From Coriobacteriaceae bacterium AM48-5 (GTDB lineage Bacteria > Actinomycetota > Coriobacteriia > Coriobacteriales > Coriobacteriaceae), in assembly GCA_027669525.1 (NCBI GenBank), contig JAQEDJ010000006.1, positions 1 through 64,000 of the forward strand: a stretch of DNA of 64,000 nucleotides. The letters are read 5' to 3'. Shown piece after piece: positions 1 to 64,000 of this stretch; position 1 is the first letter of the stretch, and the number at the start of each line of letters is the position of its first letter. Below the pieces are notes generated by a model. The model saw only the letters and a list, made by a program, of their open reading frames with translations, was not told the DNA's origin and ran no database searches. A program made the position numbers and the translations under genes.

Positions 1-1140
1 ACGTCGGCCACGTTGGCGAGCAGCGAGAACACCTGCAGATGATCGATGAACTTCCAGGCAGCCTCCTGGCCACCCTTAATCTCAAAGGTGAAGATCGAGC
101 GCCGCCGTTGGGGAAGTACTTCTGATAGAGCTCGTGATCGGGGTGCTCAGGCAGGCTCGGGTGGTTCACCTTGGCAACGTGGCTGTCGCCGGCAAGGAAC
201 TCAACGACCTTCTTGGTGTTCTCGACATGACGGTCAACGCGCAGCGACAGGGTCTCGGTGCCCTGGAGCAGGACCCAGGCGTTGAACGGGCTGATGCAGG
301 CACCCTCGTCACGCAGCAGGATGGCGCGGACATAGGTTGCGAAGGCGGCGGGACCGGCAGCCTCGGCAAACGAGACGCCATGGTAGGAGGGGTTGGGCTC
401 AGCGATCTGGGCGTACTTTCCGCTCGCCTTCCAATCGAAGTTACCGCCGTCGACGATCACACCGCCCAGCGAGGTGCCGTGGCCGCCGATGAACTTGGTT
501 GCGGAGTGGACAACGATGTTGGCGCCATGCTCCAGCGGACGGAACAGATACGGGGTGCCGAAGGTGTTGTCGACACAACCGGCAGACCGTGCTTCTTGGC
601 GATCTCGGAGATGGCGTCGATGTTGGGGATGTCAGAGTTGGGGTTGCCGAGCGTCTCGAGATAGATGACCGTGGTGTTGTCCTTGATGGCACCCTCAACC
701 TCTTCCAGGTTATGGGCATCGACAAACGTGGTCTCGACGCCAAACTGGGAGAGCGTATGCTCCAGCAGGTTGTAGGAGCCACCGTAGATGGTCTTCTGAG
801 CCACCACGTGGTCACCGGCCTGGGCAAGGGCCTGCAGGGTATAGGTGATGGCAGCGGCACCGGAGGCGACGGCAAGACCGGCCACGCCACCCTCGAGCGC
901 GGCGATACGGTCCTCAAAGACGCCCTGGGTGGAGTTGGTCAGACGGCCGTAGATGTTACCGGCGTCGGCAAGACCAAAGCGATCGGCGGCGTGCTGGGAG
1001 TTGCGGAACACATAGCTCGTGGTCTGGTAGATAGGCACGGCGCGGGAGTCGGATGCGGGATCGGCGCTCTCCTGGCCAACGTGAAGCTGCAGGGTATCGA
1101 AACCAAAGGTGTGCTCGGGGTTGTTGATGAACTGGCTCAT
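1..1140 (-). CDS. metY: O-acetylhomoserine sulfhydrylase (3' end outside window)
   Basis: A PLP-dependent Cys/Met-metabolism enzyme that makes homocysteine from O-acetylhomoserine and sulfide in the cytoplasm. The N-terminus ([10 protein letters not shown]) and the substrate/cofactor region ([18 protein letters not shown]) are typical, and the cofactor lysine lies in [10 protein letters not shown] in the second frame. The protein moves between frames near 575 (VV/DNTFG) and again near 100, where about four bases seem missing before IFTFEIKGG. Both fit indel errors in one gene. The start ATG at 1140 follows GAAGGAGATC-type ribosome binding sequence. The C-terminus lies beyond base 1. It is divergent from a LysR gene and has a promoter and a cysteine-containing leader ORF upstream. 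Confidence 0.93.
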
Positions 1141-1201
1141 GATGATCTCCTTGATCGAACAAAAGTAAATAAAAAGAGAGAAGTAAGTCGCTGTCTCCTG
1201 A

Positions 1202-1255
1202 TCACGCCGACGGGCGCAAACAGGAGCCCGGCATTCGTCTTGGTAAGCAATTCAT
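1202..1255 (-). CDS. Candidate 17-residue cysteine-containing leader peptide upstream of metY
   Basis: A short ORF, MNCLPRRMPGSCLRPSA, lies between the metY promoter and metY. It has a strong AGGAGG ribosome binding site seven bases before its ATG, and Cys codons at positions 3 and 12. A hairpin (CTCCTG pairing with CAGGAG, with CGCC/GGCG nested inside) overlaps its stop codon, and a pyrimidine-rich stretch follows. This layout suits translation-dependent control of metY by cysteine supply, as described for cysteine-codon leader ORFs in other actinobacteria. The function is inferred; only the ORF, its binding site and the hairpin are seen. Confidence 0.55.
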   Translation of the reverse strand: MNCLPRRMPGSCLRPSA

Positions 1256-1323
1256 ATGCGGGCCTCCTTTCGCATCCCGGTTCCGTGGTTGGCTTAATTA
1301 CCTACCGCCTTTGTGTGTTTTGA

Positions 1324-1352
1324 ATAGTACGAGCATTATTTCCCTCGGTCAA
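1324..1352 (-). promoter_or_regulatory. metY promoter
   Basis: On the minus strand TTGACC (-35, 1347-1352) and TACTAT (-10, 1324-1329) are separated by exactly 17 bases. Transcription would start near 1317, about 60 bases before the leader ORF. Confidence 0.7.
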
Positions 1353-1371
1353 TCACTTAAAAGCGCTAACC

Positions 1372-1394
1372 TGTTATCGTTTTTATAGATAACA
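1372..1394. promoter_or_regulatory. Likely LysR-type operator
   Basis: A perfect 7-base inverted repeat, TGTTATC and GATAACA, separated by nine bases, lies 20 bases upstream of the metY -35 box and directly before the ribosome binding site of the divergent LysR gene. Position and symmetry fit a LysR activator site that also represses its own gene. Confidence 0.6.
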
Positions 1395-1412
1395 ATCGGA
1401 AGGATTGCGTCG

Positions 1413-2315
1413 ATGACCCTCCAGCAGCTTCGTTTTCTGATCGCCGTGGCAGAGTCCGGCTCAATCAACGCCGCAGCTCAGCGCCTCTATACCGCTCAGT
1501 CCAACATCTCAAACGCCGTCAAAAGCCTGGAACAGGAGCTCCATCTGGAGATCTTTACGCGCTCCAGCCGCGGCGTCACGCTCACCAACGACGGCACCGA
1601 GCTTTTGGGCTATGCGCGTCAAGTCGTAGAGCAGGCCGATATGCTCGAGGCCCGCTACGAGGACGGCGGCACGCCCCAGGCGCGCCTTGCCATCTCGGCC
1701 CAGCATTACGCTTTTTCGGTCGAGGCCTTCGTCAACGTCGTCGAGCGCTGCCGGGACAGCAAGTTCGAATTCATCATGCGCGAGACCACCACGTCGCAGA
1801 TCATCGATGACGTCCGCGCGTTTCGCAGCGACATCGGCATCCTCTATCTGGACGACTTTAACGCCCGCATTCTGCAGAAGGCCTTCGCCGATGCCCGCGC
1901 AAGCTTCCATCCCCTCTTCGACGCGACGGTCCACGTCTTCGTTAGCGAGCGCCACCCGCTCGCACGCCGCCCGCAGCTGTCCCTTGCCGACCTTACACCC
2001 TATACGCGCTACAGCTTTGAGCAAGGCACCTCGAGCTCCTTCTATTACGCCGAGGAACCTTTTAGCTATATCCCTTGCGACCGCAACATACGAATCTCGG
2101 ACCGCGGAACACTTACTAACTTACTTATCACGTCGAACGGTTACACCCTGTCGACCGGTGTCCTCTCCAATGAAATGCAATGGGGTATGGCATCGATCCC
2201 GTTAGCAGACGCCCCAACGATGCACGTAGGCTATATCATGCACGACGAGCGCAAGCCCTCTCCCCTCTTGCAGCAATACCTCGACGAGCTCAACCGCATC
2301 ATCCATGCCAACTAA
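1413..2315 (+). CDS. LysR-family transcriptional regulator
   Basis: A 300-residue regulator of usual LysR length. The N-terminal winged helix-turn-helix covers residues 1-60 (FLIAVAESGSINAAAQRLYTAQSNISNAVKSLE split over the recognition helices), followed by a LysR substrate-binding domain at about 90-295. The ATG at 1413 has GGAAGGA upstream. It is divergent from metY with an inverted repeat between them, so it probably controls sulfur assimilation in a CysB-like way; the effector is not known from sequence. The gene is intact. Confidence 0.9.
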   Translation: MTLQQLRFLIAVAESGSINAAAQRLYTAQSNISNAVKSLEQELHLEIFTRSSRGVTLTNDGTELLGYARQVVEQADMLEARYEDGGTPQARLAISAQHYAFSVEAFVNVVERCRDSKFEFIMRETTTSQIIDDVRAFRSDIGILYLDDFNARILQKAFADARASFHPLFDATVHVFVSERHPLARRPQLSLADLTPYTRYSFEQGTSSSFYYAEEPFSYIPCDRNIRISDRGTLTNLLITSNGYTLSTGVLSNEMQWGMASIPLADAPTMHVGYIMHDERKPSPLLQQYLDELNRIIHAN

Positions 2316-2414
2316 CTGTCGGAAGACGGGGTAGAAATCGTAGATTGCTAGCCCCCGGCGGGCATGGCGCTACAATGGTCACTCACACGAAACGTACCCA
2401 ACGAAAGGAAGCCC

Positions 2415-2900
2415 GTGAAGGTCATCATCTATACCGACGGCTCGGCCCGATCAAATCCGGGACGCGGCGGCTACGGCGCCGTGCTCAAATACACCAACCC
2501 CGCCGGCAAGACCTTCACCTCCGAGCTTTCGCGCGGCTACGCCAAGACCACCAACAACCGCATGGAGCTCATGGCGGTCATCGTGGCGCTCGAGGCACTT
2601 AACCGCCCCTGCGAGGTCGAGGTCCATTCCGATTCGCAGTACGTCGTCAACGCCTTCAACAAGCACTGGATCGACGGCTGGAAAAAGCGCGGGTGGAAAA
2701 CCGCCAACAAGCAGCCCGTCAAGAACCGCGACCTGTGGGAGCGCCTACTCACCGCCAAAAGCAAGCACAAGGTTGAGTTCATCTGGGTTAAGGGTCACGC
2801 CGGCCACGAGCTCAACGAGCGCTGCGATGAGCTCGCCACCACGGCGGCCGACGGCAGCAACCTCGATATCGATACCGGCTTTAACGAGAGCGACCTGTAA
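2415..2900 (+). CDS. rnhA: Ribonuclease HI
   Basis: A 161-residue enzyme that cuts the RNA strand of RNA-DNA hybrids. The catalytic residues are visible: Asp in [14 protein letters not shown], Glu in NNRMELMAV, Asp in VHSDSQYV, and His/Asp in [16 protein letters not shown] chose GTG at 2415 (VKVIIYTDG) over an upstream ATG at 2364 because AAAGGAA lies just before it and the length then matches E. coli RNase HI (155). It appears to be a single gene. The gene is intact. Confidence 0.93.
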
Positions 2901-2975
2901 CGGCGTTTTCGCACGCTATTTCCTGCCCCCTCGCGCTACACTCATCCTGTAAACCGAACGGCACGAGGGGGATAC

Positions 2976-4081
2976 ATGCTGCGTATAGCGACCATCGGCA
3001 CATCCATGATTACCGACGACTTTATCCAGGTCGTCAACGCCAACGACCAAGCCGCGTTTGTGGGCACGCTCTCGCGCGATGCCGAGCGCGGCGCCGCCTT
3101 TACCGCCGAACACGGCGGCGAGCGTAACTTCACCGCACTTGACGAGCTTGCGTCCGCCGACGACGTCGACGCCGTCTACATCGGCAGCCCCAATGCGCTC
3201 CACTACGAGCAGGCCCTTGCCTGCATCGCCGGTGGCAAGCACGTCATCGTCGAGAAACCCTTCTGCGCCACCGAAGCGCAGGCGCTGGAAGTCTTCCGCG
3301 CTGCCGAGGCAGCAGGTGTCGTGGCCCTCGAGGCCATGCGTCCCCTCCACGATCCCGCCTTCCACGCCATCGAGGACGCCCTGGGCGAGATCGCCCCCAT
3401 CCGCCGCGCCTCATTGCGCTTTGGCAAGTATTCCTCGCGCTACAACGAGATTCTCGCGGGACGCGCCACCAATATCTTCGACTGCAATATGGCATCGGGT
3501 TCCCTCATGGACATTGGCGTCTACGCCGTCGAGCCCATGGTCGAGATTTTCGGCATGCCTCCGGCCTTACGAGCATGACTACCCTGCTCGATCCCACCAC
3601 GCGACAGCTCACGCACGGCCCCATCGATGGCTGCGGTTCCATCCTCGCCAGCTACGGCGGTGGCCGTATCTCCGTCGAGCTCGCGCACTCCAAAATTACG
3701 AACGACCTGTTGCCCTCGCAGATCGAAGGCGAGCGTGGCACTATCCAGATCGACCATCTGTCCACGCCCCGCAACGTCCGCATCGACTATCGCGGCGACG
3801 TCGTACGCGGCTCGGCGACCGAGGCACCGCGCGAACAGGGAGACAACGGCCGCGTGCTCGACCTGCCCAAATCGAGCAACACTATGGAATACGAACTCAC
3901 AGACTTTATCACCGCCATCGGCGGCATCGATAGCGTTAAGGAAGAGATTTGGGAGACCCCGGCGGGACGCCACGAGCTTGGCCACTACCGCGATGTCACA
4001 CTCGTCTCACTGCGCATCATGGATGCCGTGCGCCAGCAGGCCGGCATTACCTTCCCGGCCGATGCAGGCAAGCAGGCCTAG
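2976..4081 (+). CDS. Gfo/Idh/MocA-family oxidoreductase (one frameshift)
   Basis: An NAD(P)-dependent sugar or polyol dehydrogenase-like protein of about 369 residues. The N-terminal Rossmann domain begins MLRIATIGTSMI and carries the EKPFCAT motif near residue 93. The C-terminal GFO/IDH domain continues in another frame after a missing base near 3567 (GMPPALR to SMTTLLD). The substrate cannot be inferred. Acylphosphatase starts two bases after its stop, so the two are likely co-transcribed. The expected mid-domain catalytic Lys-Pro of the family is present in EKP. Confidence 0.87.
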
Positions 4082-4083
4082 CG

Positions 4084-4494
4084 ATGGGCTTCTTCGATAC
4101 GTTCTTCTCCAGCGTCACCGGCGGCAGTCGAGAGCCTCAAAAACCATCAAACGTCGAGCTCGAGCTGCGCCGCAGGCTTACTGTGCTCGCAAGCGACGAG
4201 GCCACTCAAGACACTCCCCTGCGCTATTTCCTACGCTGGGAGGGGCAAGTCCAAGGCGTTGGTTTTCGCTTTACCAACACCAACCTCGCGCAGGCACGCG
4301 CACTCACCGGCTGGGTGCGTAACATGGAAGACGGCTCGGTTGAGATGGAGCTACAAGGCACGCCGGCAAACATCGTGTCTCATCTCGAGGCGCTTCATGC
4401 CTCCTACGAGCGCATGGGAACGCGTTTTCGCCTCGTAGACGCCCAGACCCGAGCCCCACTTGCCAATGAAGACGGTTTCATTCCTCGTTATTAG
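4084..4494 (+). CDS. Acylphosphatase with N-terminal extension
   Basis: Hydrolyses carboxyl-phosphate bonds. The family signature GQVQGVGFRF (catalytic Arg) and GWVRNMEDGSVEMELQG (catalytic Asn) lie at about residues 58-95. The protein is 136 residues, about 45 longer at the N-terminus than the usual 90-residue enzyme; the extension (FFDTFFSSVTGG, then charged) has no recognised domain. The ATG at 4084 overlaps no other good start and lies directly after the oxidoreductase stop. The gene is intact. Confidence 0.88.
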   Translation: MGFFDTFFSSVTGGSREPQKPSNVELELRRRLTVLASDEATQDTPLRYFLRWEGQVQGVGFRFTNTNLAQARALTGWVRNMEDGSVEMELQGTPANIVSHLEALHASYERMGTRFRLVDAQTRAPLANEDGFIPRY

Positions 4495-4555
4495 TATTGT
4501 GTGCTAAATACGGTATCATTTACCTACGACCGTTGATAGAAAAGAGGCGAGGCGC

Positions 4556-4936
4556 ATGGCGGTGCAGAGAAGGAATACCAGGCAGCGAAAGCTGGTTCTT
4601 GACGCCGTGCGCCAAAGCTATAACCATCCCACCGCCGACGAAATCTACAACGTCGTGCGCGCGCAGGATGACAAAATCAGCCGCGGTACGGTCTACCGCA
4701 ATCTCAATCTCTTGGCCGACGCCGGCGAGATCCTCTCCATCAAGACGCCGGGCGGCAGCCGCTTCGATCGCACGATCGAGCCGCACGCACATATCATCTG
4801 CACCTCGTGCAGCCGCGTCATCGACGTGCCGCTCCCCTTCGACGCCCAACTCGACGACAAGGCGTCCGAGCAAATCGGCTGGCACGTCACGTCGCACTAC
4901 ACCATCTTTGAGGGTCTCTGTCCCGACTGCCGGTAG
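4556..4936 (+). CDS. Fur-family metalloregulator (PerR-like)
   Basis: A 126-residue DNA-binding repressor. The helix-turn-helix includes PTADEIYNVVRAQDDKISRG and TVYRNLNLLADAGEI. Two CxxC pairs (CTSC near 85 and CPDC at the C-terminus) form the structural zinc site, and His residues in PHAHIIC are metal ligands. Small size and spacing fit PerR/Fur; which metal or peroxide it senses cannot be told. AAAGAGGCGAGG precedes the ATG. The gene is intact, and a nested inverted repeat follows its stop by about ten bases. Confidence 0.87.
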   Translation: MAVQRRNTRQRKLVLDAVRQSYNHPTADEIYNVVRAQDDKISRGTVYRNLNLLADAGEILSIKTPGGSRFDRTIEPHAHIICTSCSRVIDVPLPFDAQLDDKASEQIGWHVTSHYTIFEGLCPDCR

Positions 4937-4946
4937 ATGTTTGGGA

Positions 4947-5003
4947 CATGCCTTAAAATCCACCTTTCTGCACTCTGCAGCAAAAAGTAGATTTCTAGGC
5001 ATG
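4947..5003. repeat. Nested inverted repeat between convergent genes
   Basis: Outer arms CATGCCT and AGGCATG enclose partly paired A/T-rich arms and an inner perfect hairpin CTGCA-CTC-TGCAG. It lies about ten bases from the stops of both the Fur gene and the HAD gene, so it may end transcription from both sides. Confidence 0.65.
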
Positions 5004-5013
5004 CCGCATATAT

Positions 5014-5810
5014 CTACTCGGCGAGTAGGCGATGCAGTTCCTCTTCGACCGTGCGCACGTAGCGGACGCGGTCGTTGATGCCGCGCATGGTGGGGTTGCA
5101 GCTCTCCATCAAATAGGGATGGCCCACGACGTTGAGCATGTCGCGATCGTTCTCATTGTCGCCAAACGCCATCATCTCATCGGGCGAAACCCCCAGGGCA
5201 CGACCGTAATCGGCAAGCGCGGAGCCCTTGCCCGAACCGAAACCGATAAAGTCCGTCCATTCGGTTCCCGACGTCATAACGTCGACACGGTCGCTAAAGA
5301 GGCGCTCAAAATACTCCAGCGCCGCCGGCTGCTCCGCCTCGGGCGTTTGGAAGGCAATCTTAATGACGTCCTCGTCGATGTCCTCGGGACGGTCGACTAC
5401 CGCCACATCACAATGGACCTCATAGCGCAGGTGGTCAACAAACGCATCGTTGCCGCTCATGGTGTAGAGATGCCCCTCACACGACAGGGTCACGTAGGCA
5501 CGGGGGTACGCAACCACGGCATTCGCGATATCCATGGCCAGGCCACGCTCCATAGAACGCTTGACCACGGCACGCCCCTCGCTCATCACCAGGCTCCGTT
5601 TTCGCATACATAGGCGAGCTCATCGGCCACCGGGGCAAACAGGTAGCGCAGACTCGCATATTGACGGCCACTCGCCGGCATAAACACGATACCGCGACGA
5701 TGCAGCTCATCGATAAGCTCAAAGGCCTCGGGACGCGGCTCGCGCTCCCCTGGATGCAGCAACGTGCCGTCCAAATCGCATGCAATCAGCTTGATTCCCT
5801 CAAGACCCAT
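5014..5810 (-). CDS. Cof-type HAD phosphatase (one frameshift)
   Basis: A haloacid-dehalogenase-fold sugar-phosphate or nucleotide phosphatase of about 265 residues. Motif I is ACDLDGTLL near the N-terminus, motif II is in MPASGRQ, and motif IV is MAFGDNENDRDML near residue 215; the cap domain lies between. A C is missing near 5590 in the CC run of GAGCC, which splits VCENGA from LVMSEGRA. The start ATG at 5810 is preceded by GGGGGAAGC. It reads in frame with the upstream UreE-like gene only because of an extra A in that gene, so the apparent fusion is rejected. Confidence 0.86.
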
Positions 5811-5840
5811 ATGCTTCCCCCAAAGCCTCCTATCAACAGC

Positions 5841-5879
5841 AAGACGGGCCTTGGTCGGTCGCCCCTCAAAGCCCGTCTT
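5841..5879 (-). terminator. Hairpin between ureE-like and HAD genes
   Basis: A perfect 9-base stem (AAGACGGGC with GCCCGTCTT) lies in the 83-base gap. There is no clear T-run, so it may attenuate or process the transcript rather than end it. Confidence 0.45.
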
Positions 5880-5893
5880 GCGCATACGCGCGC

Positions 5894-6473
5894 TTAGCCG
5901 CGCGTCTTTTTTTACGATGGTAAAGTCGGGAGCCATGCTCACGACAACATCGGCCGCACTCGATGCAAAGCGCCGGTCCGCATCGAGTTCACGGGTAACC
6001 ACCGAGAGCCGAACACCCTCGACACCCCGGAGCATGCGGCCCAAAACAGGCTGCACCGGCGTATACATGCGCACGGTATGCTCGTCCGAGTCGCCCCGAA
6101 AGAGCGGCGCATGCATGTTGCCGATCTCCCAACACGCATGCGCGAGCGCAATCGGATCCATGCGGCCGACTTCGACCAAATAAACCTCGGCGCTGCGCAG
6201 GCGCACGACAACCGCCACGGGCACCATGCCCGAACGGTCGATGGCGAGCACGTCGCCATCGACAAGACGACCGCCGTCGGCAGCATCCAGCCGAACATCG
6301 ATCGTGCGCCCCAGCTCCGTCACGCCCACAAACGCGCATATATCGGCCTGGTCCCAATCGAGCAGTAGCTCGTCAACTTCAAAGACGCCACCCAACTTCC
6401 GGCGAAGCAGGAGTTCATAGGACGGGTCGTTGAGATTTCCGAGGCACGCTGTCGAAACCAGATTCGCAGGCAT
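5894..6473 (-). CDS. ureE: UreE-like nickel-binding accessory protein
   Basis: About 192 residues resembling the urease nickel chaperone UreE: CLGNLND at the start, GDVL in the N-terminal beta domain, and EIGNMHAPLF with the conserved metal-binding His in the C-terminal domain, ending DFTIVKK as UreE proteins do. The A7 run at 5906-5912 should probably be A6, which gives a TAA stop at 5894. As written it reads through into the HAD gene. It starts three bases after slyD. No urease structural gene is in the window, so its partner is unknown. Confidence 0.72.
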
Positions 6474-6476
6474 GGC

Positions 6477-6905
6477 CTAGTCCTCGACCTCGACGAGCTC
6501 GATATCAAAGTTGAGATCCTTGCCGGCGAGCTCGTGGTTGGCGTCGAGCGTCACGGCCTCGGGCGTCACGTCGATGACCACGGCGGGGACGGGCATGCCG
6601 CTCGGCGTGGACAGGAAGAGCTTCATGCCCTTCTCGATCTGCTCGATATTGGGAACCTGCTCGGCCGGGAAGGTCAGAACCATCTCGGGATTGTGCTCGC
6701 CGTAGGCATCGGCAGCAGGAATGTGCACGGTCTTCTTCTCGCCCACCTGCATGTCGACAACAGCGGCGTCAAAGCCCTTGATCATCTGACCGGCGCCACA
6801 GGTGAACTCCAGCGGCTCGCCGCGATCGTAGGAGCTATCGAACTGCGTGCCGTCATCGAGCGTGCCGCGATAATGGGTCTTGACCTTCTTGCCCTGGTTG
6901 GACAT
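6477..6905 (-). CDS. slyD: FKBP-type peptidyl-prolyl isomerase, SlyD-like
   Basis: A 142-residue SlyD-type proline isomerase and chaperone. The FKBP part (THYRGTLDDGTQFDSS, PLEF) surrounds an IF insert (MVLTFPAEQVPN), ending in NFDIELVEVED. The histidine/cysteine-rich metal-binding tail of E. coli SlyD is missing. ATG at 6905 follows CGGAGG. It lies immediately upstream of the UreE-like gene; SlyD is known to assist nickel enzyme assembly in E. coli, so a joint role in nickel handling is plausible. The gene is intact. Confidence 0.9.
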   Translation of the reverse strand: MSNQGKKVKTHYRGTLDDGTQFDSSYDRGEPLEFTCGAGQMIKGFDAAVVDMQVGEKKTVHIPAADAYGEHNPEMVLTFPAEQVPNIEQIEKGMKLFLSTPSGMPVPAVVIDVTPEAVTLDANHELAGKDLNFDIELVEVED

Positions 6906-7025
6906 GGAAACCTCCGTGATAGGGGCGGCGCACAACGCGGGCCGCCGTGAACATATGGCGCTAACTATACCCTAGTCATACAATTCAAAGACAGTTTGCA
7001 AAGAAACGCTGCAACCGGAGGAACT

Positions 7026-8038
7026 ATGGCATATCCCGTATTTGACCTACATTGCGACACCGCCGACCGCATCGGCTGGGCCACGCTCGATCTCGACCTG
7101 CGCTTTACCGCCGGCACCGACGGTTATTTCCCCGGCGACGAAACGCATCCGCAAGATTTCGACCTCATCGAGGGCAACGCCTGCGCCATCTCGCTCGCAA
7201 AGATCGGCAACACGCCGTGGGCACAGTGCTTCGCCACGTTTGTCCCCGACGAAATTCCCACCGCTCACGCCGCGCGCTTCCAGGCTCAGATCATGGCGCA
7301 CATGAGCGGCCAGGCAACGCTCAACCACGACCGCATGGTCAACGTACGCAGCGCCGCCGACATTCGCCCTGCGCTCAAAGACGGCAAGGTCGCCTGCATC
7401 CACACCATCGAAAACGCCACGTTCTTTGCCGAGGACCCCGCGCTGATCGAGGTGCTCAAGGGCCTGGGCGTACTCATGTCATCACTCAGCTGGAACGCGC
7501 AGGGCCGCTCGCGAGCGGCCACGACACCCACGCCGGCCTCACCGCCGCCGGCATCGAGGCGCTCACGCAGATGGAGCACGCCGGCATGGTGCTCGACGTC
7601 TCCCACCTCAACGATGAGTGCTTTGACGAGGTTGTCACCCACGCCACGCGCCCCTTCGTCGCCAGCCACTCCAACTCCCGCGCGGTTTGCGGCGTCAAGC
7701 GCAACCTCACCGACGACCAGTTCCGCACCATTCGCGACATGGGCGGTATCGTCGGCCTCAACTACTGCAGCGAGTTCCTTTCCAACGACGCAACCAACGA
7801 GACCGCCGCAGACGTCACCTTCGACCAGCTAGCGGCACATATCGAGCACTGGCTCGACCTGGGCGGCGAGGACGTCATCGCACTCGGTGGCGACTGGGAC
7901 GGCGCCACGGTGCCCGCCTTCCTCTCCGATGCCAGCATGATGCCCGAGTTCCAGAACATGCTCTCCAAGCACTTTGGCAAGACCGTGATGCAAAAGCTCT
8001 GCAGCGACAACGCGCTTGCCTTCTTTGAGCGTTATTAA
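7026..8038 (+). CDS. Membrane-dipeptidase family peptidase M19 (one frameshift)
   Basis: A zinc dipeptidase of about 337 residues. The N-terminal metal site is FDLHCDTAD, followed by SLSWNAQG/PLASG and GLTAAGIEAL, VLDVSHLNDECFD, VASHSNSRAVC and the C-terminal GGDWDG. A missing base near 7500 in GGGCC splits NAQG from PLASG. ATG at 7026 has ACCGGAGG upstream. No signal peptide is seen, so it is probably cytoplasmic and cleaves dipeptides. Confidence 0.9.
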
Positions 8039-8055
8039 TTTCACATCCCTTGAGC

Positions 8056-8089
8056 GGGCCGGCATGCCGAACGGTCGACATGCCGGCCC
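8056..8089. repeat. Inverted repeat 3' of the dipeptidase gene
   Basis: A perfect 11-base stem (GGGCCGGCATG with CATGCCGGCCC) begins 17 bases after the dipeptidase stop. No T-run follows, so it is not a standard intrinsic terminator. Confidence 0.6.
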
Positions 8090-8113
8090 GTCCCCCAATC
8101 TGAAGGATAACTT

Positions 8114-8889
8114 TTGACGCAGCAATTTACGATTTCCGTATCCCGACCGGATGGGACGCCCATCTCCGTCGTCGTTACCAAAAAGCGCGTCAAGAACTTC
8201 AACCTACGCGTCACATCGAGCGGTGAGGTCCACGCCAGCGCACCACTCGGCGCCACCCGTGAGCGTATCGAAACGTTTGTGAAGCGCAACAGCGCCTGGA
8301 TTGTCAACCGACTTGCTCAGCGCGAGCAACGTCAGGCGACGGCGCGAGAGCCGCTCAGCTCCTCGTCCATCATTGCACTTTGGGGCAAGCCCATCACGGT
8401 ACAGGACGCACTCGATCACAACTTTGCATCACCCGCACCGCGGCCCAAGCAGGCCACCTTCGCAAGTTTTATGGGTACCGACGAATCGAACGAAGGCCCA
8501 CAGGCCAAGCGGCGCGCAATCCTCGACGGCCTAACGTCCGATGAGCTCCAAGCCCACATCGACCAGCTCTATACGTCCGAGGTCACATCGGCGCTGCGTG
8601 ATATGGTGCACGCATACGAAATCGCAATGGGTGTCGCCGTTTCCCGCATTTCCGTACGCAGCATGAAAACGCGTTGGGCTCGTGCACGCCCAAATCCGGC
8701 GCCATTCGCATCGCGCGCGAGCTCGCCGCCTACCCCATCGAATGCCTCGACATGGTTGTCGCCCACGAGCTCGTCCACTTGCTCGAGCCAAGCCACAATC
8801 AGCGGTTTCACGCCCTGCTCGACACGTACTGCCCCAACAATAGAGCCCTGTCGCAGCGGCTCAAGCAGCCACCCATAGAGACGTATTAG
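8114..8889 (+). CDS. YgjP/DUF45-type zinc metallopeptidase (one frameshift)
   Basis: About 258 residues. The N-terminal domain contains the RVKNFNLRVTSSGEV pattern of this family. The conserved KTRWGSCTPKSGAIRI and the zinc site VVAHELVHLLEPSHNQRF are near the C-terminus, restored when a missing base near 8672 is allowed. The TTG at 8114 is six bases after GAAGGA and is the best start. Relatives are called UTP pyrophosphatase-associated or M48-like; the substrate is not known. Confidence 0.85.
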
Positions 8890-8895
8890 AACCGG

Positions 8896-9380
8896 TTAGC
8901 GCACGCGCTCGATCTCGACGCCGCAGCTTGCCAGGGGCAGGCCAACAGGAGCCCACGGCTTATCGAGCTTTATGCGCACACCAAGCAGCAGGGGGTAACG
9001 ACGTAGCAGCATCTGGGCCGTACCCTCGGCTGCCGCCTCGATGAGCTTAAACGTATGCTCGCGCAGATAGCCATCGACATCGTGGCACACCGAGCCGTAG
9101 TCAATCGCGGCATCCAGGTTATCGTGCTCCCCCGCCGCGCGCAGGTCGGCATAGAGCACCAGAGAAACGATGAACTTCTGACCCAGCGCGTTCTCTTCGG
9201 GATACACGCCGTGGTTAGCAAAAACCTCAAGACCTTCAACGGTGATGCGGTCGGCATGGCGCAGATCGTCATAGTTCACGTGGTGCACCGCCGTTGCGGT
9301 GGATATTTCGCCCCTTCCACGGCGGGCGAGCTCGGCGCCTCAGTCTTGGTTGCATTCTCGGGCAGCTTCTTGTTGCTCAT
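8896..9380 (-). CDS. folB: Dihydroneopterin aldolase with N-terminal extension (one frameshift)
   Basis: Converts dihydroneopterin to 6-hydroxymethyldihydropterin in folate synthesis. The core ITVEGLEVFANHGVYPEE, DYGSV and FKLIEAAAEG contains the catalytic Tyr/Lys region. I place the start at ATG 9380 after GAAGGAG, which needs one extra A near 9307 (AAA to AAAA) and yields a 40-residue charged N-terminal extension. If that is wrong, translation starts at 9288 or slightly downstream. It is the last gene of folE-HD-folB. Confidence 0.85.
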
Positions 9381-9423
9381 CGCGATCGTCTCCTTCGCTT
9401 AGAACCCCGACCGCGCAAACTAA

Positions 9424-10005
9424 CTACACGCGAATCGACAGGTTCTTTTTATCATCGCTCCAGTTGCAAGCATTGCGCGCGGGGCATGCAAAACAGGCGC
9501 GCGACGCTTTGTCGGCTGCATAGAGCAGACGCTCAAGCGGTTGGCTGTTCACGCGCAGCTTTCGATGGCCCAGAATGGCCGTCTTAATGGCTGCGGCATC
9601 GGCCGGCTCAAACGCCACATCATCAGGCATGCCGCCGAGAATCGCATCAGCGACGCGTTCGCTTGCAACATCATGGGATATACCCGATTCATACTGTTCA
9701 TCTTTGCCGATATCGTGAAGAAGTGCCGTGGCGTAGATGACCTCGCGGTCAAATTCGAGCTGTTCCTCGAGATTCTTGATCCACATAATGCGAGCGACAT
9801 CGAGAAGATGGTCAATACCGTGGCGGCAGAAGATGCGCCCCGATTCCAACTGTGCAATGTTGCCCAGGTGCCGACGGAACAGCCCGTTGGCACAAATGTA
9901 ATCAATGCGAGGCATGGCACCAAAGGGAGTCAGGCCCGAAGCCATAAAGCCGCGACGCGACGTCCCCTCATCGGTCTTCGATGTAAAGTCGTTGACGACC
10001 CTCAT
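9424..10005 (-). CDS. HD-domain phosphohydrolase in the folate cluster
   Basis: A 193-residue HD-domain protein. The metal residues are in RHGIDHLLDV and TALLHDIGKDEQ; a further His in SHDVASERV and GHRKLR fit the fold. The C-terminus has a cysteine cluster CFACPARNAC (CxxCx5C), unusual for the family. Its ATG begins one base after the folE stop, so the two are coupled. A role in removing the triphosphate or phosphate from a pterin intermediate is an attractive guess from context only. The gene is intact. Confidence 0.8.
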   Translation of the reverse strand: MRVVNDFTSKTDEGTSRRGFMASGLTPFGAMPRIDYICANGLFRRHLGNIAQLESGRIFCRHGIDHLLDVARIMWIKNLEEQLEFDREVIYATALLHDIGKDEQYESGISHDVASERVADAILGGMPDDVAFEPADAAAIKTAILGHRKLRVNSQPLERLLYAADKASRACFACPARNACNWSDDKKNLSIRV

Positions 10006-10006
10006 G

Positions 10007-10563
10007 CTAACGGCCCAGCATCCTAAAGAACCGCTCCTCGAGCGCGGGATCGGTCTCAAAGACGCCGCGGCGAGCGAGCGTCACGGTCTTGGTGCCGGGC
10101 TTTTGCACGCCGCGCATGGTCATGCACATATGCTCAGCTTCCATGAGCACAATCGCTCCCTGGGGAGCGAGATAATCCATGAGGCGTCGGCAACCTGCGC
10201 ACACAGCTGCTCCTGCAGCTGCAGACGACGGGCATAGACCTCAACCGTGCGAGCGAGCTTAGACAGACCCGCCACGCGACCGTTAGGGATATAGCCGATC
10301 GCAGCCTTGCCATAAAACGGCAGCAGATGATGCTCGCACAGCGAGTAAAACGTGATGTCGCGCTCGATAACCAAGTCGTTCGAAGCGACGGCAAAAGTTT
10401 TGGACAGGTGCTCCTCGGCACTCTGGTCCATACCGCCGGCAATCTCGCCATACATACGGGCAACGCGCGCCGGGGTCTCCAGCAGGCCCTCACGAGTTGG
10501 GTCCTCGCCTATGCCCTCAAGCAACAGCTTAATGGCGGCCTCGACTTTTTCCTGATCGACCAT
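10007..10563 (-). CDS. folE: GTP cyclohydrolase I (one frameshift)
   Basis: Catalyses the first step of pterin and folate synthesis. The family core is complete once a missing base near 10190 is allowed: zinc Cys and His in [11 protein letters not shown], the [19 protein letters not shown] stretch, and the second zinc Cys in EHMCMTMRG. About 185 residues, as usual. It is the first gene of folE-HD-folB, with one to a few bases between genes. Confidence 0.93.
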
Positions 10564-10628
10564 CTGGCCTCACTTTTCCGATTTCACGTTCGCGCTATGG
10601 TACCACGCCCTTCGGCATCGACCACAAG

Positions 10629-11209
10629 CTACATAGTATGGGTCGAATAGACCGGATCATCACGCCAAAGTTCAACCGCATCACAAAGCGCAACGCCCTC
10701 GCGCTCAGCACGGTCGCGCGTAGCGTTCATATCGATCACACGCTGGTTACTCGAACCCCTAAAGCGCAATGAGATATCGTACAGGTCCTGAACAAACGGG
10801 CCGTCCACCAACATGTCGAGGCAGGCCAGGATACGGTCCGTCACCTCGGTATGATGACGACCGCCCGGCATAAGCTCCTCGAGTACGTCGCCAGTAAAGC
10901 ACCAAATGGTCTTTCCCGACCCCATAGGATAAGCGGCACGAACACGCTCAATGAAATCAACGAGCCCCACCTGATTCTCAGGTCCATAGGCTCCCCGCCC
11001 AGAATCGTCAGACCATCGATAAAGGGATGGTCGAGGCTCTCGATAATCTTGTCCTCGACGGCGCGATCAAAGGGCTCGCCCGCAGCAAAGTCCCACGCGA
11101 CAGAGTTAAAGCAATTCTTACACCCACGACGACACCCGCTCACAAACAGGGAAGTACGAACACCTTCCCCATCAGCAATGTCGAAATACTTAATGTTCGC
11201 GTAGTTCAT
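10629..11209 (-). CDS. nrdG: Anaerobic ribonucleotide reductase activase (one frameshift)
   Basis: A radical-SAM protein of about 193 residues that makes the glycyl radical on NrdD. The iron-sulfur motif is CRRGCKNC near residue 27, followed by GGEPMDL. A base is missing near 10985, between GGEPMDL and NQVGLVDFIERV. The start ATG at 11209 follows GGGAGAG. It lies about 425 bases downstream of nrdD. Confidence 0.92.
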
Positions 11210-11635
11210 AGGTAACTCTCCCGGGAGGCCGGGACCTATCATCCCGTCCTCAAACATTCTCGGCCTGCGGCCTGCGAAACTGCGGGCGGGACGATATACT
11301 CCAGACCCCTCGCGAGCGACACTCAATGAACGAAGCGAACATCGAGCATAGGGTTCGAGGTCCAATAAAAACTCTGCTGCAGCTCAACCGTCGTTCCAAG
11401 CAAACCGTTGTTGCAGGTCGACTCATTTCCGCTAAGAACTTCGAGGAGTGAGCAGACCGCATGCTGCATCTCAGCTACATCAACTTGGCCGCCCCGTAGC
11501 GAGGCCCCGGACCTTTGCTCGATATGAGTTCCGCACGAACAGGAGGCGCCAGTGGCGCCTCCGTCGTGAGCCAGGACTGTCCGAAATAGCGAGTAAAGGT
11601 CCGGGGCCTCGCTACGGGGCGGCCTGGGATGACTA
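11210..11635 (-). other. nrdD-nrdG intergenic region
   Basis: Holds a large nested inverted repeat at 11487-11624 and, below it, a coding-like stretch at 11323-11465 (MQHAVCSLLEVLSGNES and on, ending VRFVH) with no good start or known match. It may be a gene remnant. A weaker hairpin with ATCGTCCCG/CGGGATGAT arms lies near 11235-11300. Confidence 0.6.
11487..11624. repeat. Nested inverted repeat 3' of nrdD
   Basis: Outer arms of 35 bases (11487-11521 and 11590-11624) match with one mismatch. Inside is a perfect 9-base hairpin (GGAGGCGCC-AGT-GGCGCCTCC) extended by CACGA/TCGTG. It begins about 12 bases after the corrected nrdD stop. Confidence 0.85.
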
Positions 11636-13857
11636 TTAGAGATGCAGCACGCGGTCGCGGATCTCCTCGGTTCGGCCTGGTTCCAGAACTGGGTACCGAT
11701 GTAGCCGCACGTACGACGAGCGACGTTCATCTTCTCCTGGTCTCGGTTGCCGCAGTTGGGGCACTCCCACACCAGCTTGCCATCGTCCTCAACAATCTTG
11801 ATTTCGCCATCGTAGCCGCACACCTGGCAGTAATCGCTCTTGGTGTTGAGCTCGGCGTACATGATGTTGTCGTAGATGTACTGCATCACGCGAATGACAG
11901 CCTTGAGGTTGTCCTGCATGTTGGGAACCTCGACGTAGGAGATAGCACCGCCCGGCGAAAGCTGCTGGAACATGCCCTCAAACTTAAGCTTGTCGAATGC
12001 GTCGATCTCCTCGGACACGTGGACGTGGTAGCTGTTGGTGATGTAGCCCTTGTCCGTCACGCCCGGGATGATGCCAAAACGGCGCTGCAGGCACTTGGCG
12101 AACTTGTAGGTCGTCGACTCAAGCGGGGTACCGTACAGCGAGAAGTCGATATCGCTTTCGGCCTTCCACTCCGCGCACTTGTCGTTCATGCGCTGCATGA
12201 CGGCCATGGCAAAGGGCGTGCCCTCCTTCTCGGTGTGGCTGTGGCCCGTCATGTACTTAACGCACTCATACAGACCGGCATAACCCAGACTGATGGTGGA
12301 GTAACCGCCCACGAGCAACTTGTCGATCGTCTCGCCCTTCTTCAGGCGGGCGAGGGCACCGTACTGCCAAAGAATCGGTGCGGCATCCGAAAGCGTACCC
12401 ATCAGACGCTCATGACGGCACAGCAGGGCGCGGTGGCACAGCTCAAGGCGCTCGTCGAAGATCTTCCAGAACTTGTCCATGTCCTGATGCGAGCTCAGCG
12501 CGACATCGGGCAGGTTGATGGTCACAACGCCTTGGTTAAAGCGACCGTAGTACTTGGGCTTGTTCGGGTCATAGTTCAGCGCGTTGGCCACGTTGTTAAA
12601 TCCGTTACCGGAGCGGTCGGGCGTCAGGAAGCTGCGGCAACCCATGCAGGTATAGCAGTCGCCGTTGCCCGCGGTCTCGCCCTTCGACAGCTTGAGCTCG
12701 CGCATCTTCTTCTCAGAGATATAGTCGGGCACCATGCGCTTGGCGGTGCACTTAGCGGCCAGCTGGGTCAGGTAGAAGTACGGGGAATTCTCGTGAACGT
12801 TATCATCCTCGAGTACATAGATGAGCTTGGGGAATGCCGGGGTAATCCACACGCCGGCCTCGTTCTTAACGCCCTCGTAGCGCTGGCGAAGCGTCTCCTC
12901 CACGATCATGGCAAGGTCGTGCTTCTCCTGCGCTGAGCGAGCCTCGTTGAGATACATGAAGACCGTCACGAACGGCGCTTGGCCGTTGGTGGTCATAAGG
13001 GTCACGACCTGATACTGAATCGTCTGGACGCCGCGACGGATCTCGTCACGCAGGCGGTTCTCAACAACCTCGCGGACCTTTTCGGGAGATGCGGAAACGC
13101 CGAGCTCCTCGAGCTCGCGGGCGACCTCGCCGCGAATCTTTTGACGGCTCACCTCGACGAACGGGGCAAGATGGGTCAGCGAAATCGACTGGCCACCGTA
13201 CTGGGAGGAAGCAACCTGGGCGATGATCTGCGTCGCGATGTTGCAAGCCGTCGAGAAGCTGTGCGGCTTCTCAATCAGCGTACCCGAGATAACAGTACCG
13301 TTCTGGAGCATATCCTCCAGGTTCACCAGGTCGCAGTTATGCATGTGCTGGGCAAAGTAGTCCGAATCATGGAAGTGGATCAGACCCTCATTGTGAGCAT
13401 CCACGATCTCCTGGGGCAGCAGCACACGCTGAGTCAGGTCCTTGGAAATCTCGCCGGCCATGTAGTCACGCTGAACGGAATTGACGGTCGGGTTCTTGTT
13501 GGAGTTCTCCTGCTTGACCTCTTCGTTGTTGCACTCGATGAGCGACAGAATCTTGTCGTCGGTCGTGTTCTTCTGGCGCTTCAGGCTCTGAACATAGCGA
13601 TAGATGATGTAATGGCGAGCGACCTCGTAGCAGTCGAGACGCATGATCTCGTCCTCGACCAGATCCTGAATCTCCTCGACCGACACGGTGTGGCCCGCGT
13701 TCTCGCATGCCTCGGCGACGTTTTGCGCCGCATAAACCACCTGGCGGTCGGTAAGACGAGAGCCCTCCTCGACCTCCAAGTTGGCGGCGCGAATCGCATT
13801 GACGATCTTATCGATGTCAAAGACAACCTCGGTGCCGCTGCGCTTGATGATCTTCAT
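11636..13857 (-). CDS. nrdD: Anaerobic ribonucleoside-triphosphate reductase (one frameshift at 3' end)
   Basis: A class III reductase of about 740 residues making dNTPs without oxygen. An ATP-cone occupies residues 1-95 (KIIKRSGTEVVFDIDKI). The catalytic barrel follows, with the zinc-site cysteines CQVCGYDGE and CPNCG and the glycyl-radical loop RRTCGYIGTQFWNQ at the C-terminus. An extra-base correction near 11680 gives the normal ending GRTEEIRDRVLHL and a TAA at 11636; without it the frame runs on to 11323. ATG 13857 follows GAAAGAGGC. It is paired with nrdG and probably controlled by NrdR. Confidence 0.94.
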
Positions 13858-14082
13858 CCTCTTGCCTCTTTCGCGTCGTAGTCTCATTGCGTTTCAGAGC
13901 CAAACGATGCCCGGCAGGGCTTGCCCCCGTCTTGCGGCGCCGTCGCGCAATCTGTGTTCTCGATAAACCATAAGCCTCCATGCGGACATTCCCAAGAGCC
14001 GATCAAGCGGCTCAAGGACACGTTCAAAAGAGGCAGTTAAGGTCTTCGTTCTCTGTCCGCCATCTATCATACGACAAAGAGG

Positions 14083-14130
14083 CATCTATATCCTGTATTC
14101 TTTTTTTAGGTCAAACACAACATATAGTGT
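14083..14130. promoter_or_regulatory. Tandem NrdR boxes upstream of nrdD
   Basis: ACACAACATATAGTGT (14115-14130) closely matches the NrdR box. A weaker copy with the CTATAT core lies at 14083-14098, exactly 32 bases away, the usual helical spacing for paired NrdR boxes. The boxes are about 225 bases upstream of nrdD. Confidence 0.65.
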
Positions 14131-14754
14131 TTCAGCAGGTCAAAGCAATTAGTCATTTTGCAGACGCATTAAAAATGAGGGGTATTTGACAAGTCGGTAA
14201 AACGTTACCAACACGGCTACCTGCATGGCAGTTATAAAACCCCCTTAGTCAAGCCGCTGACAAATCCTACCAAAACCAAGCCGCTCACGCCAAAAGAATC
14301 CAAAAATTTGTGCTTGACCAACATGTTGCGGTCGCCTCTTGCCATGCCCGTTCGCCTTATTGATCCATTCAAGCTGCAAACATTTGGTGGGCGTTACAAA
14401 AATTGAACTTGTGACCTCTTCCGTGTCAGGCCGAAACCGAAAACCATCCGTACTATATCGCAACGTTTGCAACGCACCGTTTTTGCCTGTAGGTTTGCAA
14501 AAGCTACCGTCCGTATCGCTCATACCGTTAACCTGTGTCCACAACGTTGGTGGAATGTTTGGTGGACCATCTGGTGAACTGCCAGATAGACGGGAGAAAC
14601 GGGCGAGCGATATTCTACACGCCGGGCTCGGCAAGATTATAAACAACCGCTTTAGACCCTCGGATATCGCTCTCCCGTTTCCAAGAGCTCATATCGCTAC
14701 GCATTTTAAGTAAGGCGTGTAGCCGCCTCTAATGAAAGTGAGGATGCTGTAATT
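14131..14754. other. Intergenic region at the island's left edge
   Basis: No convincing gene. It contains a partial copy of the tRNA-Val 3' half (14376-14433) and is flanked by the unknown 597-residue gene. No integrase remnant is recognisable. Confidence 0.6.
14376..14433 (-). repeat. Partial copy of tRNA-Val 3' half (putative att site)
   Basis: It matches the CCA end to anticodon-stem part of the tRNA-Val gene at 19276-19330, with an exact 18-base block at the CCA/acceptor end and an exact 19-base block over the anticodon region. The T-arm between has a few differences. Similarity stops abruptly at the anticodon loop, as at a recombination junction. Confidence 0.8.
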
Positions 14755-16548
14755 CTATTCCGATGCAGCTGGTAAAAATCTTGCGATTGGCCAACTAAAC
14801 AACACGGCCCTCTGGTCATCGTCGAGGTTCTGAATACAATCATTTGAAAAATCCGGCTTATCGAGTAGCGCATATGCGCAGGCCTTGTCTGTGACGGAAG
14901 AGTCGACAGATAGGGCAATACTTCTCAGCGCCTTTTGCTCGCTTGTCGATAAGGCGCCCAACCGCTTGCTAATTTGCGCCGAGTTAATTACATATGCACT
15001 GTTGCCGGAATCAAGACTGAACAGCGCGTCAGCCAGGAGGCGGCAACAGCCAAATAGCTGTGCTTCGCATACGGCGTCAGCATCAATAGCGGCCAGCATG
15101 TCAAGCAGTTTTAAGGTGGAGGCTTCGGAATTCTTCTCTGTTATTGGAAAGCGCTCTAGACAGCTAGCAAAACTATCCGCATTGATATTTGCTGCCAGCT
15201 GATAGTCCTCGGCCGTCAAGCACAGTAGGCCCGGCACTGGCGAGAAATCCTCCGGCTTGGGAGACTCTTGAACACCCGGAGTAAAGCACACGCTGGCATC
15301 CATGGGATTGAACAAGTTATAGAGTCCGTCAGCGTTTCGCTTTGCGAACACCTTTACCCTCGTGCCCAAAATATCGAAGTTAAGATTGATGAGGTCATCC
15401 TCGAAGCAATCCAGCTCAATAGCTTGCCCTTCAATAAAGGCAAGCTGAAGCCGTCTAATATTTCTCCAATCCGTTCCGTTAAGCTTTGCCGGATCCCATA
15501 CAGCGGAGATTTCAAGCCGGTCGAGTAAACGAGCAAATGGCTCAATCTCTTGAATATGCTCATCTATTTCTCGTTCGAAAGCGTCATCAAAATGCACGCG
15601 CCCATGAATTCGGCTATTTATTATCAACTCACCGGTATGCTGTATTTCCTTTGCAAGAAGGAGATCCCTTAAACGTTCCCGAACACCCCCTGTATAGGTA
15701 AGGCTGACACTGGGCCGTTCTCCAAATCGAACGACGAAGCCACCAAATTTAATGTAGCTCCCCTCTTGGTCTTCCCCAATCATGCCCATAATGGTTTCAG
15801 AATGCTCGGACGTACTGATTGAGCACGGGCATCCCGCTTCTATGGCACATACATTTTCAAGCTTGTCAATCGCATAGGATTCGCCATTCGGAGCAACACC
15901 GTAGAGATATGCGCCGTTTGCGAGTGAGGCTAACGAAAATGGGAGTTCGTCCGAATAGAGGGTCTTGACAATTTGGATTTTAGAGTAGTTTGGAATAGAG
16001 CAGCCGTCCTTTGCCTTCTCTCCAGGAACGACAAGGGTGACATTGCCCTGCTTCCGCGCATCCCGCACAAAGTCACGGCACAGCCTTTCGAGCTGTCTAG
16101 GCTTATCGGATAAGGGGTCGAATCGGTCACTTAGCGTTTTCTGGCCGCTGTCATTGAGCTGTGACAGAGCCTTATTGATGTCGTAGGGCAGATACTGTTT
16201 GTAGTAGATGCCGTCTAGGGTCAAGTCAGGATTTAAAAAGACTTTGAAATAAAGGACTCCGTGAAAAACTGTTGCGTACTTCTTCAAATCCTCTACACAG
16301 ACACGTACCTTTGGATGCTCGCTGTGACGTCTGCTTACTGTAGCCTTTACTTGCGCGTCGATTTCTCCAATTAGGGTTGCTTTCGTCAGAGATTCTCCAC
16401 TGTAGACCTCTATGCGCCCATCGGTACACACCCCTTTGTCATTCTTGTCCAAATGGGGAAGTATGGTAGGAACGCAAGAAAAGGCTTCCTCCACTTTGGC
16501 GATACCGACTTCTTCAATCTTCTTGTTATCGGGTTTGCTTCTGCTCAA
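14755..16548 (-). CDS. Unrecognised 597-residue island protein with nuclease-like N-terminus
   Basis: Not matched to a known family over its full length. The N-terminus (residues about 10-75) has EEVGIAKVEEAFS, then TDGRIEVYSGESLTKATLIGEIDAQVKATVSRR broken over a beta-sheet pattern, which resembles DUF4365 or PD-(D/E)xK nuclease-like domains (D...E...QVK). The rest (100-597) is a mixed alpha/beta region with several Trp- and Leu-rich helices and no visible transmembrane segment. It lies just after a BsuBI/PstI-type restriction-modification pair, on the same strand, in lower-GC DNA. A role in defence is inferred from context. The gene is intact. Confidence 0.75.
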   Translation of the reverse strand: MSRSKPDNKKIEEVGIAKVEEAFSCVPTILPHLDKNDKGVCTDGRIEVYSGESLTKATLIGEIDAQVKATVSRRHSEHPKVRVCVEDLKKYATVFHGVLYFKVFLNPDLTLDGIYYKQYLPYDINKALSQLNDSGQKTLSDRFDPLSDKPRQLERLCRDFVRDARKQGNVTLVVPGEKAKDGCSIPNYSKIQIVKTLYSDELPFSLASLANGAYLYGVAPNGESYAIDKLENVCAIEAGCPCSISTSEHSETIMGMIGEDQEGSYIKFGGFVVRFGERPSVSLTYTGGVRERLRDLLLAKEIQHTGELIINSRIHGRVHFDDAFEREIDEHIQEIEPFARLLDRLEISAVWDPAKLNGTDWRNIRRLQLAFIEGQAIELDCFEDDLINLNFDILGTRVKVFAKRNADGLYNLFNPMDASVCFTPGVQESPKPEDFSPVPGLLCLTAEDYQLAANINADSFASCLERFPITEKNSEASTLKLLDMLAAIDADAVCEAQLFGCCRLLADALFSLDSGNSAYVINSAQISKRLGALSTSEQKALRSIALSVDSSVTDKACAYALLDKPDFSNDCIQNLDDDQRAVLFSWPIARFLPAASE

Positions 16549-16631
16549 TAGTCAGTCATCCCATGTTGCAATGAATACTTCTGAAGTTGACAACTCGGCT
16601 CTTTTCCGAGGCGCTCCCTAAAGTCAAGAGA

Positions 16632-17594
16632 TCAATAAGGCCCCAGAAACTTCTCTCCATCAAGGTGAATCATATGGTCAGGCGTATCAGCGCACCACGC
16701 TTCAGTTTCCCAAGCCAAGTCACCAAGATAACCTTGCATGACTTTTCTGTTTGGGAAACATGAAACGAGTATCAGCTCATGCCCACTTTCACCAAACAGC
16801 TGAATTAGTTCCCGCTTTCGAGTCACATCAACTGGGCCATGGCTCGAACACGCTTCCATGAGATAAAGCCAGTTCTTCTCTTCAAGCCACACAATTAAAT
16901 CCGGTTCTTTGCCTCTGGGCGGCATTACCACGTTGATGTGCTTGAGCGTTTCGGCTTCGACCCTCTCATTCTCCTTGCTCGTGTCACCGATATAGAGAAC
17001 CGATGCGCCGGGAGAAAACCTCGGACAGAACTCCTCAACCATGTTTTTCACAAGAAGATTCTGTCCGCCAGCTGACAGTCGAATACTTGAACCGTTCGGA
17101 AGGATAACGGGGATTTTAACAAGCTCGCGTTTCTCTTCGACCCTTTCAAGCCATGTTTCGATATTCTCTTTGTACCGAACCAGCTCGTTGCTGAAATCAT
17201 CTTCGCCATAGTGTTTCAGCAACTCGACTGTCTGCGCACTCAACCGGTAGTTCCATTTCGGAGAATTGATTGGTCGAGCGGGATTGTCGGCGTTCTCCTC
17301 TACAAGACCCACCTGAATAAACTGATGCAACGTAAACCGCCGTATCGTCTCCCGTGTATTCGGCTTGTACTCGACACGGAATTCTTCCGCAATCCAATCC
17401 ATAATGGCACGAGTGCCGAGCATCAAGTTGGTTGCGTTAGACCATCCGTCGCCCAGTCCAAGCCCGGCAAGCGCGAGCAAAACCATTGCTGAACGTTGAT
17501 TGCTCCTCTCCTCATCCATGTCTAGGCACTTCAGAAAGAGCTGGGCACCCTCAATCGTAACGGTGTCACGAGCTACATCATAAGTGAGCGACAC
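16632..17594 (-). CDS. BsuBI/PstI-type restriction endonuclease
   Basis: A 320-residue type II restriction enzyme. The N-terminal region is helical and winged-helix-like. The catalytic domain has the family pattern LSAGGQNLLVKNMVEEFCPR, VLYIGDTSKENE, KEPDLIVWLEEKNWLYLMEA and SHGPVDVTRKRELIQLF; the PD and E/K residues of the active site are in the last two. Family members cut CTGCAG, so that is the expected site. It overlaps the methylase by 22 bases. The gene is intact. Confidence 0.85.
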   Translation of the reverse strand: MSLTYDVARDTVTIEGAQLFLKCLDMDEERSNQRSAMVLLALAGLGLGDGWSNATNLMLGTRAIMDWIAEEFRVEYKPNTRETIRRFTLHQFIQVGLVEENADNPARPINSPKWNYRLSAQTVELLKHYGEDDFSNELVRYKENIETWLERVEEKRELVKIPVILPNGSSIRLSAGGQNLLVKNMVEEFCPRFSPGASVLYIGDTSKENERVEAETLKHINVVMPPRGKEPDLIVWLEEKNWLYLMEACSSHGPVDVTRKRELIQLFGESGHELILVSCFPNRKVMQGYLGDLAWETEAWCADTPDHMIHLDGEKFLGPY

Positions 17595-18972
17595 TGCGCA
17601 TCAACCTCCTCTTGGCTGATTCCCTGATACCATTGCTCTCCCAAGATGGACAATGACGATCTCGAGGGCGTTGGCATGGCATTGAGGTCGCTTGCATTGA
17701 CCTGCGTGCTTCCAGATCGCGAGCGAAACCACTCTTCAATTTGGGTACTACGGAGCCATAGGGAGAGACCATTTGCCTCTAGCTCCGTCATCGGGACGGT
17801 TTTTCTTGGCGTCCCGGCATGAATATAGTTTAGATGATTCTCCAATGCCTCCGCTTCTAGAAGGCTTAGGGGATAGGCCTTGACTCTGCGACACTCCTCT
17901 TTTGAAGAGAAACGCTTGACCACAACGAAGCTACCTGGCCAATCAATTGTTTGCGTTGCTTTTCCGCACTGCAATCAATCCACTGAGCCTTTCCTTCCTT
18001 AACTGGATGCTTGAACCCATCATCTGAGAAGTTGCAAGAATAGATGAGTCGATGCAGCCCTTCTTTGAAATCGAAACTCAATACATTACGAGACCGAAAG
18101 TCAACCACTTTTCCCGTGCTCGCACACAAACCTTCCTCTTTGAGCGTTTTGAGCTTTCCCAACACAGCGGGTTCTACGGGCCGAACGCGAACTGTCTTGT
18201 CTCCTGCCTCATCAACAAGACAGGAAAAAGGATATGAGTTGACGGTCTGTTCGCCAGTTTTGTCCTGTGATTCGGAAACGCGAACCTCTACCTTCTGCCT
18301 ATCCTTTGATATGGCGAGAAGCATAGTCTCTTGCAGCACATCGGTATCTGAGAAAACCTCAGTTCGCGAGCCATAGATATGAAATGCGTCGATGGACACT
18401 CTATCGAACATCCACTCGCGAAACGCTTGGAAATACTGTCCGTTCATCCACGAGCGCGGAACGATGGCAACGCACTGTCCCCCTGGTTTCAACGCCTTAA
18501 TGGCGAGCATCAAGAACGCTGAGTAAAGATTTGGCGAACGCACTGGCAAAGCCGCTTGCCTCGGGTCGTCTGCCGCCATCTTCTTGTAAGGGGGATTCAA
18601 GATAACGCGGTCGTAATCACTTTCGATAGGTGCAGACAACGCATCCGCATTAATCGTTTTGTGTGCAATACCTAGTCGGTTCAACTCGGCATCGAAGATG
18701 GAGGCGAGGCGGGAATCCAACTCAACCCCATCAACAAACACGTTGTTGTCGTATCGCTCCGCCAACGCGACGGACAGGATGCCAGTACCGGCCCCCAAGT
18801 CAAGGCACTTAAAGTGATCAGGGCCTATATTGTCAGACATCATCGATGTAGCCAGCAACGCCGTCTGGTATGGAGTCAGATACTGGGAATAGTCTTCCCG
18901 CATATCGACAGTTGTGCTGGCAACTGTCGCCGTCCTTGTATCCTCTGCACTCAATAGGGCAGCTGACGTCAT
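17573..18972 (-). CDS. Type II N6-adenine DNA methyltransferase (one frameshift)
   Basis: About 466 residues, close to the 500 of M.BsuBI and M.PstI. Motif I is DLGAGTGILSVALAER near residue 58 and motif IV is the catalytic NPPYKK near 125. The C-terminal specificity part includes VVVKRFSSKEECRRV. An indel near 17945 splits the protein into two frames. It should protect CTGCAG sites against the adjacent endonuclease. The gene is transcribed first, ahead of the endonuclease. Confidence 0.85.
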
Positions 18973-19024
18973 GCTTAATTCCTCTCATCCAGCGCAAAGC
19001 GCCTTCAAATCCATCTATCAAATC

Positions 19025-19201
19025 TTATCTCTCCGTGTGGACAAAATATTGGACGCCGCCTCTTGAAAGACCTTCGATAACCTTGCCACGAACAAGCAAT
19101 TCCTCAAGCTGTGGCACAGAAACGGCAAATGGCCCATATCGAAATCTGGGCATATTGTTCACAAAGCCGTTGCGACAATCCATCACTTGACGAAAAGGCA
19201 C
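19025..19201 (-). CDS. Small hypothetical protein
   Basis: A 58-codon ORF starting GTG at 19199-19201 or ATG 15 bases downstream, with segments such as MPRFRYGPFAVSVPQLEELL and RGKVIEGLSRGGVQYFVHTER. It looks like a winged-helix or coiled DNA-binding piece but has no known match. No clear ribosome binding site is seen, so it may be a remnant. Confidence 0.35.
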   Translation of the reverse strand: MPFRQVMDCRNGFVNNMPRFRYGPFAVSVPQLEELLVRGKVIEGLSRGGVQYFVHTER

Positions 19202-19245
19202 GTTAAGTTTGCAAGTCAGTGGACAATTGATGCCCTAAAGCAAAA

Positions 19246-19273
19246 CAGCCCAGAGGACATAGCCTCTGGACTG
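19246..19273 (-). terminator. Terminator after tRNA-Val
   Basis: CAGTCCAGAGG pairs with CCTCTGGGCTG (one mismatch) followed by TTTTGCTTT on the minus strand, nine bases after the tRNA CCA end. Confidence 0.75.
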
Positions 19274-19281
19274 CGAACATT

Positions 19282-19356
19282 TGGTGGGCGTTAGAAGATT
19301 TGAACTTCTGACCTCTTCCGTGTCAGGGAAGCGCTCTCCCCCTGAGCTAAACGCCC
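19282..19356 (-). tRNA. tRNA-Val(GAC)
   Basis: 75 bases including an encoded CCA. The anticodon loop CTGACAC gives GAC, and acceptor (GGGCGTT/AACGCCC), D and T arms pair. It is the intact half of the putative att pair of the island. Confidence 0.93.
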
Positions 19357-19359
19357 AAA

Positions 19360-19435
19360 TGGAGCGGACAACGGGGCTCGAACCCGCGACCCCAACCTTG
19401 GCAAGGTTGTGCTCTACCAACTGAGCCATGTCCGC
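19360..19435 (-). tRNA. tRNA-Gly(GCC), copy 1
   Basis: 76 bases with encoded CCA. Acceptor GCGGACA/TGTCCGC pairs, and the loop TTGCCAA gives anticodon GCC. It is identical to the copies at 21833 and 22057 and lies three bases upstream of tRNA-Val. Confidence 0.93.
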
Positions 19436-19576
19436 CTGCGAGGATTTAATATACGGGATAATCCACCCAAATGCAAGAACTTTTTTTGAAAAGTTTTGCG
19501 ACACCCTCGCGAACCTCGCGAAGACATCAGCCACCACGGAAAGCGCAGGCAAACGCAAACTCGCCGCAAGAGGCCC

Positions 19577-21308
19577 CTACAACTCAGCAAGCATGATCCA
19601 GGCAGAACTGTCCTGCGCGAGCCTGCCGTCTGCAAGCGGTGATGAGGTGAGCAGGACCCTGCCCGCCGGCAGCTCCACGGGTGCTGCACCGAAGTTCGTC
19701 ACACACGCCCAGCCGTTGTCGCGGCGATAGGCGATGACGCCGCCCTCAGCGCCCTCGGCACCATCCGCAAGGCCGGTGCGCCCGTCAAGATCGAGCCACG
19801 CGAGATCGTTGGCGCACCCGCGCAGCTTGCGCCGCAGCCAGAGGGCGTCACGATAGAGCGCAAGCATCGATGTCGGGTCCGCTTCTTCCCTATCGGCAGC
19901 GTAATCGGAAAACCATGCAGGCTGCGGCAGATGGGGCGCCGCATCGGCGTCCGCCGGTGAAAACCCAAACGATCCGCCCTGCACGGGATCGTCCGCTGCC
20001 ACCCACGGCAGGGGCACACGGCAGCCGTCGCGCCCCTTCTCGCGCTTCGGTCCGTGCGTATTGGTCGCAGTAGGATCTTCGAGTGCGGCCCACGGGATAT
20101 CGGCCACCTCAAAAAAGGCCGAGCTCCTCACCCTGATACACGTATGTCGAGCCCGGAAGCGCCAGCTCGAGCAAAAGGCCGCCCGCGCGCGCGCTCGCCG
20201 AGTTCACGGTCCTCGTCATAAGACGACCCGTCGCGTAAGAGCCAGTCGAGCGCAATCTGGTGGTAGCGCGTCGCCTTGATCTGCGGCAGGGCATAGCGCG
20301 TCGCCACGCGCGGCACGTCGTGGTTGGAGAGCACCCAGGTCGAGGCGGAATCGGATTCTATAGCTGCCTTCAAGCCCTCCTCGATTGCAGCGTGCATGTC
20401 ATCATAGGTCCAAGTGGCCTTGGCAAACTCAAAGTTGAATGTCTGGCCAAGCTCGCTGGGACGCGCGTAGAGATACTGGCGCTCGGGCAGCACCCACGCC
20501 TCGGCAACGGCGCTGCGTGGCGGATCATAGCGGTCGAACACGCGGCGCCACTCGCGATAGATCTCGTGGACCTCGTTGCGGTCCCACAGCGGATGGGTGC
20601 CGTCCTCAACCATGTCATCGCCCTCGGCGAGATGCCACCGGTCGAGGTCATCGCGGTCGAGATCCTTGGCGAGACCGTGCGCCACATCAATGCGAAAGCC
20701 ATCGACGCTCGATCGCTCCAAAACGCCAGGACGTCGCAAAAGAACGCATGAACCTCGGGGCACGACCAGTCAAAGTCCGGCTGCTCGGGCGTAAACATGT
20801 GCAGATACCACTGACCGTCCGCGACGCGCGTCCAGGCGGGGCCACCAAAGTTGGCATTCCAATTGGTGGGAGGCAGCTCGCCGTGCTCGCCGCGACCATC
20901 GCGGAAGATATAACGGGCGCGCTCGGGCGATCCGGGGCCGGCGGCAAGAGCGGCTTTGAACCAGGGGTGCTGGTTGGACGAATGGTTGGGCACGATGTCG
21001 ACGATGACCTTGATGCCGTGCGCATGAGCCGCGGCGATCATGTCATCGAAGTCGTCAAGCGAGCCGAGACGTGGGTCGACATCGCAGTAGTCCGCCACAT
21101 CATAGCCGCCATCGACGAGAGGCGATGGGTAAAACGGGCTCAGCCAGATGGCCTCGATACCCAGCCGCTCAAGATAGTCCATCTGCTGGGTAATGCCCGC
21201 GATATCGCCCAGACCCGAACCAGTCGAATCCTTAAACGAGCGCGGGTAGATTTGATAAATCGCGGCATCGGACATCCATGGGCGCGAAGAGGACTTTTCT
21301 GTAGCCAT
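19577..21308 (-). CDS. GH13 alpha-glucosidase (three frameshifts)
   Basis: An alpha-glucosidase/oligo-1,6-glucosidase-type enzyme of about 577 residues. The first barrel region WMSDAAIYQIYPRSFKDS and DIVPNHSS are in the first frame. The nucleophile Asp in DGFRIDVAHG, acid/base Glu in AVAEAWVLP and the third acid in LSNHDVPR are in the second. The C-terminal domain ends SSAWIMLAEL in the last frame. Indels fall near 20710, 20180 and 20115. ATG 21308 follows AAGGGAGAT. It should release glucose from alpha-glucans; no signal peptide is seen, so it is probably cytoplasmic. Confidence 0.92.
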
Positions 21309-21405
21309 GGGATGAATCTCCCTTGCAACGAGGTTTTGCGAGATGCCCACGATGATACGCCCAAAGCTGACATTCACGGCAAACAACGCCGCAGCCACGC
21401 CCCAA

Positions 21406-21433
21406 AACGCTCGCTCCCTCTCGGGTTCGAGCC
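21406..21433 (+). repeat. 28-base direct repeat, left copy
   Basis: Contains GGTTCGAGCC, which resembles a tRNA T-arm. It is identical to 21752-21779. Confidence 0.75.
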
Positions 21434-21494
21434 TCCTGGGACGAATCGATCGATTAGTGAAAAGAACGGAAGACTTACTCCCCCGGCCACGACA

Positions 21495-21598
21495 GCGAGC
21501 GGGCTCCGGGTACCCCAGGTTGCCGCGAAAGAGGAGGGTAGCGTACTTTATGTACGCGACCGACGATTGAGGGGCAAGATGGGGTACCCGGGGCTCGC
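21495..21598. repeat. Nested inverted repeat upstream of the GH13 gene
   Basis: Outer arms GCGAGC...CCGGGTACCCCA (21495-21517, with a four-base bulge) and 21580-21598; the inner hairpin is GCGTAC-TTTAT-GTACGC with flanking GGT/ACC. Confidence 0.75.
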
Positions 21599-21615
21599 GC
21601 AGCGTCAACAAAAAA

Positions 21616-21637
21616 ACGCGGTTCGTTAGAACCGCGT
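21616..21637 (-). terminator. Terminator after the truncated tRNA-Gly
   Basis: A perfect 9-base stem ACGCGGTTC with GAACCGCGT is followed by TTTTTTTG on the minus strand. Confidence 0.85.
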
Positions 21638-21644
21638 AAGATAG

Positions 21645-21663
21645 TTGGAGCGGACAACGGGGC
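21645..21663 (-). pseudogene. Truncated tRNA-Gly 3' end
   Basis: The last 18-19 bases (CCCCGTTGTCCGCTCCA) of tRNA-Gly(GCC) are present with a downstream terminator, but the 5' two-thirds are absent. It looks like the remains of a fourth copy. Confidence 0.7.
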
Positions 21664-21751
21664 GTCCGCGTATCCGCTTCGCGGATCCGCACCGGCTTCG
21701 GCCGCCTGCCGGCGTCCTCGCCAGCTCGCTACAAACGCTCCGCGTTTGCTT

Positions 21752-21779
21752 AACGCTCGCTCCCTCTCGGGTTCGAGCC
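21752..21779 (+). repeat. 28-base direct repeat, right copy
   Basis: Identical to 21406-21433. It lies between a truncated tRNA-Gly and an intact tRNA-Gly gene. Confidence 0.75.
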
Positions 21780-21798
21780 CAAGCGATGGGTACGAAAA

Positions 21799-21824
21799 AG
21801 CCCGGCTACCGTAGTAGTCGGGCT
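21799..21824 (-). terminator. Terminator after tRNA-Gly copy 2
   Basis: An 11-base stem AGCCCGACTAC with GTAGCCGGGCT (one wobble pair) followed by TTTTTC on the minus strand. Confidence 0.75.
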
Positions 21825-21832
21825 GCTGCGTT

Positions 21833-21908
21833 TGGAGCGGACAACGGGGCTCGAACCCGCGACCCCAACCTTGGCAAGGTTGTGCTCTACCAACTGAGCC
21901 ATGTCCGC
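21833..21908 (-). tRNA. tRNA-Gly(GCC), copy 2
   Basis: 76 bases with encoded CCA; identical to copies 1 and 3. Confidence 0.93.
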
Positions 21909-21923
21909 ATATGTAAAACAAAA

Positions 21924-21941
21924 CGGGCGCCGGAGCGCCCG
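21924..21941 (-). terminator. Terminator after tRNA-Cys
   Basis: CGGGCGC-TCCG-GCGCCCG hairpin followed by TTTTGTTTT on the minus strand. Confidence 0.75.
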
Positions 21942-21950
21942 GATGTTGCC

Positions 21951-22022
21951 TGGAGGCGAAGCGGATTCGAACCGGGGGTAAAGGCTTTGCAGGCCTCTGC
22001 CTTACCACTTGGCCACTTCGCC
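21951..22022 (-). tRNA. tRNA-Cys(GCA)
   Basis: 72 bases with encoded CCA. The anticodon loop CTGCAAA gives GCA; acceptor GGCGAAG pairs with CTTCGCC. Confidence 0.93.
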
Positions 22023-22028
22023 GAAAAA

Positions 22029-22046
22029 GGACCGCCTAAACGGTCC
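22029..22046 (-). terminator. Terminator after tRNA-Gly copy 3
   Basis: GGACCG with CGGTCC stem followed by TTTTTC on the minus strand. Confidence 0.7.
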
Positions 22047-22056
22047 GGAAATGCAA

Positions 22057-22132
22057 TGGAGCGGACAACGGGGCTCGAACCCGCGACCCCAACCTTGGCA
22101 AGGTTGTGCTCTACCAACTGAGCCATGTCCGC
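22057..22132 (-). tRNA. tRNA-Gly(GCC), copy 3
   Basis: 76 bases with encoded CCA; it is the upstream member of the cluster. Each tRNA of the cluster is followed by its own terminator. Confidence 0.93.
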
Positions 22133-22237
22133 TTGCGGGTTATTAATTTACGCGAGTTGTCCAAAAGACGCAAGTACTTTTTTCAAAAAACTTGTCTGCC
22201 GCATGTTCTTAGTAGCTAAACGCGCTAAAGCGATTGG

Positions 22238-22984
22238 CTAGGCACACGACTCCAGCGCTCCGCTAAACAGCTTCACCATCTGCACGCGCGTGCCGGCGCC
22301 GTCCGTACGACGAGCAACCTCCACGTTATCGACGAGCATACGCATAAGCTTGATACCACGGCCGCGCTCCTCTGATGCGACCGGTTCGCTCGTTTCATCG
22401 ATAGAATAGCCGGCACCTCGATCAAGCACCTCAACCACAACGCGATCGCCATAGGCCTGAACCGTCAGGACGCACCCGATACCGCCCGCATGGTCATAGG
22501 CATTACCCAGCGCCTCCCCCGACGCCAATGCGACATCGTAGCGCTCGTCGCGGCGCAACGGAAGCGATTCAAGGAGTTCGGCGATGCGATGTCGGTAGTA
22601 TGGAAGATTCTCGATACCCTGACGGACCTCGACGCTCTTACTCCAGCGAGGCAGCTCCCCCACCGGAATGGCGGGAATAGACTCCCGTGCCGGCCCCGCG
22701 ACATGAAGGATATCGACAAGACGAGCAATCTCCAAAAAGCGAACAACTTCACCCGATGCATTGACGAGCGAGAGCAGGCCTTCTCGCCTCATGAGCTCAC
22801 GAGCGCGCGTAAGCAGGAATGCCAAGCCCGTCGAATCGATAAAGCTAACAGCCTGACAGTTGATGACGACACGACGCACGCCGCGGCCAATCAAAGCATC
22901 CAACCGCCGACGCAGCGCAGGCACCGTGGCGATGTCGATATCGCCTGGTGGCGTCAAAACCGCTATGTCATTCCACTCATTCAT
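22238..22984 (-). CDS. STAS domain fused to an RsbW-like serine kinase domain
   Basis: A 248-residue signalling protein. Residues 1-100 form a STAS anti-sigma antagonist (PPGDIDIATVPALRRRL, with INCQAVSFIDSTGLAFLL including the conserved phosphorylatable Ser). Residues about 115-245 form a HATPase_c_2 kinase (GEALGNAYDHAGG N-box; DRGAGYSIDE G1 box; GRGIKLMRML G2). Normally these are separate partner proteins. I chose ATG 22984 over an upstream TTG because GGGGAA lies about ten bases before it. It is directly downstream of a SpoIIE-type phosphatase. Confidence 0.88.
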   Translation of the reverse strand: MNEWNDIAVLTPPGDIDIATVPALRRRLDALIGRGVRRVVINCQAVSFIDSTGLAFLLTRARELMRREGLLSLVNASGEVVRFLEIARLVDILHVAGPARESIPAIPVGELPRWSKSVEVRQGIENLPYYRHRIAELLESLPLRRDERYDVALASGEALGNAYDHAGGIGCVLTVQAYGDRVVVEVLDRGAGYSIDETSEPVASEERGRGIKLMRMLVDNVEVARRTDGAGTRVQMVKLFSGALESCA

Positions 22985-23062
22985 ACGACTATGGTTCCCC
23001 AAAAAAGCCCACTCGATGCATTCGTTTCCCCAACCGTACGGATTCAGCCCGCCCAGCGTCGT

Positions 23063-25408
23063 CTATGAACGACCCCGTAAAAACTCAAGGGACACCAATG
23101 CAATGTCATCGTCCAGCGCCGATTCGGTAAATCGGTCGAGCTCGCCCAAGACCTTGCCGCAGATTCCCGATACGCCCTCACCCGAGACAGAGAGCAGAAG
23201 GTCACGAAGGCGCTGCTCGCCAAAAAAAGCACCCGAGCGGTCACGTGCTTCGATTGTTCCGTCGGTGTACATAAATAGCATGTCACCAGGAGCGAACGTA
23301 AACACGCCTGTCTCGTACACCATGCTCTCAAAGGCACCGATTACCCCCGATTGGCATCCAAGCAGCTCGACCTCTCCCCCACGAGCCTCGCCGCCACCCA
23401 GCGGCATCGACTCTGGCCTGATGACCATGGTCGGAGGATGGCCCGCCGAACAATACGTTGCGCGTCCGGCTTTAAGGTCAATCTTGGCGATAAAGGCCGT
23501 CACGAACGTCTCGACCCTCGAAAAGCCCATAAGCATGCTGTTAAGGGAGCGTGCCATGCGGGCCGGTCCAGCGCCCTCCCAGGCATATGCCGTCAGGGCC
23601 GTCTTGACGAGTGCGGACATCGATGCAGCCTCAATGCCTTTGCCAGACACATCGCCCAGAATCATGACGGCGCAATCGTCGGGAAGACGGATGAGCGTAT
23701 AGAAATCGCCGCCGACCAACGCCGAGTTCGTGGCCGACAGGTACACCGAATCGGCGGCGATTCCCGGAACATCCCCCAGTGAATTTCTCATGCCAATCTG
23801 GAGGGTCTGAGCGATATGGCGCTCCTCACGCTTTTGAGATTCGCCTTCATAGATCAGTTCAAAGTCATGGGCCAAGTGCACCATGTAGTCGTATTCAAGG
23901 TCGTCGATTGGTTCCTGGCTGCCATCACGGAGCAGCAAGGCGCGCGTTGTCGGCCCCTTTGCGACATCAGCGTGAACGATCGCATCGTTGTTTCGCTTGT
24001 CATCCGCCTCCGAGCGATAGCGCCCCGCCTCGATACCGGAGTCGACATACAGTCCCTGACACGGCAGGCCGTGGGCTCTCAGCCATGCACCCATAGGCGT
24101 GGATTCATCCACGCGCGTTAGGCGCACGTGCTTGAGATCGTCAGCGCTCGTCCCGCCCAGCACCGACGTCTCGAACCCATCGGAAGCTGATCCCAGGCAC
24201 GCTGCCGGCGTCGTGACAGAAAAGAAGAGCGACTCCGGATCGCCCGGCAACGCTACGCGACTGCCGCCCTCAAAATCGATGACATAGGTTTCGAGGCCCG
24301 CATCATACTCCACGGGGCAAAAATGACAGTTGAGCACGGCGCAAATTTCCGACGATACCGCGCGCGAAGCGACGACGGGATCATCAAGATAGGTAAAAAG
24401 CTCATCGCGCAGCACGTTGAGCGAACGACCAAGTTCTGCCGTGCGGCGCGAACGTAAGCTCGACGCCATGCCGACCATCTGAATAGACAGGTAATCGCAG
24501 ATGACCTCGAGCACGTTAAGGTCATAGGCAAGTGGCGCCTGTGGACGTTTCCAACCGACCTCCAACACACCGAGCACCTGCGTGCCGTAAAACACGGGAA
24601 GACAGATCTCACTGCGATACGGAGGCATATCCTGCACGCGCAGCAAGTGTTTGGAACGATTGTCCAAATCAATGAACATACCCGAAGCAACGCGGTCGCC
24701 CTCAAGGTCCTGCTGGATCGACAGACGACAGGCACGCGACTCACGAAGCACGTAGGTCGGAATGCCCGCGCCGTACGGCATAAATTCGGGAAGGTAGCTA
24801 TCATGCAGCTCCTTGGAAACACCGCGGAGCTTAAAACCGCCGCTCTCAGAAAAATAAATCGCAGCTCCAGAGGCATCGAGCGTTCCGACGAGCCGATTCA
24901 AAACGGTATCGAGCAAGCTGGGGAGCTCATCGGAGCCCACGGTACTCATAATGACCGAAAGGGTACCCGAAAGGCGTTTATTCGCCACCCTAAGCTCCGA
25001 TAGCGCACGTTTGAGCTGACGATCGTGGGAATACTGCTCTTCGATGCTGTGAAGCGCCACCAGGACGCGCGGCGTGCGGCGTCCAAAGATACGCGGAGGC
25101 GTAACGGAACCTGCGCGAACCAAGACGGGAATAAAGGACCCGTCGCTCAGCTTGAGCATCAGCTCGCTCTCGCAGCCATCGGTCTCAAACGGCAGACGAT
25201 GTTCGGTCGCGCGCTCAAAGGCAGACGAGTACAGAACGTCCTTGACATCACCGTTGATGACGTCAGCGCGCTCCTCGCACATCAGATCGAGCAAACGATT
25301 ATTCACATGAAGGATGGTTCCGTCGAGCTCACAAATGATGACAGCATCGCTCGTGATCTCGACCAGTTGGGCAACGTCTGCCCACTCGTTGCGCTCAAGC
25401 GTTTCCAT
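23063..25408 (-). CDS. PAS-GAF-SpoIIE phosphatase (RsbU-like)
   Basis: A 781-residue sensor phosphatase. PAS-like residues 10-110 (AVIICELDGTILHVNNRLLDLM), a coiled linker, and a GAF domain at about 155-320 precede a second regulatory region. The SpoIIE/PP2C catalytic domain covers about 550-780: metal-binding acids in LVGGDFYTL and GDVSGKGIEAA, YTDGTIEARD near the end. It should dephosphorylate the STAS domain of the next gene after sensing a signal. ATG 25408 follows GGTGAGG. The gene is intact. Confidence 0.92.
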   Translation of the reverse strand: METLERNEWADVAQLVEITSDAVIICELDGTILHVNNRLLDLMCEERADVINGDVKDVLYSSAFERATEHRLPFETDGCESELMLKLSDGSFIPVLVRAGSVTPPRIFGRRTPRVLVALHSIEEQYSHDRQLKRALSELRVANKRLSGTLSVIMSTVGSDELPSLLDTVLNRLVGTLDASGAAIYFSESGGFKLRGVSKELHDSYLPEFMPYGAGIPTYVLRESRACRLSIQQDLEGDRVASGMFIDLDNRSKHLLRVQDMPPYRSEICLPVFYGTQVLGVLEVGWKRPQAPLAYDLNVLEVICDYLSIQMVGMASSLRSRRTAELGRSLNVLRDELFTYLDDPVVASRAVSSEICAVLNCHFCPVEYDAGLETYVIDFEGGSRVALPGDPESLFFSVTTPAACLGSASDGFETSVLGGTSADDLKHVRLTRVDESTPMGAWLRAHGLPCQGLYVDSGIEAGRYRSEADDKRNNDAIVHADVAKGPTTRALLLRDGSQEPIDDLEYDYMVHLAHDFELIYEGESQKREERHIAQTLQIGMRNSLGDVPGIAADSVYLSATNSALVGGDFYTLIRLPDDCAVMILGDVSGKGIEAASMSALVKTALTAYAWEGAGPARMARSLNSMLMGFSRVETFVTAFIAKIDLKAGRATYCSAGHPPTMVIRPESMPLGGGEARGGEVELLGCQSGVIGAFESMVYETGVFTFAPGDMLFMYTDGTIEARDRSGAFFGEQRLRDLLLSVSGEGVSGICGKVLGELDRFTESALDDDIALVSLEFLRGRS

Positions 25409-25438
25409 CGTGGACCTCACCGTCTATCGGTAACAAAA

Positions 25439-25456
25439 AAGCCTCCGAAGAGGCTT
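25439..25456 (-). terminator. Terminator after tRNA-Leu
   Basis: AAGCCTC-TTCG-GAGGCTT followed by TTTTTTG on the minus strand. Confidence 0.85.
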
Positions 25457-25467
25457 CTCAAATGCGA

Positions 25468-25557
25468 TGGTGTCGGAGGCGGGACTTGAACCCGCATGAC
25501 CAAAAAGCGGTCACTAGCACCTCAAGCTAGCGCGTCTGCCAATTCCGCCACTCCGAC
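25468..25557 (-). tRNA. tRNA-Leu(GAG)
   Basis: 90 bases with encoded CCA and the long variable arm of a class II tRNA. Anticodon loop TTGAGGT gives GAG. Confidence 0.93.
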
Positions 25558-25701
25558 ATGCTATGTTGTTGATTCGCAGTTCGTTTTGTTGGACCCGCGC
25601 GTTCAACGAGGAAAATAATAACCTATGATTCGAGAACTGTGCAAGCACTTTTTTGAAAAAAGTTTACGAATTTGTAATTGCGCAGGTAGATCCGTATGTC
25701 C

Positions 25702-25826
25702 GGCCCCGAATCGGTGCTGCCTCCCTGCGCGTCCTCGGGCATGAGCGATATTTTGCTACGCACTTCATGCTGCAAAATATCGCTCCCCCTGCGGAATGCG
25801 CCGGGAGGCAGCACCGATTCGGGGCC
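25702..25826. repeat. Nested inverted repeat A
   Basis: A perfect 24-base outer stem (25702-25725 with 25803-25826) encloses a perfect 14-base inner stem GAGCGATATTTTGC with GCAAAATATCGCTC (25743-25756 and 25772-25785). Confidence 0.9.
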
Positions 25827-26008
25827 TACGGCCACATTCTCCAAACACAATTCCCAAACATGTTCTGGGGGCTGATAAAAAGTTTGTGGCTCGGCTTTGC
25901 CGAGCCCTTATATAAGGAGGCCGGAGCTAAAGCTCCGGCCTCGCTCAATTTCCTATTAGATTAAGTGAGCGATCAAGGAATCGCACTCCCCCCTGCCGAG
26001 TTACCGCA

Positions 26009-26135
26009 GGGCCCGCCCTGGTGTTACTTTTCAGAACATTCCGCAGGACGCAAGTAACCCCCGCCGCACAAAGTGCGCAGCGGGGGTTACTTGCATGTCC
26101 GAGGACGTTCTGAAAAGTAACACCAGGGCGGGCCC
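26009..26135. repeat. Nested inverted repeat B, triple-nested
   Basis: A perfect 29-base outer stem (26009-26037 with 26107-26135), a perfect 15-base middle stem (26050-26064 with 26080-26094) and a third CGCAC-AAA-GTGCG hairpin at the centre. The outer and middle arms both contain GTTACTT. It begins 17 bases after the stop of the ABC ATPase. Confidence 0.9.
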
Positions 26136-26151
26136 GGACGAAAACAACCGA

Positions 26152-27180
26152 CTACAGGTCGATGTGCGATTCCTTGATCGGGAACGGCTCGGCGAAGTGG
26201 CAGGCGCAGCAGTGACCCGGTGCGACTTCCTTAAACTCGGGAAGCTTCTCAGAGCAGATACCCTGCGCAATCGGGCAGCGCGTGTGGAAACGGCAACCGG
26301 TCGGCGGATCCAGCGGTGACGGCGGGTCGCCGGCAAGGATGATGCGCTTACGAGTCTTCTGGATATCCGGATCGGGCACCGGCACAGCAGACAGCAGCGA
26401 CTGCGTGTACGGGTGGTGCGGCTCACTGTAGAGCGTCTTCCAGTCCGAAACCTCAACCATCTTGCCCAGGTACATAACGGCAACACGGTCGGAAATATGC
26501 TGTACGACAGAGAGGTCATGAGCAATGAAGAGATAAGCCGTACCGAACTTGTCCTGGAGCTCCTTCAACAGGTTCAGAACCTGGGCCTGAATGGACACAT
26601 CCAGAGCGGAAACCGGCTCGTCGCAGATAATCAGCTTGGGCTTAAGCGCAAATGCACGGGCAATGCCGACACGCTGACGCTGGCCGCCGGAAAACTCATG
26701 AGGATAGCGGTTAATGTGCTCGGGGTTCAGTCCGACAACGTCGAGAAGCTCGCGGACACGCTCAATGCGCTCCTCCTTGGTGCCCACGCCGTGAATGGTC
26801 ATGGGCTCGGAGACGATCTCACCGATTGTCATACGAGGATTGAGCGAAGCATAAGGATCCTGGAAGATAAACTGCATCTCACGACGCATGTCCTTGATCT
26901 CATGCTTGCTCATCTCGGCAACATCTTTGCCCTGGAAGAACACCTTACCGGCCGTCGGCTTGGTGAGGCGCATGATGGTACGGCCCGTGGTGGACTTACC
27001 GCAACCAGACTCGCCGACCAGACCAAAGGTCTCGCCAGGATAGATTTCGAACGAAATGTCGTTCACAGCAGAGACGACACGCTTGGAGAAGCGCTTGGCG
27101 AACATGCCGGACTCAGCGGGAAACTCCTTAGAGAGGTGCTCGACCTTCAGCAGCGGAGTACGCTCGTTGGTATCTGCCAT
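26152..27180 (-). CDS. Peptide ABC transporter ATP-binding protein (OppF/DppF-like)
   Basis: A 342-residue ATPase. Walker A GESGCGKST, Q-loop, signature FSGGQRQR and Walker B LIICDEPVSALD are present. The C-terminal oligopeptide-type extension has the cysteine-bearing GCRFHTRCP. It starts overlapping the OppD-like stop (TAATG). It powers a peptide transporter with the next genes. The gene is intact. Confidence 0.93.
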   Translation of the reverse strand: MADTNERTPLLKVEHLSKEFPAESGMFAKRFSKRVVSAVNDISFEIYPGETFGLVGESGCGKSTTGRTIMRLTKPTAGKVFFQGKDVAEMSKHEIKDMRREMQFIFQDPYASLNPRMTIGEIVSEPMTIHGVGTKEERIERVRELLDVVGLNPEHINRYPHEFSGGQRQRVGIARAFALKPKLIICDEPVSALDVSIQAQVLNLLKELQDKFGTAYLFIAHDLSVVQHISDRVAVMYLGKMVEVSDWKTLYSEPHHPYTQSLLSAVPVPDPDIQKTRKRIILAGDPPSPLDPPTGCRFHTRCPIAQGICSEKLPEFKEVAPGHCCACHFAEPFPIKESHIDL

Positions 27181-28271
27181 TACGCCTCGCCTCCCTTCTT
27201 GGAATCCTTGCGCGTACGGGACGTCTCAGGAGCGTTCTTGAGGAACTCGGGGTCACCGGAGTAGTGGCACGCAGAGTAATGACCAGACTCGGTGACAACG
27301 CGCTCGGGGCGCTGCTTGCGGCACTTGTCCGTCGCATAGGGGCAACGAGGAGAGAAGACGCAGCCCTCAGGCAAGTTCATGAGCGAAGGCGGGTTGCCGT
27401 GAATCGGCGTCAGCGGCTTCTTCTCTTCGATGGCCTGCTCCGGGATGGAGCGGATAAGGCCCCAGGTGTAGGGGTGGCGGCTCTCGTAGAAGATTTCCTC
27501 AGCAGTACCGAACTCGACAGGACGGCCGGCATACATAACCATGATTTTGTCGGCCATATCGGCGACAACGCCCAGGTCATGGGTAATCATGATGATGGCG
27601 TTGCCGTTCTTCTCCTGCATTTCCTGCATAAGCTCAATAATCTGAGCCTGAATGGTAACGTCCAGGGCGGTCGTGGGCTCGTCGGCAATCAGAATATCGG
27701 GATCGCAGGCAAGGGCCATAGCAATCATGACGCGCTGACGCATGCCACCAGAGAACTGGTGCGGATACTCATTGACGCGCTTCTCGGGCTCGGGAATGCC
27801 AACGAGGTCCAAAAGCTCGGTGGCGCGCTTGAGCGCCTCCTGCTTGGAGTAGCCACGATGCAGACGAAGGCCCTCGCCCACCTGCTTGCCGATCTTATAG
27901 ACCGGGTTCAAGGAGGTCATAGGATCCTGGAAGATCATCGCGATATCGTTACCGCGAATGTGCTGCATCTCTTCCTCGGTCATCTCGAGGATAGAACGAC
28001 CGCGATAGCGAACGTCGCCGCCCTCAATCTTTCCCGGAGGCATCGAGATAAGACCCATGATGGTCATGGCGGTCACGGACTTACCGGAGCCGGACTCACC
28101 GACGACACCCAGGGTCTCGCCGCGATCGAGTGTGTAGGACACACCGTCGACAGCGCGAACGACACCATCTTCGGTATGGAAATACATCTTAAGGTCATCG
28201 ACCTCGAGCAGATGCTGGCCCTCGGGAACCGGCTGGTCCTTCAGGTCCACATAGTTCTTGTTCTTCTTCAT
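27180..28271 (-). CDS. Peptide ABC transporter ATP-binding protein (OppD/DppD-like)
   Basis: A 363-residue ATPase with Walker A GESGSGKSV, signature FSGGMRQRV, Walker B ILIADEPTTALD, and the C-terminal GCVFSPRCPYA. It forms a heterodimer with the downstream ATPase. It starts three bases after the permease stop. The gene is intact. Confidence 0.93.
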   Translation of the reverse strand: MKKNKNYVDLKDQPVPEGQHLLEVDDLKMYFHTEDGVVRAVDGVSYTLDRGETLGVVGESGSGKSVTAMTIMGLISMPPGKIEGGDVRYRGRSILEMTEEEMQHIRGNDIAMIFQDPMTSLNPVYKIGKQVGEGLRLHRGYSKQEALKRATELLDLVGIPEPEKRVNEYPHQFSGGMRQRVMIAMALACDPDILIADEPTTALDVTIQAQIIELMQEMQEKNGNAIIMITHDLGVVADMADKIMVMYAGRPVEFGTAEEIFYESRHPYTWGLIRSIPEQAIEEKKPLTPIHGNPPSLMNLPEGCVFSPRCPYATDKCRKQRPERVVTESGHYSACHYSGDPEFLKNAPETSRTRKDSKKGGEA

Positions 28272-28273
28272 CC

Positions 28274-29208
28274 TTATGCGTCCTTCATCTTGACGTCGAG
28301 GGCGTCGCGCAGACCGTCACCCAGCAGGGTGAAGGCGAGCACCGTCGAGAGAATTGCCAGACCGGGCATGATCATCATCCAGGGAGCAGTCAGAAGATAC
28401 TGCTGACCGTCCTGAATCATGGAGCCCCACGAAGGCGTAGGCGGGATAACGCCCATGCCGAGGAAGGACAGGGCAGACTCGGTCAGAATAGCGCCACCAA
28501 TGTTCATGGTCGCATAGACCACGATAGAAGCAACGGAGTTCGGGAAGATATGGCGCATAACGATACGCGCATCGGATGCACCCATAGCGCGAGCGGCGTC
28601 AACATAGTCGTTCTCTTTGACCGTCAGGATCGCGGATCGGAAGACGCGCGCAATCGAAGGCCAGCCGAGAATGCCGATGGCGATAAAGACATTCTGAAGA
28701 CCACGACCGATAACGGCAATCATGGCAACAACGAACAGCACGTACGGGAACGCCAGGAAGATGTCCGCACAGCGCATGATGATCGTATCCCAGATGCCGC
28801 CATAGAAACCGGCCAGGCGCCCATGACCAGACCGATCACCGTGGAGATGGCGGTGGCCATAATACCGACGGAAAGCGAAACGCGTGCACCGTAGATAACA
28901 CGGACGAGAATGTCACGACCAAGAGAGTCGGTGCCAAACGGGTGCTCGGCACACGGAGCCAGCAGCGACGTCTCGGCCATGGTGGTCGAGTCAGAAGCCG
29001 TAGGAGAGCCGAGCCAGGGCTTAGCCCACAGATCGGCGGTCAGGGCGACCACAACAACGATGATGATCCAGCAGACACCGATAACGGCGAGCTTGTTCTT
29101 ACGAAGACGCTTAAAAGCGTCGCCCCACAGCGTGCGGGACTTGGCGGGAGCAGATGCGGCCTTGGTGGCGGTAGCCTGCTCCTGAGACTGAGAATCAGTT
29201 TCCTGCAT
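28274..29208 (-). CDS. Peptide ABC transporter permease (DppC/OppC-like; one frameshift)
   Basis: About 311 residues with the BPD_transp_1 domain. A cytoplasmic N-terminus precedes the first TM segment (AVIGVCWIIIVVVVAL), and EAA-loop motif AARAMGASDARIVMRHIFPN is near residue 215. A base is missing near 28815 (MGAWP to GFYGGIWD). One of the two membrane subunits. Confidence 0.9.
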
Positions 29209-29222
29209 GAGACGTACCTCCC

Positions 29223-30260
29223 TTAGGCCTTATCCGACGGACCGCCAAGGCGGATGCGCGGGTCGAGGAATGCATAGCTAATGTCGACGAGCAGGTTGAT
29301 CACCATAACGACGACAACAATGAGCGTAACGCCGCCCATAACGATGGGCCAGTCGCGCATGCTAATGGCGCGGTAGACCTCGAAGCCGATGCCGGGCCAG
29401 TTAAAGACCGTCTCGGTCAGGATGGCGCCCGAAAGCATGCCGCCGAAGTCGACACCAATATAGGTAACGACGGGGATGAGTGCATTCTTAAGCGCATGCT
29501 TGATAATGATCGCGCGATTGGAGAGACCCTTGGCCTTTGCCGTACGGATGTAATCCTGGTTCATGACGTCAAGCAGCTGCGAGCGCATAATGCGGGCGGC
29601 ATAAGCGGTCGAAACCGAAGCCAGCGTAATGGTCGGAAGCACATAGTGCATCCAATCCTGATACTGAGAGCTGGAACCGCCGGCACCCGAGATCGGCATG
29701 GAGAATGCACCGCCCGTGGCGTCCTTGAGAATGACGCCAAAGAACAGCTGCAGCAACATACCGAGCCAGAAGGCCGGGACGGCAACGAGAATCGACGTGG
29801 TGAGCGTTACCAAAATATCCCAGAAGGAATAACGCTTAACCGCCGAAATGATACCCGCACCGATACCCATGATTGCCTCGAGCACGATGGCGCACGCGGC
29901 AAGTTTGACCGTATACGGATACTTCTGGGCAAAGATTTCCGTAACCGGCAGCTTGCGCTGGTACGAATTGCCCAGATCGCCATGAAGCAGGCCGTTCATG
30001 TAATACAAGTAACGGTCCACGAGCGACGTTTGAACGGGGTCGCCGTTCTCGTCAAGGATCGCGTTGCCGTCCTCGTCCGTCTGGACCAGGTGATAGCGAA
30101 CGCGAAGCTGAAGCTCCACCTCGGGGGACAGAGCCTTGTCTCCACCGATCAGCTTGATCGGATCTCCCGGCACGATATTCTGGAGGGCGAACAGAATCAG
30201 CGTAACGCCCAAAAACACCGGGATGAACTGAAGCACACGTTTAACGATGTACTTACCCAT
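29223..30260 (-). CDS. Peptide ABC transporter permease (DppB/OppB-like)
   Basis: A 345-residue permease with six predicted TM segments and the EAA loop YIRTAKAKGLSNRAIIIKHALKN. It has the long extracytoplasmic loop after TM1 typical of DppB. It is the membrane partner of the next gene. The gene is intact. Confidence 0.92.
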   Translation of the reverse strand: MGKYIVKRVLQFIPVFLGVTLILFALQNIVPGDPIKLIGGDKALSPEVELQLRVRYHLVQTDEDGNAILDENGDPVQTSLVDRYLYYMNGLLHGDLGNSYQRKLPVTEIFAQKYPYTVKLAACAIVLEAIMGIGAGIISAVKRYSFWDILVTLTTSILVAVPAFWLGMLLQLFFGVILKDATGGAFSMPISGAGGSSSQYQDWMHYVLPTITLASVSTAYAARIMRSQLLDVMNQDYIRTAKAKGLSNRAIIIKHALKNALIPVVTYIGVDFGGMLSGAILTETVFNWPGIGFEVYRAISMRDWPIVMGGVTLIVVVVMVINLLVDISYAFLDPRIRLGGPSDKA

Positions 30261-30290
30261 ACCACTCCCCTATCTAGGGATTAACCTAAA

Positions 30291-30320
30291 TGGGATGCCG
30301 ATCGCCAGACCGGCATCCCA
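30291..30320 (-). terminator. Hairpin between binding protein and permease genes
   Basis: A perfect 10-base stem TGGGATGCCG with CGGCATCCCA. On the minus strand the following TTTAGG is a weak T-run, so it may lower expression of downstream genes relative to the binding protein. Confidence 0.65.
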
Positions 30321-30416
30321 AAATTACCATCAGCCAGTTTACCCCAGGTTAGGGAGAACTGTATGTTTCCCATGAGTCTACGTAAATACTTGACCCTCAC
30401 GGAAGCTGCAAAACCC

Positions 30417-32092
30417 TTAGGCGAGCTCGGCGGTACCCAGATCGGCGTGCTTCTGCGGATCAACATAGAGATGCTTGACGCGGTCAGAGCCAGCGATGGT
30501 GTGCGTGTAGAACATCACCGGGATAACCGGGCAGTCAGCAGCGACCATGGCGTCGGCCTCCCGCATCTTGGCGATGCGCTCCTCGTCATCAACCGTGGTG
30601 CGGGCCTCGTCGACCTTGGCATCGAACTCGGGGTTGCTGTAACCGGAGCGGTTGTCGCCACCGAGGGAGTCGGAGTGGAACAGCGGGTACAGGAAGTTGT
30701 CCATGATCGGGTAATCGGCGATCCAGCCCAGACGGCCGAACTGATAGTTGAAGTTCTGATACTGCTCGAGCAGGGCAGACCACTCAGGGGTATCGGAGAC
30801 AGCGGTAACGCCAACCTTGGCGAGGTCGCCGATGATGGACTCCATGATCTCCTTGTGACCACCGTCCTGGTTGTAGGAAAGGGTCACGCTAATGCCACGA
30901 TCGCCGTTAGCGCCAGCGGGAGCGACCTTGTCGAGGTACTCGTTAGCCTTGTCGACGTCATAGGCGCAGAACTCCCATGCGCCCTCCTTGTAGCCGGCGA
31001 TTCCCGGAGGAACAATACCGTCGGCGGGGGTACGGGTACCCTTGAAGATGGTCTTGCAGATGGCCTCACGGTTGATGGCCAGGGAGATGCCCCTGCGCAG
31101 GTCGGCGTTATTGAACGGCTCGGCCGTGGTGTTGCAGGTCAGATAGTACGTGGAAGGCTCGGCACCGAGCAGCATATGCTCGCCGTCACCCATGGTGTAG
31201 CCGTCCTTGGACTCGCCACGGTCCTTCTTTGCGGCGTCGATCTGAGCAACGGGAACGTCGCAGACATCGAGGTTACCGGCCTGGAACTCCTTGTAAGCGG
31301 TCTCCATGTCCTTGATGACCTGGAAGTGGATGGCGTCGATCTTGGCCTTGTCGCCATAGTAATCATCGAACTTCTTGAGGTTGATCTCCTGGCCATCCTC
31401 CCACTTACCGTCCATCATGAACGGGCCGTTACCGACCGGGGCAAGGTAGAAGCTCTTAACATCGGACTCGGCGCACTCGGGAACCGGGGACAGAGCCGGG
31501 TGAGAGGCGACGAAGGGGAAGTCGGCGTAAGCGGAAGACAGCTTGACGACGAGGGTCTCATCGTCGGGGCAAGTAACACCGCTGAGCTCGGTAGCGTTGC
31601 CGGCAAGCAGATCGTCATAGCCCTCAACCATGGAAAGGTGATAGGAGACCTCGGAAGGACCATACTCGGTGGCGATGGCCGACTTGGTGTTGACTAGACG
31701 CTCCCAACCGAGCTTGAAGGACTTGGAGGTAACGTCGTCACCGTTGTGGAACTTAGCCTTCTTGATCTTGAAGGTGAACTCGGTGGCGTCGTCGTTAGCC
31801 TCGAAGGACTCGCAAGCCAGCGGAACGATCTCGCCCTTCTCGGGGTCGTACTCCGTCAGAGCGTCGAAGAGCTGGTACTCGACCTGAGTGCCTGATCCTC
31901 CTGGACGTTGTAGGGGTCGATGCAGACCGGGTTGTTGATGTAGAAGTTCAGCGTCGAACCGGAGTCAGATCCGGAAGCGTCGCCGCCCTTCTTGCCGCAC
32001 GCGGCAAGAAAAGCCATGGAGCTCGCAGCGAGGGTGCCGCCAACAAAGGCGCGACGACCCATAACGGGCTGGTGGAACATAGAATCAGCCAT
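30417..32092 (-). CDS. Peptide-binding lipoprotein, SBP family 5 (one frameshift)
   Basis: About 558 residues. The signal peptide has twin Arg in GRRAFVGG and a lipobox LAAC near residue 32, so it is probably a Tat-exported lipoprotein. The SBP_bac_5 domain continues in another frame after a missing base near 31893. The ATG at 32092 follows AAGGAGG. First gene of the five-gene peptide transporter, captures the substrate outside the cell. Confidence 0.9.
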
Positions 32093-32332
32093 GCCATCCT
32101 CCTTATGAGATAGGACAAAGTGAATTCGGCCGGGCAACGTCGAGACAGCCCATTCGAACCATTCAAACGCGGTCCGCCGTTATGGCTGGTTATGCAATGC
32201 GGGCCAACGTTTTGCAATACAGTAGCGCATTTTATGCACAATTTGGCGCTGATTCCGGTTAACGGTCGAGAATTTCTTTAGTTAGGCGAAGTATGTGGGG
32301 ATATTTTGATTCTATTACAAGTCTGTAAACAA

Positions 32333-32360
32333 AAAGGGCCCCGCACATGCGGGACCCTTT
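32333..32360 (-). terminator. Terminator after secG
   Basis: AAAGGG-CCCGC arms around a short loop followed by TTTTTG on the minus strand. It lies just after the corrected secG stop. Confidence 0.85.
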
Positions 32361-32382
32361 ACAAACGTATATACGCCGATGC

Positions 32383-32635
32383 TTAGTAGCCGACGATGCT
32401 GCGGGAAGAAGAACATGCACAGAACGACACACACGGCAAAAACGACGGCCATAATTACCGTCAGGCGATCGAGGTTCTGCTCCATAACGCCCGTGGCAGA
32501 GCTGGAGTTATACAGCGAGCTGGCAATCATATCCGAAACGCCGGTACCCTTACCGGAGTGCATCAGGACGAGAATCGTCAGCGCCACGGCAGAGACAGCC
32601 CAAACGACAAACAGAAGAATCTGGAACGGACCCAT
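32383..32635 (-). CDS. secG: Preprotein translocase subunit SecG (one indel)
   Basis: An 83-residue membrane protein of the Sec channel with two TM segments (ILLFVVWAVSAVALTILVLM and LTVIMAVVFAVCVVLCMFFF) around a polar loop with HSGKGTGVSDM. An extra C near 32395 (CCC) pushes the frame through the terminator and appends residues ending KGPACAGPFLFTDL; correcting it gives FFRSIVGY and TAA at 32383. It is the last gene of the glycolytic cluster. Confidence 0.88.
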
Positions 32636-32743
32636 AGATAAGCTCCTTAATAGAACAATTCAAACTCCAGTACTGTACCACAACCTCCAACACTCCCCCA
32701 CCTGCCATTTAGGGACGGGGTAGAAATGGCAGAAATACCAAAA

Positions 32744-32771
32744 GGGGGTTGCCCGAATATGGGCAACCCCC
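32744..32771 (-). terminator. Terminator after gpmI
   Basis: A perfect 11-base stem GGGGGTTGCCC with GGGCAACCCCC followed by TTTTGG on the minus strand. A second hairpin CTGCCATTT with AAATGGCAG lies at 32702-32731. Confidence 0.85.
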
Positions 32772-32798
32772 TCGCATGAAAACGCTTGGAGTTTTCTC

Positions 32799-34351
32799 TT
32801 AGGCCTCGGTGGCGAGCACGCGACCCGTCATCTCGGCGGAAGGCTCAATACCAGCCATGGTGAGCATGGTCGGAGCGATATCGGAAAGACGGCCGTCCTC
32901 GATACCGGTGAGCTGGGCCTTCTCATCAACGATGATGAACGGCACACGGTTGGTGGTGTGAGCCGTAAACGGATGCTTGGAACCGTCGGAAGCGACGTCA
33001 AACATGTGGTCGGCGTTGCCATGGTCGGCGGTAATCAGCGCAAAGCCGCCCTTGGCGAGAATCGCCGGGACAACCTTGGACAGAGCATCGTCAACAGCCT
33101 CGACGGCCTTAACGGCGGCGTCGAAGACACCGGTGTGACCAACCATGTCGCAGTTCGCGAAGTTCACGATGTAGAAATCAGCGCGATCCTCGTTGATTGC
33201 GGCGACGAGCTTCTCGGTAACCTCGGGAGCGCTCATCTCGGGCTGCAGATCGTAGGTAGCAACCTTAGGGGAAGCGACGAGCACGCGCTCCTCGCCCTCC
33301 TTGGGCTCCTCGATGCCGCCGTTGAGGAAGAACGTCACGTGGGCGTACTTCTCGGTCTCGGCGGTGTGCAGCTGCTTCAGGCCATTGGCAGCGATAACGT
33401 CGGCCAGAACGTTCTCGGGGAACGTCTTGGGGAAGGCGACCTCGACGTCAAACGTCGGATCGTACTCGGTCATCGTCACAAAGTGCGAAAGCTTGATCTG
33501 CTCGCGCTCAAAGCCGTCGAACTCCTTGTCCGTGAACACGCGGGTCATCTGACGGGCGCGGTCAGGACGGAAGTTGAAGAAGATGGCCGCGTCGCCCTCG
33601 TGGATGCCCTCGTTGTGGGCAGCGAAGGGCTCGACGAACTCGTCGCCGCGCGGATCCTTCTCGTAGTAGGCCTTGATACCGGCAACGGGGTCGGTATCAG
33701 CATCGGACGCGTTGACCATGACGTCGTAGGCGCGCTGGATGCGCTCCCAACGATTATCGCGGTCCATAGCCCAATAGCGGCCCGAGACGGTGGCGACGCG
33801 AGCGTCGCAACCGGTCTCCTCGGAGATCTTAGCCAGGAAGGCGCAGAACTCACTCATGTAACCGGCACCGGACTGCGGGTCAACGTCGCGGCCATCCATG
33901 AAGGCGTGGACGCGAACGGTCTTGACGCCGTGCTCGGCAGCCATCTTGACCAGAGCCTCGACGTGGTTCATGTGAGAATGCACACCGCCAGGCTCATAAG
34001 GCCCATGAGGTGAAGGGTCTTGCCGTCAGCCTTGACGTCGTCCATAGCCTTGACGAAAACCTCGTTCTTGGCGATGGAGCCGTCCTTGATGGCGTTGTTG
34101 ATGCGCGAAAGCTCCTGGAACACGATGCGGCCGGCACCGATGTTGAGGTGACCCACCTCGGAGTTACCCATCTGGCCATCGGGAAGACCCACGTCCTCGC
34201 CCGAAGCACCGAGCGTGGTGTGGGGATACTGAGCGTACAGGCTATCAAGGAAGGGCGTCTTGGCAGCGGCGACGGCGTTCTCGCCATCGGCCGGAGCAAG
34301 GCCGCAGCCGTCCATGATGATCAGGAGTGCAGGAAGATGACGCTGTGCCAT
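32799..34351 (-). CDS. gpmI: 2,3-bisphosphoglycerate-independent phosphoglycerate mutase (one frameshift)
   Basis: A metalloenzyme of about 517 residues converting 3- to 2-phosphoglycerate. The N-terminus [11 protein letters not shown] contains the first metal Asp, [13 protein letters not shown] the active-site region, and [15 protein letters not shown] the second metal site. A base is missing near 33990 (GLMSLAV to SHMNHVEAL). ATG 34351 lies five bases from the tpiA stop; the two are coupled. Stop of the previous gene and this start overlap closely. Confidence 0.93.
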
Positions 34352-34356
34352 ATGTC

Positions 34357-35122
34357 CTACTCGCCTGCCTTGACGACCATAGAGGCGAAGTCGGCAGCCT
34401 TGAGCGAAGCGCCGCCCACGAGGGCGCCGTCAACGTCGGGCTTGGCGACGAGCTCGGCGATGTTGCCGGGCTTGGCAGAGCCACCATAGAGAACGCGGAT
34501 GCCGTTAGCGAGCTCCTCGCCGAACATCTCCTTGAGGGTCTCACGGATAGCGCCGCAGACCTCCTGAGCGTCCTCAGCGGTAGCGGTCTTACCGGTGCCG
34601 ATGGCCCAGATGGCTCGTAGGCGACGACGACCTGCTTGGGGCAGGTGATCTCAAGACCAGCAAGGCCAGCCTTGACCTGGTTCACGACATGCTCGACATA
34701 GGTGCCAGCCTCGCGGACCTCGAGGGACTCGCCGCAGCAGAAGACGGGAACGAGACCGGCGGCAACGAGAGCCTTGGCCTTCTTGTTCTGGTCCTCGTCG
34801 GTCTCATGGAAGTAGTCGCGACGCTCAGAGTGACCGATGATGCAGTAGGTGCAACCAGCGGACTTGAGCATGTCGCAAGAGGACTCACCGGTGAAGGCAC
34901 CCTTGGCCTCCCAGTACACGTTCTGTGCACCGAGGGCGATGGGGCAGCCTGAATGCGGTCATGAACCGTGGTGATGTCGATGGTCGGAGGGCAGACGAGC
35001 ACCTCGACGCCAGCCGGAACCTCGGGCAGAGCCTGAGCCAGCTCGTCGGCGAGCTTGGCGGCCTCGGCGACGTCGTTGTTCATCTTCCAATTACCAGCGA
35101 TAAGAAGGGTGCGATTAGGCAT
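34357..35122 (-). CDS. tpiA: Triosephosphate isomerase (two frameshifts)
   Basis: About 255 residues. The catalytic Lys is in [10 protein letters not shown], His in [12 protein letters not shown], and Glu in VVAYEP. Indels fall near 34935 and 34615, restoring the C-terminal [20 protein letters not shown]. The ATG overlaps the pgk stop by a few bases, so translation is coupled. Interconverts DHAP and glyceraldehyde-3-phosphate. Confidence 0.93.
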
Positions 35123-36303
35123 CGAGAAGCGCCTCCACTCCGGGCAGGGCCTTACCCTCGACGAGCTCCATGGAAGCGCCACCACCGGTGGAGATCCAGC
35201 TCATCTTGTCGGCCAGGTTGAACTTGTTGACAGCTGCGACAGAGTCGCCACCGCCGATGATCGAGGTGCAGTCGGCCTCGGCAACAGCCTCGGCGATAGC
35301 CTGGGTGCCGTGAGCGAAGTTGTCAAACTCGAAGACGCCCATGGGGCCGTTCCAGAACACGGTCTTGGCGCCCTTGACGGCCTCGGTGTAGAGCTCCTCG
35401 GTCTTGGGGCCGATGTCCATACCTCACGATCGTCGGGGATAGCGTCGGAAGCGACAACCTCGGGGACAGCGTCCTCGCCAAAGTGATCGGCAACGCGGTT
35501 ATCGATGGGGAGCAGGATCTTGACGCCCTTCTCCTCGGCCTTCTTGAGCATCTCGCCAGCGCGCTCGACCCAGTCCTCTTCCTTGAGGGACTGACCGACG
35601 GTCAGGCCCTGAGCCAGGAAGAAGGTGTAGGCCATGCCGCCACCGATGATCAGGGTATCAGCGGAGTCGATGAGGTGATCGAGAACGCCGATCTTAGAGG
35701 AAACCTTGGAACCGCCGACGATAGCGACGAAGGGGCGCTCGGGCTCGGCGAAGATGCCGGTCAGCGTGTCGACCTCCTTCTCGAGCAGGAAGCCAGCGAC
35801 GGCAGGCAGGTAAGCGGCGGGGCCCACGACGGAACCTGGGCGCGGTGAGCGGTGCCGAAGGCATCGAGAACGAAGACGTCACCATAGGAAGCGAGCTTCT
35901 TGGCGATCTCGGGATCGTTCTTCTTCTCACGCTTGTCGAAGCGGACGTTCTCGAGAACGAGGACCTTGCCCGGCTCGACGGCAGCGACAGCCTCGGCAGC
36001 CTTCTCGCCGTAGGTGTCGGCGACAAAGGCAACGTCGAGACCAGAGAGCTCGGCGAGCTTCTTGGCGACGGGCTCGAGGGACAGCTCGGGCTGGAAGCCG
36101 GTGCCATCGGGACGGCCGAGGTGGCTCATGAGGATGACGCGAGCGTTGTGCTCAACGAGATAGTTGATGGTGGGCAGGGCAGCCTTGATACGGGTGGTGT
36201 CGCCAACGACGCCATCCTTGATAGGCACGTTGAAGTCAACGCGGACGAGAACGCGCTTGCCGTCGACATCGATGTCGCGGACGGTCTTCTTGGTAAAGGC
36301 CAT
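35115..36303 (-). CDS. pgk: Phosphoglycerate kinase (two frameshifts)
   Basis: About 396 residues. The N-terminal [15 protein letters not shown] and [11 protein letters not shown] bind substrate; the C-terminal nucleotide-binding part has [15 protein letters not shown] and [11 protein letters not shown]. Indels near 35840 and 35420 break the frame. ATG 36303 is followed by AFTKK. Transfers phosphate from 1,3-bisphosphoglycerate to ADP. Confidence 0.94.
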
Positions 36304-36362
36304 GTTTGCTTCTACCTTTCGTACGTGTCTGCCTCCCATTACGGCAGACGATTTCCTATAAA

Positions 36363-36405
36363 AAGGGCGCGACCCTAGGGTGTAAGCCTATAAGGCCGCG
36401 CCCTT
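36363..36405 (-). terminator. Terminator after gap
   Basis: AAGGGCGCG with CGCGCCCTT arms around a loop, followed by TTTTTAT on the minus strand, 60 bases before pgk. It may partly separate gap from pgk. Confidence 0.75.
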
Positions 36406-36442
36406 CTTTAGACGCTCAACGAGCTATTCGCTAAAAGCTAAA

Positions 36443-37468
36443 TTAAGCAACGAACTTCTCGAAGTACTTGATGGTGCGGACCATCTGAGAGGTGTAAGAG
36501 TTCTCGTTGTCGTACCAAGAGGTGACCTGAACGAGGGTCTGGCCGTTGCCGAGGTCAGAGCACATGGTCTGAGTGGCGTCGAAGATGGAGCCGTGGGTCT
36601 CGCCGATGATGTCGGTGGAGACGATGTCGTCCTCGTTGTAACCGAAAGTCTCGGAGATGGTTGCAGCGTAGGCCTTCATAGCAGCGTTGACCTCGTCGAC
36701 GGTGACCTTCTTGTCAACGACAGCGTAGAGGTTGGTGATGGAGCCGGTCGGCGTCGGGACGCGCTGGGCGGCACCGATGAGCTTACCGTTGAGCTCGGGG
36801 AGAACCAGGCCGATAGCCTTGGCAGCACCAGTGGTGTTGGGGACGATGTTGACGGCGCAGGCGCGGCTACGACGCTTGTTGCCCTTGCGCTGCGGGCCGT
36901 CGAGCGGCATCTGGTCGCCGGTCCAGGCGTGAATGGTGGTCATGATGCCGGACACGATGGGAGCGAAGTCGTTCAGACCCTTGGCCATCGGGGCGAGGCA
37001 GTTGGTGGTGCAGGAAGCAGCGGAGATGATGTTGTCCTCAGCGGTCAGCGTCTCATGGTTGACGTTGTACACGATGGTGGGCAGGTCGCTGCCGGCCGGA
37101 GCGGAGATGACGACCTTCTTGGCGCCAGCGTTGATGTGGGCCTGAGCCTTAGCCTTGCTGGTGTAGAAGCCGGTGCACTCGAGAACGACGTCGACGTCGA
37201 GGTCGCCCCAAGGCAGGTTGTTGGCGTCGGCCTCCTTGTAGATCTTGATCTCCTTGCCGTCAACGGTGATGGAATCCTCGCCAGCAACGACCTCGTGATC
37301 GCGAGCGTAGTTGCCCTGCGTGGAGTCGTACTTCAGCAGGTAAGCGAGCATATCGGGAGAGGTGAGGTCGTTGATAGCGACAATCTCGGAGCCCTCATGA
37401 CCGAACATCTGACGGAAAGCCAGACGACCGATGCGACCGAAGCCGTTAATAGCAACCTTTACTGCCAT
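36443..37468 (-). CDS. gap: Glyceraldehyde-3-phosphate dehydrogenase
   Basis: A 341-residue NAD-dependent glycolytic enzyme. The Rossmann fold begins [15 protein letters not shown]; the catalytic Cys is in [15 protein letters not shown] and His in [11 protein letters not shown]. It starts at ATG 37468 after AAAGGAG. First gene of gap-pgk-tpiA-gpmI. The gene is intact. Confidence 0.96.
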
Positions 37469-37602
37469 TGTGTCTCCTTTCGTAAGGCCCCCGCAAGCTA
37501 CAGCGCCCGCCGTTGAGGCCCACAAACTAACCACTCGCCTAATATACCTTTTTTTGGACTTGAATTTCACGAGAATAGTCGAAATTGAAAATCAAATTTA
37601 CG

Positions 37603-37616
37603 TTAAAACGTTTTAA
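37603..37616. promoter_or_regulatory. Palindrome upstream of gap
   Basis: A perfect 14-base palindrome TTAAAACGTTTTAA, 135 bases before the gap start. It resembles LacI-family operators and shares AAAACGTTT with a site upstream of the sialic-acid operon. Confidence 0.45.
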
Positions 37617-37661
37617 AGAATAAAATAGCAGCTAAATCCGTGTATAAGTCGATACTTTAAA

Positions 37662-38591
37662 CTACCCGTTTGCTTCAATGAGCTTTTCAAGCCTCAAAAC
37701 TCGATGGTAGAGGGCCGACTTCGACAAGGGAGGGTCAGCCATCTCCCCTAAATCACGCAGCGACAGATCGGGATAGCGCTCGCGCAGGTCGCAAAAGACC
37801 GCCAAGGCATCCGGAAGCGCATCGCGAAGGCCGCGCTGCTCGAGCTCATCGATAAGCGCAAGCTGATGTTGGGCAGCACCGGCGCTTCTGGTCTGGTTGG
37901 CGAGCTCGGCGTTCACGCGACGGTTCACATCGTTCTTAACCAACTTGACCGCGCGCGCCTCCTCAATCTCGGCAACGCTGCGCTTGGCACCAATCAGCTT
38001 TAATAGATGCTCGATTTCCTCGGCGCTCTTAATGTACACGGCATATGACCCCCGCCGTGCATTAACACGAGCATGGATCCCAATCTGCCCCAACAGGTCG
38101 CAAAGCCCCTTAGCATATTGCTCGCCCTGCACCGCGATCTCCAAATGAAAATCGCCGCGTGGATCGGCCACGAAGCCACCCGCGATGAGCGCGCCGCGGA
38201 TGTAGGCAAGCCTGCAGCAGGGACGGGCAACGATGTGTCGGGGAACACCAGCGACGAGCCCTCCCCTGCGGTCTAGAATGCCCAGCAGCACCAGAGCCTT
38301 GTCCAGGTCGGGTTGATCGGGCAGGGTAATGAGATAATTACGGACCTTATGCAAGACCGATTTACGAACGGTGAATTCCGTTTTGAGCTTAAGGATGCGA
38401 TGCGTCAGCGTGATCATCGTGCGCGCGACGGCTCCCGTCTCAGTCGCAACTGTCAAACGATACCGCCCAGAGCCGGTAAGCGAGAGCGTACCACTCACGC
38501 GCGTGAGGGCGGCAAGTGTCGACAAGTCGCAGTATTCACATTCGGGTTCGCAGCGCGCAAGCTCGTCGCGCACCTCAGCGGTAAACGACAT
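37662..38591 (-). CDS. whiA: WhiA developmental/cell-division regulator
   Basis: A 309-residue DNA-binding protein. The LAGLIDADG homing-endonuclease-like part is at the N-terminus (to about 200), and the helix-turn-helix is at the C-terminus (LSLRDLGEMADPPLSKSALYHRVLRL). The ATG at 38591 overlaps the end of rapZ closely. In this lineage it usually sits with rapZ and yvcK, but yvcK is not between them here. The gene is intact. Confidence 0.94.
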   Translation of the reverse strand: MSFTAEVRDELARCEPECEYCDLSTLAALTRVSGTLSLTGSGRYRLTVATETGAVARTMITLTHRILKLKTEFTVRKSVLHKVRNYLITLPDQPDLDKALVLLGILDRRGGLVAGVPRHIVARPCCRLAYIRGALIAGGFVADPRGDFHLEIAVQGEQYAKGLCDLLGQIGIHARVNARRGSYAVYIKSAEEIEHLLKLIGAKRSVAEIEEARAVKLVKNDVNRRVNAELANQTRSAGAAQHQLALIDELEQRGLRDALPDALAVFCDLRERYPDLSLRDLGEMADPPLSKSALYHRVLRLEKLIEANG

Positions 38592-38597
38592 GCAGGC

Positions 38598-39500
38598 CTA
38601 TGCCTTCGTGTTGGCGCGCGACAGATCGCGGTGGGAGATGCTCACGTGATACTGGGCGCCTTCCAGGTAACGGGCCGTGGCCTCGGCAATGGCGACGCTA
38701 CGGTGCTGTCCGCCCGTGCAGCCGATGGCGATAGAAAGCTGCGGTTTACCCTCCGCGATATAACCGGGCATGACCGTATCGAGCAGCTGCGTCCAGGCCT
38801 TCCAGAACTCCTGCGTCTTGGGATGGTCCAGAACAAAGTCGGAGACTTTCTTATCGAGACCGGTCATGGTGCGCATCTCGGGATCGTAGAACGGATTGGG
38901 CAGGAAGCGAACGTCGATCATAATGTCCGCCTCGACGGGCATACCGTGCTTAAAGCCAAACGAGAACACATGGACGTCCATGAGCTGTTGGTCGGACAGT
39001 TCGGAAAATGCCATACGTAGCTTGTTGCGCAGCGCAGAGGTGCGCAGACGGCTCGTGTCGATAATCATATCGGCTCGATCGCGCACGCCCTGCAGCTGAA
39101 GGCGCTCGCGCTGAATGGCATCGGCCGTAGTCTCCCCCGGCTTGGCAATGGGATGACGGCGGCGATTTTCGCTGTAGCGACGAATCAGCACCTCGTCAGA
39201 AGCCTCTAGGAACACGATGTCGCAGCTCATCTCGCGTTCTTCGAGCGCGGCGACCGCATCGAGCAACTCGTCAAACAGTCCCTGGCTACGCAAATCGCAG
39301 GTGACGGCGAGATGCCTGCCCACGCCCGTATTGATGCCGACGAGCTCGGCAAGCTGGGCGATCAGACGCGGAGGCAGGTTATCGATGCAAAAATAGCCCA
39401 TGTCCTCGAACACGTGCATAGCCTGCGTGCGGCCCGATCCGGACATTCCGGTGATGATGACGATATCGGGGATGCGCTCCGAGCGCTCCGCCGCATCCAT
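38598..39500 (-). CDS. rapZ: RapZ-type nucleotide-binding protein
   Basis: A 300-residue RapZ/YvcJ protein. The P-loop is GMSGSGRTQAM with Arg in the usual Lys position, as in other actinobacterial members. The C-terminal domain has SFGFKHGMPVEAD, DVRFLPNPFYDPE and IGCTGGQHRSVAIAE. ATG 39500 follows AAAGGGAG. Directly upstream of whiA. The gene is intact. Confidence 0.93.
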   Translation of the reverse strand: MDAAERSERIPDIVIITGMSGSGRTQAMHVFEDMGYFCIDNLPPRLIAQLAELVGINTGVGRHLAVTCDLRSQGLFDELLDAVAALEEREMSCDIVFLEASDEVLIRRYSENRRRHPIAKPGETTADAIQRERLQLQGVRDRADMIIDTSRLRTSALRNKLRMAFSELSDQQLMDVHVFSFGFKHGMPVEADIMIDVRFLPNPFYDPEMRTMTGLDKKVSDFVLDHPKTQEFWKAWTQLLDTVMPGYIAEGKPQLSIAIGCTGGQHRSVAIAEATARYLEGAQYHVSISHRDLSRANTKA

Positions 39501-39538
39501 GGCATCTCCCTTTTGCATGTACTGCCTCCCGAAAACAA

Positions 39539-39568
39539 GCGCGGGACCCAGCAACCCGGATCCCGCGC
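39539..39568 (-). terminator. Terminator after nanE
   Basis: GCGCGGGA with TCCCGCGC arms followed by TTGTTTTC on the minus strand. Confidence 0.7.
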
Positions 39569-39619
39569 GGTCAATTGCCTATATTGAGTATACCGCCCCG
39601 AGCGGATACGAGGCCTGTC

Positions 39620-40306
39620 TTACGCCTCAAGCGCAGCCTTGAACCAACTCGTAATACTCGTGGGATGCGTGATGGCAGTGCCGACGACAACGGCCCAAGC
39701 GCCAGCATCGATCGCGGCGCGAGCCTCCTCGGGCGTGTGCACACGGCCCTCGCAGATGATGGGAAGACCGGGGAATTCCTCGGTCGCCTGACGCAGAAGC
39801 GGAAGATCGGGGCCATCGGCCATGGTGCAGTCGATGGCGGCGACACCATGAGAAAGCGTGGTGGATACAAGGTCGAAGCCCATATCAACCGCACGGCGAA
39901 TGTCCTCGATGGTGGCACAATCCGCCATCAGGAGCACACCCTCCTCGTGCAGCGGACGGAAGGTGTCCTCGACGGTCTTGCCATCGGGACGCGGACGATC
40001 GGTGGCATCGATCGCCACGATATCGGCACCCGCGGCAACGCAGGCGCGAGCGTGACGCAGCGTCGGCGTGATGTAAACGCCCTCGTGCCCATCCTTCCAC
40101 AGGCCGATAACAGGAACCTCACAGCGACCCTTAATGGCGGCAATGTCGGCAAGGCCCTGACAGCGAATGGCGGCGGCGCCGCCAAGCTCGCAAGCGCGAG
40201 ACATTTGAGCCATGGTCTCGGGCGTACGAAGCGGCTCGCCCATATACGCCTGAACGCTCACGACGAGCTTGCCCTTCAGGGATTGAATCAAAGGATCGAC
40301 GGTCAT
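39620..40306 (-). CDS. nanE: N-acetylmannosamine-6-phosphate 2-epimerase
   Basis: A 228-residue TIM-barrel enzyme giving GlcNAc-6-phosphate. Substrate and catalytic residues are in KGKLVVSVQAYMGEPL, IGLWKDGHEGVYITPT, and the phosphate-binding WAVVVGTAIT at the end. Last gene of the sialic-acid operon. The gene is intact. Confidence 0.93.
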   Translation of the reverse strand: MTVDPLIQSLKGKLVVSVQAYMGEPLRTPETMAQMSRACELGGAAAIRCQGLADIAAIKGRCEVPVIGLWKDGHEGVYITPTLRHARACVAAGADIVAIDATDRPRPDGKTVEDTFRPLHEEGVLLMADCATIEDIRRAVDMGFDLVSTTLSHGVAAIDCTMADGPDLPLLRQATEEFPGLPIICEGRVHTPEEARAAIDAGAWAVVVGTAITHPTSITSWFKAALEA

Positions 40307-40329
40307 AAGGCTGCAACCTTTCTCAGAAC

Positions 40330-40360
40330 AGCCTCCCGAGGCGTGTTGTCTCGGGAGGCT
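40330..40360 (-). terminator. Hairpin between nanK and nanE
   Basis: A perfect 11-base stem AGCCTCCCGAG with CTCGGGAGGCT; the following T-run is weak on the minus strand, so it may be a processing or attenuating site. Confidence 0.65.
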
Positions 40361-40376
40361 CCTACAGCAGATACGT

Positions 40377-41342
40377 TTACTTCAACGAGGCAAGAAGATG
40401 CTCAGCGGCACCGATGAGCGGAGCATCGCCCTCCAGAGAACCGATGAGGATCGGCGTGTCCTGGAGCGGATCGAGCGCCTGGCTGGCATAGCCCTCGTGC
40501 ACCGAATCCTTCCACGTCTGCGAACGCCAATCGGGACCTTGGTGAATCACGCCGCCCGAAAGCACGATGACCTCAGGGTCCAGGATGTTAGCGAGCGAGC
40601 CCAAGCTGGCACCCAACGCAAAGCCGGCATCATGGATGACCTCGGTCGCCTTTGCGTCGCCTACACGGCACAGGTCGTTCACATCGCGACCGACCGAAGG
40701 ACGGCTGGGGTCGACACGGCCAAAGCGCTCATCGTACATACGACCAATGGAAGTGCCCGAAGCAACCGACTCCAGATGGCCGGAACGCCCGCAGGCGCAG
40801 GGAATGCCGGCGGCAGCCGAGCACTCGATGTGGCCCATATGGCCAGCAGCACCATGGAAGCCCTGCATCACGCGGCCGTTCTCGACATATGCGCCGCCGA
40901 TGCCCGTACCGATGCCAAGACACAAGACGGAGAACTTGCCCTTGCCGACGCCCCAGTGGGCCTCGCCCAGAGCATGAGCTTGCACGTCGCCTACAACGGC
41001 AACGGGAAGACCGAGATCCTCGCGCAGACGCGGCCCCAACTGAACGCCGGACCAGCCGGGCATGATCTCATTGGCATACGCGATGGCGCCCGTCTTGGGA
41101 TCGACGACGCCGGCGGCACCGATACCGACGCCAAGGACCTCGACATCGGGATTCGCCTCGAGAGCAGCCTTGATGGACGCCTCGATACGCTGGAAGACGG
41201 CCTCGCCGCCCTCTTGGGCCTCGGTGGGAACCTCGGCCTCAAAAACGGGATGGGGCACACTACCGTCAGCCGGGTACTCCATGATGGCAGTCGCGATCTT
41301 AGTTCCGCCGATATCGACAGAACAGACGTACTTGTTCTCCAT
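40377..41342 (-). CDS. nanK: ROK-family sugar kinase (N-acetylmannosamine kinase-like)
   Basis: A 321-residue ROK kinase. The ATP-binding DIGGTKIATA, IGTGIGGAYV and the zinc-binding CACGRSGHLE are present (the last usually CxCGxxGCxE). Gene order nanA-ROK-nanE points to ManNAc phosphorylation; the sugar is inferred from context. The gene is intact. Confidence 0.88.
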   Translation of the reverse strand: MENKYVCSVDIGGTKIATAIMEYPADGSVPHPVFEAEVPTEAQEGGEAVFQRIEASIKAALEANPDVEVLGVGIGAAGVVDPKTGAIAYANEIMPGWSGVQLGPRLREDLGLPVAVVGDVQAHALGEAHWGVGKGKFSVLCLGIGTGIGGAYVENGRVMQGFHGAAGHMGHIECSAAAGIPCACGRSGHLESVASGTSIGRMYDERFGRVDPSRPSVGRDVNDLCRVGDAKATEVIHDAGFALGASLGSLANILDPEVIVLSGGVIHQGPDWRSQTWKDSVHEGYASQALDPLQDTPILIGSLEGDAPLIGAAEHLLASLK

Positions 41343-41409
41343 GTCGCTCTCCTTCGGAGATAAAAAACAACTATAGGAAATGCGCCGTCAGGCTAGCCGT
41401 CACAGCGCA

Positions 41410-41518
41410 GTAAAGGTTTTCCTGGTGCCCAAGATCGCCGAGAAACCGTGTGGCCATTGACCTAATAGTCATGGCCACACGGTTGAACGGCGAGGTCGGG
41501 TGCCTGGGAAAGCTTTAC
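41410..41518. repeat. Nested inverted repeat overlapping nanA stop
   Basis: An inner perfect 12-base stem ACCGTGTGGCCA with TGGCCACACGGT (41445-41456 and 41472-41483) lies within an imperfect 31-base outer stem with several G-U pairs. Confidence 0.8.
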
Positions 41519-42434
41519 AGGAGGCCGTTGTCCTGGAGGACCTTCCTAATAGCCTCGACGTTCTCGCCGGTCATGGCCTTCACCGGGCGCGGCATGGTCG
41601 GGCTGTCGAAGATACCCATGAGGTTCATAGCGGTCTTGAAGGCGCCGACGCCACCGGCATAGCCCTGGACGCCCGAGGTGACATCCCAGATGTGCGAAAT
41701 CTCATTGAGGCGATCCTGCTCGGCCTTGACGGTAGCCCAGTCACCAGCCTGAGCGGCCTTCCACTGACGAACGTAGCCCTCGGGCTCAACGTTGGCGAGA
41801 CCCGGGACAGAGCCGTCGGCGCCACCGAGGTAAGCGCCGTCGACAACAACCTCGTGGCCGGTGAGGATGCTCATCGGATGGCCGTTCTTCTCGTTCTCCT
41901 GAACGAGGTAGCGGAACGAGATGTCATCACCCGAGGAATCCTTGACGCCAGCAAGGACGCCCTCGGCGCCGAGCTTGGCAAGGAGCTTCCAGGGGAGCTT
42001 GGTGTGAACGCACACGGGAATGTCATAGGCAAAGATGGGCAGGTCGAGCTCCTCGTGCAGAATGCGGAAGTGCTCCTCGACCTCGGTCATGCCTGCAGGG
42101 CATAGAACGGGCAGGTGGCGACGAGGGCATCGGCACCCAGCTCCTGAGCGACCTTACCGTGCTCAATCATGCGCTCGGTCTCGGTATCGATGATGCCGAC
42201 CAGGACGGGCACGCGGTGGTCGACGATACGAACGGCCTCGGCGATGATCTGGCGACGACGCTCATCGGTGGAGAAGACGACCTCGCCCGAGGATCCCAGG
42301 AAGAACAGGCCATCGACGCCGGCATCGATCATGCGGTTGATGCTGCGCTCAAAGGAGACAACATCGAGCTGGTGATCTTCGGTATCGGGAACAACGACGG
42401 GAGGGATAACGCCGGTGAATTTCTGAGTTGCCAC
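41515..42434 (-). CDS. nanA: N-acetylneuraminate lyase (one frameshift)
   Basis: A Schiff-base aldolase of about 306 residues that splits sialic acid into ManNAc and pyruvate. The pyruvate-binding GSSGEVVFST is near the N-terminus; the catalytic Tyr is in IFAYDIP and Lys in LAGVKDSSGDD. A frameshift near 42090 separates FYALQA from TEVEEHF. GTG 42434 follows AAGGAGATT and gives the right length. Confidence 0.92.
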
Positions 42435-42502
42435 AAGAATCTCCTTAGTTGTCTGGCGGGCGGCCCTATGCCACCCACTCTTGTTGGCAGTGTCCAGGCC
42501 GT

Positions 42503-43354
42503 CTAGGCCAAAGAACACGGGTAGAACGTTTGGTTAAAAAAGTCGATGACTTCGTTTTCGAACGCATTGATGCGCTCATGAGCGTATTTGGCATAGATGA
42601 TATGCCTCCGGTCACACTCAAGACCGTTGAATACGGCAAACTGGCCCTTGGGATCGCTCACGGTATCCATAAGCGATGTGCCCATGAGCACCGATCCACG
42701 CACCCGAGACGACAACGCCTCGAGGCCGCCAGGAAGCGGATTGGCAACCGCCGTGCAGGCGAGGCCCCGCTCGTCCAGAGCGGAAACCGCCAGCGCGACT
42801 CCGCCGCCAAGGCCCTCGCCCCATGCAAAGATGCGGTCGGGGTCCACGCCATCAAGATTGCGCGCCACCTTCGCCATCGCGCAACCCCAACGGACGCGCT
42901 TGACAAAAGCAGGAGAGGCAATCCCCTGCTGCAGCTCGCTGGATCCAATCGCCTCATCGTCCAGCGCAAGCACGGCATATCCCATGGCCGCAAACCTCGT
43001 CATGTGATGCCATCCCCGCACGGGTCGGTCGATGTCGTGAAACATCAGACATAGCGGCACAAGCTCGGATGCCCGGGCGTGACCTAAGGGCTCAATCAAA
43101 CGGCCGTGTACGACATACCCGCCGAGTTCAAAGGAAACCTCGGAGTAGCGCGCGCACGGATTGACGAAATCAATCGCCGTAACAGTCAGGCCGCAAACCT
43201 CAAAGTCCGAGGCGGCTGTCTCTAATTTGGAAACATCCGCAGAAGCATCGCCGCGCCAACCCCGGAAATCAGAGAGCCTTGACGAAACCGTTCCAGGCAT
43301 CCCCGCGAGCCCGGGGACGATCAGCTCGTCGACATTGCTCTCGCACTTAGACAT
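42503..43354 (-). CDS. Esterase-fold protein lacking the nucleophile serine
   Basis: A 283-residue alpha/beta-hydrolase of the acetyl-xylan esterase (AXE1) family. The nucleophile elbow reads IFAWGEGLGGGVAL where the paralog next door has VFVNGASQGGGLGI, so the Ser is Gly. The Asp (LMDTVSDPKGQFAVF) and His (YAHERINAF) positions appear kept. It starts inside the last codons of its paralog (ATGTCTAA), so the two are coupled. It is unlikely to hydrolyse esters in the usual way; it may bind substrate or modulate the paralog. Confidence 0.85.
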   Translation of the reverse strand: MSKCESNVDELIVPGLAGMPGTVSSRLSDFRGWRGDASADVSKLETAASDFEVCGLTVTAIDFVNPCARYSEVSFELGGYVVHGRLIEPLGHARASELVPLCLMFHDIDRPVRGWHHMTRFAAMGYAVLALDDEAIGSSELQQGIASPAFVKRVRWGCAMAKVARNLDGVDPDRIFAWGEGLGGGVALAVSALDERGLACTAVANPLPGGLEALSSRVRGSVLMGTSLMDTVSDPKGQFAVFNGLECDRRHIIYAKYAHERINAFENEVIDFFNQTFYPCSLA

Positions 43355-44322
43355 GAGCCTCCCCTCCCTCGCAGAAAAACGGAATGATCATGTCGTCAAA
43401 GTCCTGAATCTCCTCGTGGCCGAAGCCTCAAAGAACTCGTGTCGTTTCTCACAGGCCAGGTTGTTGTAGACCGCAAACTGCGTCGCCGGCGGACAGACGG
43501 TATCGGCTGTGCCGGTGCCAAACAGCACGGGGCATTTGACCATAGGGCAAAGTTCTTGGAATCGAAGGACGCCAGCTTGGCATAGGCTTCGTCGATACGA
43601 GTCGAGTCCTCGTCAAACCAGCGAGACCAATAGCGCAGGCCCTCGTAGGCAATGTCGTCGGCATCCAAATCCCAGACTAGGCGGAAATCCGACAGGAAGG
43701 GATAGAGGATGGCGGCGCGATTGATAAGCTCGCTGTTAAGTGCACAGGTCGCAATGCCCAAACCGCCGCCCTGCGACGCGCCGTTCACAAACACACGGGC
43801 AAGATCGATGCCCTCGAGCTCGCGAACGATGCGGCACAGGATGCGAATATCTTGGTGCAAGCGGACATAGTAGAGGTTGGCCGGATCGCCGTCGATACCG
43901 GCGACGATATGGCCCGCGACCGTTGTGCCCTCAAATCCACCAATGTCCTCGGAGGGACCTCCTTGGCCGGGGCAGTCGAGGGCGATGAGTGCCATGCCCA
44001 TGCCCGCAAACGACGCCTGCTCAAACCAGCTGCGGCTTGCACCCGGATACCCATGGAACTGAAGTACCAATGGCACGGGCTCATCCGAGACGGGTTTAAG
44101 GTACTTGGCATGCAGGCGAGCGCCACACATGCCGGTATACCAGAGGTCGAAAAGCTGGCAGGTCACGGCATCGGTGACCGATGCCGTCTCGATCGCATAG
44201 TCAAGCCCGACGGCGTCGGCCTCGGCCATGCGGTCCTTCCAAAAGAGATCGAAATCTGATGGACGGGGCATGGCGCCCCGATACCCACCAAATTGCTGTT
44301 GTAGCTCCTGAGCACTTGGCAT
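43347..44322 (-). CDS. Acetyl-xylan-esterase-family esterase (two frameshifts)
   Basis: An AXE1-type alpha/beta-hydrolase of about 325 residues. FHGYPGASRSW, VNGASQGGGL with the nucleophile Ser, ADTVCPPATQF with Asp and FGHEEIQDF-like with His form the active site. Indels near 43560 and 43420 break the frame. In this operon the likely substrate is O-acetylated sialic acid or a related host glycan, inferred from context. No signal peptide, so cytoplasmic. Confidence 0.87.
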
Positions 44323-44402
44323 GGCTCGTGAACCCAACCTTTCGAAATCGCAACGGAGGTGCGCCCGGCAAGGGAACCGGGCGCACGGGAGGGAAAGCGA
44401 GG

Positions 44403-45229
44403 CTACTCGCCGAGCTTGGGATGCAGCAGCGACGGCGCAGCACCGAGCAGCATCTTGGTGTAGGGGTCCTGAGGGTGCTGGAAGACCTGCTTGGCCTCGC
44501 CCTGCTCGACGATCTTGCCGCCATTCATAACGATGATGTCGTCAGAGATATAGCGGACCGTCTGGATGTCATGGCTGATGAACACCATGGCCAGGCCGAG
44601 CTCCTTCTTAAGGTCGGTCAGCAGGTTCAGAATTTGCGCGCGGACCGAAACGTCCAGAGCCGAGGTGGGCTCGTCGGCGATGATGGCATCGGGGTTCAGC
44701 GACAGGGCACGGGCAATTGCGACGCGCTGGCGCTGGCCGCCCGAAAGCTGGCCGGGAAGAACCTCGGCGGCGGAGCTGGGCAGACCGGTGAGCTCCAAGA
44801 GCTCCTTGACGCGCTTCTCCTGCTCGGCCTCGGTACCCAGGTTGTGGACGCGCATGGGGTCGAGCAGTTGCTCGCGAACGACCATGCGGGGGTTGAGTGC
44901 CGTGGCCGGGTTCTGGAACACGACCGAGATGACGCGACCCATGTGGCGACGGTCCTCGGCGGTACGTTTGGTAACGTCCTTGCCCTTAAAGTAGACCTTG
45001 CCGCTCGTGGGGGCTGCAGGCCGCACATGACGTTGGCGGTGGTGGACTTACCGCAACCGGACTCGCCGACGATGCCGATCGTCTGACCGGGCATGAGCCT
45101 AATCGTTACACCCTGGACGGCGTGAACCAGGTTAGGGTGCAGAATCGAGCCGGTACGGGTCCTAAAGGTGACGTGGACGTCATCAAGGAAGATGATCGGC
45201 TCGACGCCGTTGACTGCGGTCTCGCTCAT
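44403..45229 (-). CDS. ABC transporter ATP-binding protein, peptide/sialic-acid type (one frameshift)
   Basis: About 275 residues with Walker A GESGCGKST, signature LSGGQRQRV and Walker B IIADEPTSALD. A missing base near 45020 splits CGLQPP from TSGKVYF. It starts one base from the stop of the fused permease-ATPase. The second ATPase of the transporter. Confidence 0.9.
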
Positions 45230-47244
45230 CTACATCACCTCCGCGTGAGGGGTCAAACCATTTGCCTTGAGCACCTCGTCGGGGAGCTCGGAATAGAAGT
45301 GCTCGGTGCCGGGCACGCGCTTGAAGACCGGACGGGTGTCCAGGCCAATACGCGGATGGCTCGAGCGGGGCGCGAAGCGATCGCCCTTGGGGAAATCGCG
45401 CGGGCTCGGAACGGCGCCGGGTACCTGGTGAAGGCGGCCCGAACCGCTCTCGATGGACAGAACGGAACCCAGAAGACCGCGGGTGTACTCGTGAATCGGG
45501 TTGGTGAGCAGCTCCTTGGTGGGTGCCTGCTCGATAACCTGACCGGCATACATAACCGTGATGTTATGGGCGACCTCGGCGACCAGCGCCAGGTCATGCG
45601 AGACGAAGATCATGGCAAAGCCGAGCTTGGCCTGAAGGTCGTTGAGCAGCTTGATGACCTGCTTCTGGACGGTAACGTCCAGAGCGGTCGTGGGCTCGTC
45701 GCAGATGACCAGCTTGGGGTCGCGGGTAAGGGCCATAGCGATCAGAACACGCTGACGCTGGCCACCGGAAAGCTCATGCGGGTAGCTCTCGAGCGTACGC
45801 TTGGGGTCGAGGCCCACGAGCTCCAGGAGTTCCTCGGCGCTGCGGGTGCCGCCGCGCTTGGTGAGCTGCTTCATCTGGGCAGAGATGAGCATGGAGGGGT
45901 TGAGCGAGGACAGGGCGTCCTGATAGACCATAGCGATATCGGTACCGCGCAGGCCGAACCACTCCTTCTTGCTCATCTTGAGCAGGTCGCGGCCCTCCCA
46001 GAGGACCTCGCCGGAAAGGTGCTCGTCATCGTCGGTCAGGCCCATGATGGCCAGCGTGGTGATGGACTTGCCGCAACCGGACTCGCCCACCAGGCCCATG
46101 GTCTGACCAGGACGGACGTCAAAGTTGACATGGTCGACGACGTTGATATCGCCGTGGTGCTCAAACTGAATGCAGAAGTCACGGACCGAGAGAATCGGTT
46201 CGACAGACTCGTCAGGCACATGGCGATCGTCACGCTTGAGCTCGACATCGCGCAGGGCGCCAAGGCGAGCGGAGAGGGACTGGGCCTGCTCCTTGTAGGC
46301 GCGAACGGGGTCGGAGACCAGCAGGTCGGCCTCGCGACGCTTGGAGGAATCGGTCGGATCCAGGGCGGCGGAGGGAGCAGCGGCCATGGCGTCGGTAATG
46401 CCCTCGGAGAGGATGTTGAGCGCCAGGCAGGTGATCATGATGGCCAGGCCCGGGAACAGCGCCTGCCACCAACGGCCGGCGAGCACGCCGCCGCGGGCGT
46501 CGCTAGGATGTTGCCCCAGGTAGCGGTGGGCTCCTGGATACCAGCGCCGATGAAGGTCAGCGAAGCCTCGAAGATGATGGCGTCGGCGACCAGGGTAACG
46601 GTGAAGACCATGATCGGGGCGATGCAGTTACGCAGAACATGCTTGATTAAAATCCACGGAGCCTTGGCGCCGGAAACGATGACCGCGCGGACATAGTCCT
46701 CGCCGTACTCGGACACGATATTGGCGCGCACGATACGGGCAATCTGCGGAGTGTACATAAAGCCGATGGCGAAGATGATCGACGGCACGGAGTTGCCCAG
46801 GATGGAGACGAAGACGGCCGCGAGGGCGATGCCCGGGATGGACATGATGATGTCCAAGATACGCATGATCGTCTCGGAGACGGCCTTGCGCGAAACCGCT
46901 GCAAGGGCGCCCACGACCGAGCCGCAGACCAGAGCCATGGCAGTAGCGCCAAAGCCGATAATCAGCGAGTAACGACCACCGTAGAGCATACGCGACAGAA
47001 TATCGCGACCCTTATCGTCGGTACCGAAGATAAATCCGTTGCCGGGAGCCTGGCGAGCCGTAAAGATCTCGACCGGGCTATAGGGGGCAAGAAGGGGCGC
47101 CAGAATCGCAGTCAGGGCGACCAGCACCAGCACGACGGCGGCAATCTTAGAAGACAGCGTCATCTTCTTCCAGCCACCGAGCTTGAGCCCCTTGGAGGCA
47201 GCCTTCTCGAGCTGCTCGGTTTGCTTCTCTCGAATCTTTACCAT
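45230..47244 (-). CDS. Fused ABC permease and ATP-binding protein (one frameshift)
   Basis: About 671 residues. The N-terminal 300 residues are a DppC-type permease (TM segments from IAAVVLVLVALTAILAPLL to FPGLAIMITCLALNIL; EAA loop VRAVIVSGAKAPWILIKHVLRN). A charged linker leads to an ATPase with GESGCGKS, ELSGGQRQRV and LVICDEPTTALD. A missing base near 46495 breaks the permease. Such permease-ATPase fusions are known in this transporter family, so the fusion is real. It serves the sialic-acid operon. Confidence 0.9.
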
Positions 47245-47247
47245 AAT

Positions 47248-48202
47248 CTACACCGTCCTGATGCGCGGGTTGATGAGCAGGTAGAGCATGTCAACCACGA
47301 TGTTGATGATGATGAAGGCAAGAGCAACGACGATAACGACGCCTGAACCAGGTTCGCCTCGTTGCCTGAACGCCCTGCAGAATCGCGGTGCCCATGCCGG
47401 GGAGGTTGAAGATAACCTCGATGACGACGGCGCCGCCCATGAGGTAACCGATCTTAAGACCGAGGGTGGTGACCGGGGTGATCAGCGCATTGCGAAGAAC
47501 GTTGATACCGACGACGACCTTCTCGGGAACGCCGGCACCGCGAGCCATACGGACATAGTCCTTGTCGAGCTCCTCGACCATGGCGGTACGCACGATACGA
47601 GTCATCTGGCCCGTCAGCGGAAATGCCAAGGCGATGGCGGGCATAATCATGCGGCCCAGATAACCAGCCGGATTCGTGGTGAAGTGAGGCAGAGCACCCG
47701 ATGCCGGGAGCACCTTAAGGTAGGAAGAGAACAGCAGGATCAACAGAACGGCAAGCCAGAACGACGGGGTTGCCAAGCCGGCGATGGAAAAGACGCGGAT
47801 CACTTGGTCCGGCCATTTGTCGCGATACAGTGCCGCGATGACGCCGAGCAAAAACGAAACGACCGCACCGATGGCAAGGCCGATGAAGGTCAGCTGCATC
47901 GTGACGGGCAGGGCCGTGGAGATGCGCTTGGCAACGGAGTTGCGAGCAGCACCATAGGTGCCCATGTCGCCATGGATCAAATCGCCCATATAGCGCACGT
48001 AGCGCACGGGCCAGGGGTCGTCCAGACCATACTTCTCATGGTACTCGGCAACCGCCTCGGGCGAGGCACCGTCACCCAACGCCGTGTAGGCGGGGTCGGT
48101 CTTGGAGAACGACATAAGGAAGAACACCAGGACGGTGACGCCCAATGCCATGATCGGCAGCGCCACAAGACGCCTTCCAATCAAACGTAGCAAGTTGTTC
48201 AC
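47248..48202 (-). CDS. ABC permease, DppB-like (two frameshifts)
   Basis: About 318 residues with six TM segments and the EAA loop YVRMARGAGVPEKVVVGINVLRN. Two missing bases near 47345-47370 shift the C-terminal end (VQGVVIVVALAF to DMLYLLINPRIR). I chose GTG 48202 (VNNLLRL) with GGGGAG just before it; an ATG at 48235 is also possible. Confidence 0.88.
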
Positions 48203-48264
48203 GTTCTCTCCCCTTTCTTTTGTCGGTAGGACCAACTGGTATATGAGTACGGATACTCATTACA

Positions 48265-48296
48265 AGACCCGAGCGACATCGAGGTCGCCCGGGTCT
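48265..48296 (-). terminator. Hairpin after the binding-protein gene
   Basis: AGACCCGAGCGAC with GTCGCCCGGGTCT (one mismatch) and a weak T-run on the minus strand. It may favour the binding protein over downstream genes. Confidence 0.65.
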
Positions 48297-48359
48297 TTGT
48301 TTCAACTATGAGGATACGGTCCCAACGACCGACATCCTGCATACAGACTCAAGCGAGTC

Positions 48360-49973
48360 TTACGCCTTGACGGTCGCAATGCCCCTGAAGGACATGCTCG
48401 TCGTGCCGATGCCCTTGAAGCCATCGAGGGCCTCGCCGTTGGGCGCAGTGGACGGATCGTCCCAGGAAGCGGAGACGGTCTTGACGTGGACAACGGGGTA
48501 CAGAACAGCGTTGTCGGCAATGATGTCGAAGCACTCGTTCCACTTCTTCTGCTGCTCGTCGCCCTCGGCGGCAAGAGCCTCGTCCATGAGACCGTGGAGC
48601 TTCTGCCACTCAGCGGACTCCTTCCACGGGCAACGGGTCTGCATCCAGACGTTGTCGCCGTACCACCAGTTGAGCAGCAGGTCGGGGTCGGCGCCGAAGC
48701 AGGAAGGATCGCCAGGGGCAAGGAGGATATCGTAGGCCTCGCCGCCGTCGATGGCAGCGTAGGTGGCCGGCGAGGTATCGGTCTGGATGGTCACATCGAA
48801 GCCGAGAGCGTCGAGGTCGTTCTTGACCTGGGCGGCCATGCCCTTGATCTGCTCGTTGTCGGTGGTGCGCAGGGTGATGGCACCCGGGGTGATGCCAGAC
48901 TCCTCAATGAGCTTCTTAGCCTTCTTGGCGTCGGTCTTGTACACCGTGGAAGCCTCATGATAGTTGGTGAAGCTCTTGGGCAGGTAGCAGCTGGCAGCGG
49001 TGGCAAGGCCGGCGAAGGTGTTGCTGACCATCTTCTCGGTGTCGAGCGCATACATGACAGCCTGACGGACCTTGACGTTGTTCCAAGGCTCCTTGGCGAC
49101 GTTGAACATGATGAAGCGGGTGCCGAAACCCTGAACGTTATCGATCTTGCAGCCGGCGCTCTCGAGCTGGTCGACGGCGTCAGCGGTAACAAGCTCCATA
49201 ACGAGCGTGGAGCCCTCCTGCTGAGCGGTAACGCGAGCGGTGGGGTCGGTCAGGATGCTGTACTGGATCTTCTTATCCTCGGCAGCATACTCACCGTTGT
49301 ACTCGGGGTTGGGAACCAGGGTGATCTCGGTATCGGAGATAGAGTCGTACATCCAGGGGCCGGATCCGATCGGCTGCTTGGCGCGATCCTCCTCGGTCTG
49401 GGTGGCCGGGGTAACGCGGACGATGGCCAGACGATCCTTGAGCAGGGAGAAGTTGGGGACCTTGGTCTTGACCGTCACGGTGCTGGCGTCCTTGGCCTCG
49501 ATGGACTCGAAGGGCTGGAAGAACGGAGCATAGGTAGCGGAAGCGGCACAAGCGGTGTAGGAGGCAACGACATCGTCAGCGGTGACCTCGGTGCCATCGG
49601 AGAACTTGGCGCCCTTGCGGATGGTGACCTCGAAAGTGGTGTCGTCCACAGACTTGGGATCGTCGGTGGCGAGCTCGTTGAAGGTGCTGTAGTCGTGGTA
49701 ATCGATGCCGTAGAGGCCCTCGACGACGTGCCAGTTAGCACCCAGGCCCACAGCGGAGCCGGTGCTGGCGGGGTCGAAGCTGGACGGAGCGTAAGCGGAA
49801 CCAGCGGTGATCACGCCGCCGCCACGGTTGGCGGAATCGGCGGAACCAGAAGCGGAACCCTCGTCGCTAGAGCTGCCACCGCAGCCGGTGAGACCAAGCC
49901 CTGCGACAGCAGCGACGCTGCCGGTGAGGCCGAGGAACGAACGCCTGGACATACCCTTGTTGATGATGGCCAT
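48360..49973 (-). CDS. Substrate-binding lipoprotein of the sialic-acid cluster, SBP family 5
   Basis: A 537-residue SBP_bac_5 protein. The signal has twin Arg in MSRRSFLGLTGS and a lipobox LTGC near residue 31, suggesting Tat export and membrane anchoring. It is the first gene of the operon that ends with nanE. By analogy with SatABCD-type transporters (peptide-family ABC systems for sialic acid), it likely binds N-acetylneuraminate; the ligand is inferred. ATG 49973 follows AGGAGAAG. The gene is intact. Confidence 0.88.
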   Translation of the reverse strand: MAIINKGMSRRSFLGLTGSVAAVAGLGLTGCGGSSSDEGSASGSADSANRGGGVITAGSAYAPSSFDPASTGSAVGLGANWHVVEGLYGIDYHDYSTFNELATDDPKSVDDTTFEVTIRKGAKFSDGTEVTADDVVASYTACAASATYAPFFQPFESIEAKDASTVTVKTKVPNFSLLKDRLAIVRVTPATQTEEDRAKQPIGSGPWMYDSISDTEITLVPNPEYNGEYAAEDKKIQYSILTDPTARVTAQQEGSTLVMELVTADAVDQLESAGCKIDNVQGFGTRFIMFNVAKEPWNNVKVRQAVMYALDTEKMVSNTFAGLATAASCYLPKSFTNYHEASTVYKTDAKKAKKLIEESGITPGAITLRTTDNEQIKGMAAQVKNDLDALGFDVTIQTDTSPATYAAIDGGEAYDILLAPGDPSCFGADPDLLLNWWYGDNVWMQTRCPWKESAEWQKLHGLMDEALAAEGDEQQKKWNECFDIIADNAVLYPVVHVKTVSASWDDPSTAPNGEALDGFKGIGTTSMSFRGIATVKA

Positions 49974-50092
49974 GTCTTCTCCTATCAATAGAGAATCTTA
50001 CCCGGGAGCACCTAGACTTGCCCCCGCGCAACTTGCGGACGATATATACCTTACCTACCGACAAACCCAACTGAGGTGCCGCACTCGGCGAC

Positions 50093-50173
50093 CGATACAT
50101 ACATACGCTTGAACGGTATTTACTGCCGTTCACCGAATTCATTGACAAATGATTCGACAGACAGTATGTATCG
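50093..50173. repeat. Nested inverted repeat in the leader of the binding-protein gene
   Basis: Outer 10-base stem CGATACATAC with GTATGTATCG encloses two side-by-side stems: GAACGG with CCGTTC, and GAAT-TCATT with AATGATTC. Confidence 0.75.
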
Positions 50174-50208
50174 ACGATGTGAGATATCAGTCTTCGTCAA
50201 CCCGCAGG

Positions 50209-50251
50209 ATAGCAGTGTTATTCACCATGTCGAGTCAAACGTTTTAGCGTT
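50209..50251 (-). promoter_or_regulatory. Promoter and operator upstream of the sialic-acid operon
   Basis: TTGACT (50233-50238) and TGCTAT (50209-50214) are 18 bases apart on the minus strand. The palindrome AACG-TTTTAG-CGTT (50238-50251) touches the -35 box and resembles a LacI-family operator. Confidence 0.5.
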
Positions 50252-50338
50252 AATAAAACCCGAAATCGGTAGGTAATCGCCGCGAAACAAATGATTGAAA
50301 ATCGGCCAATCATGTATATCAGTTGTTTAGAAGCGCGT

Positions 50339-52285
50339 TTAGCTTTCGGAACGGTTGGCCGATGCCTGGGCGCGCTCGGCATTCCATGCAACAAGTGCCT
50401 CGTGGACCGCTTTGGCGACATCGGCCGGAACGCCTCGAACTTCTGCAATCTCCTGCTCACTGGCCGCGCGCAAACGCTTCATCGAGCCAAAATGGCGCAT
50501 TATTGCACGTTTTCTGGTGGGCCCCACGCCTGGAACGTCGTCAAGCACCGAAACCGTCATAGCCTTATCGCGCAACTCGCGGTGGAACGTAATCGCAAAT
50601 CGGTGGGATTCATCGCGAACCTGCTTGATCAGATAAAGCGAAGCGGAGCCGGTCGGCAGCACGACGGGAGTCTCGTCCCACGGCACGAAAACCTCCTCAT
50701 CGGCCTTTGCCAAGCCACAAACTGGTATATCGAGGCCGAGTGCCTCAAGTTGCTTAATTGCAGCGGTCAATTGCGGCTTGCCGCCATCAACAACGAGCAA
50801 ATCGGGGCGCGAGCCAAAGCGCTCGTCCGCCATGCGCTCGGGAGCATAGCGACGCCCCAGAACCTCGGACATCGATATGAAGTCGTTCGCCTCGTCCAAT
50901 TCGGCCTGAATTTTAAAGCGACGATACTGGCCCTTGTCGGCACGGCCGTTGGTAAATACCACCATAGAAGCGACGGTAAAAGTGCCGTGCAACGTCGAGA
51001 TATCGAAGCACTCGATGCGCAACGGCGGCGCAGGCAGTGCCAGCGCACTTTCGAGCTCCAGAAGCGCCTGATTGGTGCGATCGTCAGCATACCCCGTGCG
51101 CATCATGTAGCGCATGAGGGCATGACGCGCATTTTTGGAAGCCATATCGAGCAGGCGGTGCTTTTCGCCGCGCTGCGGCCTATGGAGATGGCAAGAGCGC
51201 TCGCGCTTGCCCGCAAGCCACTCCCCCAACGCTTCGGCATCCTCAAGCTCGACAGAGAGATTGATCTCGGCTGGAATATCAGCCGTCTCGTCGTAATAGC
51301 GCTTAAGAAAGCCCGATTGAAGCTCTTCCTCGTCGACGTCCAGGCCTTTATCGAGGATGAACTCACAAGTTCGAACCGTTCGGCCCTCACGAACGACAAA
51401 GACACAGGCGGCAGAGATAGTCTCTTCGCGATAGAAGCCGATGACGTCGATATCGACGCTTGATGGAAAAACGACCTGTTGGCGATCGTCCAGACCCCTA
51501 ATGACTTCCAGGCGACGCTTGACGCGCGCCGCACGCTCAAAATCGAGTGTCTCGGCTGCCTCCGTCATCTCGGATGTCAGCTCATCGACGACATCCTTGC
51601 GATGACCCGACAAGAAGCGTTCGACACGCTTGACGTTCTTGGCATAGTCGGCAGGGGAAATCGCGCCGACGCATGCGCCCGGCCCGCGCCCGACATGGTA
51701 GTCAAAGCAGGGACGCCCGTTTTGCGCGCAAATCATATTGACGATGTCTTCTTCGCCCTTATGAGATTCGACGATGCGGCGGCAGCGGCGCCATTCCGCA
51801 CAGGATGCCGAGCAAATAGGAATAACCTTGCGTAGCGTATCGATGGTCTCACGCGCCGCACGGCTATCGGTATAGGGGCCAAAATAGCGCGTTCCCGGTT
51901 TATGACGCTCTCGCGTGTATTTGATTGCCGGAAACAAATCGCCCTTGGTGATGGCGATAAAGGGATAGCTTTTATCGTCTTTGAGATCGACGTTAAAGTA
52001 CGGATGGTACTGGCCAATCAGATTGCGCTCGAGCACCAATGCCTCGTGCTCGGTCTCCACCACGATATAGTCAAAGCTCGCCACCAGCTGCATCATGAGC
52101 GGGATCTTTTGACGCTCGTCCTGCAGCGTCACGTATTGACGCATACGGGCACGCAAGTTTTTTGCCTTGCCCACATAGATGACATCGCCCTTGGCATCTT
52201 TCCAAAGATAGCAGCCGGGTTGCGTGGGAACGCGCGAAACCTGCTCGGCAAGTGTTGGAATGTTGTCGTGACCTGCCACGCGCAC
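50339..52285 (-). CDS. uvrC: Excinuclease ABC subunit C
   Basis: A 648-residue nucleotide-excision repair nuclease. The GIY-YIG domain begins PTQPGCYLWKDAKGDVIYVGKAKNL, a UVR-like coil covers FERAARVKRRLEVIRGLDD, and the RNase H-like endonuclease and C-terminal HhH (DDVPGVGPTRKRAIMRHFGS) follow. It acts with UvrA, also in this window. The gene is intact. Confidence 0.95.
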   Translation of the reverse strand: MRVAGHDNIPTLAEQVSRVPTQPGCYLWKDAKGDVIYVGKAKNLRARMRQYVTLQDERQKIPLMMQLVASFDYIVVETEHEALVLERNLIGQYHPYFNVDLKDDKSYPFIAITKGDLFPAIKYTRERHKPGTRYFGPYTDSRAARETIDTLRKVIPICSASCAEWRRCRRIVESHKGEEDIVNMICAQNGRPCFDYHVGRGPGACVGAISPADYAKNVKRVERFLSGHRKDVVDELTSEMTEAAETLDFERAARVKRRLEVIRGLDDRQQVVFPSSVDIDVIGFYREETISAACVFVVREGRTVRTCEFILDKGLDVDEEELQSGFLKRYYDETADIPAEINLSVELEDAEALGEWLAGKRERSCHLHRPQRGEKHRLLDMASKNARHALMRYMMRTGYADDRTNQALLELESALALPAPPLRIECFDISTLHGTFTVASMVVFTNGRADKGQYRRFKIQAELDEANDFISMSEVLGRRYAPERMADERFGSRPDLLVVDGGKPQLTAAIKQLEALGLDIPVCGLAKADEEVFVPWDETPVVLPTGSASLYLIKQVRDESHRFAITFHRELRDKAMTVSVLDDVPGVGPTRKRAIMRHFGSMKRLRAASEQEIAEVRGVPADVAKAVHEALVAWNAERAQASANRSES

Positions 52286-54589
52286 CTACTTGCGACGAAG
52301 CAGCGCCGAGACCTCGGGCATCTTAAAGACGAAGGCAAGACCAAAAGTTACAGCAAGCGAGACGACGCCTGCAACACAAACGTAGCCCAGGGTAATTAGG
52401 ATCGAGCTGCCAAGCACTCCGACAAAGTGCTCGAGTGCCCACATGACGCCGGCACCCGCGGCAGCGCCCAAGCCACCGAACAATAGGCCAAAGAAACCGC
52501 CGTGCAGGATAGACTTGACCTGAAGGCCGTGCAGACGACGGCGCAGCCACCACAGTGAGCATCCGACTAAGACCACGTAGTCAACGACGTACGAGAGCGC
52601 AATAGCCGGCATACCGTAGCCCAGCACCACGCCAAACAGCAGCACCGAACCGGCCTGACCGATAGCGGAGTACAGGCAATAGCGGCTATAAGGTTTCATA
52701 TCGAGCAGGGCCGAGAAGCTCTTCTGCATCAGCACGACCACGCCGTAGAGCGGCAGGGAAAGCGCCAGATAGATAAGGAACTCCGACACCAGCGCCACAC
52801 CGGATTCATCGAACTTGCCGGCGCAGTAGATCATGTTGAGCGGACGGGCGAAGACGATCAGGTACAGTGCAAACGGAATCAGGAAGAAGAGCATCTGGGC
52901 GACACCGCGCGAAATGCCCGTGCGGACGCTGTCGTAATCCTTCTCCTGTGCGTCGTGAGAGAGCTCGGTATAGAGCGCCGTCGAAAGCGAGGCGGCAATC
53001 AGCGCGTAGGGCAGCGTGTACCACAGGCGCGCATAGGCGATGACGGAAGGGCCGGTCTCGGGCTGCACCACCAGCGCGGCGGCATTGGTAATGGAGGTCG
53101 AGACAAACATGCACACCGTGGCGAGCAGCGTTGGGATACCAAGCGCAATCGTCTGTCGCAGCGCGGGGTCCTTAAAGTCGATATGGATATGAGGATGTAC
53201 GCCATGCTTGCCAAGCGCGGGAATCTGGCAGGCCATCTGGACAAAAACGCCGAGGGTCGTACCAGCTGCGATCAAGATAATACCGGCCTGCTCGCCAAAT
53301 TGTGCAGACACGGGAGCAAAGCCCATAAAGCTGGCGATGACGATGACATTGTTGAGAACCGGGGCAAACGTCGACCAGAAGTAGTCGCGGTGTGCGTTGA
53401 GAACGCCCGAGAACACCGAGCCCAAGCCATAAAACAGAATTTGGATAGCAAAGAAGCGGAACATGAACGCAGCGGTATCCATGCTGCCGCCATTGCCCGA
53501 AAGGAACGACTGCGTCCAAATAAAGCCGGGAGCAAACACGGTGCCCAGCAGCGAGATGCCGCCCAGCAGCAGAAGCAGAATACCGAGCAGGTTGCCGACA
53601 TACTCGTTCGATGCCTCGCGGCCCTGCTCGCGCCTCACGCCCATATACACCGGCAAAAACGCCGTAACGAGCATGCCGCCCATCACGAGCTCGTAGAGCA
53701 TGTTGGGCAGGTTGTTGGCAACCTGATAGGAGGACGAGAGCAGCGACATGCCGATGGCGGCCGCCATGGCCCACGTGCGGATAAACCCGGTGACGCGCGA
53801 CACGATGGTCAGCACGGTCATGAGGCCAGCAGAACGACCAACCGTGGAGTAGTCCGACGAACCCATATCGTCTACGTCGTCCTGAGAGTCCTCATGAACC
53901 TCATCTTGTGGCAGCAAATCGTCCACGAGGGCAAAGGAGCCGGTCATAGCAAAGGGATCGTCAACCAAAACGGCGTCATCAGCAGGTGCGGCGTCATCGC
54001 TGTTCGGCATGTTGTTACCGGATACGGCATCATCATCGAATATGGCGTGGTCGCCAAACACCGTGTCAACTTCTTTGGCGGCGACGGTTCGGGCAGAAAA
54101 CGACAGAGGGTCCCAGTCGTCATCACCGTCGATGGCCACGCCCTCGATGGGATCGGTCGAACCAAGCGGCGACCATTCGTCATCCGAAAGAAGCGGTTCG
54201 CCATCATCATGAGCCGCGGGTTTGGCGGAACGAGCGGCAGGAGCGCTCTGCAGCGTGCTCTTTCCCTGGGCCGCCATCAAAAACACCGCCGTCTCATCGG
54301 GACGCGGCGCACGAGGAGCCTCAGAGGCGGTCGGCATCACGCTGGCGCTCGATTGAGCGGCGGCCAAAAAGACAGCCGTCTCATCGGGACGAGCCGAAGA
54401 AAGAACCGTACGGGGAAGCGCCGTGCCGGCACCGGCGGCACGCAAGTACACGGCCGTCTCGCCCGGGTCAGCGGCAGCAGACCAGGCGTTTCGAATCTCG
54501 TTATCGATCGAAGCGGCCTCGGGCGCGGGCGCCTGAGGAGCCGACCCTTTTGCAAAGTGAGCGCCGGACTTTGGTTCTTCCTGCGGCAT
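52286..54589 (-). CDS. murJ: Lipid II flippase MurJ with a repeat-bearing N-terminal extension
   Basis: A 767-residue protein. About 14 TM segments of the MviN/MurJ fold start near residue 250 (STVGRSAGLMTVLTIVSRVT). The first 245 residues are cytoplasmic, acidic and Pro/Ala-rich, and carry three repeats: GETAVYLRAAG (43-53), DETAVFLAAAQ (69-79) and DETAVFLMAAQ (98-108). These resemble phospho-threonine sites read by FHA domains. MurJ moves lipid II across the membrane for cell-wall synthesis. It follows ybaK by a few bases and its stop abuts uvrC. The gene is intact. Confidence 0.92.
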   Translation of the reverse strand: MPQEEPKSGAHFAKGSAPQAPAPEAASIDNEIRNAWSAAADPGETAVYLRAAGAGTALPRTVLSSARPDETAVFLAAAQSSASVMPTASEAPRAPRPDETAVFLMAAQGKSTLQSAPAARSAKPAAHDDGEPLLSDDEWSPLGSTDPIEGVAIDGDDDWDPLSFSARTVAAKEVDTVFGDHAIFDDDAVSGNNMPNSDDAAPADDAVLVDDPFAMTGSFALVDDLLPQDEVHEDSQDDVDDMGSSDYSTVGRSAGLMTVLTIVSRVTGFIRTWAMAAAIGMSLLSSSYQVANNLPNMLYELVMGGMLVTAFLPVYMGVRREQGREASNEYVGNLLGILLLLLGGISLLGTVFAPGFIWTQSFLSGNGGSMDTAAFMFRFFAIQILFYGLGSVFSGVLNAHRDYFWSTFAPVLNNVIVIASFMGFAPVSAQFGEQAGIILIAAGTTLGVFVQMACQIPALGKHGVHPHIHIDFKDPALRQTIALGIPTLLATVCMFVSTSITNAAALVVQPETGPSVIAYARLWYTLPYALIAASLSTALYTELSHDAQEKDYDSVRTGISRGVAQMLFFLIPFALYLIVFARPLNMIYCAGKFDESGVALVSEFLIYLALSLPLYGVVVLMQKSFSALLDMKPYSRYCLYSAIGQAGSVLLFGVVLGYGMPAIALSYVVDYVVLVGCSLWWLRRRLHGLQVKSILHGGFFGLLFGGLGAAAGAGVMWALEHFVGVLGSSILITLGYVCVAGVVSLAVTFGLAFVFKMPEVSALLRRK

Positions 54590-54592
54590 CGC

Positions 54593-55091
54593 TCAGTCCT
54601 CTCTCGTAATCGCGGCAACCGTCGCCCCGCAAAATGCAATTAAATCATCGGGTGCAAGCTCGAGCTGATAGCCACGCTTGCCTCCCGAAATAAAAATGGT
54701 ATCCCAAAGGACACATGTCTCATCAATGAGCGTCCGGTAGCGTTTTTCATACCGACCGGGCTGCAGCCGCCGCGAACGTAGCCAGTCGCCGCAAGCAAAT
54801 CCTTCACATGCATCATGGCCAAAGACTTCTCCCCCGCGGCACGCGCGGCGGACTTTAGATCGAGCTCGTCGGCAACAGGGATGCAGCACACGACATAGTC
54901 GTTGGACGGCGTCACGCAGACCAAGGTCTTAAATCCTTGACCGGGCTCCTCGCCAAGCTGCTCCGAAATCGCGACCCCCAGGCCCACCGACTCATCGCCA
55001 TCGTCTTCGTACGTATGTAGACATAGGAAATGCCGGCGCTTTCCAGCTCGCGCATCGCATTGGTTTTTGGCGTCTTTACAGCCTTTGCCAT
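54593..55091 (-). CDS. ybaK: YbaK/EbsC-type Cys-tRNA(Pro) deacylase (two frameshifts)
   Basis: About 166 residues. The family core FKTLVCVTPSNDYVVCCIPVADELDLK and YVRGGCSPVGMKN with the catalytic Lys is in the middle frame; the C-terminus DETCVLWDTIFISGGKRGYQLEL is in the third. Indels near 55015 and 54750. It removes cysteine wrongly loaded on tRNA-Pro. It starts at ATG 55091 before KAVKTPKTNAM. Confidence 0.86.
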
Positions 55092-55233
55092 GACATATCC
55101 TTTCCCTCGCATTCGGACGCAAGGATTAAGTATATGTCCAATTCGGCTGCATACGTCACTTCGGCACAGCAAGCGCCATCGAATCACAAGGAGTCGATGG
55201 CGCCCATAAACTGAATCGCCTATTTATTGAGCA

Positions 55234-58104
55234 TCAAGTTGAGCCTGACGCTCCCGGTCGCGCCTGAGCAACGGCGCCAAAAAACTTGCCCGTATAACTC
55301 TGCGGACAGTCCGCAACCTGCTCCGGTGTGCCCGAAACCACGACGGTTCCGCCGCCGTTACCGCCCTCGGGACCCATATCGATCAGGCGGTCGGCAACCT
55401 TGATGACATCAAGGTTGTGTTCAATCACCAGCACCGTGTTGCCCGCATCGACCAAGCGCTGTAGCACATCGAGCAGCTGGCGGACGTCCTCAAAATGAAG
55501 GCCGGTCGTCGGCTCGTCCAAAATATAGAACGTCTTGCCCGTCTGGCGTCGATGAAGCTCCTTAGCGAGCTTCACACGCTGCGCCTCGCCGCCCGAGAGC
55601 GTCGTGGCGGGCTGGCCTAGGCTCACGTAGCCCAAGCCTACATCGTACAGCGTCTGGAGTTTGCGCTTAATCTGCGGGATATTCCCAAAGAAGGCCAGCG
55701 CCTCGGTGACGCTCATGTCTAGCACGTCCGAGATGGTCTTGCCACGGTAGGTGACCTCGAGTGTCTCGCGGTTGTAGCGTTTACCGCCGCAAACTTCGCA
55801 AGGAACGTAGATATCGGGAAGGAAGTGCATCTCGATCTTGATCTGTCCGTCGCCCTTGCACGCCTCACAGCGCCCGCCACTCACATTAAAGGAGAAACGA
55901 CCCGGCGAGTAGCCGCGCGCCTTCGACTCCGGCGTACTCGCAAACAGCGCGCGAAGATCATCCCACAGGCCGATATAGGTAGCAGGGTTGGAACGCGGCG
56001 TGCGGCCAATCGGCGACTGGTCGATATCAATAACCTTATCGATACACTCGATGCCCTCGATTTTCTTATACGGACCCACAGGGCGCGTCGAACGGTGAAT
56101 GGCATTCGTAAGGGCAGGCGCAATGGTATCGGTAACCAGGGAGCTCTTGCCCGATCCCGACACGCCGGTAACAACCGTAAGCGTACCAAACTCGATCTTG
56201 GCAGTAACGTTTTTGAGGTTGTTGGCTCGAGCGCCCGTAATTTTAAGGCAGCCGCGACCGGGCTTGCGCCGTTCATCAGGCACCCGGATCATTCGTTTGC
56301 CGGTCAGATAAGCGCCCGTCATCGACTCAGGACACGCCATGATATCGACAGGCGTTCCCGCCGCGACTACGTGTCCGCCGTTGACGCCGGCGCCGGGCCC
56401 CATGTCGATCACGTAATCGGCGGCACGGATTGTATCCTCGTCGTGTTCGACGACGATAACGGTATTGCCGATATCGCGCAGGCGCTCGAGCGTCTTGATC
56501 AGGCGCTCGTTGTCACGCTGATGAAGACCGATCGAGGGCTCATCCAGAATATAGAGCACACCCATGAGGCCGGCGCCGATCTGCGTTGCCAGGCGAATGC
56601 GCTGGGCCTCGCCTCCGGAAAGCGTCGCCGAGGCACGATCGAGGGTCAGATAGTCGAGTCCGACATCGACCAGAAAACGCAAGCGCTCCAGGATTTCCTT
56701 GACGATGCGCCCGCCGATAAACTGTTGGCGCTCGGTGAGTTCCAAGCCCTCAAAAAACTCGAGCGACTCGCGGCACGATAGGCAACAGACCTCGTAAATG
56801 GACTTACCGCCTACGGTAACAGCGAGCATCTCGGGGCGCAAACGAGCGCCGTGGCAGCTCGAGCACGGCTCCTCGCGGATGTACTTCTCCAAGCGCGCCT
56901 TGGTGTTCTCATTCGTCGTCTCGGTATAGCGCTCGTACAGGATATTGCGCACGCCCGAGAACTTGGTGTCCCACTGGCTGCGGCGCCCATCGAGCTTTTG
57001 ATAGTCGACCGAAATCTTCTGGTCGCCCATGCCGTCTAAAAACGCGCGACGCACCCGCGGAGGCAGATCCTCCCACGGCGTATCGACGCTCACCTTAAAG
57101 TGTTTGCAGACCGCAGCGAAAATCTGCGGATAGTAGTTAGAGTTGCCAAACAGGCTGCCAAAGACCCCGTCGGCGATCGACTTCGAGGGGTCTTCGATTA
57201 GGGCCTCGGCATCGACCGTCTTCTTAAAGCCCAGGCCATCGCACTCTGGGCACGCGCCATAGGGCGCGTTGAACGAGAAATCACGCGGCTGCAGGTCATC
57301 GATGGAGTGCCCATGCTCCGGGCACGCTAACGCCAGCGAATACTCCAGCAACTCGCCTTCGGTCCCCTCGGGAGCGTCGCGGTCGGGCAGCAAGTATACG
57401 TTCACATTGCCGTGCGCCAGCGCGGTCGCCTGCTCAACAGACTCGGCGATACGGCCCAGAGAGTTCTCACGGATCACGATGCGGTCGACCACGACCTCGA
57501 TATCGTGCTTGAACTTCTTGTCCAGATCGATCTGATCGTCGAGCGAGCGCACTTCACCGTCGACACGCACGCGGCTAAAGCCCTCGGCGCGAAGATCCTC
57601 AAACAGTTTGGTGTACTCGCCTTTTCGCCCGCGCACCACCGGTGCCAGCACAAACGCGCGGCGGCCCTCCCCCGCCGTCAAGACCTTGTCGGCAACCTGG
57701 TCGGTCGTCTGGCGCTCAATGACACGGCCGCATTCGGGACAGTGCGGGGTGCCCACACGGGCGAACAGCAGGCGCAGATAGTCATAAATCTCGGTTACGG
57801 TGCCAACCGTCGAGCGAGGGTTTTTAGACGTCGTCTTTTGGTCGATCGACACCGCCGGCGAAAGGCCGTCGATTGAATCCAAGTCGGGTTTGTCCATCTG
57901 TCCCAAGAACTGGCGCGCATAGCTCGAAAGACTCTCGACGTATCGACGCTGGCCCTCGGCATAGATAGTGTCAAATGCCAGCGAACTCTTGCCCGAGCCA
58001 GAAAGACCGGTAATGACCACGAGTTGGTCACGCGGAATGGAAACATCGATATCACGGAGGTTGTGCTCACGAGCGCCGCGAATAACGATAGAAGAATCAG
58101 ACAT
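55234..58104 (-). CDS. uvrA: Excinuclease ABC subunit A
   Basis: A 956-residue DNA-damage sensor with two ABC ATPase halves. The first Walker A is [14 protein letters not shown], the second [11 protein letters not shown], with LSGGEAQRI and [11 protein letters not shown] signatures. Zinc-binding CPECG and CPECDG-type motifs and CEVCGGKRY are present. ATG 58104 follows GGAGC. The gene is intact. Confidence 0.96.
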
Positions 58105-58297
58105 GGAAGCTCCTTGCCTCCTATTGCATCGAATCATACTGCCGATGAGTTTAGCGCACTCGACGCGCACAGATGTTCGTAATACAAGATTCGCAGACCT
58201 TTAGCTTTGCGTATCGGGCGCTTTGTTTCTCGAAATGCCGTGGAAAGGTTACAGTAATCTAATACTGAACTTAATTTGTTGTACCAGAGGAACGTCC

Positions 58298-60449
58298 ATG
58301 ACCGAAGATATCCCCCTTGAAATCACTTCGAGCGACATGGCCAATCTGCCCATATTCATCGCCGTCCTTATCGTGGCCGCCGTCGTCGTGCGCGTGTATT
58401 TTTCAATCAAACGCAACGAAAAGCCACCCATTGCCCGCGTCTTTTGGTGCGCGACGCTCCTCATCCCGCTCGGCGTGGTAGCTGCATGGGTTACGAATCA
58501 ATTGCTCGTAAATGAGGGCAGCTCCCTATGGGCCCTTTCTTATTCGGCGCTCGGTGCTGCCGCCGTCATGCTTCTTGTCGAGCCCTTGGTTTCGGGACTT
58601 ATCGACCAAACCGACCTTGCGACGGGAACGGTTGCCTGTATTTGCCGTGACATCCTTGTCATCGCCGCTGTTTCAGCGCTCTCGTTCGTTTCACTCGAAA
58701 TTGCCTGCAACGAAACGTTCTATCGCATTCCCGCCAACTCATTCGGGTTTTCCGTCGGGCTGCTCGCGACGGTTCTGCTCTCCCTTTATTTGCTGGGACA
58801 GCGTCATGGAGGCGTCATGGCTCTCGTGCCCGTCGTCTGCTGCATCCTTGGCATTGCCGAGCACTTCGTCATAACGTTTAAAGGCGAAGCATCCTGCCAA
58901 GCGATATCTTGGCCCTTGGCACCGCAATGGAAGTGAGCGAGGGATACGAGTTTACCTTTACCGCCGGAATCGTAACCTCTCTCGCCCTGCTGGAGATTTC
59001 CCTGGGGCTTCTTTCGCTCATCCGACCGCGAAAGCTCCGTACGCCCACCCATGTCTTCCCCGCTATCGCCACTAACCTCTGTGCTTTTCTGCTAGTGACC
59101 GTTGTGGGGCTCTCAGGCTTTTCCAACATCGACTTGGAGCAGGCGCTGGATTTTGGATTTGACCGTTGGCAGCCATCACCACGTATGCGTCTCAGGGTTT
59201 TATCACTTCGTTCACCGAAATGGTCAACGAGTTGCCCATTGAGAAGCCCGAAGACTATACGCCCGATGAGGCGCAGAGCATCGAGCAGGAGCTCGCCGCC
59301 GCCTACGACAGCACATATGGCTCGAGCGAGCAGCGCGCGGCGGCCGTTGCCCAGTTCAATGAAATCAAGCCGACGATTGTTGCCGTCATGAATGAGAGTT
59401 TTAGCGACCTTTCGTGCTTTGAGCAGCTCCAGGCGGCCGGGTACACCGGCCCCGCATTCTACAACTCGCTTCCCGACACACTTGTTCGCGGCACCATGCT
59501 CGCTTCGGTCGCCGGTGGCGGAACGGCGAACTCCGAATTCGAATTTTTGACCGGAGTGACAACGGCCTTTGTCGGATTAGGCAAGATCCCCTATCAGCTG
59601 TATCAGATGAATGGCGTAAACAGCCTGGCAAAGGACCTTAAAGAGCTTGGGTATACCACTACCGCTATGCACCCGCAAAACCCCGTCAACTACCATCGAG
59701 ATAAAATCTATCAACAGCTGGGCTTTGGAGACTTTCTTTCAATCGGCGATTTCGAAGGTGCGCCCTATTACCATGCCGGCGTATGCGACTACGCCACCTA
59801 CGACAAGATACTCGACCTGCTTAGAACCGACGAAGCGCCGCAGTTCATCTTTGACGTCACGATGCAAAATCACGGCGGCTACGACTATGGCACCGTTCCC
59901 GCCGAAGAGCTGACAAACTATTGGGTCGAGGGAGCCAGCGAAGGCGCCAACAGCGCGCTCAACACCTATCTCACCTGCATCAACGCATCCGACCGGGACC
60001 TCGAGTACTTTATCAACGAGCTCCGCAACATCGGCAGACCGGTTGTTCTTGTCTTTTTTGGCGACCATCAGCCGAGCGCCGCAACGACTCTCAACGACGA
60101 GCTGTACCCTCAGGAAGATACGGCAAGCCACGCTTTCCGTATCTATCAGTCGACATATCTCGTCTGGGCTAACTATGAGATCGCCGGCAATACCGAGCTC
60201 AACGTCTACGACACCGTCGGGGCAAACGAGATTGCAGCCATTACCCTTAATAAGATCGGCGCCCCGCTCACCAATTACCAAAAGGCCCTGCTTGCGACAA
60301 GGTCAGATGTGCCCACCATCAATGTCGCCGGCTATCTCGGTGCCGACGGGCTGCGCTACGACTTGGAATCGGAAGACAGCCCCTACGCCTCGACGATCGA
60401 CAAGCTGCAGCGCATGCAATACCTCGAGTTCGCCAGCAAAGTTCAGTAA
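58298..60449 (+). CDS. LTA-synthase-like sulfatase-family membrane enzyme (two frameshifts)
   Basis: About 717 residues. The N-terminal half has about six TM segments (IAVLIVAAVVVRVYF, LIPLGVVAAWV, AAVMLLVEPLVSGL and on). The C-terminal sulfatase-fold domain has MNESFSDLSCFE and GGGTANSEFEFLTG, where the Thr is the likely catalytic nucleophile, and metal sites in MQNHGGYDYG and FFGDHQPS. Frames break near 58895 and 59165. It probably adds polyglycerol-phosphate to a lipid anchor outside the membrane. ATG 58298 follows AGAGGAA. Confidence 0.88.
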
Positions 60450-60594
60450 GCCCGCCCATTCGCTTGGGCCCATCGTATTGCAAGCACGCTCGGCCCAAAC
60501 GCATCGCAAATGACTCCCGCTCGCAAACGAGGGTACAATGACGCTCGTGTCACATCGCGGGGCCCCGGCCCCAGCATATACAAAGGAGTCATAC

Positions 60595-61423
60595 ATGGGT
60601 TGCGAACACGCACAGGCCGCCGGCGGACAAACGTCGCCGTCGCAATTTGAGGAGAACACGCTGTCCGAGGTCAAGCGCGTCATCGCCGTGCTTTCCGGCA
60701 AGGGCGGTGTCGGCAAGTCATTTGTCACCGGTGCCATCGCCACCGAGCTTGCCCGTCACGGCCACAAGGTCGGCGTCCTCGATGCCGACATCACCGGTCC
60801 CTCTATCCCCAAGATGTTCGGTATGAGTGGACGCCACGTCCATGCCCTTGGCAACCTTATGCTGCCCGAAATCTCCGAGCACGGCGTCAAGGTCATGAGC
60901 TCCAACCTGCTGCTCCAAAACGAGACCGACCCCGTCCTTTGGCGCGGTCCGGTCATCGCAGGCGCCATTAGGCAGTTCTGGAGCGAGACCTCGTGGGGCC
61001 ATCGACTACCTACTGGTCGACATGCCTCCGGGAACAGGCGACGTCGCGCTCACCGTCTTCCAGTCGCTGCCGGTCGACGGCATCGTCATTGTCACGAGCC
61101 CGCAGGATCTGGTCTCGATGATCGTCGCCAAGGCGGTCAACATGGCCGAGAAGATGAACGTCCCCATTCTGGGCATTGTCGAGAACATGAGCTATATTGA
61201 GTGCCCTGACTGCGGCAAGAAGATCGAGGTCTTTGGCAAGAGCAAGCTCCCCGAGGTCGCAGAGCGCTATAACCTCGACATCTTGGGCCAGCTTCCCATT
61301 AATCCGGCACTCGCCGAGGCCTGCGATAAGGGCGAGGTCGAGACCGCGCTGCCCGATGGCATGTTGCCCAAGGCAGCCTCTGCCGTCGAGGCTATTACCC
61401 CGCACGAGACCGACGAGGCCTAA
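60595..61423 (+). CDS. mrp: Mrp/NBP35-family iron-sulfur carrier ATPase (one frameshift)
   Basis: About 276 residues. The deviant Walker A is SGKGGVGKSFVT, and Walker B-like DYLLVDMPPGTGD follows. A CxxC (ECPDCGKK) near residue 205 is the cluster-binding pair. Two bases are missing near 61003 (ETSWG to IDYLLV). It carries Fe-S clusters to target proteins. The next gene starts directly after its stop. Confidence 0.93.
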
Positions 61424-62695
61424 GTGAACGCGAGCGCCCTCTATGACGTCTTGGTAATCGGCGGCGGGGCTTCAGGCCTCGCCGCCGCCATTACGGCCGC
61501 ACGCGCTGGCAAAAGCGTCTGCATCGTTGAGCGCGATGTCGCCTGCGGCCTCAAGCTCCTTGCGACCGGTAACGGCCGTTGCAACCTCTCCAACGAATCG
61601 ATTGATCCTCAGCGGTATAACCACCCCGCATTCGTCGAATCCGTCATGGGCCCCCAGCCCGAACAAGAGCTTATGGGTTTCTTCTCCTCGCTGGGCATCA
61701 TGACAACCTCCGAGGAAGGCCGGCTGTACCCGCGCTCCCTTCGCGCCGAATCGGTGCGCGACGCGCTTCTCAACGTTTGCGACCGCCTAGGTATCACCTT
61801 AATCTGCGGAGCCAACGTTGCCACGGCGCACAAAGCTTCCGAAGGCTGGGCACTCCAAATAGACCGTCCAGCGCGGGCGCTCAAGGCAAAAAAGCACGAC
61901 GACCGAAAATCGGAGCTCCGCTCGCTTCGGAAGGCGCTCGCCGATGTCCCTCGCAAGAACGAGGCCCTGCAGGCACATGCCGTAATTATCGCTACGGGCG
62001 GCAACCCCACCGGTATCGCCGATACGTTTCGCCTTCCCCTCACTTCGCTGCGCCCCATCCTCTGCCCCGTATCGGCAACGGTCGTTGGCGATCGAGCGGC
62101 ACTCAAGACGTTGGATGGCCTGCGCGTCCGCGCCTGCTTGACGCTCGCCCGCAATCATAATGAGCTCTGGCACGAAGACGGTGAAGTGCTGTTTCGAGCC
62201 TTCGGCATCTCGGGTGTCGCTGTCTTCAACCTCTCTCGTCGTATCCAGCACGGCGATACGATCCTGCTCGACGTTTTCCCCGACCTCTCCAAAGACGAGT
62301 TGCTCGATATGCTCAACCGGCGCGTTGAGCTGTTCGGTGACTTTTCACCCCGCGATCCCCGTTGGCTCGACGGCATGCTCGCCCCGCAACTCTCCCGCGT
62401 CGTCTGCACAGCGTTCGAGCAGTGCCATCCAGGCTCCAACGATGTCATCCATCTGGTCTCGATCCTCAAGCACTTTAAGCTGTTTGCCGAGGGGACGACC
62501 GATGAGCGCTCGGCGCAGGTCACGCGTGGTGGCGTATCTGTCGAGAGCATCTCAACACCCAGTCTACGCGCGCGCAGCGTTGTCGACGCCCCGCTTTACG
62601 TCTGCGGCGAAGCGCTCGACATCGACGCCGATTGCGGAGGCTTTAACCTTGCGTGGGCCTGGCTCTCGGGCATTCGCGCTGCAAGCAGCCTGTAG
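61424..62695 (+). CDS. BaiN/HI0933-family FAD-dependent oxidoreductase
   Basis: A 423-residue flavoprotein. The FAD-binding site is VIGGGASGLAAAITAARAGKS with GNGRCNLSN; near the end CGEALDIDADCGGFNLAWAW contacts FAD. Members reduce alkenes or thiouridine-like compounds; the substrate is not known. GTG 61424 directly follows the mrp stop. The gene is intact. Confidence 0.9.
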   Translation: MNASALYDVLVIGGGASGLAAAITAARAGKSVCIVERDVACGLKLLATGNGRCNLSNESIDPQRYNHPAFVESVMGPQPEQELMGFFSSLGIMTTSEEGRLYPRSLRAESVRDALLNVCDRLGITLICGANVATAHKASEGWALQIDRPARALKAKKHDDRKSELRSLRKALADVPRKNEALQAHAVIIATGGNPTGIADTFRLPLTSLRPILCPVSATVVGDRAALKTLDGLRVRACLTLARNHNELWHEDGEVLFRAFGISGVAVFNLSRRIQHGDTILLDVFPDLSKDELLDMLNRRVELFGDFSPRDPRWLDGMLAPQLSRVVCTAFEQCHPGSNDVIHLVSILKHFKLFAEGTTDERSAQVTRGGVSVESISTPSLRARSVVDAPLYVCGEALDIDADCGGFNLAWAWLSGIRAASSL

Positions 62696-62775
62696 CCGCG
62701 CAGTCTATAATCAAAAACACATTCGGGCCGTCTGGGATACCGGACGGCCTCTTTCTTGCCTCTAAGGAGACCTCG

Positions 62776-64000
62776 ATGATCGAAATCACCCAAGTCAACG
62801 CGTCGCTCGATGAAGCCGGCGATGAAAATGCCTGTCTCATTGTTGGCAAGCGAGTCGCCAAGCGCGTCCTACGTTGCAAGGACTCCGAGATCAAGTCCAT
62901 CGAGCTCCACCGCAAGTCAATCGACGCTCGCAAAAAACGAGACGTCCATTTTATCCTGAGCTTTCGTGTTGAGCTGACTAGTCCCCACCTCGAGCGAGAA
63001 GCGGTCGACAGCGTTGCCGAGCGTGACCGCTCACGCGTACGCGCGATAGAAGACGATGAGCCTTCATTCCCCTCCCCCGCCTCCGACGCACCTCAAGAAC
63101 GCCCTGTCGTTGTCGGCGCCGGATGCGCCGGCCTTTTCGCTGCGCTTACGCTCGCCGAAGCAGGTCTTAAGCCCTTGCTCATCGAGCGCGGCGACCCGGC
63201 ATTTCGCCGCTCGCAGGCGATCGACCTCTTTCTAAAGGAGCGCATCCTCGACCCCGAGAGCAATATCCAGTTTGGCCTGGGCGGCGCGGGGACTTTCTCG
63301 GACGGCAAGCTCAATACGGGAACCAAAAATCCCGCCCATCGCCTTATCCTCGAAACCTTCGTCGAGGCGGGTGCGCCCCGCGATATTCTGTGGGATGCCA
63401 AGCCGCACATTGGCTCCGACATCCTTCCCAAGGTTGTCACCGCTATATCCCAGCGCATCGAGCAGCTCGGAGGTGTCGTCCGTTATCGAACAAAGCTCGT
63501 CGACATACACATCGACGCGTCTGGCGCCATCACCGGTATTGATGTCCAATCGTTCCAAGACGCCGCTTGCGAGCCAATCGAGACAAAGCACCTCATCCTC
63601 GCCTGCGGGCATTCTGCTCGCGATATTTTTGAGCTCCTTAAGGACCACAACGTGGCCCTCGCACAAAAGACCTTTGCCATGGGCGTTCGCATCGAGCATC
63701 CGCAGTGCGACATCGACCGAGCCCAATATGGAGCCTCGGCGGGACATCCAGCGCTCGGGGCGGCCCCTTACAAGCTCGTCGCCCATCTTCCCAACGGCCG
63801 CAGCGTGTTCTCGTTTTGCATGTGCCCCGGCGGACAGGTTGTTGCCGCCTCTTCAGAACCGTGCCATCTGTGCGTCAACGGGGCCAGTCTCAATGCCCGC
63901 GACGGGCGCAACGCAAATGCCGCCCTGCTCGTTAACGTCACGCCTGAGGACCTTCCCAACGATGACCCGCTCGCCGGCATCGAGCTCCAGCGTACCTGCG
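62776..64000 (+). CDS. NAD(FAD)-utilising dehydrogenase (5' part; cut by window end)
   Basis: An open frame of more than 408 codons with no stop before the window end. The N-terminal 100 residues are a small alpha/beta domain (MIEITQVNASLDEAGDENAC); the FAD fold starts VVGAGCAGLFAALTLAEAG with an FGLGGAGTFSDGKLNTG loop. It belongs to the COG2509-like flavoproteins. ATG 62776 follows AAGGAG and lies 80 bases after the previous flavoprotein. Confidence 0.9.
   Translation, partial: MIEITQVNASLDEAGDENACLIVGKRVAKRVLRCKDSEIKSIELHRKSIDARKKRDVHFILSFRVELTSPHLEREAVDSVAERDRSRVRAIEDDEPSFPSPASDAPQERPVVVGAGCAGLFAALTLAEAGLKPLLIERGDPAFRRSQAIDLFLKERILDPESNIQFGLGGAGTFSDGKLNTGTKNPAHRLILETFVEAGAPRDILWDAKPHIGSDILPKVVTAISQRIEQLGGVVRYRTKLVDIHIDASGAITGIDVQSFQDAACEPIETKHLILACGHSARDIFELLKDHNVALAQKTFAMGVRIEHPQCDIDRAQYGASAGHPALGAAPYKLVAHLPNGRSVFSFCMCPGGQVVAASSEPCHLCVNGASLNARDGRNANAALLVNVTPEDLPNDDPLAGIELQRTC

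Follow-up and report, generated by a model that had tools for sequence, protein, structure and literature searches.

A predicted DREN-type nuclease with a TPR-like C-terminal domain, encoded behind a BsuBI/PstI restriction–modification pair, belongs to a family recurrently linked to restriction–modification genes

In the 64,000-nucleotide stretch of gut-bacterial DNA analyzed here (the window), a minus-strand gene at 14755..16548 encodes a 597-residue protein, X, with a predicted nuclease domain bearing conserved catalytic residues, a middle domain, and a TPR-like helical domain, and the family to which it belongs is recurrently linked to restriction–modification (RM) genes. X probably plays a role in defense. 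We propose, giving the reading as a whole about an even chance, that it is a silent nuclease effector that carries its own sensing half and serves as a backup to restriction.

An earlier note, made from the sequence alone, had placed a 597-residue protein at this position, and the ORF listing of the window contains exactly that frame: 597 codons on the minus strand (16548..14755), opened by a TTG start. The plus strand over 14755..16548 is interrupted by many stops, and the full-length relatives described below mark X as a real gene. The predicted PD-(D/E)xK nuclease of the DREN/DUF4365 type spans residues 3–171 (16036..16542, minus strand), with D43, Q66, and K68 as predicted catalytic residues. 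It is followed on the same strand by the middle domain (residues 172–450, 15199..16035; boundaries at ~170–450) and the TPR-like helical domain (residues 451–597, 14758..15198; start at ~451).

Comparison of X itself with Pfam, PADLOC, and NCBIfam gave no usable match. No Pfam family, PF14280 (DUF4365) included, and no family of PADLOC-DB 2.0.0 was matched at E ≤ 1, the relatives giving only weak partial matches in PADLOC; a beta-lactamase match in NCBIfam was rejected as chance, since it reached E 0.14 and 11.6 bits where the cut-off is 585. PF14280 is matched by 40 of the 59 family members at E ≤ 0.1 (best 6.9e-08), so that the DUF4365 assignment of X goes through its homologs. The predicted structure of X aligns with the DREN nucleases of SPARDA and with Hjc resolvases, and four SPARDA entries outscore Hjc. 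Thus, the DUF4365 or PD-(D/E)xK fold that had been suspected at the N-terminus is borne out by the relatives and by the structure model. The D...E...QVK arrangement described with it stands in its outer parts: D43, Q66, and K68 are invariant in 59/59 and in 41/41 aligned sequences, X included, whereas E47, invariant in four of four, is less strictly kept and falls below the 90% conservation list in the 59-row alignment. We regard the nuclease fold and site of X as very likely. The VIA structural matches of X to SPARDA stop by residue 198; the Foldseek alignments between the two run over 439–522 columns with an rmsd of 20 to 34. Two family members match the PADLOC Aga_REase profile, at positions 13–104 of 429 only; judging from its name, we take this profile to bear on SPARDA.

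The middle domain, folded alone as residues 169–450 (window 15199–16044), has no convincing match among solved folds when its predicted structure is compared, and searching solved structures by sequence gave no match. In the TPR-like domain, N454, N522, and Q525 are invariant and D489, R529, and P587 near-invariant. The long C-terminal part, which had been said to resemble nothing recognizable, is indeed named by no family of Pfam, PADLOC, or NCBIfam, but it is not without kin, as the whole of X falls into phrog_9827 (below). The PADLOC AbiGii model gives weak partial matches in 5/59 members (best E 4.3e-06); in P0041, the one member for which the position was seen, the match covers residues 288–391, in the middle region.

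To what extent X has relatives was assessed by several searches. With X as the query, a protein search that scored 7996 candidates recovered at least three relatives that align end to end at 93, 60, and 40% identity, and a profile built from these retrieved the same three among the matches listed (7996 candidates scored). The relative from genome G018, used as the query, recovered at least 56 proteins at E ≤ 0.01 (7998 candidates scored), at least 11 of which carry a precomputed PF14280 annotation; full-length relatives of X reach down to ~20% identity. Plasmid searches with tblastn revealed relatives in Priestia, Paenibacillus, Brevibacillus, Planococcus, and Glutamicibacter, and deeper plasmid queries added Lysinibacillus, Clostridioides, Corynebacterium, Arthrobacter, and Lacticaseibacillus. 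A profile of 59 members covers the plasmid relatives nearly end to end, and X matches phrog_9827, whose function is given as unknown, at E 1.6e-28 (X residues 6–589, profile positions 3–576 of 584). X therefore belongs to a broad full-length family of ~600 residues with no assigned function. Within the order, the family occurs in 10/395 genomes, remnants included; confinement to the order was ruled out by the full-length relatives on plasmids of Bacillota and Actinomycetota, and also by full-length ones in the phylum of an Akkermansiaceae MAG. A phylum sample yielded no relative of X (0/396), which says little because the sample contained no known positive. The scan of genome contigs gave no match for A1 and two for A3, and that of viral contigs one for A1 and none for A3.

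X lies 83 bp downstream of the gene for a BsuBI/PstI-type restriction endonuclease of 320 residues, R (16632..17594), both on the minus strand; the earlier note already had X following the endonuclease on the same strand. R contains PF06616 (E 1e-47) and PF17728 (E 2.2e-40) and matches PADLOC REase_II at 417 bits. Upstream of it on the same strand is M (17573..18972), which its PF07669 match (E 1.3e-11) marks as an adenine methylase of the Eco57I type and which is found in two frames, 18972..17866 and 17974..17573. An intact relative of M matches both frames in tblastn, with the break near 17935, so that M of this copy is split at that point. By the endonuclease domain, the HTH domain, and the adjacent adenine methylase, M and R form a BsuBI/PstI type II RM pair with a broken M frame. 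The R frame is intact although that of M is split. An amylase-like gene, recognized by eye at 19577–21692, is likewise spread over three overlapping frames, and assembly indel errors are therefore a possible cause of the split in M.

The three genes lie in an insert of ~4.9 kb (14334..19236). Homology to four congeners (L067–L070) ends at 14333/14334 and resumes at 19237, and in place of the insert these genomes carry 91 bp (G011), 114 bp (G006), or ~7.9 kb of other DNA (G001, G007). A 57-bp direct repeat at 14374..14430, a putative attachment site at the end of the insert away from the tRNA gene, is 91% identical to 19271–19327 (52/57 positions, against a best ungapped 32/57 in 200 random stretches of the window), and this second copy covers one end of a tRNA-Val (gac) gene (19282..19356, minus strand), the presumed integration site. 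The GC content is 0.494 within the insert versus 0.568 and 0.597 in the flanks; apart from M, R, and X, the insert ORFs of at least 90 residues measure 93 to 133 residues, and no integrase was recognized among the insert ORFs. The homology breaks, the repeat at tRNA-Val, the GC content, and the standing of M, R, and X as the sole large genes are most simply explained by a ~4.9-kb cassette integrated at tRNA-Val. The island presumed in the earlier note is thus upheld, both by its composition and by its absence from the same site in the four congeners. The tRNA-Val (gac) site is variable between congeners, with the 4.9-kb cassette, ~7.9 kb of other genes, or ~0.1 kb. A tRNA-Val (gac) gene also lies near X in G018 (L010:2103-2177, ~6 kb) and in G215 (L018:11444-11518, ~1.7 kb), a hint that integration used the same site there; the fetched stretches of these two loci yielded no second copy of the repeat.

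The link of X to an RM system, proposed for this locus, extends well past it. We compared 20 distinct contexts of X relatives and counted a context as RM when a methylase lay within about 5 kb, or an RM gene of type I, II, or ISP did. Eight qualify: the window itself, with BsuBI/PstI M-R-X; G142/G299, where X follows R of a BsuBI M-R-X arrangement by 6 bp; G018, with a type IIG enzyme (PADLOC, 617 bits) 33 bp upstream of X on the same strand; G215, with an Eco57I methylase divergent to X; the Akkermansiaceae MAG, with a convergent type ISP enzyme 27 bp off; G851, where an N6/N4 methylase and a SNF2-type helicase flank X; a C. glutamicum plasmid with an MmeI-type enzyme, and Shedu on the opposite side; and an Arthrobacter plasmid with type I R and S genes. 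Recurrent linkage of the family to RM genes is therefore not peculiar to one locus, and the RM neighbors are of six kinds: BsuBI type II, IIG, MmeI-type, I, ISP, and N6/N4-methylase–helicase. The locus of the MAG also contains an AbiEii gene, immediately preceded by a DUF6088 gene.

No methylase or classical RM gene was seen nearby in the other 12 contexts. These are G160, G258, P. urinalis, Brevibacillus, Glutamicibacter, and Lysinibacillus; the G008/G013/G015/G022 type, with an AAA_14/DUF4143 ATPase; Priestia, with a DndB pair, an OLD/UvrD pair, and a lone restriction endonuclease 3.4 kb upstream; P. polymyxa, with a lone Mrr-type enzyme 3 kb upstream; and C. difficile (phage-type integrase), Planococcus (XerS), and L. 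rhamnosus (HTH). The lone annotated endonucleases of Priestia and P. polymyxa were excluded from the RM count. The plasmid contexts rest on incomplete PLSDB gene tables and on Pfam searches of chosen neighbors, so that absence in a plasmid locus is weak evidence and 8/20 is a lower bound there. Outside the 20 contexts are L042 and L060, which are unannotated, and L061, which matches the nuclease part alone; plasmid matches H13, H14, H16, H20, H21, H22, and H33 were not fetched as such (H22 and H33 are the same record, and H21 is the record of L057). On the Priestia plasmid (L037:8909-12653), the OLD-type ATPase and UvrD-type helicase, a pair we take to be Gabija-like, are convergent to X and lie behind the two DndB-annotated genes.

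Among the distinct chromosomal loci, methylase genes occur within 5 kb of X in 5/8, against 0.14 expected from their density (P ~7e-08). This test used three Pfam families, with methylase loci merged by hand; G299 (the same locus as G142) and G013, G015, and G022 (of the G008 kind) had been removed to give n = 8. For AbiEii genes of the same genomes, taken as a control for defense genes, such a methylase was found within 6.5 kb in 1/16, namely for the AbiEii gene that adjoins X; this control is small, measures the 6.5 kb between starts, keeps G299, merges two G215 pieces, and includes one below-cut-off match. X and RM genes may nonetheless share islands without working together.

The usual BsuBI/PstI type II system consists of two genes, X not among them. 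Here M and R stand directly upstream of X on the same strand, and X is an extra gene. BsuBI/PstI endonucleases were found in 17/395 genomes of the order, 13 of them with a full-length frame, and X follows R in two of these 13 loci, both from one genus; an obligate role of X in such systems is ruled out by the other 11, which have no X in the fetched stretch. The third gene was examined in five of the X-less loci (L049, L050, L051, L045, and L046). The same-strand gene behind R encodes an AlbA/Schlafen protein in G058, a 409-residue protein with no Pfam or PADLOC match in G021, and a 202-residue protein with no match in G027, and AbiH is found ~0.7 kb past R in G313 and G317. These differing genes suggest that the third position may be a variable slot, open to various accessory genes. 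Some of the remaining six loci have their next ORF on the opposite strand, and further same-strand ORFs follow R in G271, G229, and G214.

In the reading we prefer, X would be a single-chain defense effector in which a metal-dependent nuclease of the DREN type (DUF4365) is joined to the middle domain and to a TPR-like C-terminal domain with a putative, strictly conserved polar site. The nuclease would be kept inactive, and its release would most likely require that the C-terminal parts sense infection or failed restriction; X would then oligomerize and cleave nucleic acid of any sequence, halting the phage but sacrificing the cell. In this island, it would be an accessory third gene behind the RM pair, acting as a second line of defense. 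The earlier note had offered two possibilities, a third component of the restriction system or an independent defense protein. The six kinds of RM neighbors, taken with the 12/20 contexts in which no methylase or classical RM gene was seen close by, make an obligate subunit less likely and favor an accessory effector. That X is coupled directly to the RM enzymes, whether physically or through regulation, is possible but less likely than not. If X does guard restriction, phages with anti-restriction proteins would face a second line within the same cassette.

Alternatively, X could be a stand-alone defense nuclease with its own trigger, located near RM genes because islands gather defense genes. 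We consider this, the main rival, possible but rather unlikely. It would fit the 12/20 contexts in which neither a methylase nor a classical RM gene was seen close by, the other neighbors in these loci (AAA_14/DUF4143 ATPase, phage-type integrase, XerS, HTH, DndB, and others), the wide differences in type among the RM neighbors, and the existence of a phage family, phrog_9827, that includes X. Against it stand the tight same-strand spacing (83 bp here, 6 bp in G142, and, in G018, 33 bp from the IIG enzyme to X downstream of it) and the proximity of a methylase to X in 5/8 loci but to AbiEii in 1/16 in the same genomes, although shared islands could account for both. A stand-alone X would still provide a family that is unassigned in PHROGs and unmatched in PADLOC with a likely activity and an active site that can be tested.

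A broader form of the backup reading, speculative and in our judgment unlikely, is that the family consists of general restriction guards, an interchangeable DREN-sensor part placed beside at least six RM kinds, kept silent as long as restriction functions, and degrading nucleic acid when a phage disables it. If so, the genes behind R (X, AlbA/Schlafen, AbiH, and the family-less proteins) would be swappable backup modules. It is improbable that X instead belongs to the restriction machinery proper, as an additional endonuclease, perhaps dependent on modification (type IV-like), whose middle domain would read DNA and which would cut phage DNA beyond the reach of the RM pair. Least probable is a resolvase-like or maintenance nuclease serving the movement or persistence of the tRNA-Val cassette, since recombinases are named in only 3/11 annotated plasmid stretches and none was recognized in the insert of the window, four SPARDA entries score above Hjc in the structure comparison, and Hjc resolvases, small single-domain recombination enzymes, have no counterpart of the C-terminal 400 residues of X.

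DREN nucleases are known from one class of Argonaute systems, which they serve as collateral effectors. X shares with the DREN-APAZ protein of SPARDA the nuclease fold and the D-QxK triad, D43/Q66/K68 in X corresponding, at nearly the same positions, to D41/Q60/K62, the catalytic residues given for NbaSPARDA (PMC12205087). In SPARDA, DREN is switched on by tetramerization (PMC12205087). Both have a C-terminal regulatory part, in X by proposal. X differs in that it has no established APAZ match, ends in a TPR-like domain preceded by an unmatched middle domain, and adjoins RM genes; the insert contains no Argonaute gene (its other ORFs have 93 to 133 residues), and none is named in the annotated plasmid stretches of the relatives, for which the gene tables are incomplete. 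Thus, the same DREN nuclease and triad are found with an unrelated C-terminal half, and RM genes take the place of Argonaute.

The proposed behavior of X resembles that of PrrC, which is described as silent in the PrrI complex, an anti-restriction peptide being one of the factors that release it (PMC3506569). There too, an effector nuclease gene stands beside RM genes and acts on failed restriction, and the same paper proposed suicide genes of this sort as a general feature of immunity loci (PMC3506569). In contrast to X, PrrC is an anticodon nuclease with an ABC-type NTPase domain and is associated with type I RM; coupling to restriction is shown for PrrC and proposed for X. No NTPase domain was found in X with Pfam, PADLOC, or NCBIfam. 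X is not a PrrC relative, its nuclease being of the DREN type. If X guards restriction, the suicide-effector proposal for RM loci (PMC3506569) becomes testable on one cloned operon.

With phrog_9827, X shares an end-to-end profile match, and the loci studied here are mostly plasmid and chromosomal. In the DUF4365 literature, as far as the portions searched extend, no description was found of a DUF4365–TPR protein or of a DUF4365 protein tied to RM. Within these bounds, the kind of nuclease is known; its combination with this middle domain and this C-terminal half appears to be new, as do the association with several RM types and the full-length family.

Several copies of the gene are incomplete: X is broken in G015 (L009), only a C-terminal remnant is left in G022 (L011), and its last part is separated from the rest of the gene in G215 (L018). 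Judging from these three, the gene seems to be easily lost. Suspected breaks in G013 and G008 were ruled out, the frames being intact in both. A 1182-residue protein encoded by an Enterococcus casseliflavus plasmid (L061:5998-9546) has the same nuclease-type N-terminus (profile positions 5–152), followed by a much longer C-terminal part unmatched by the X family profile.
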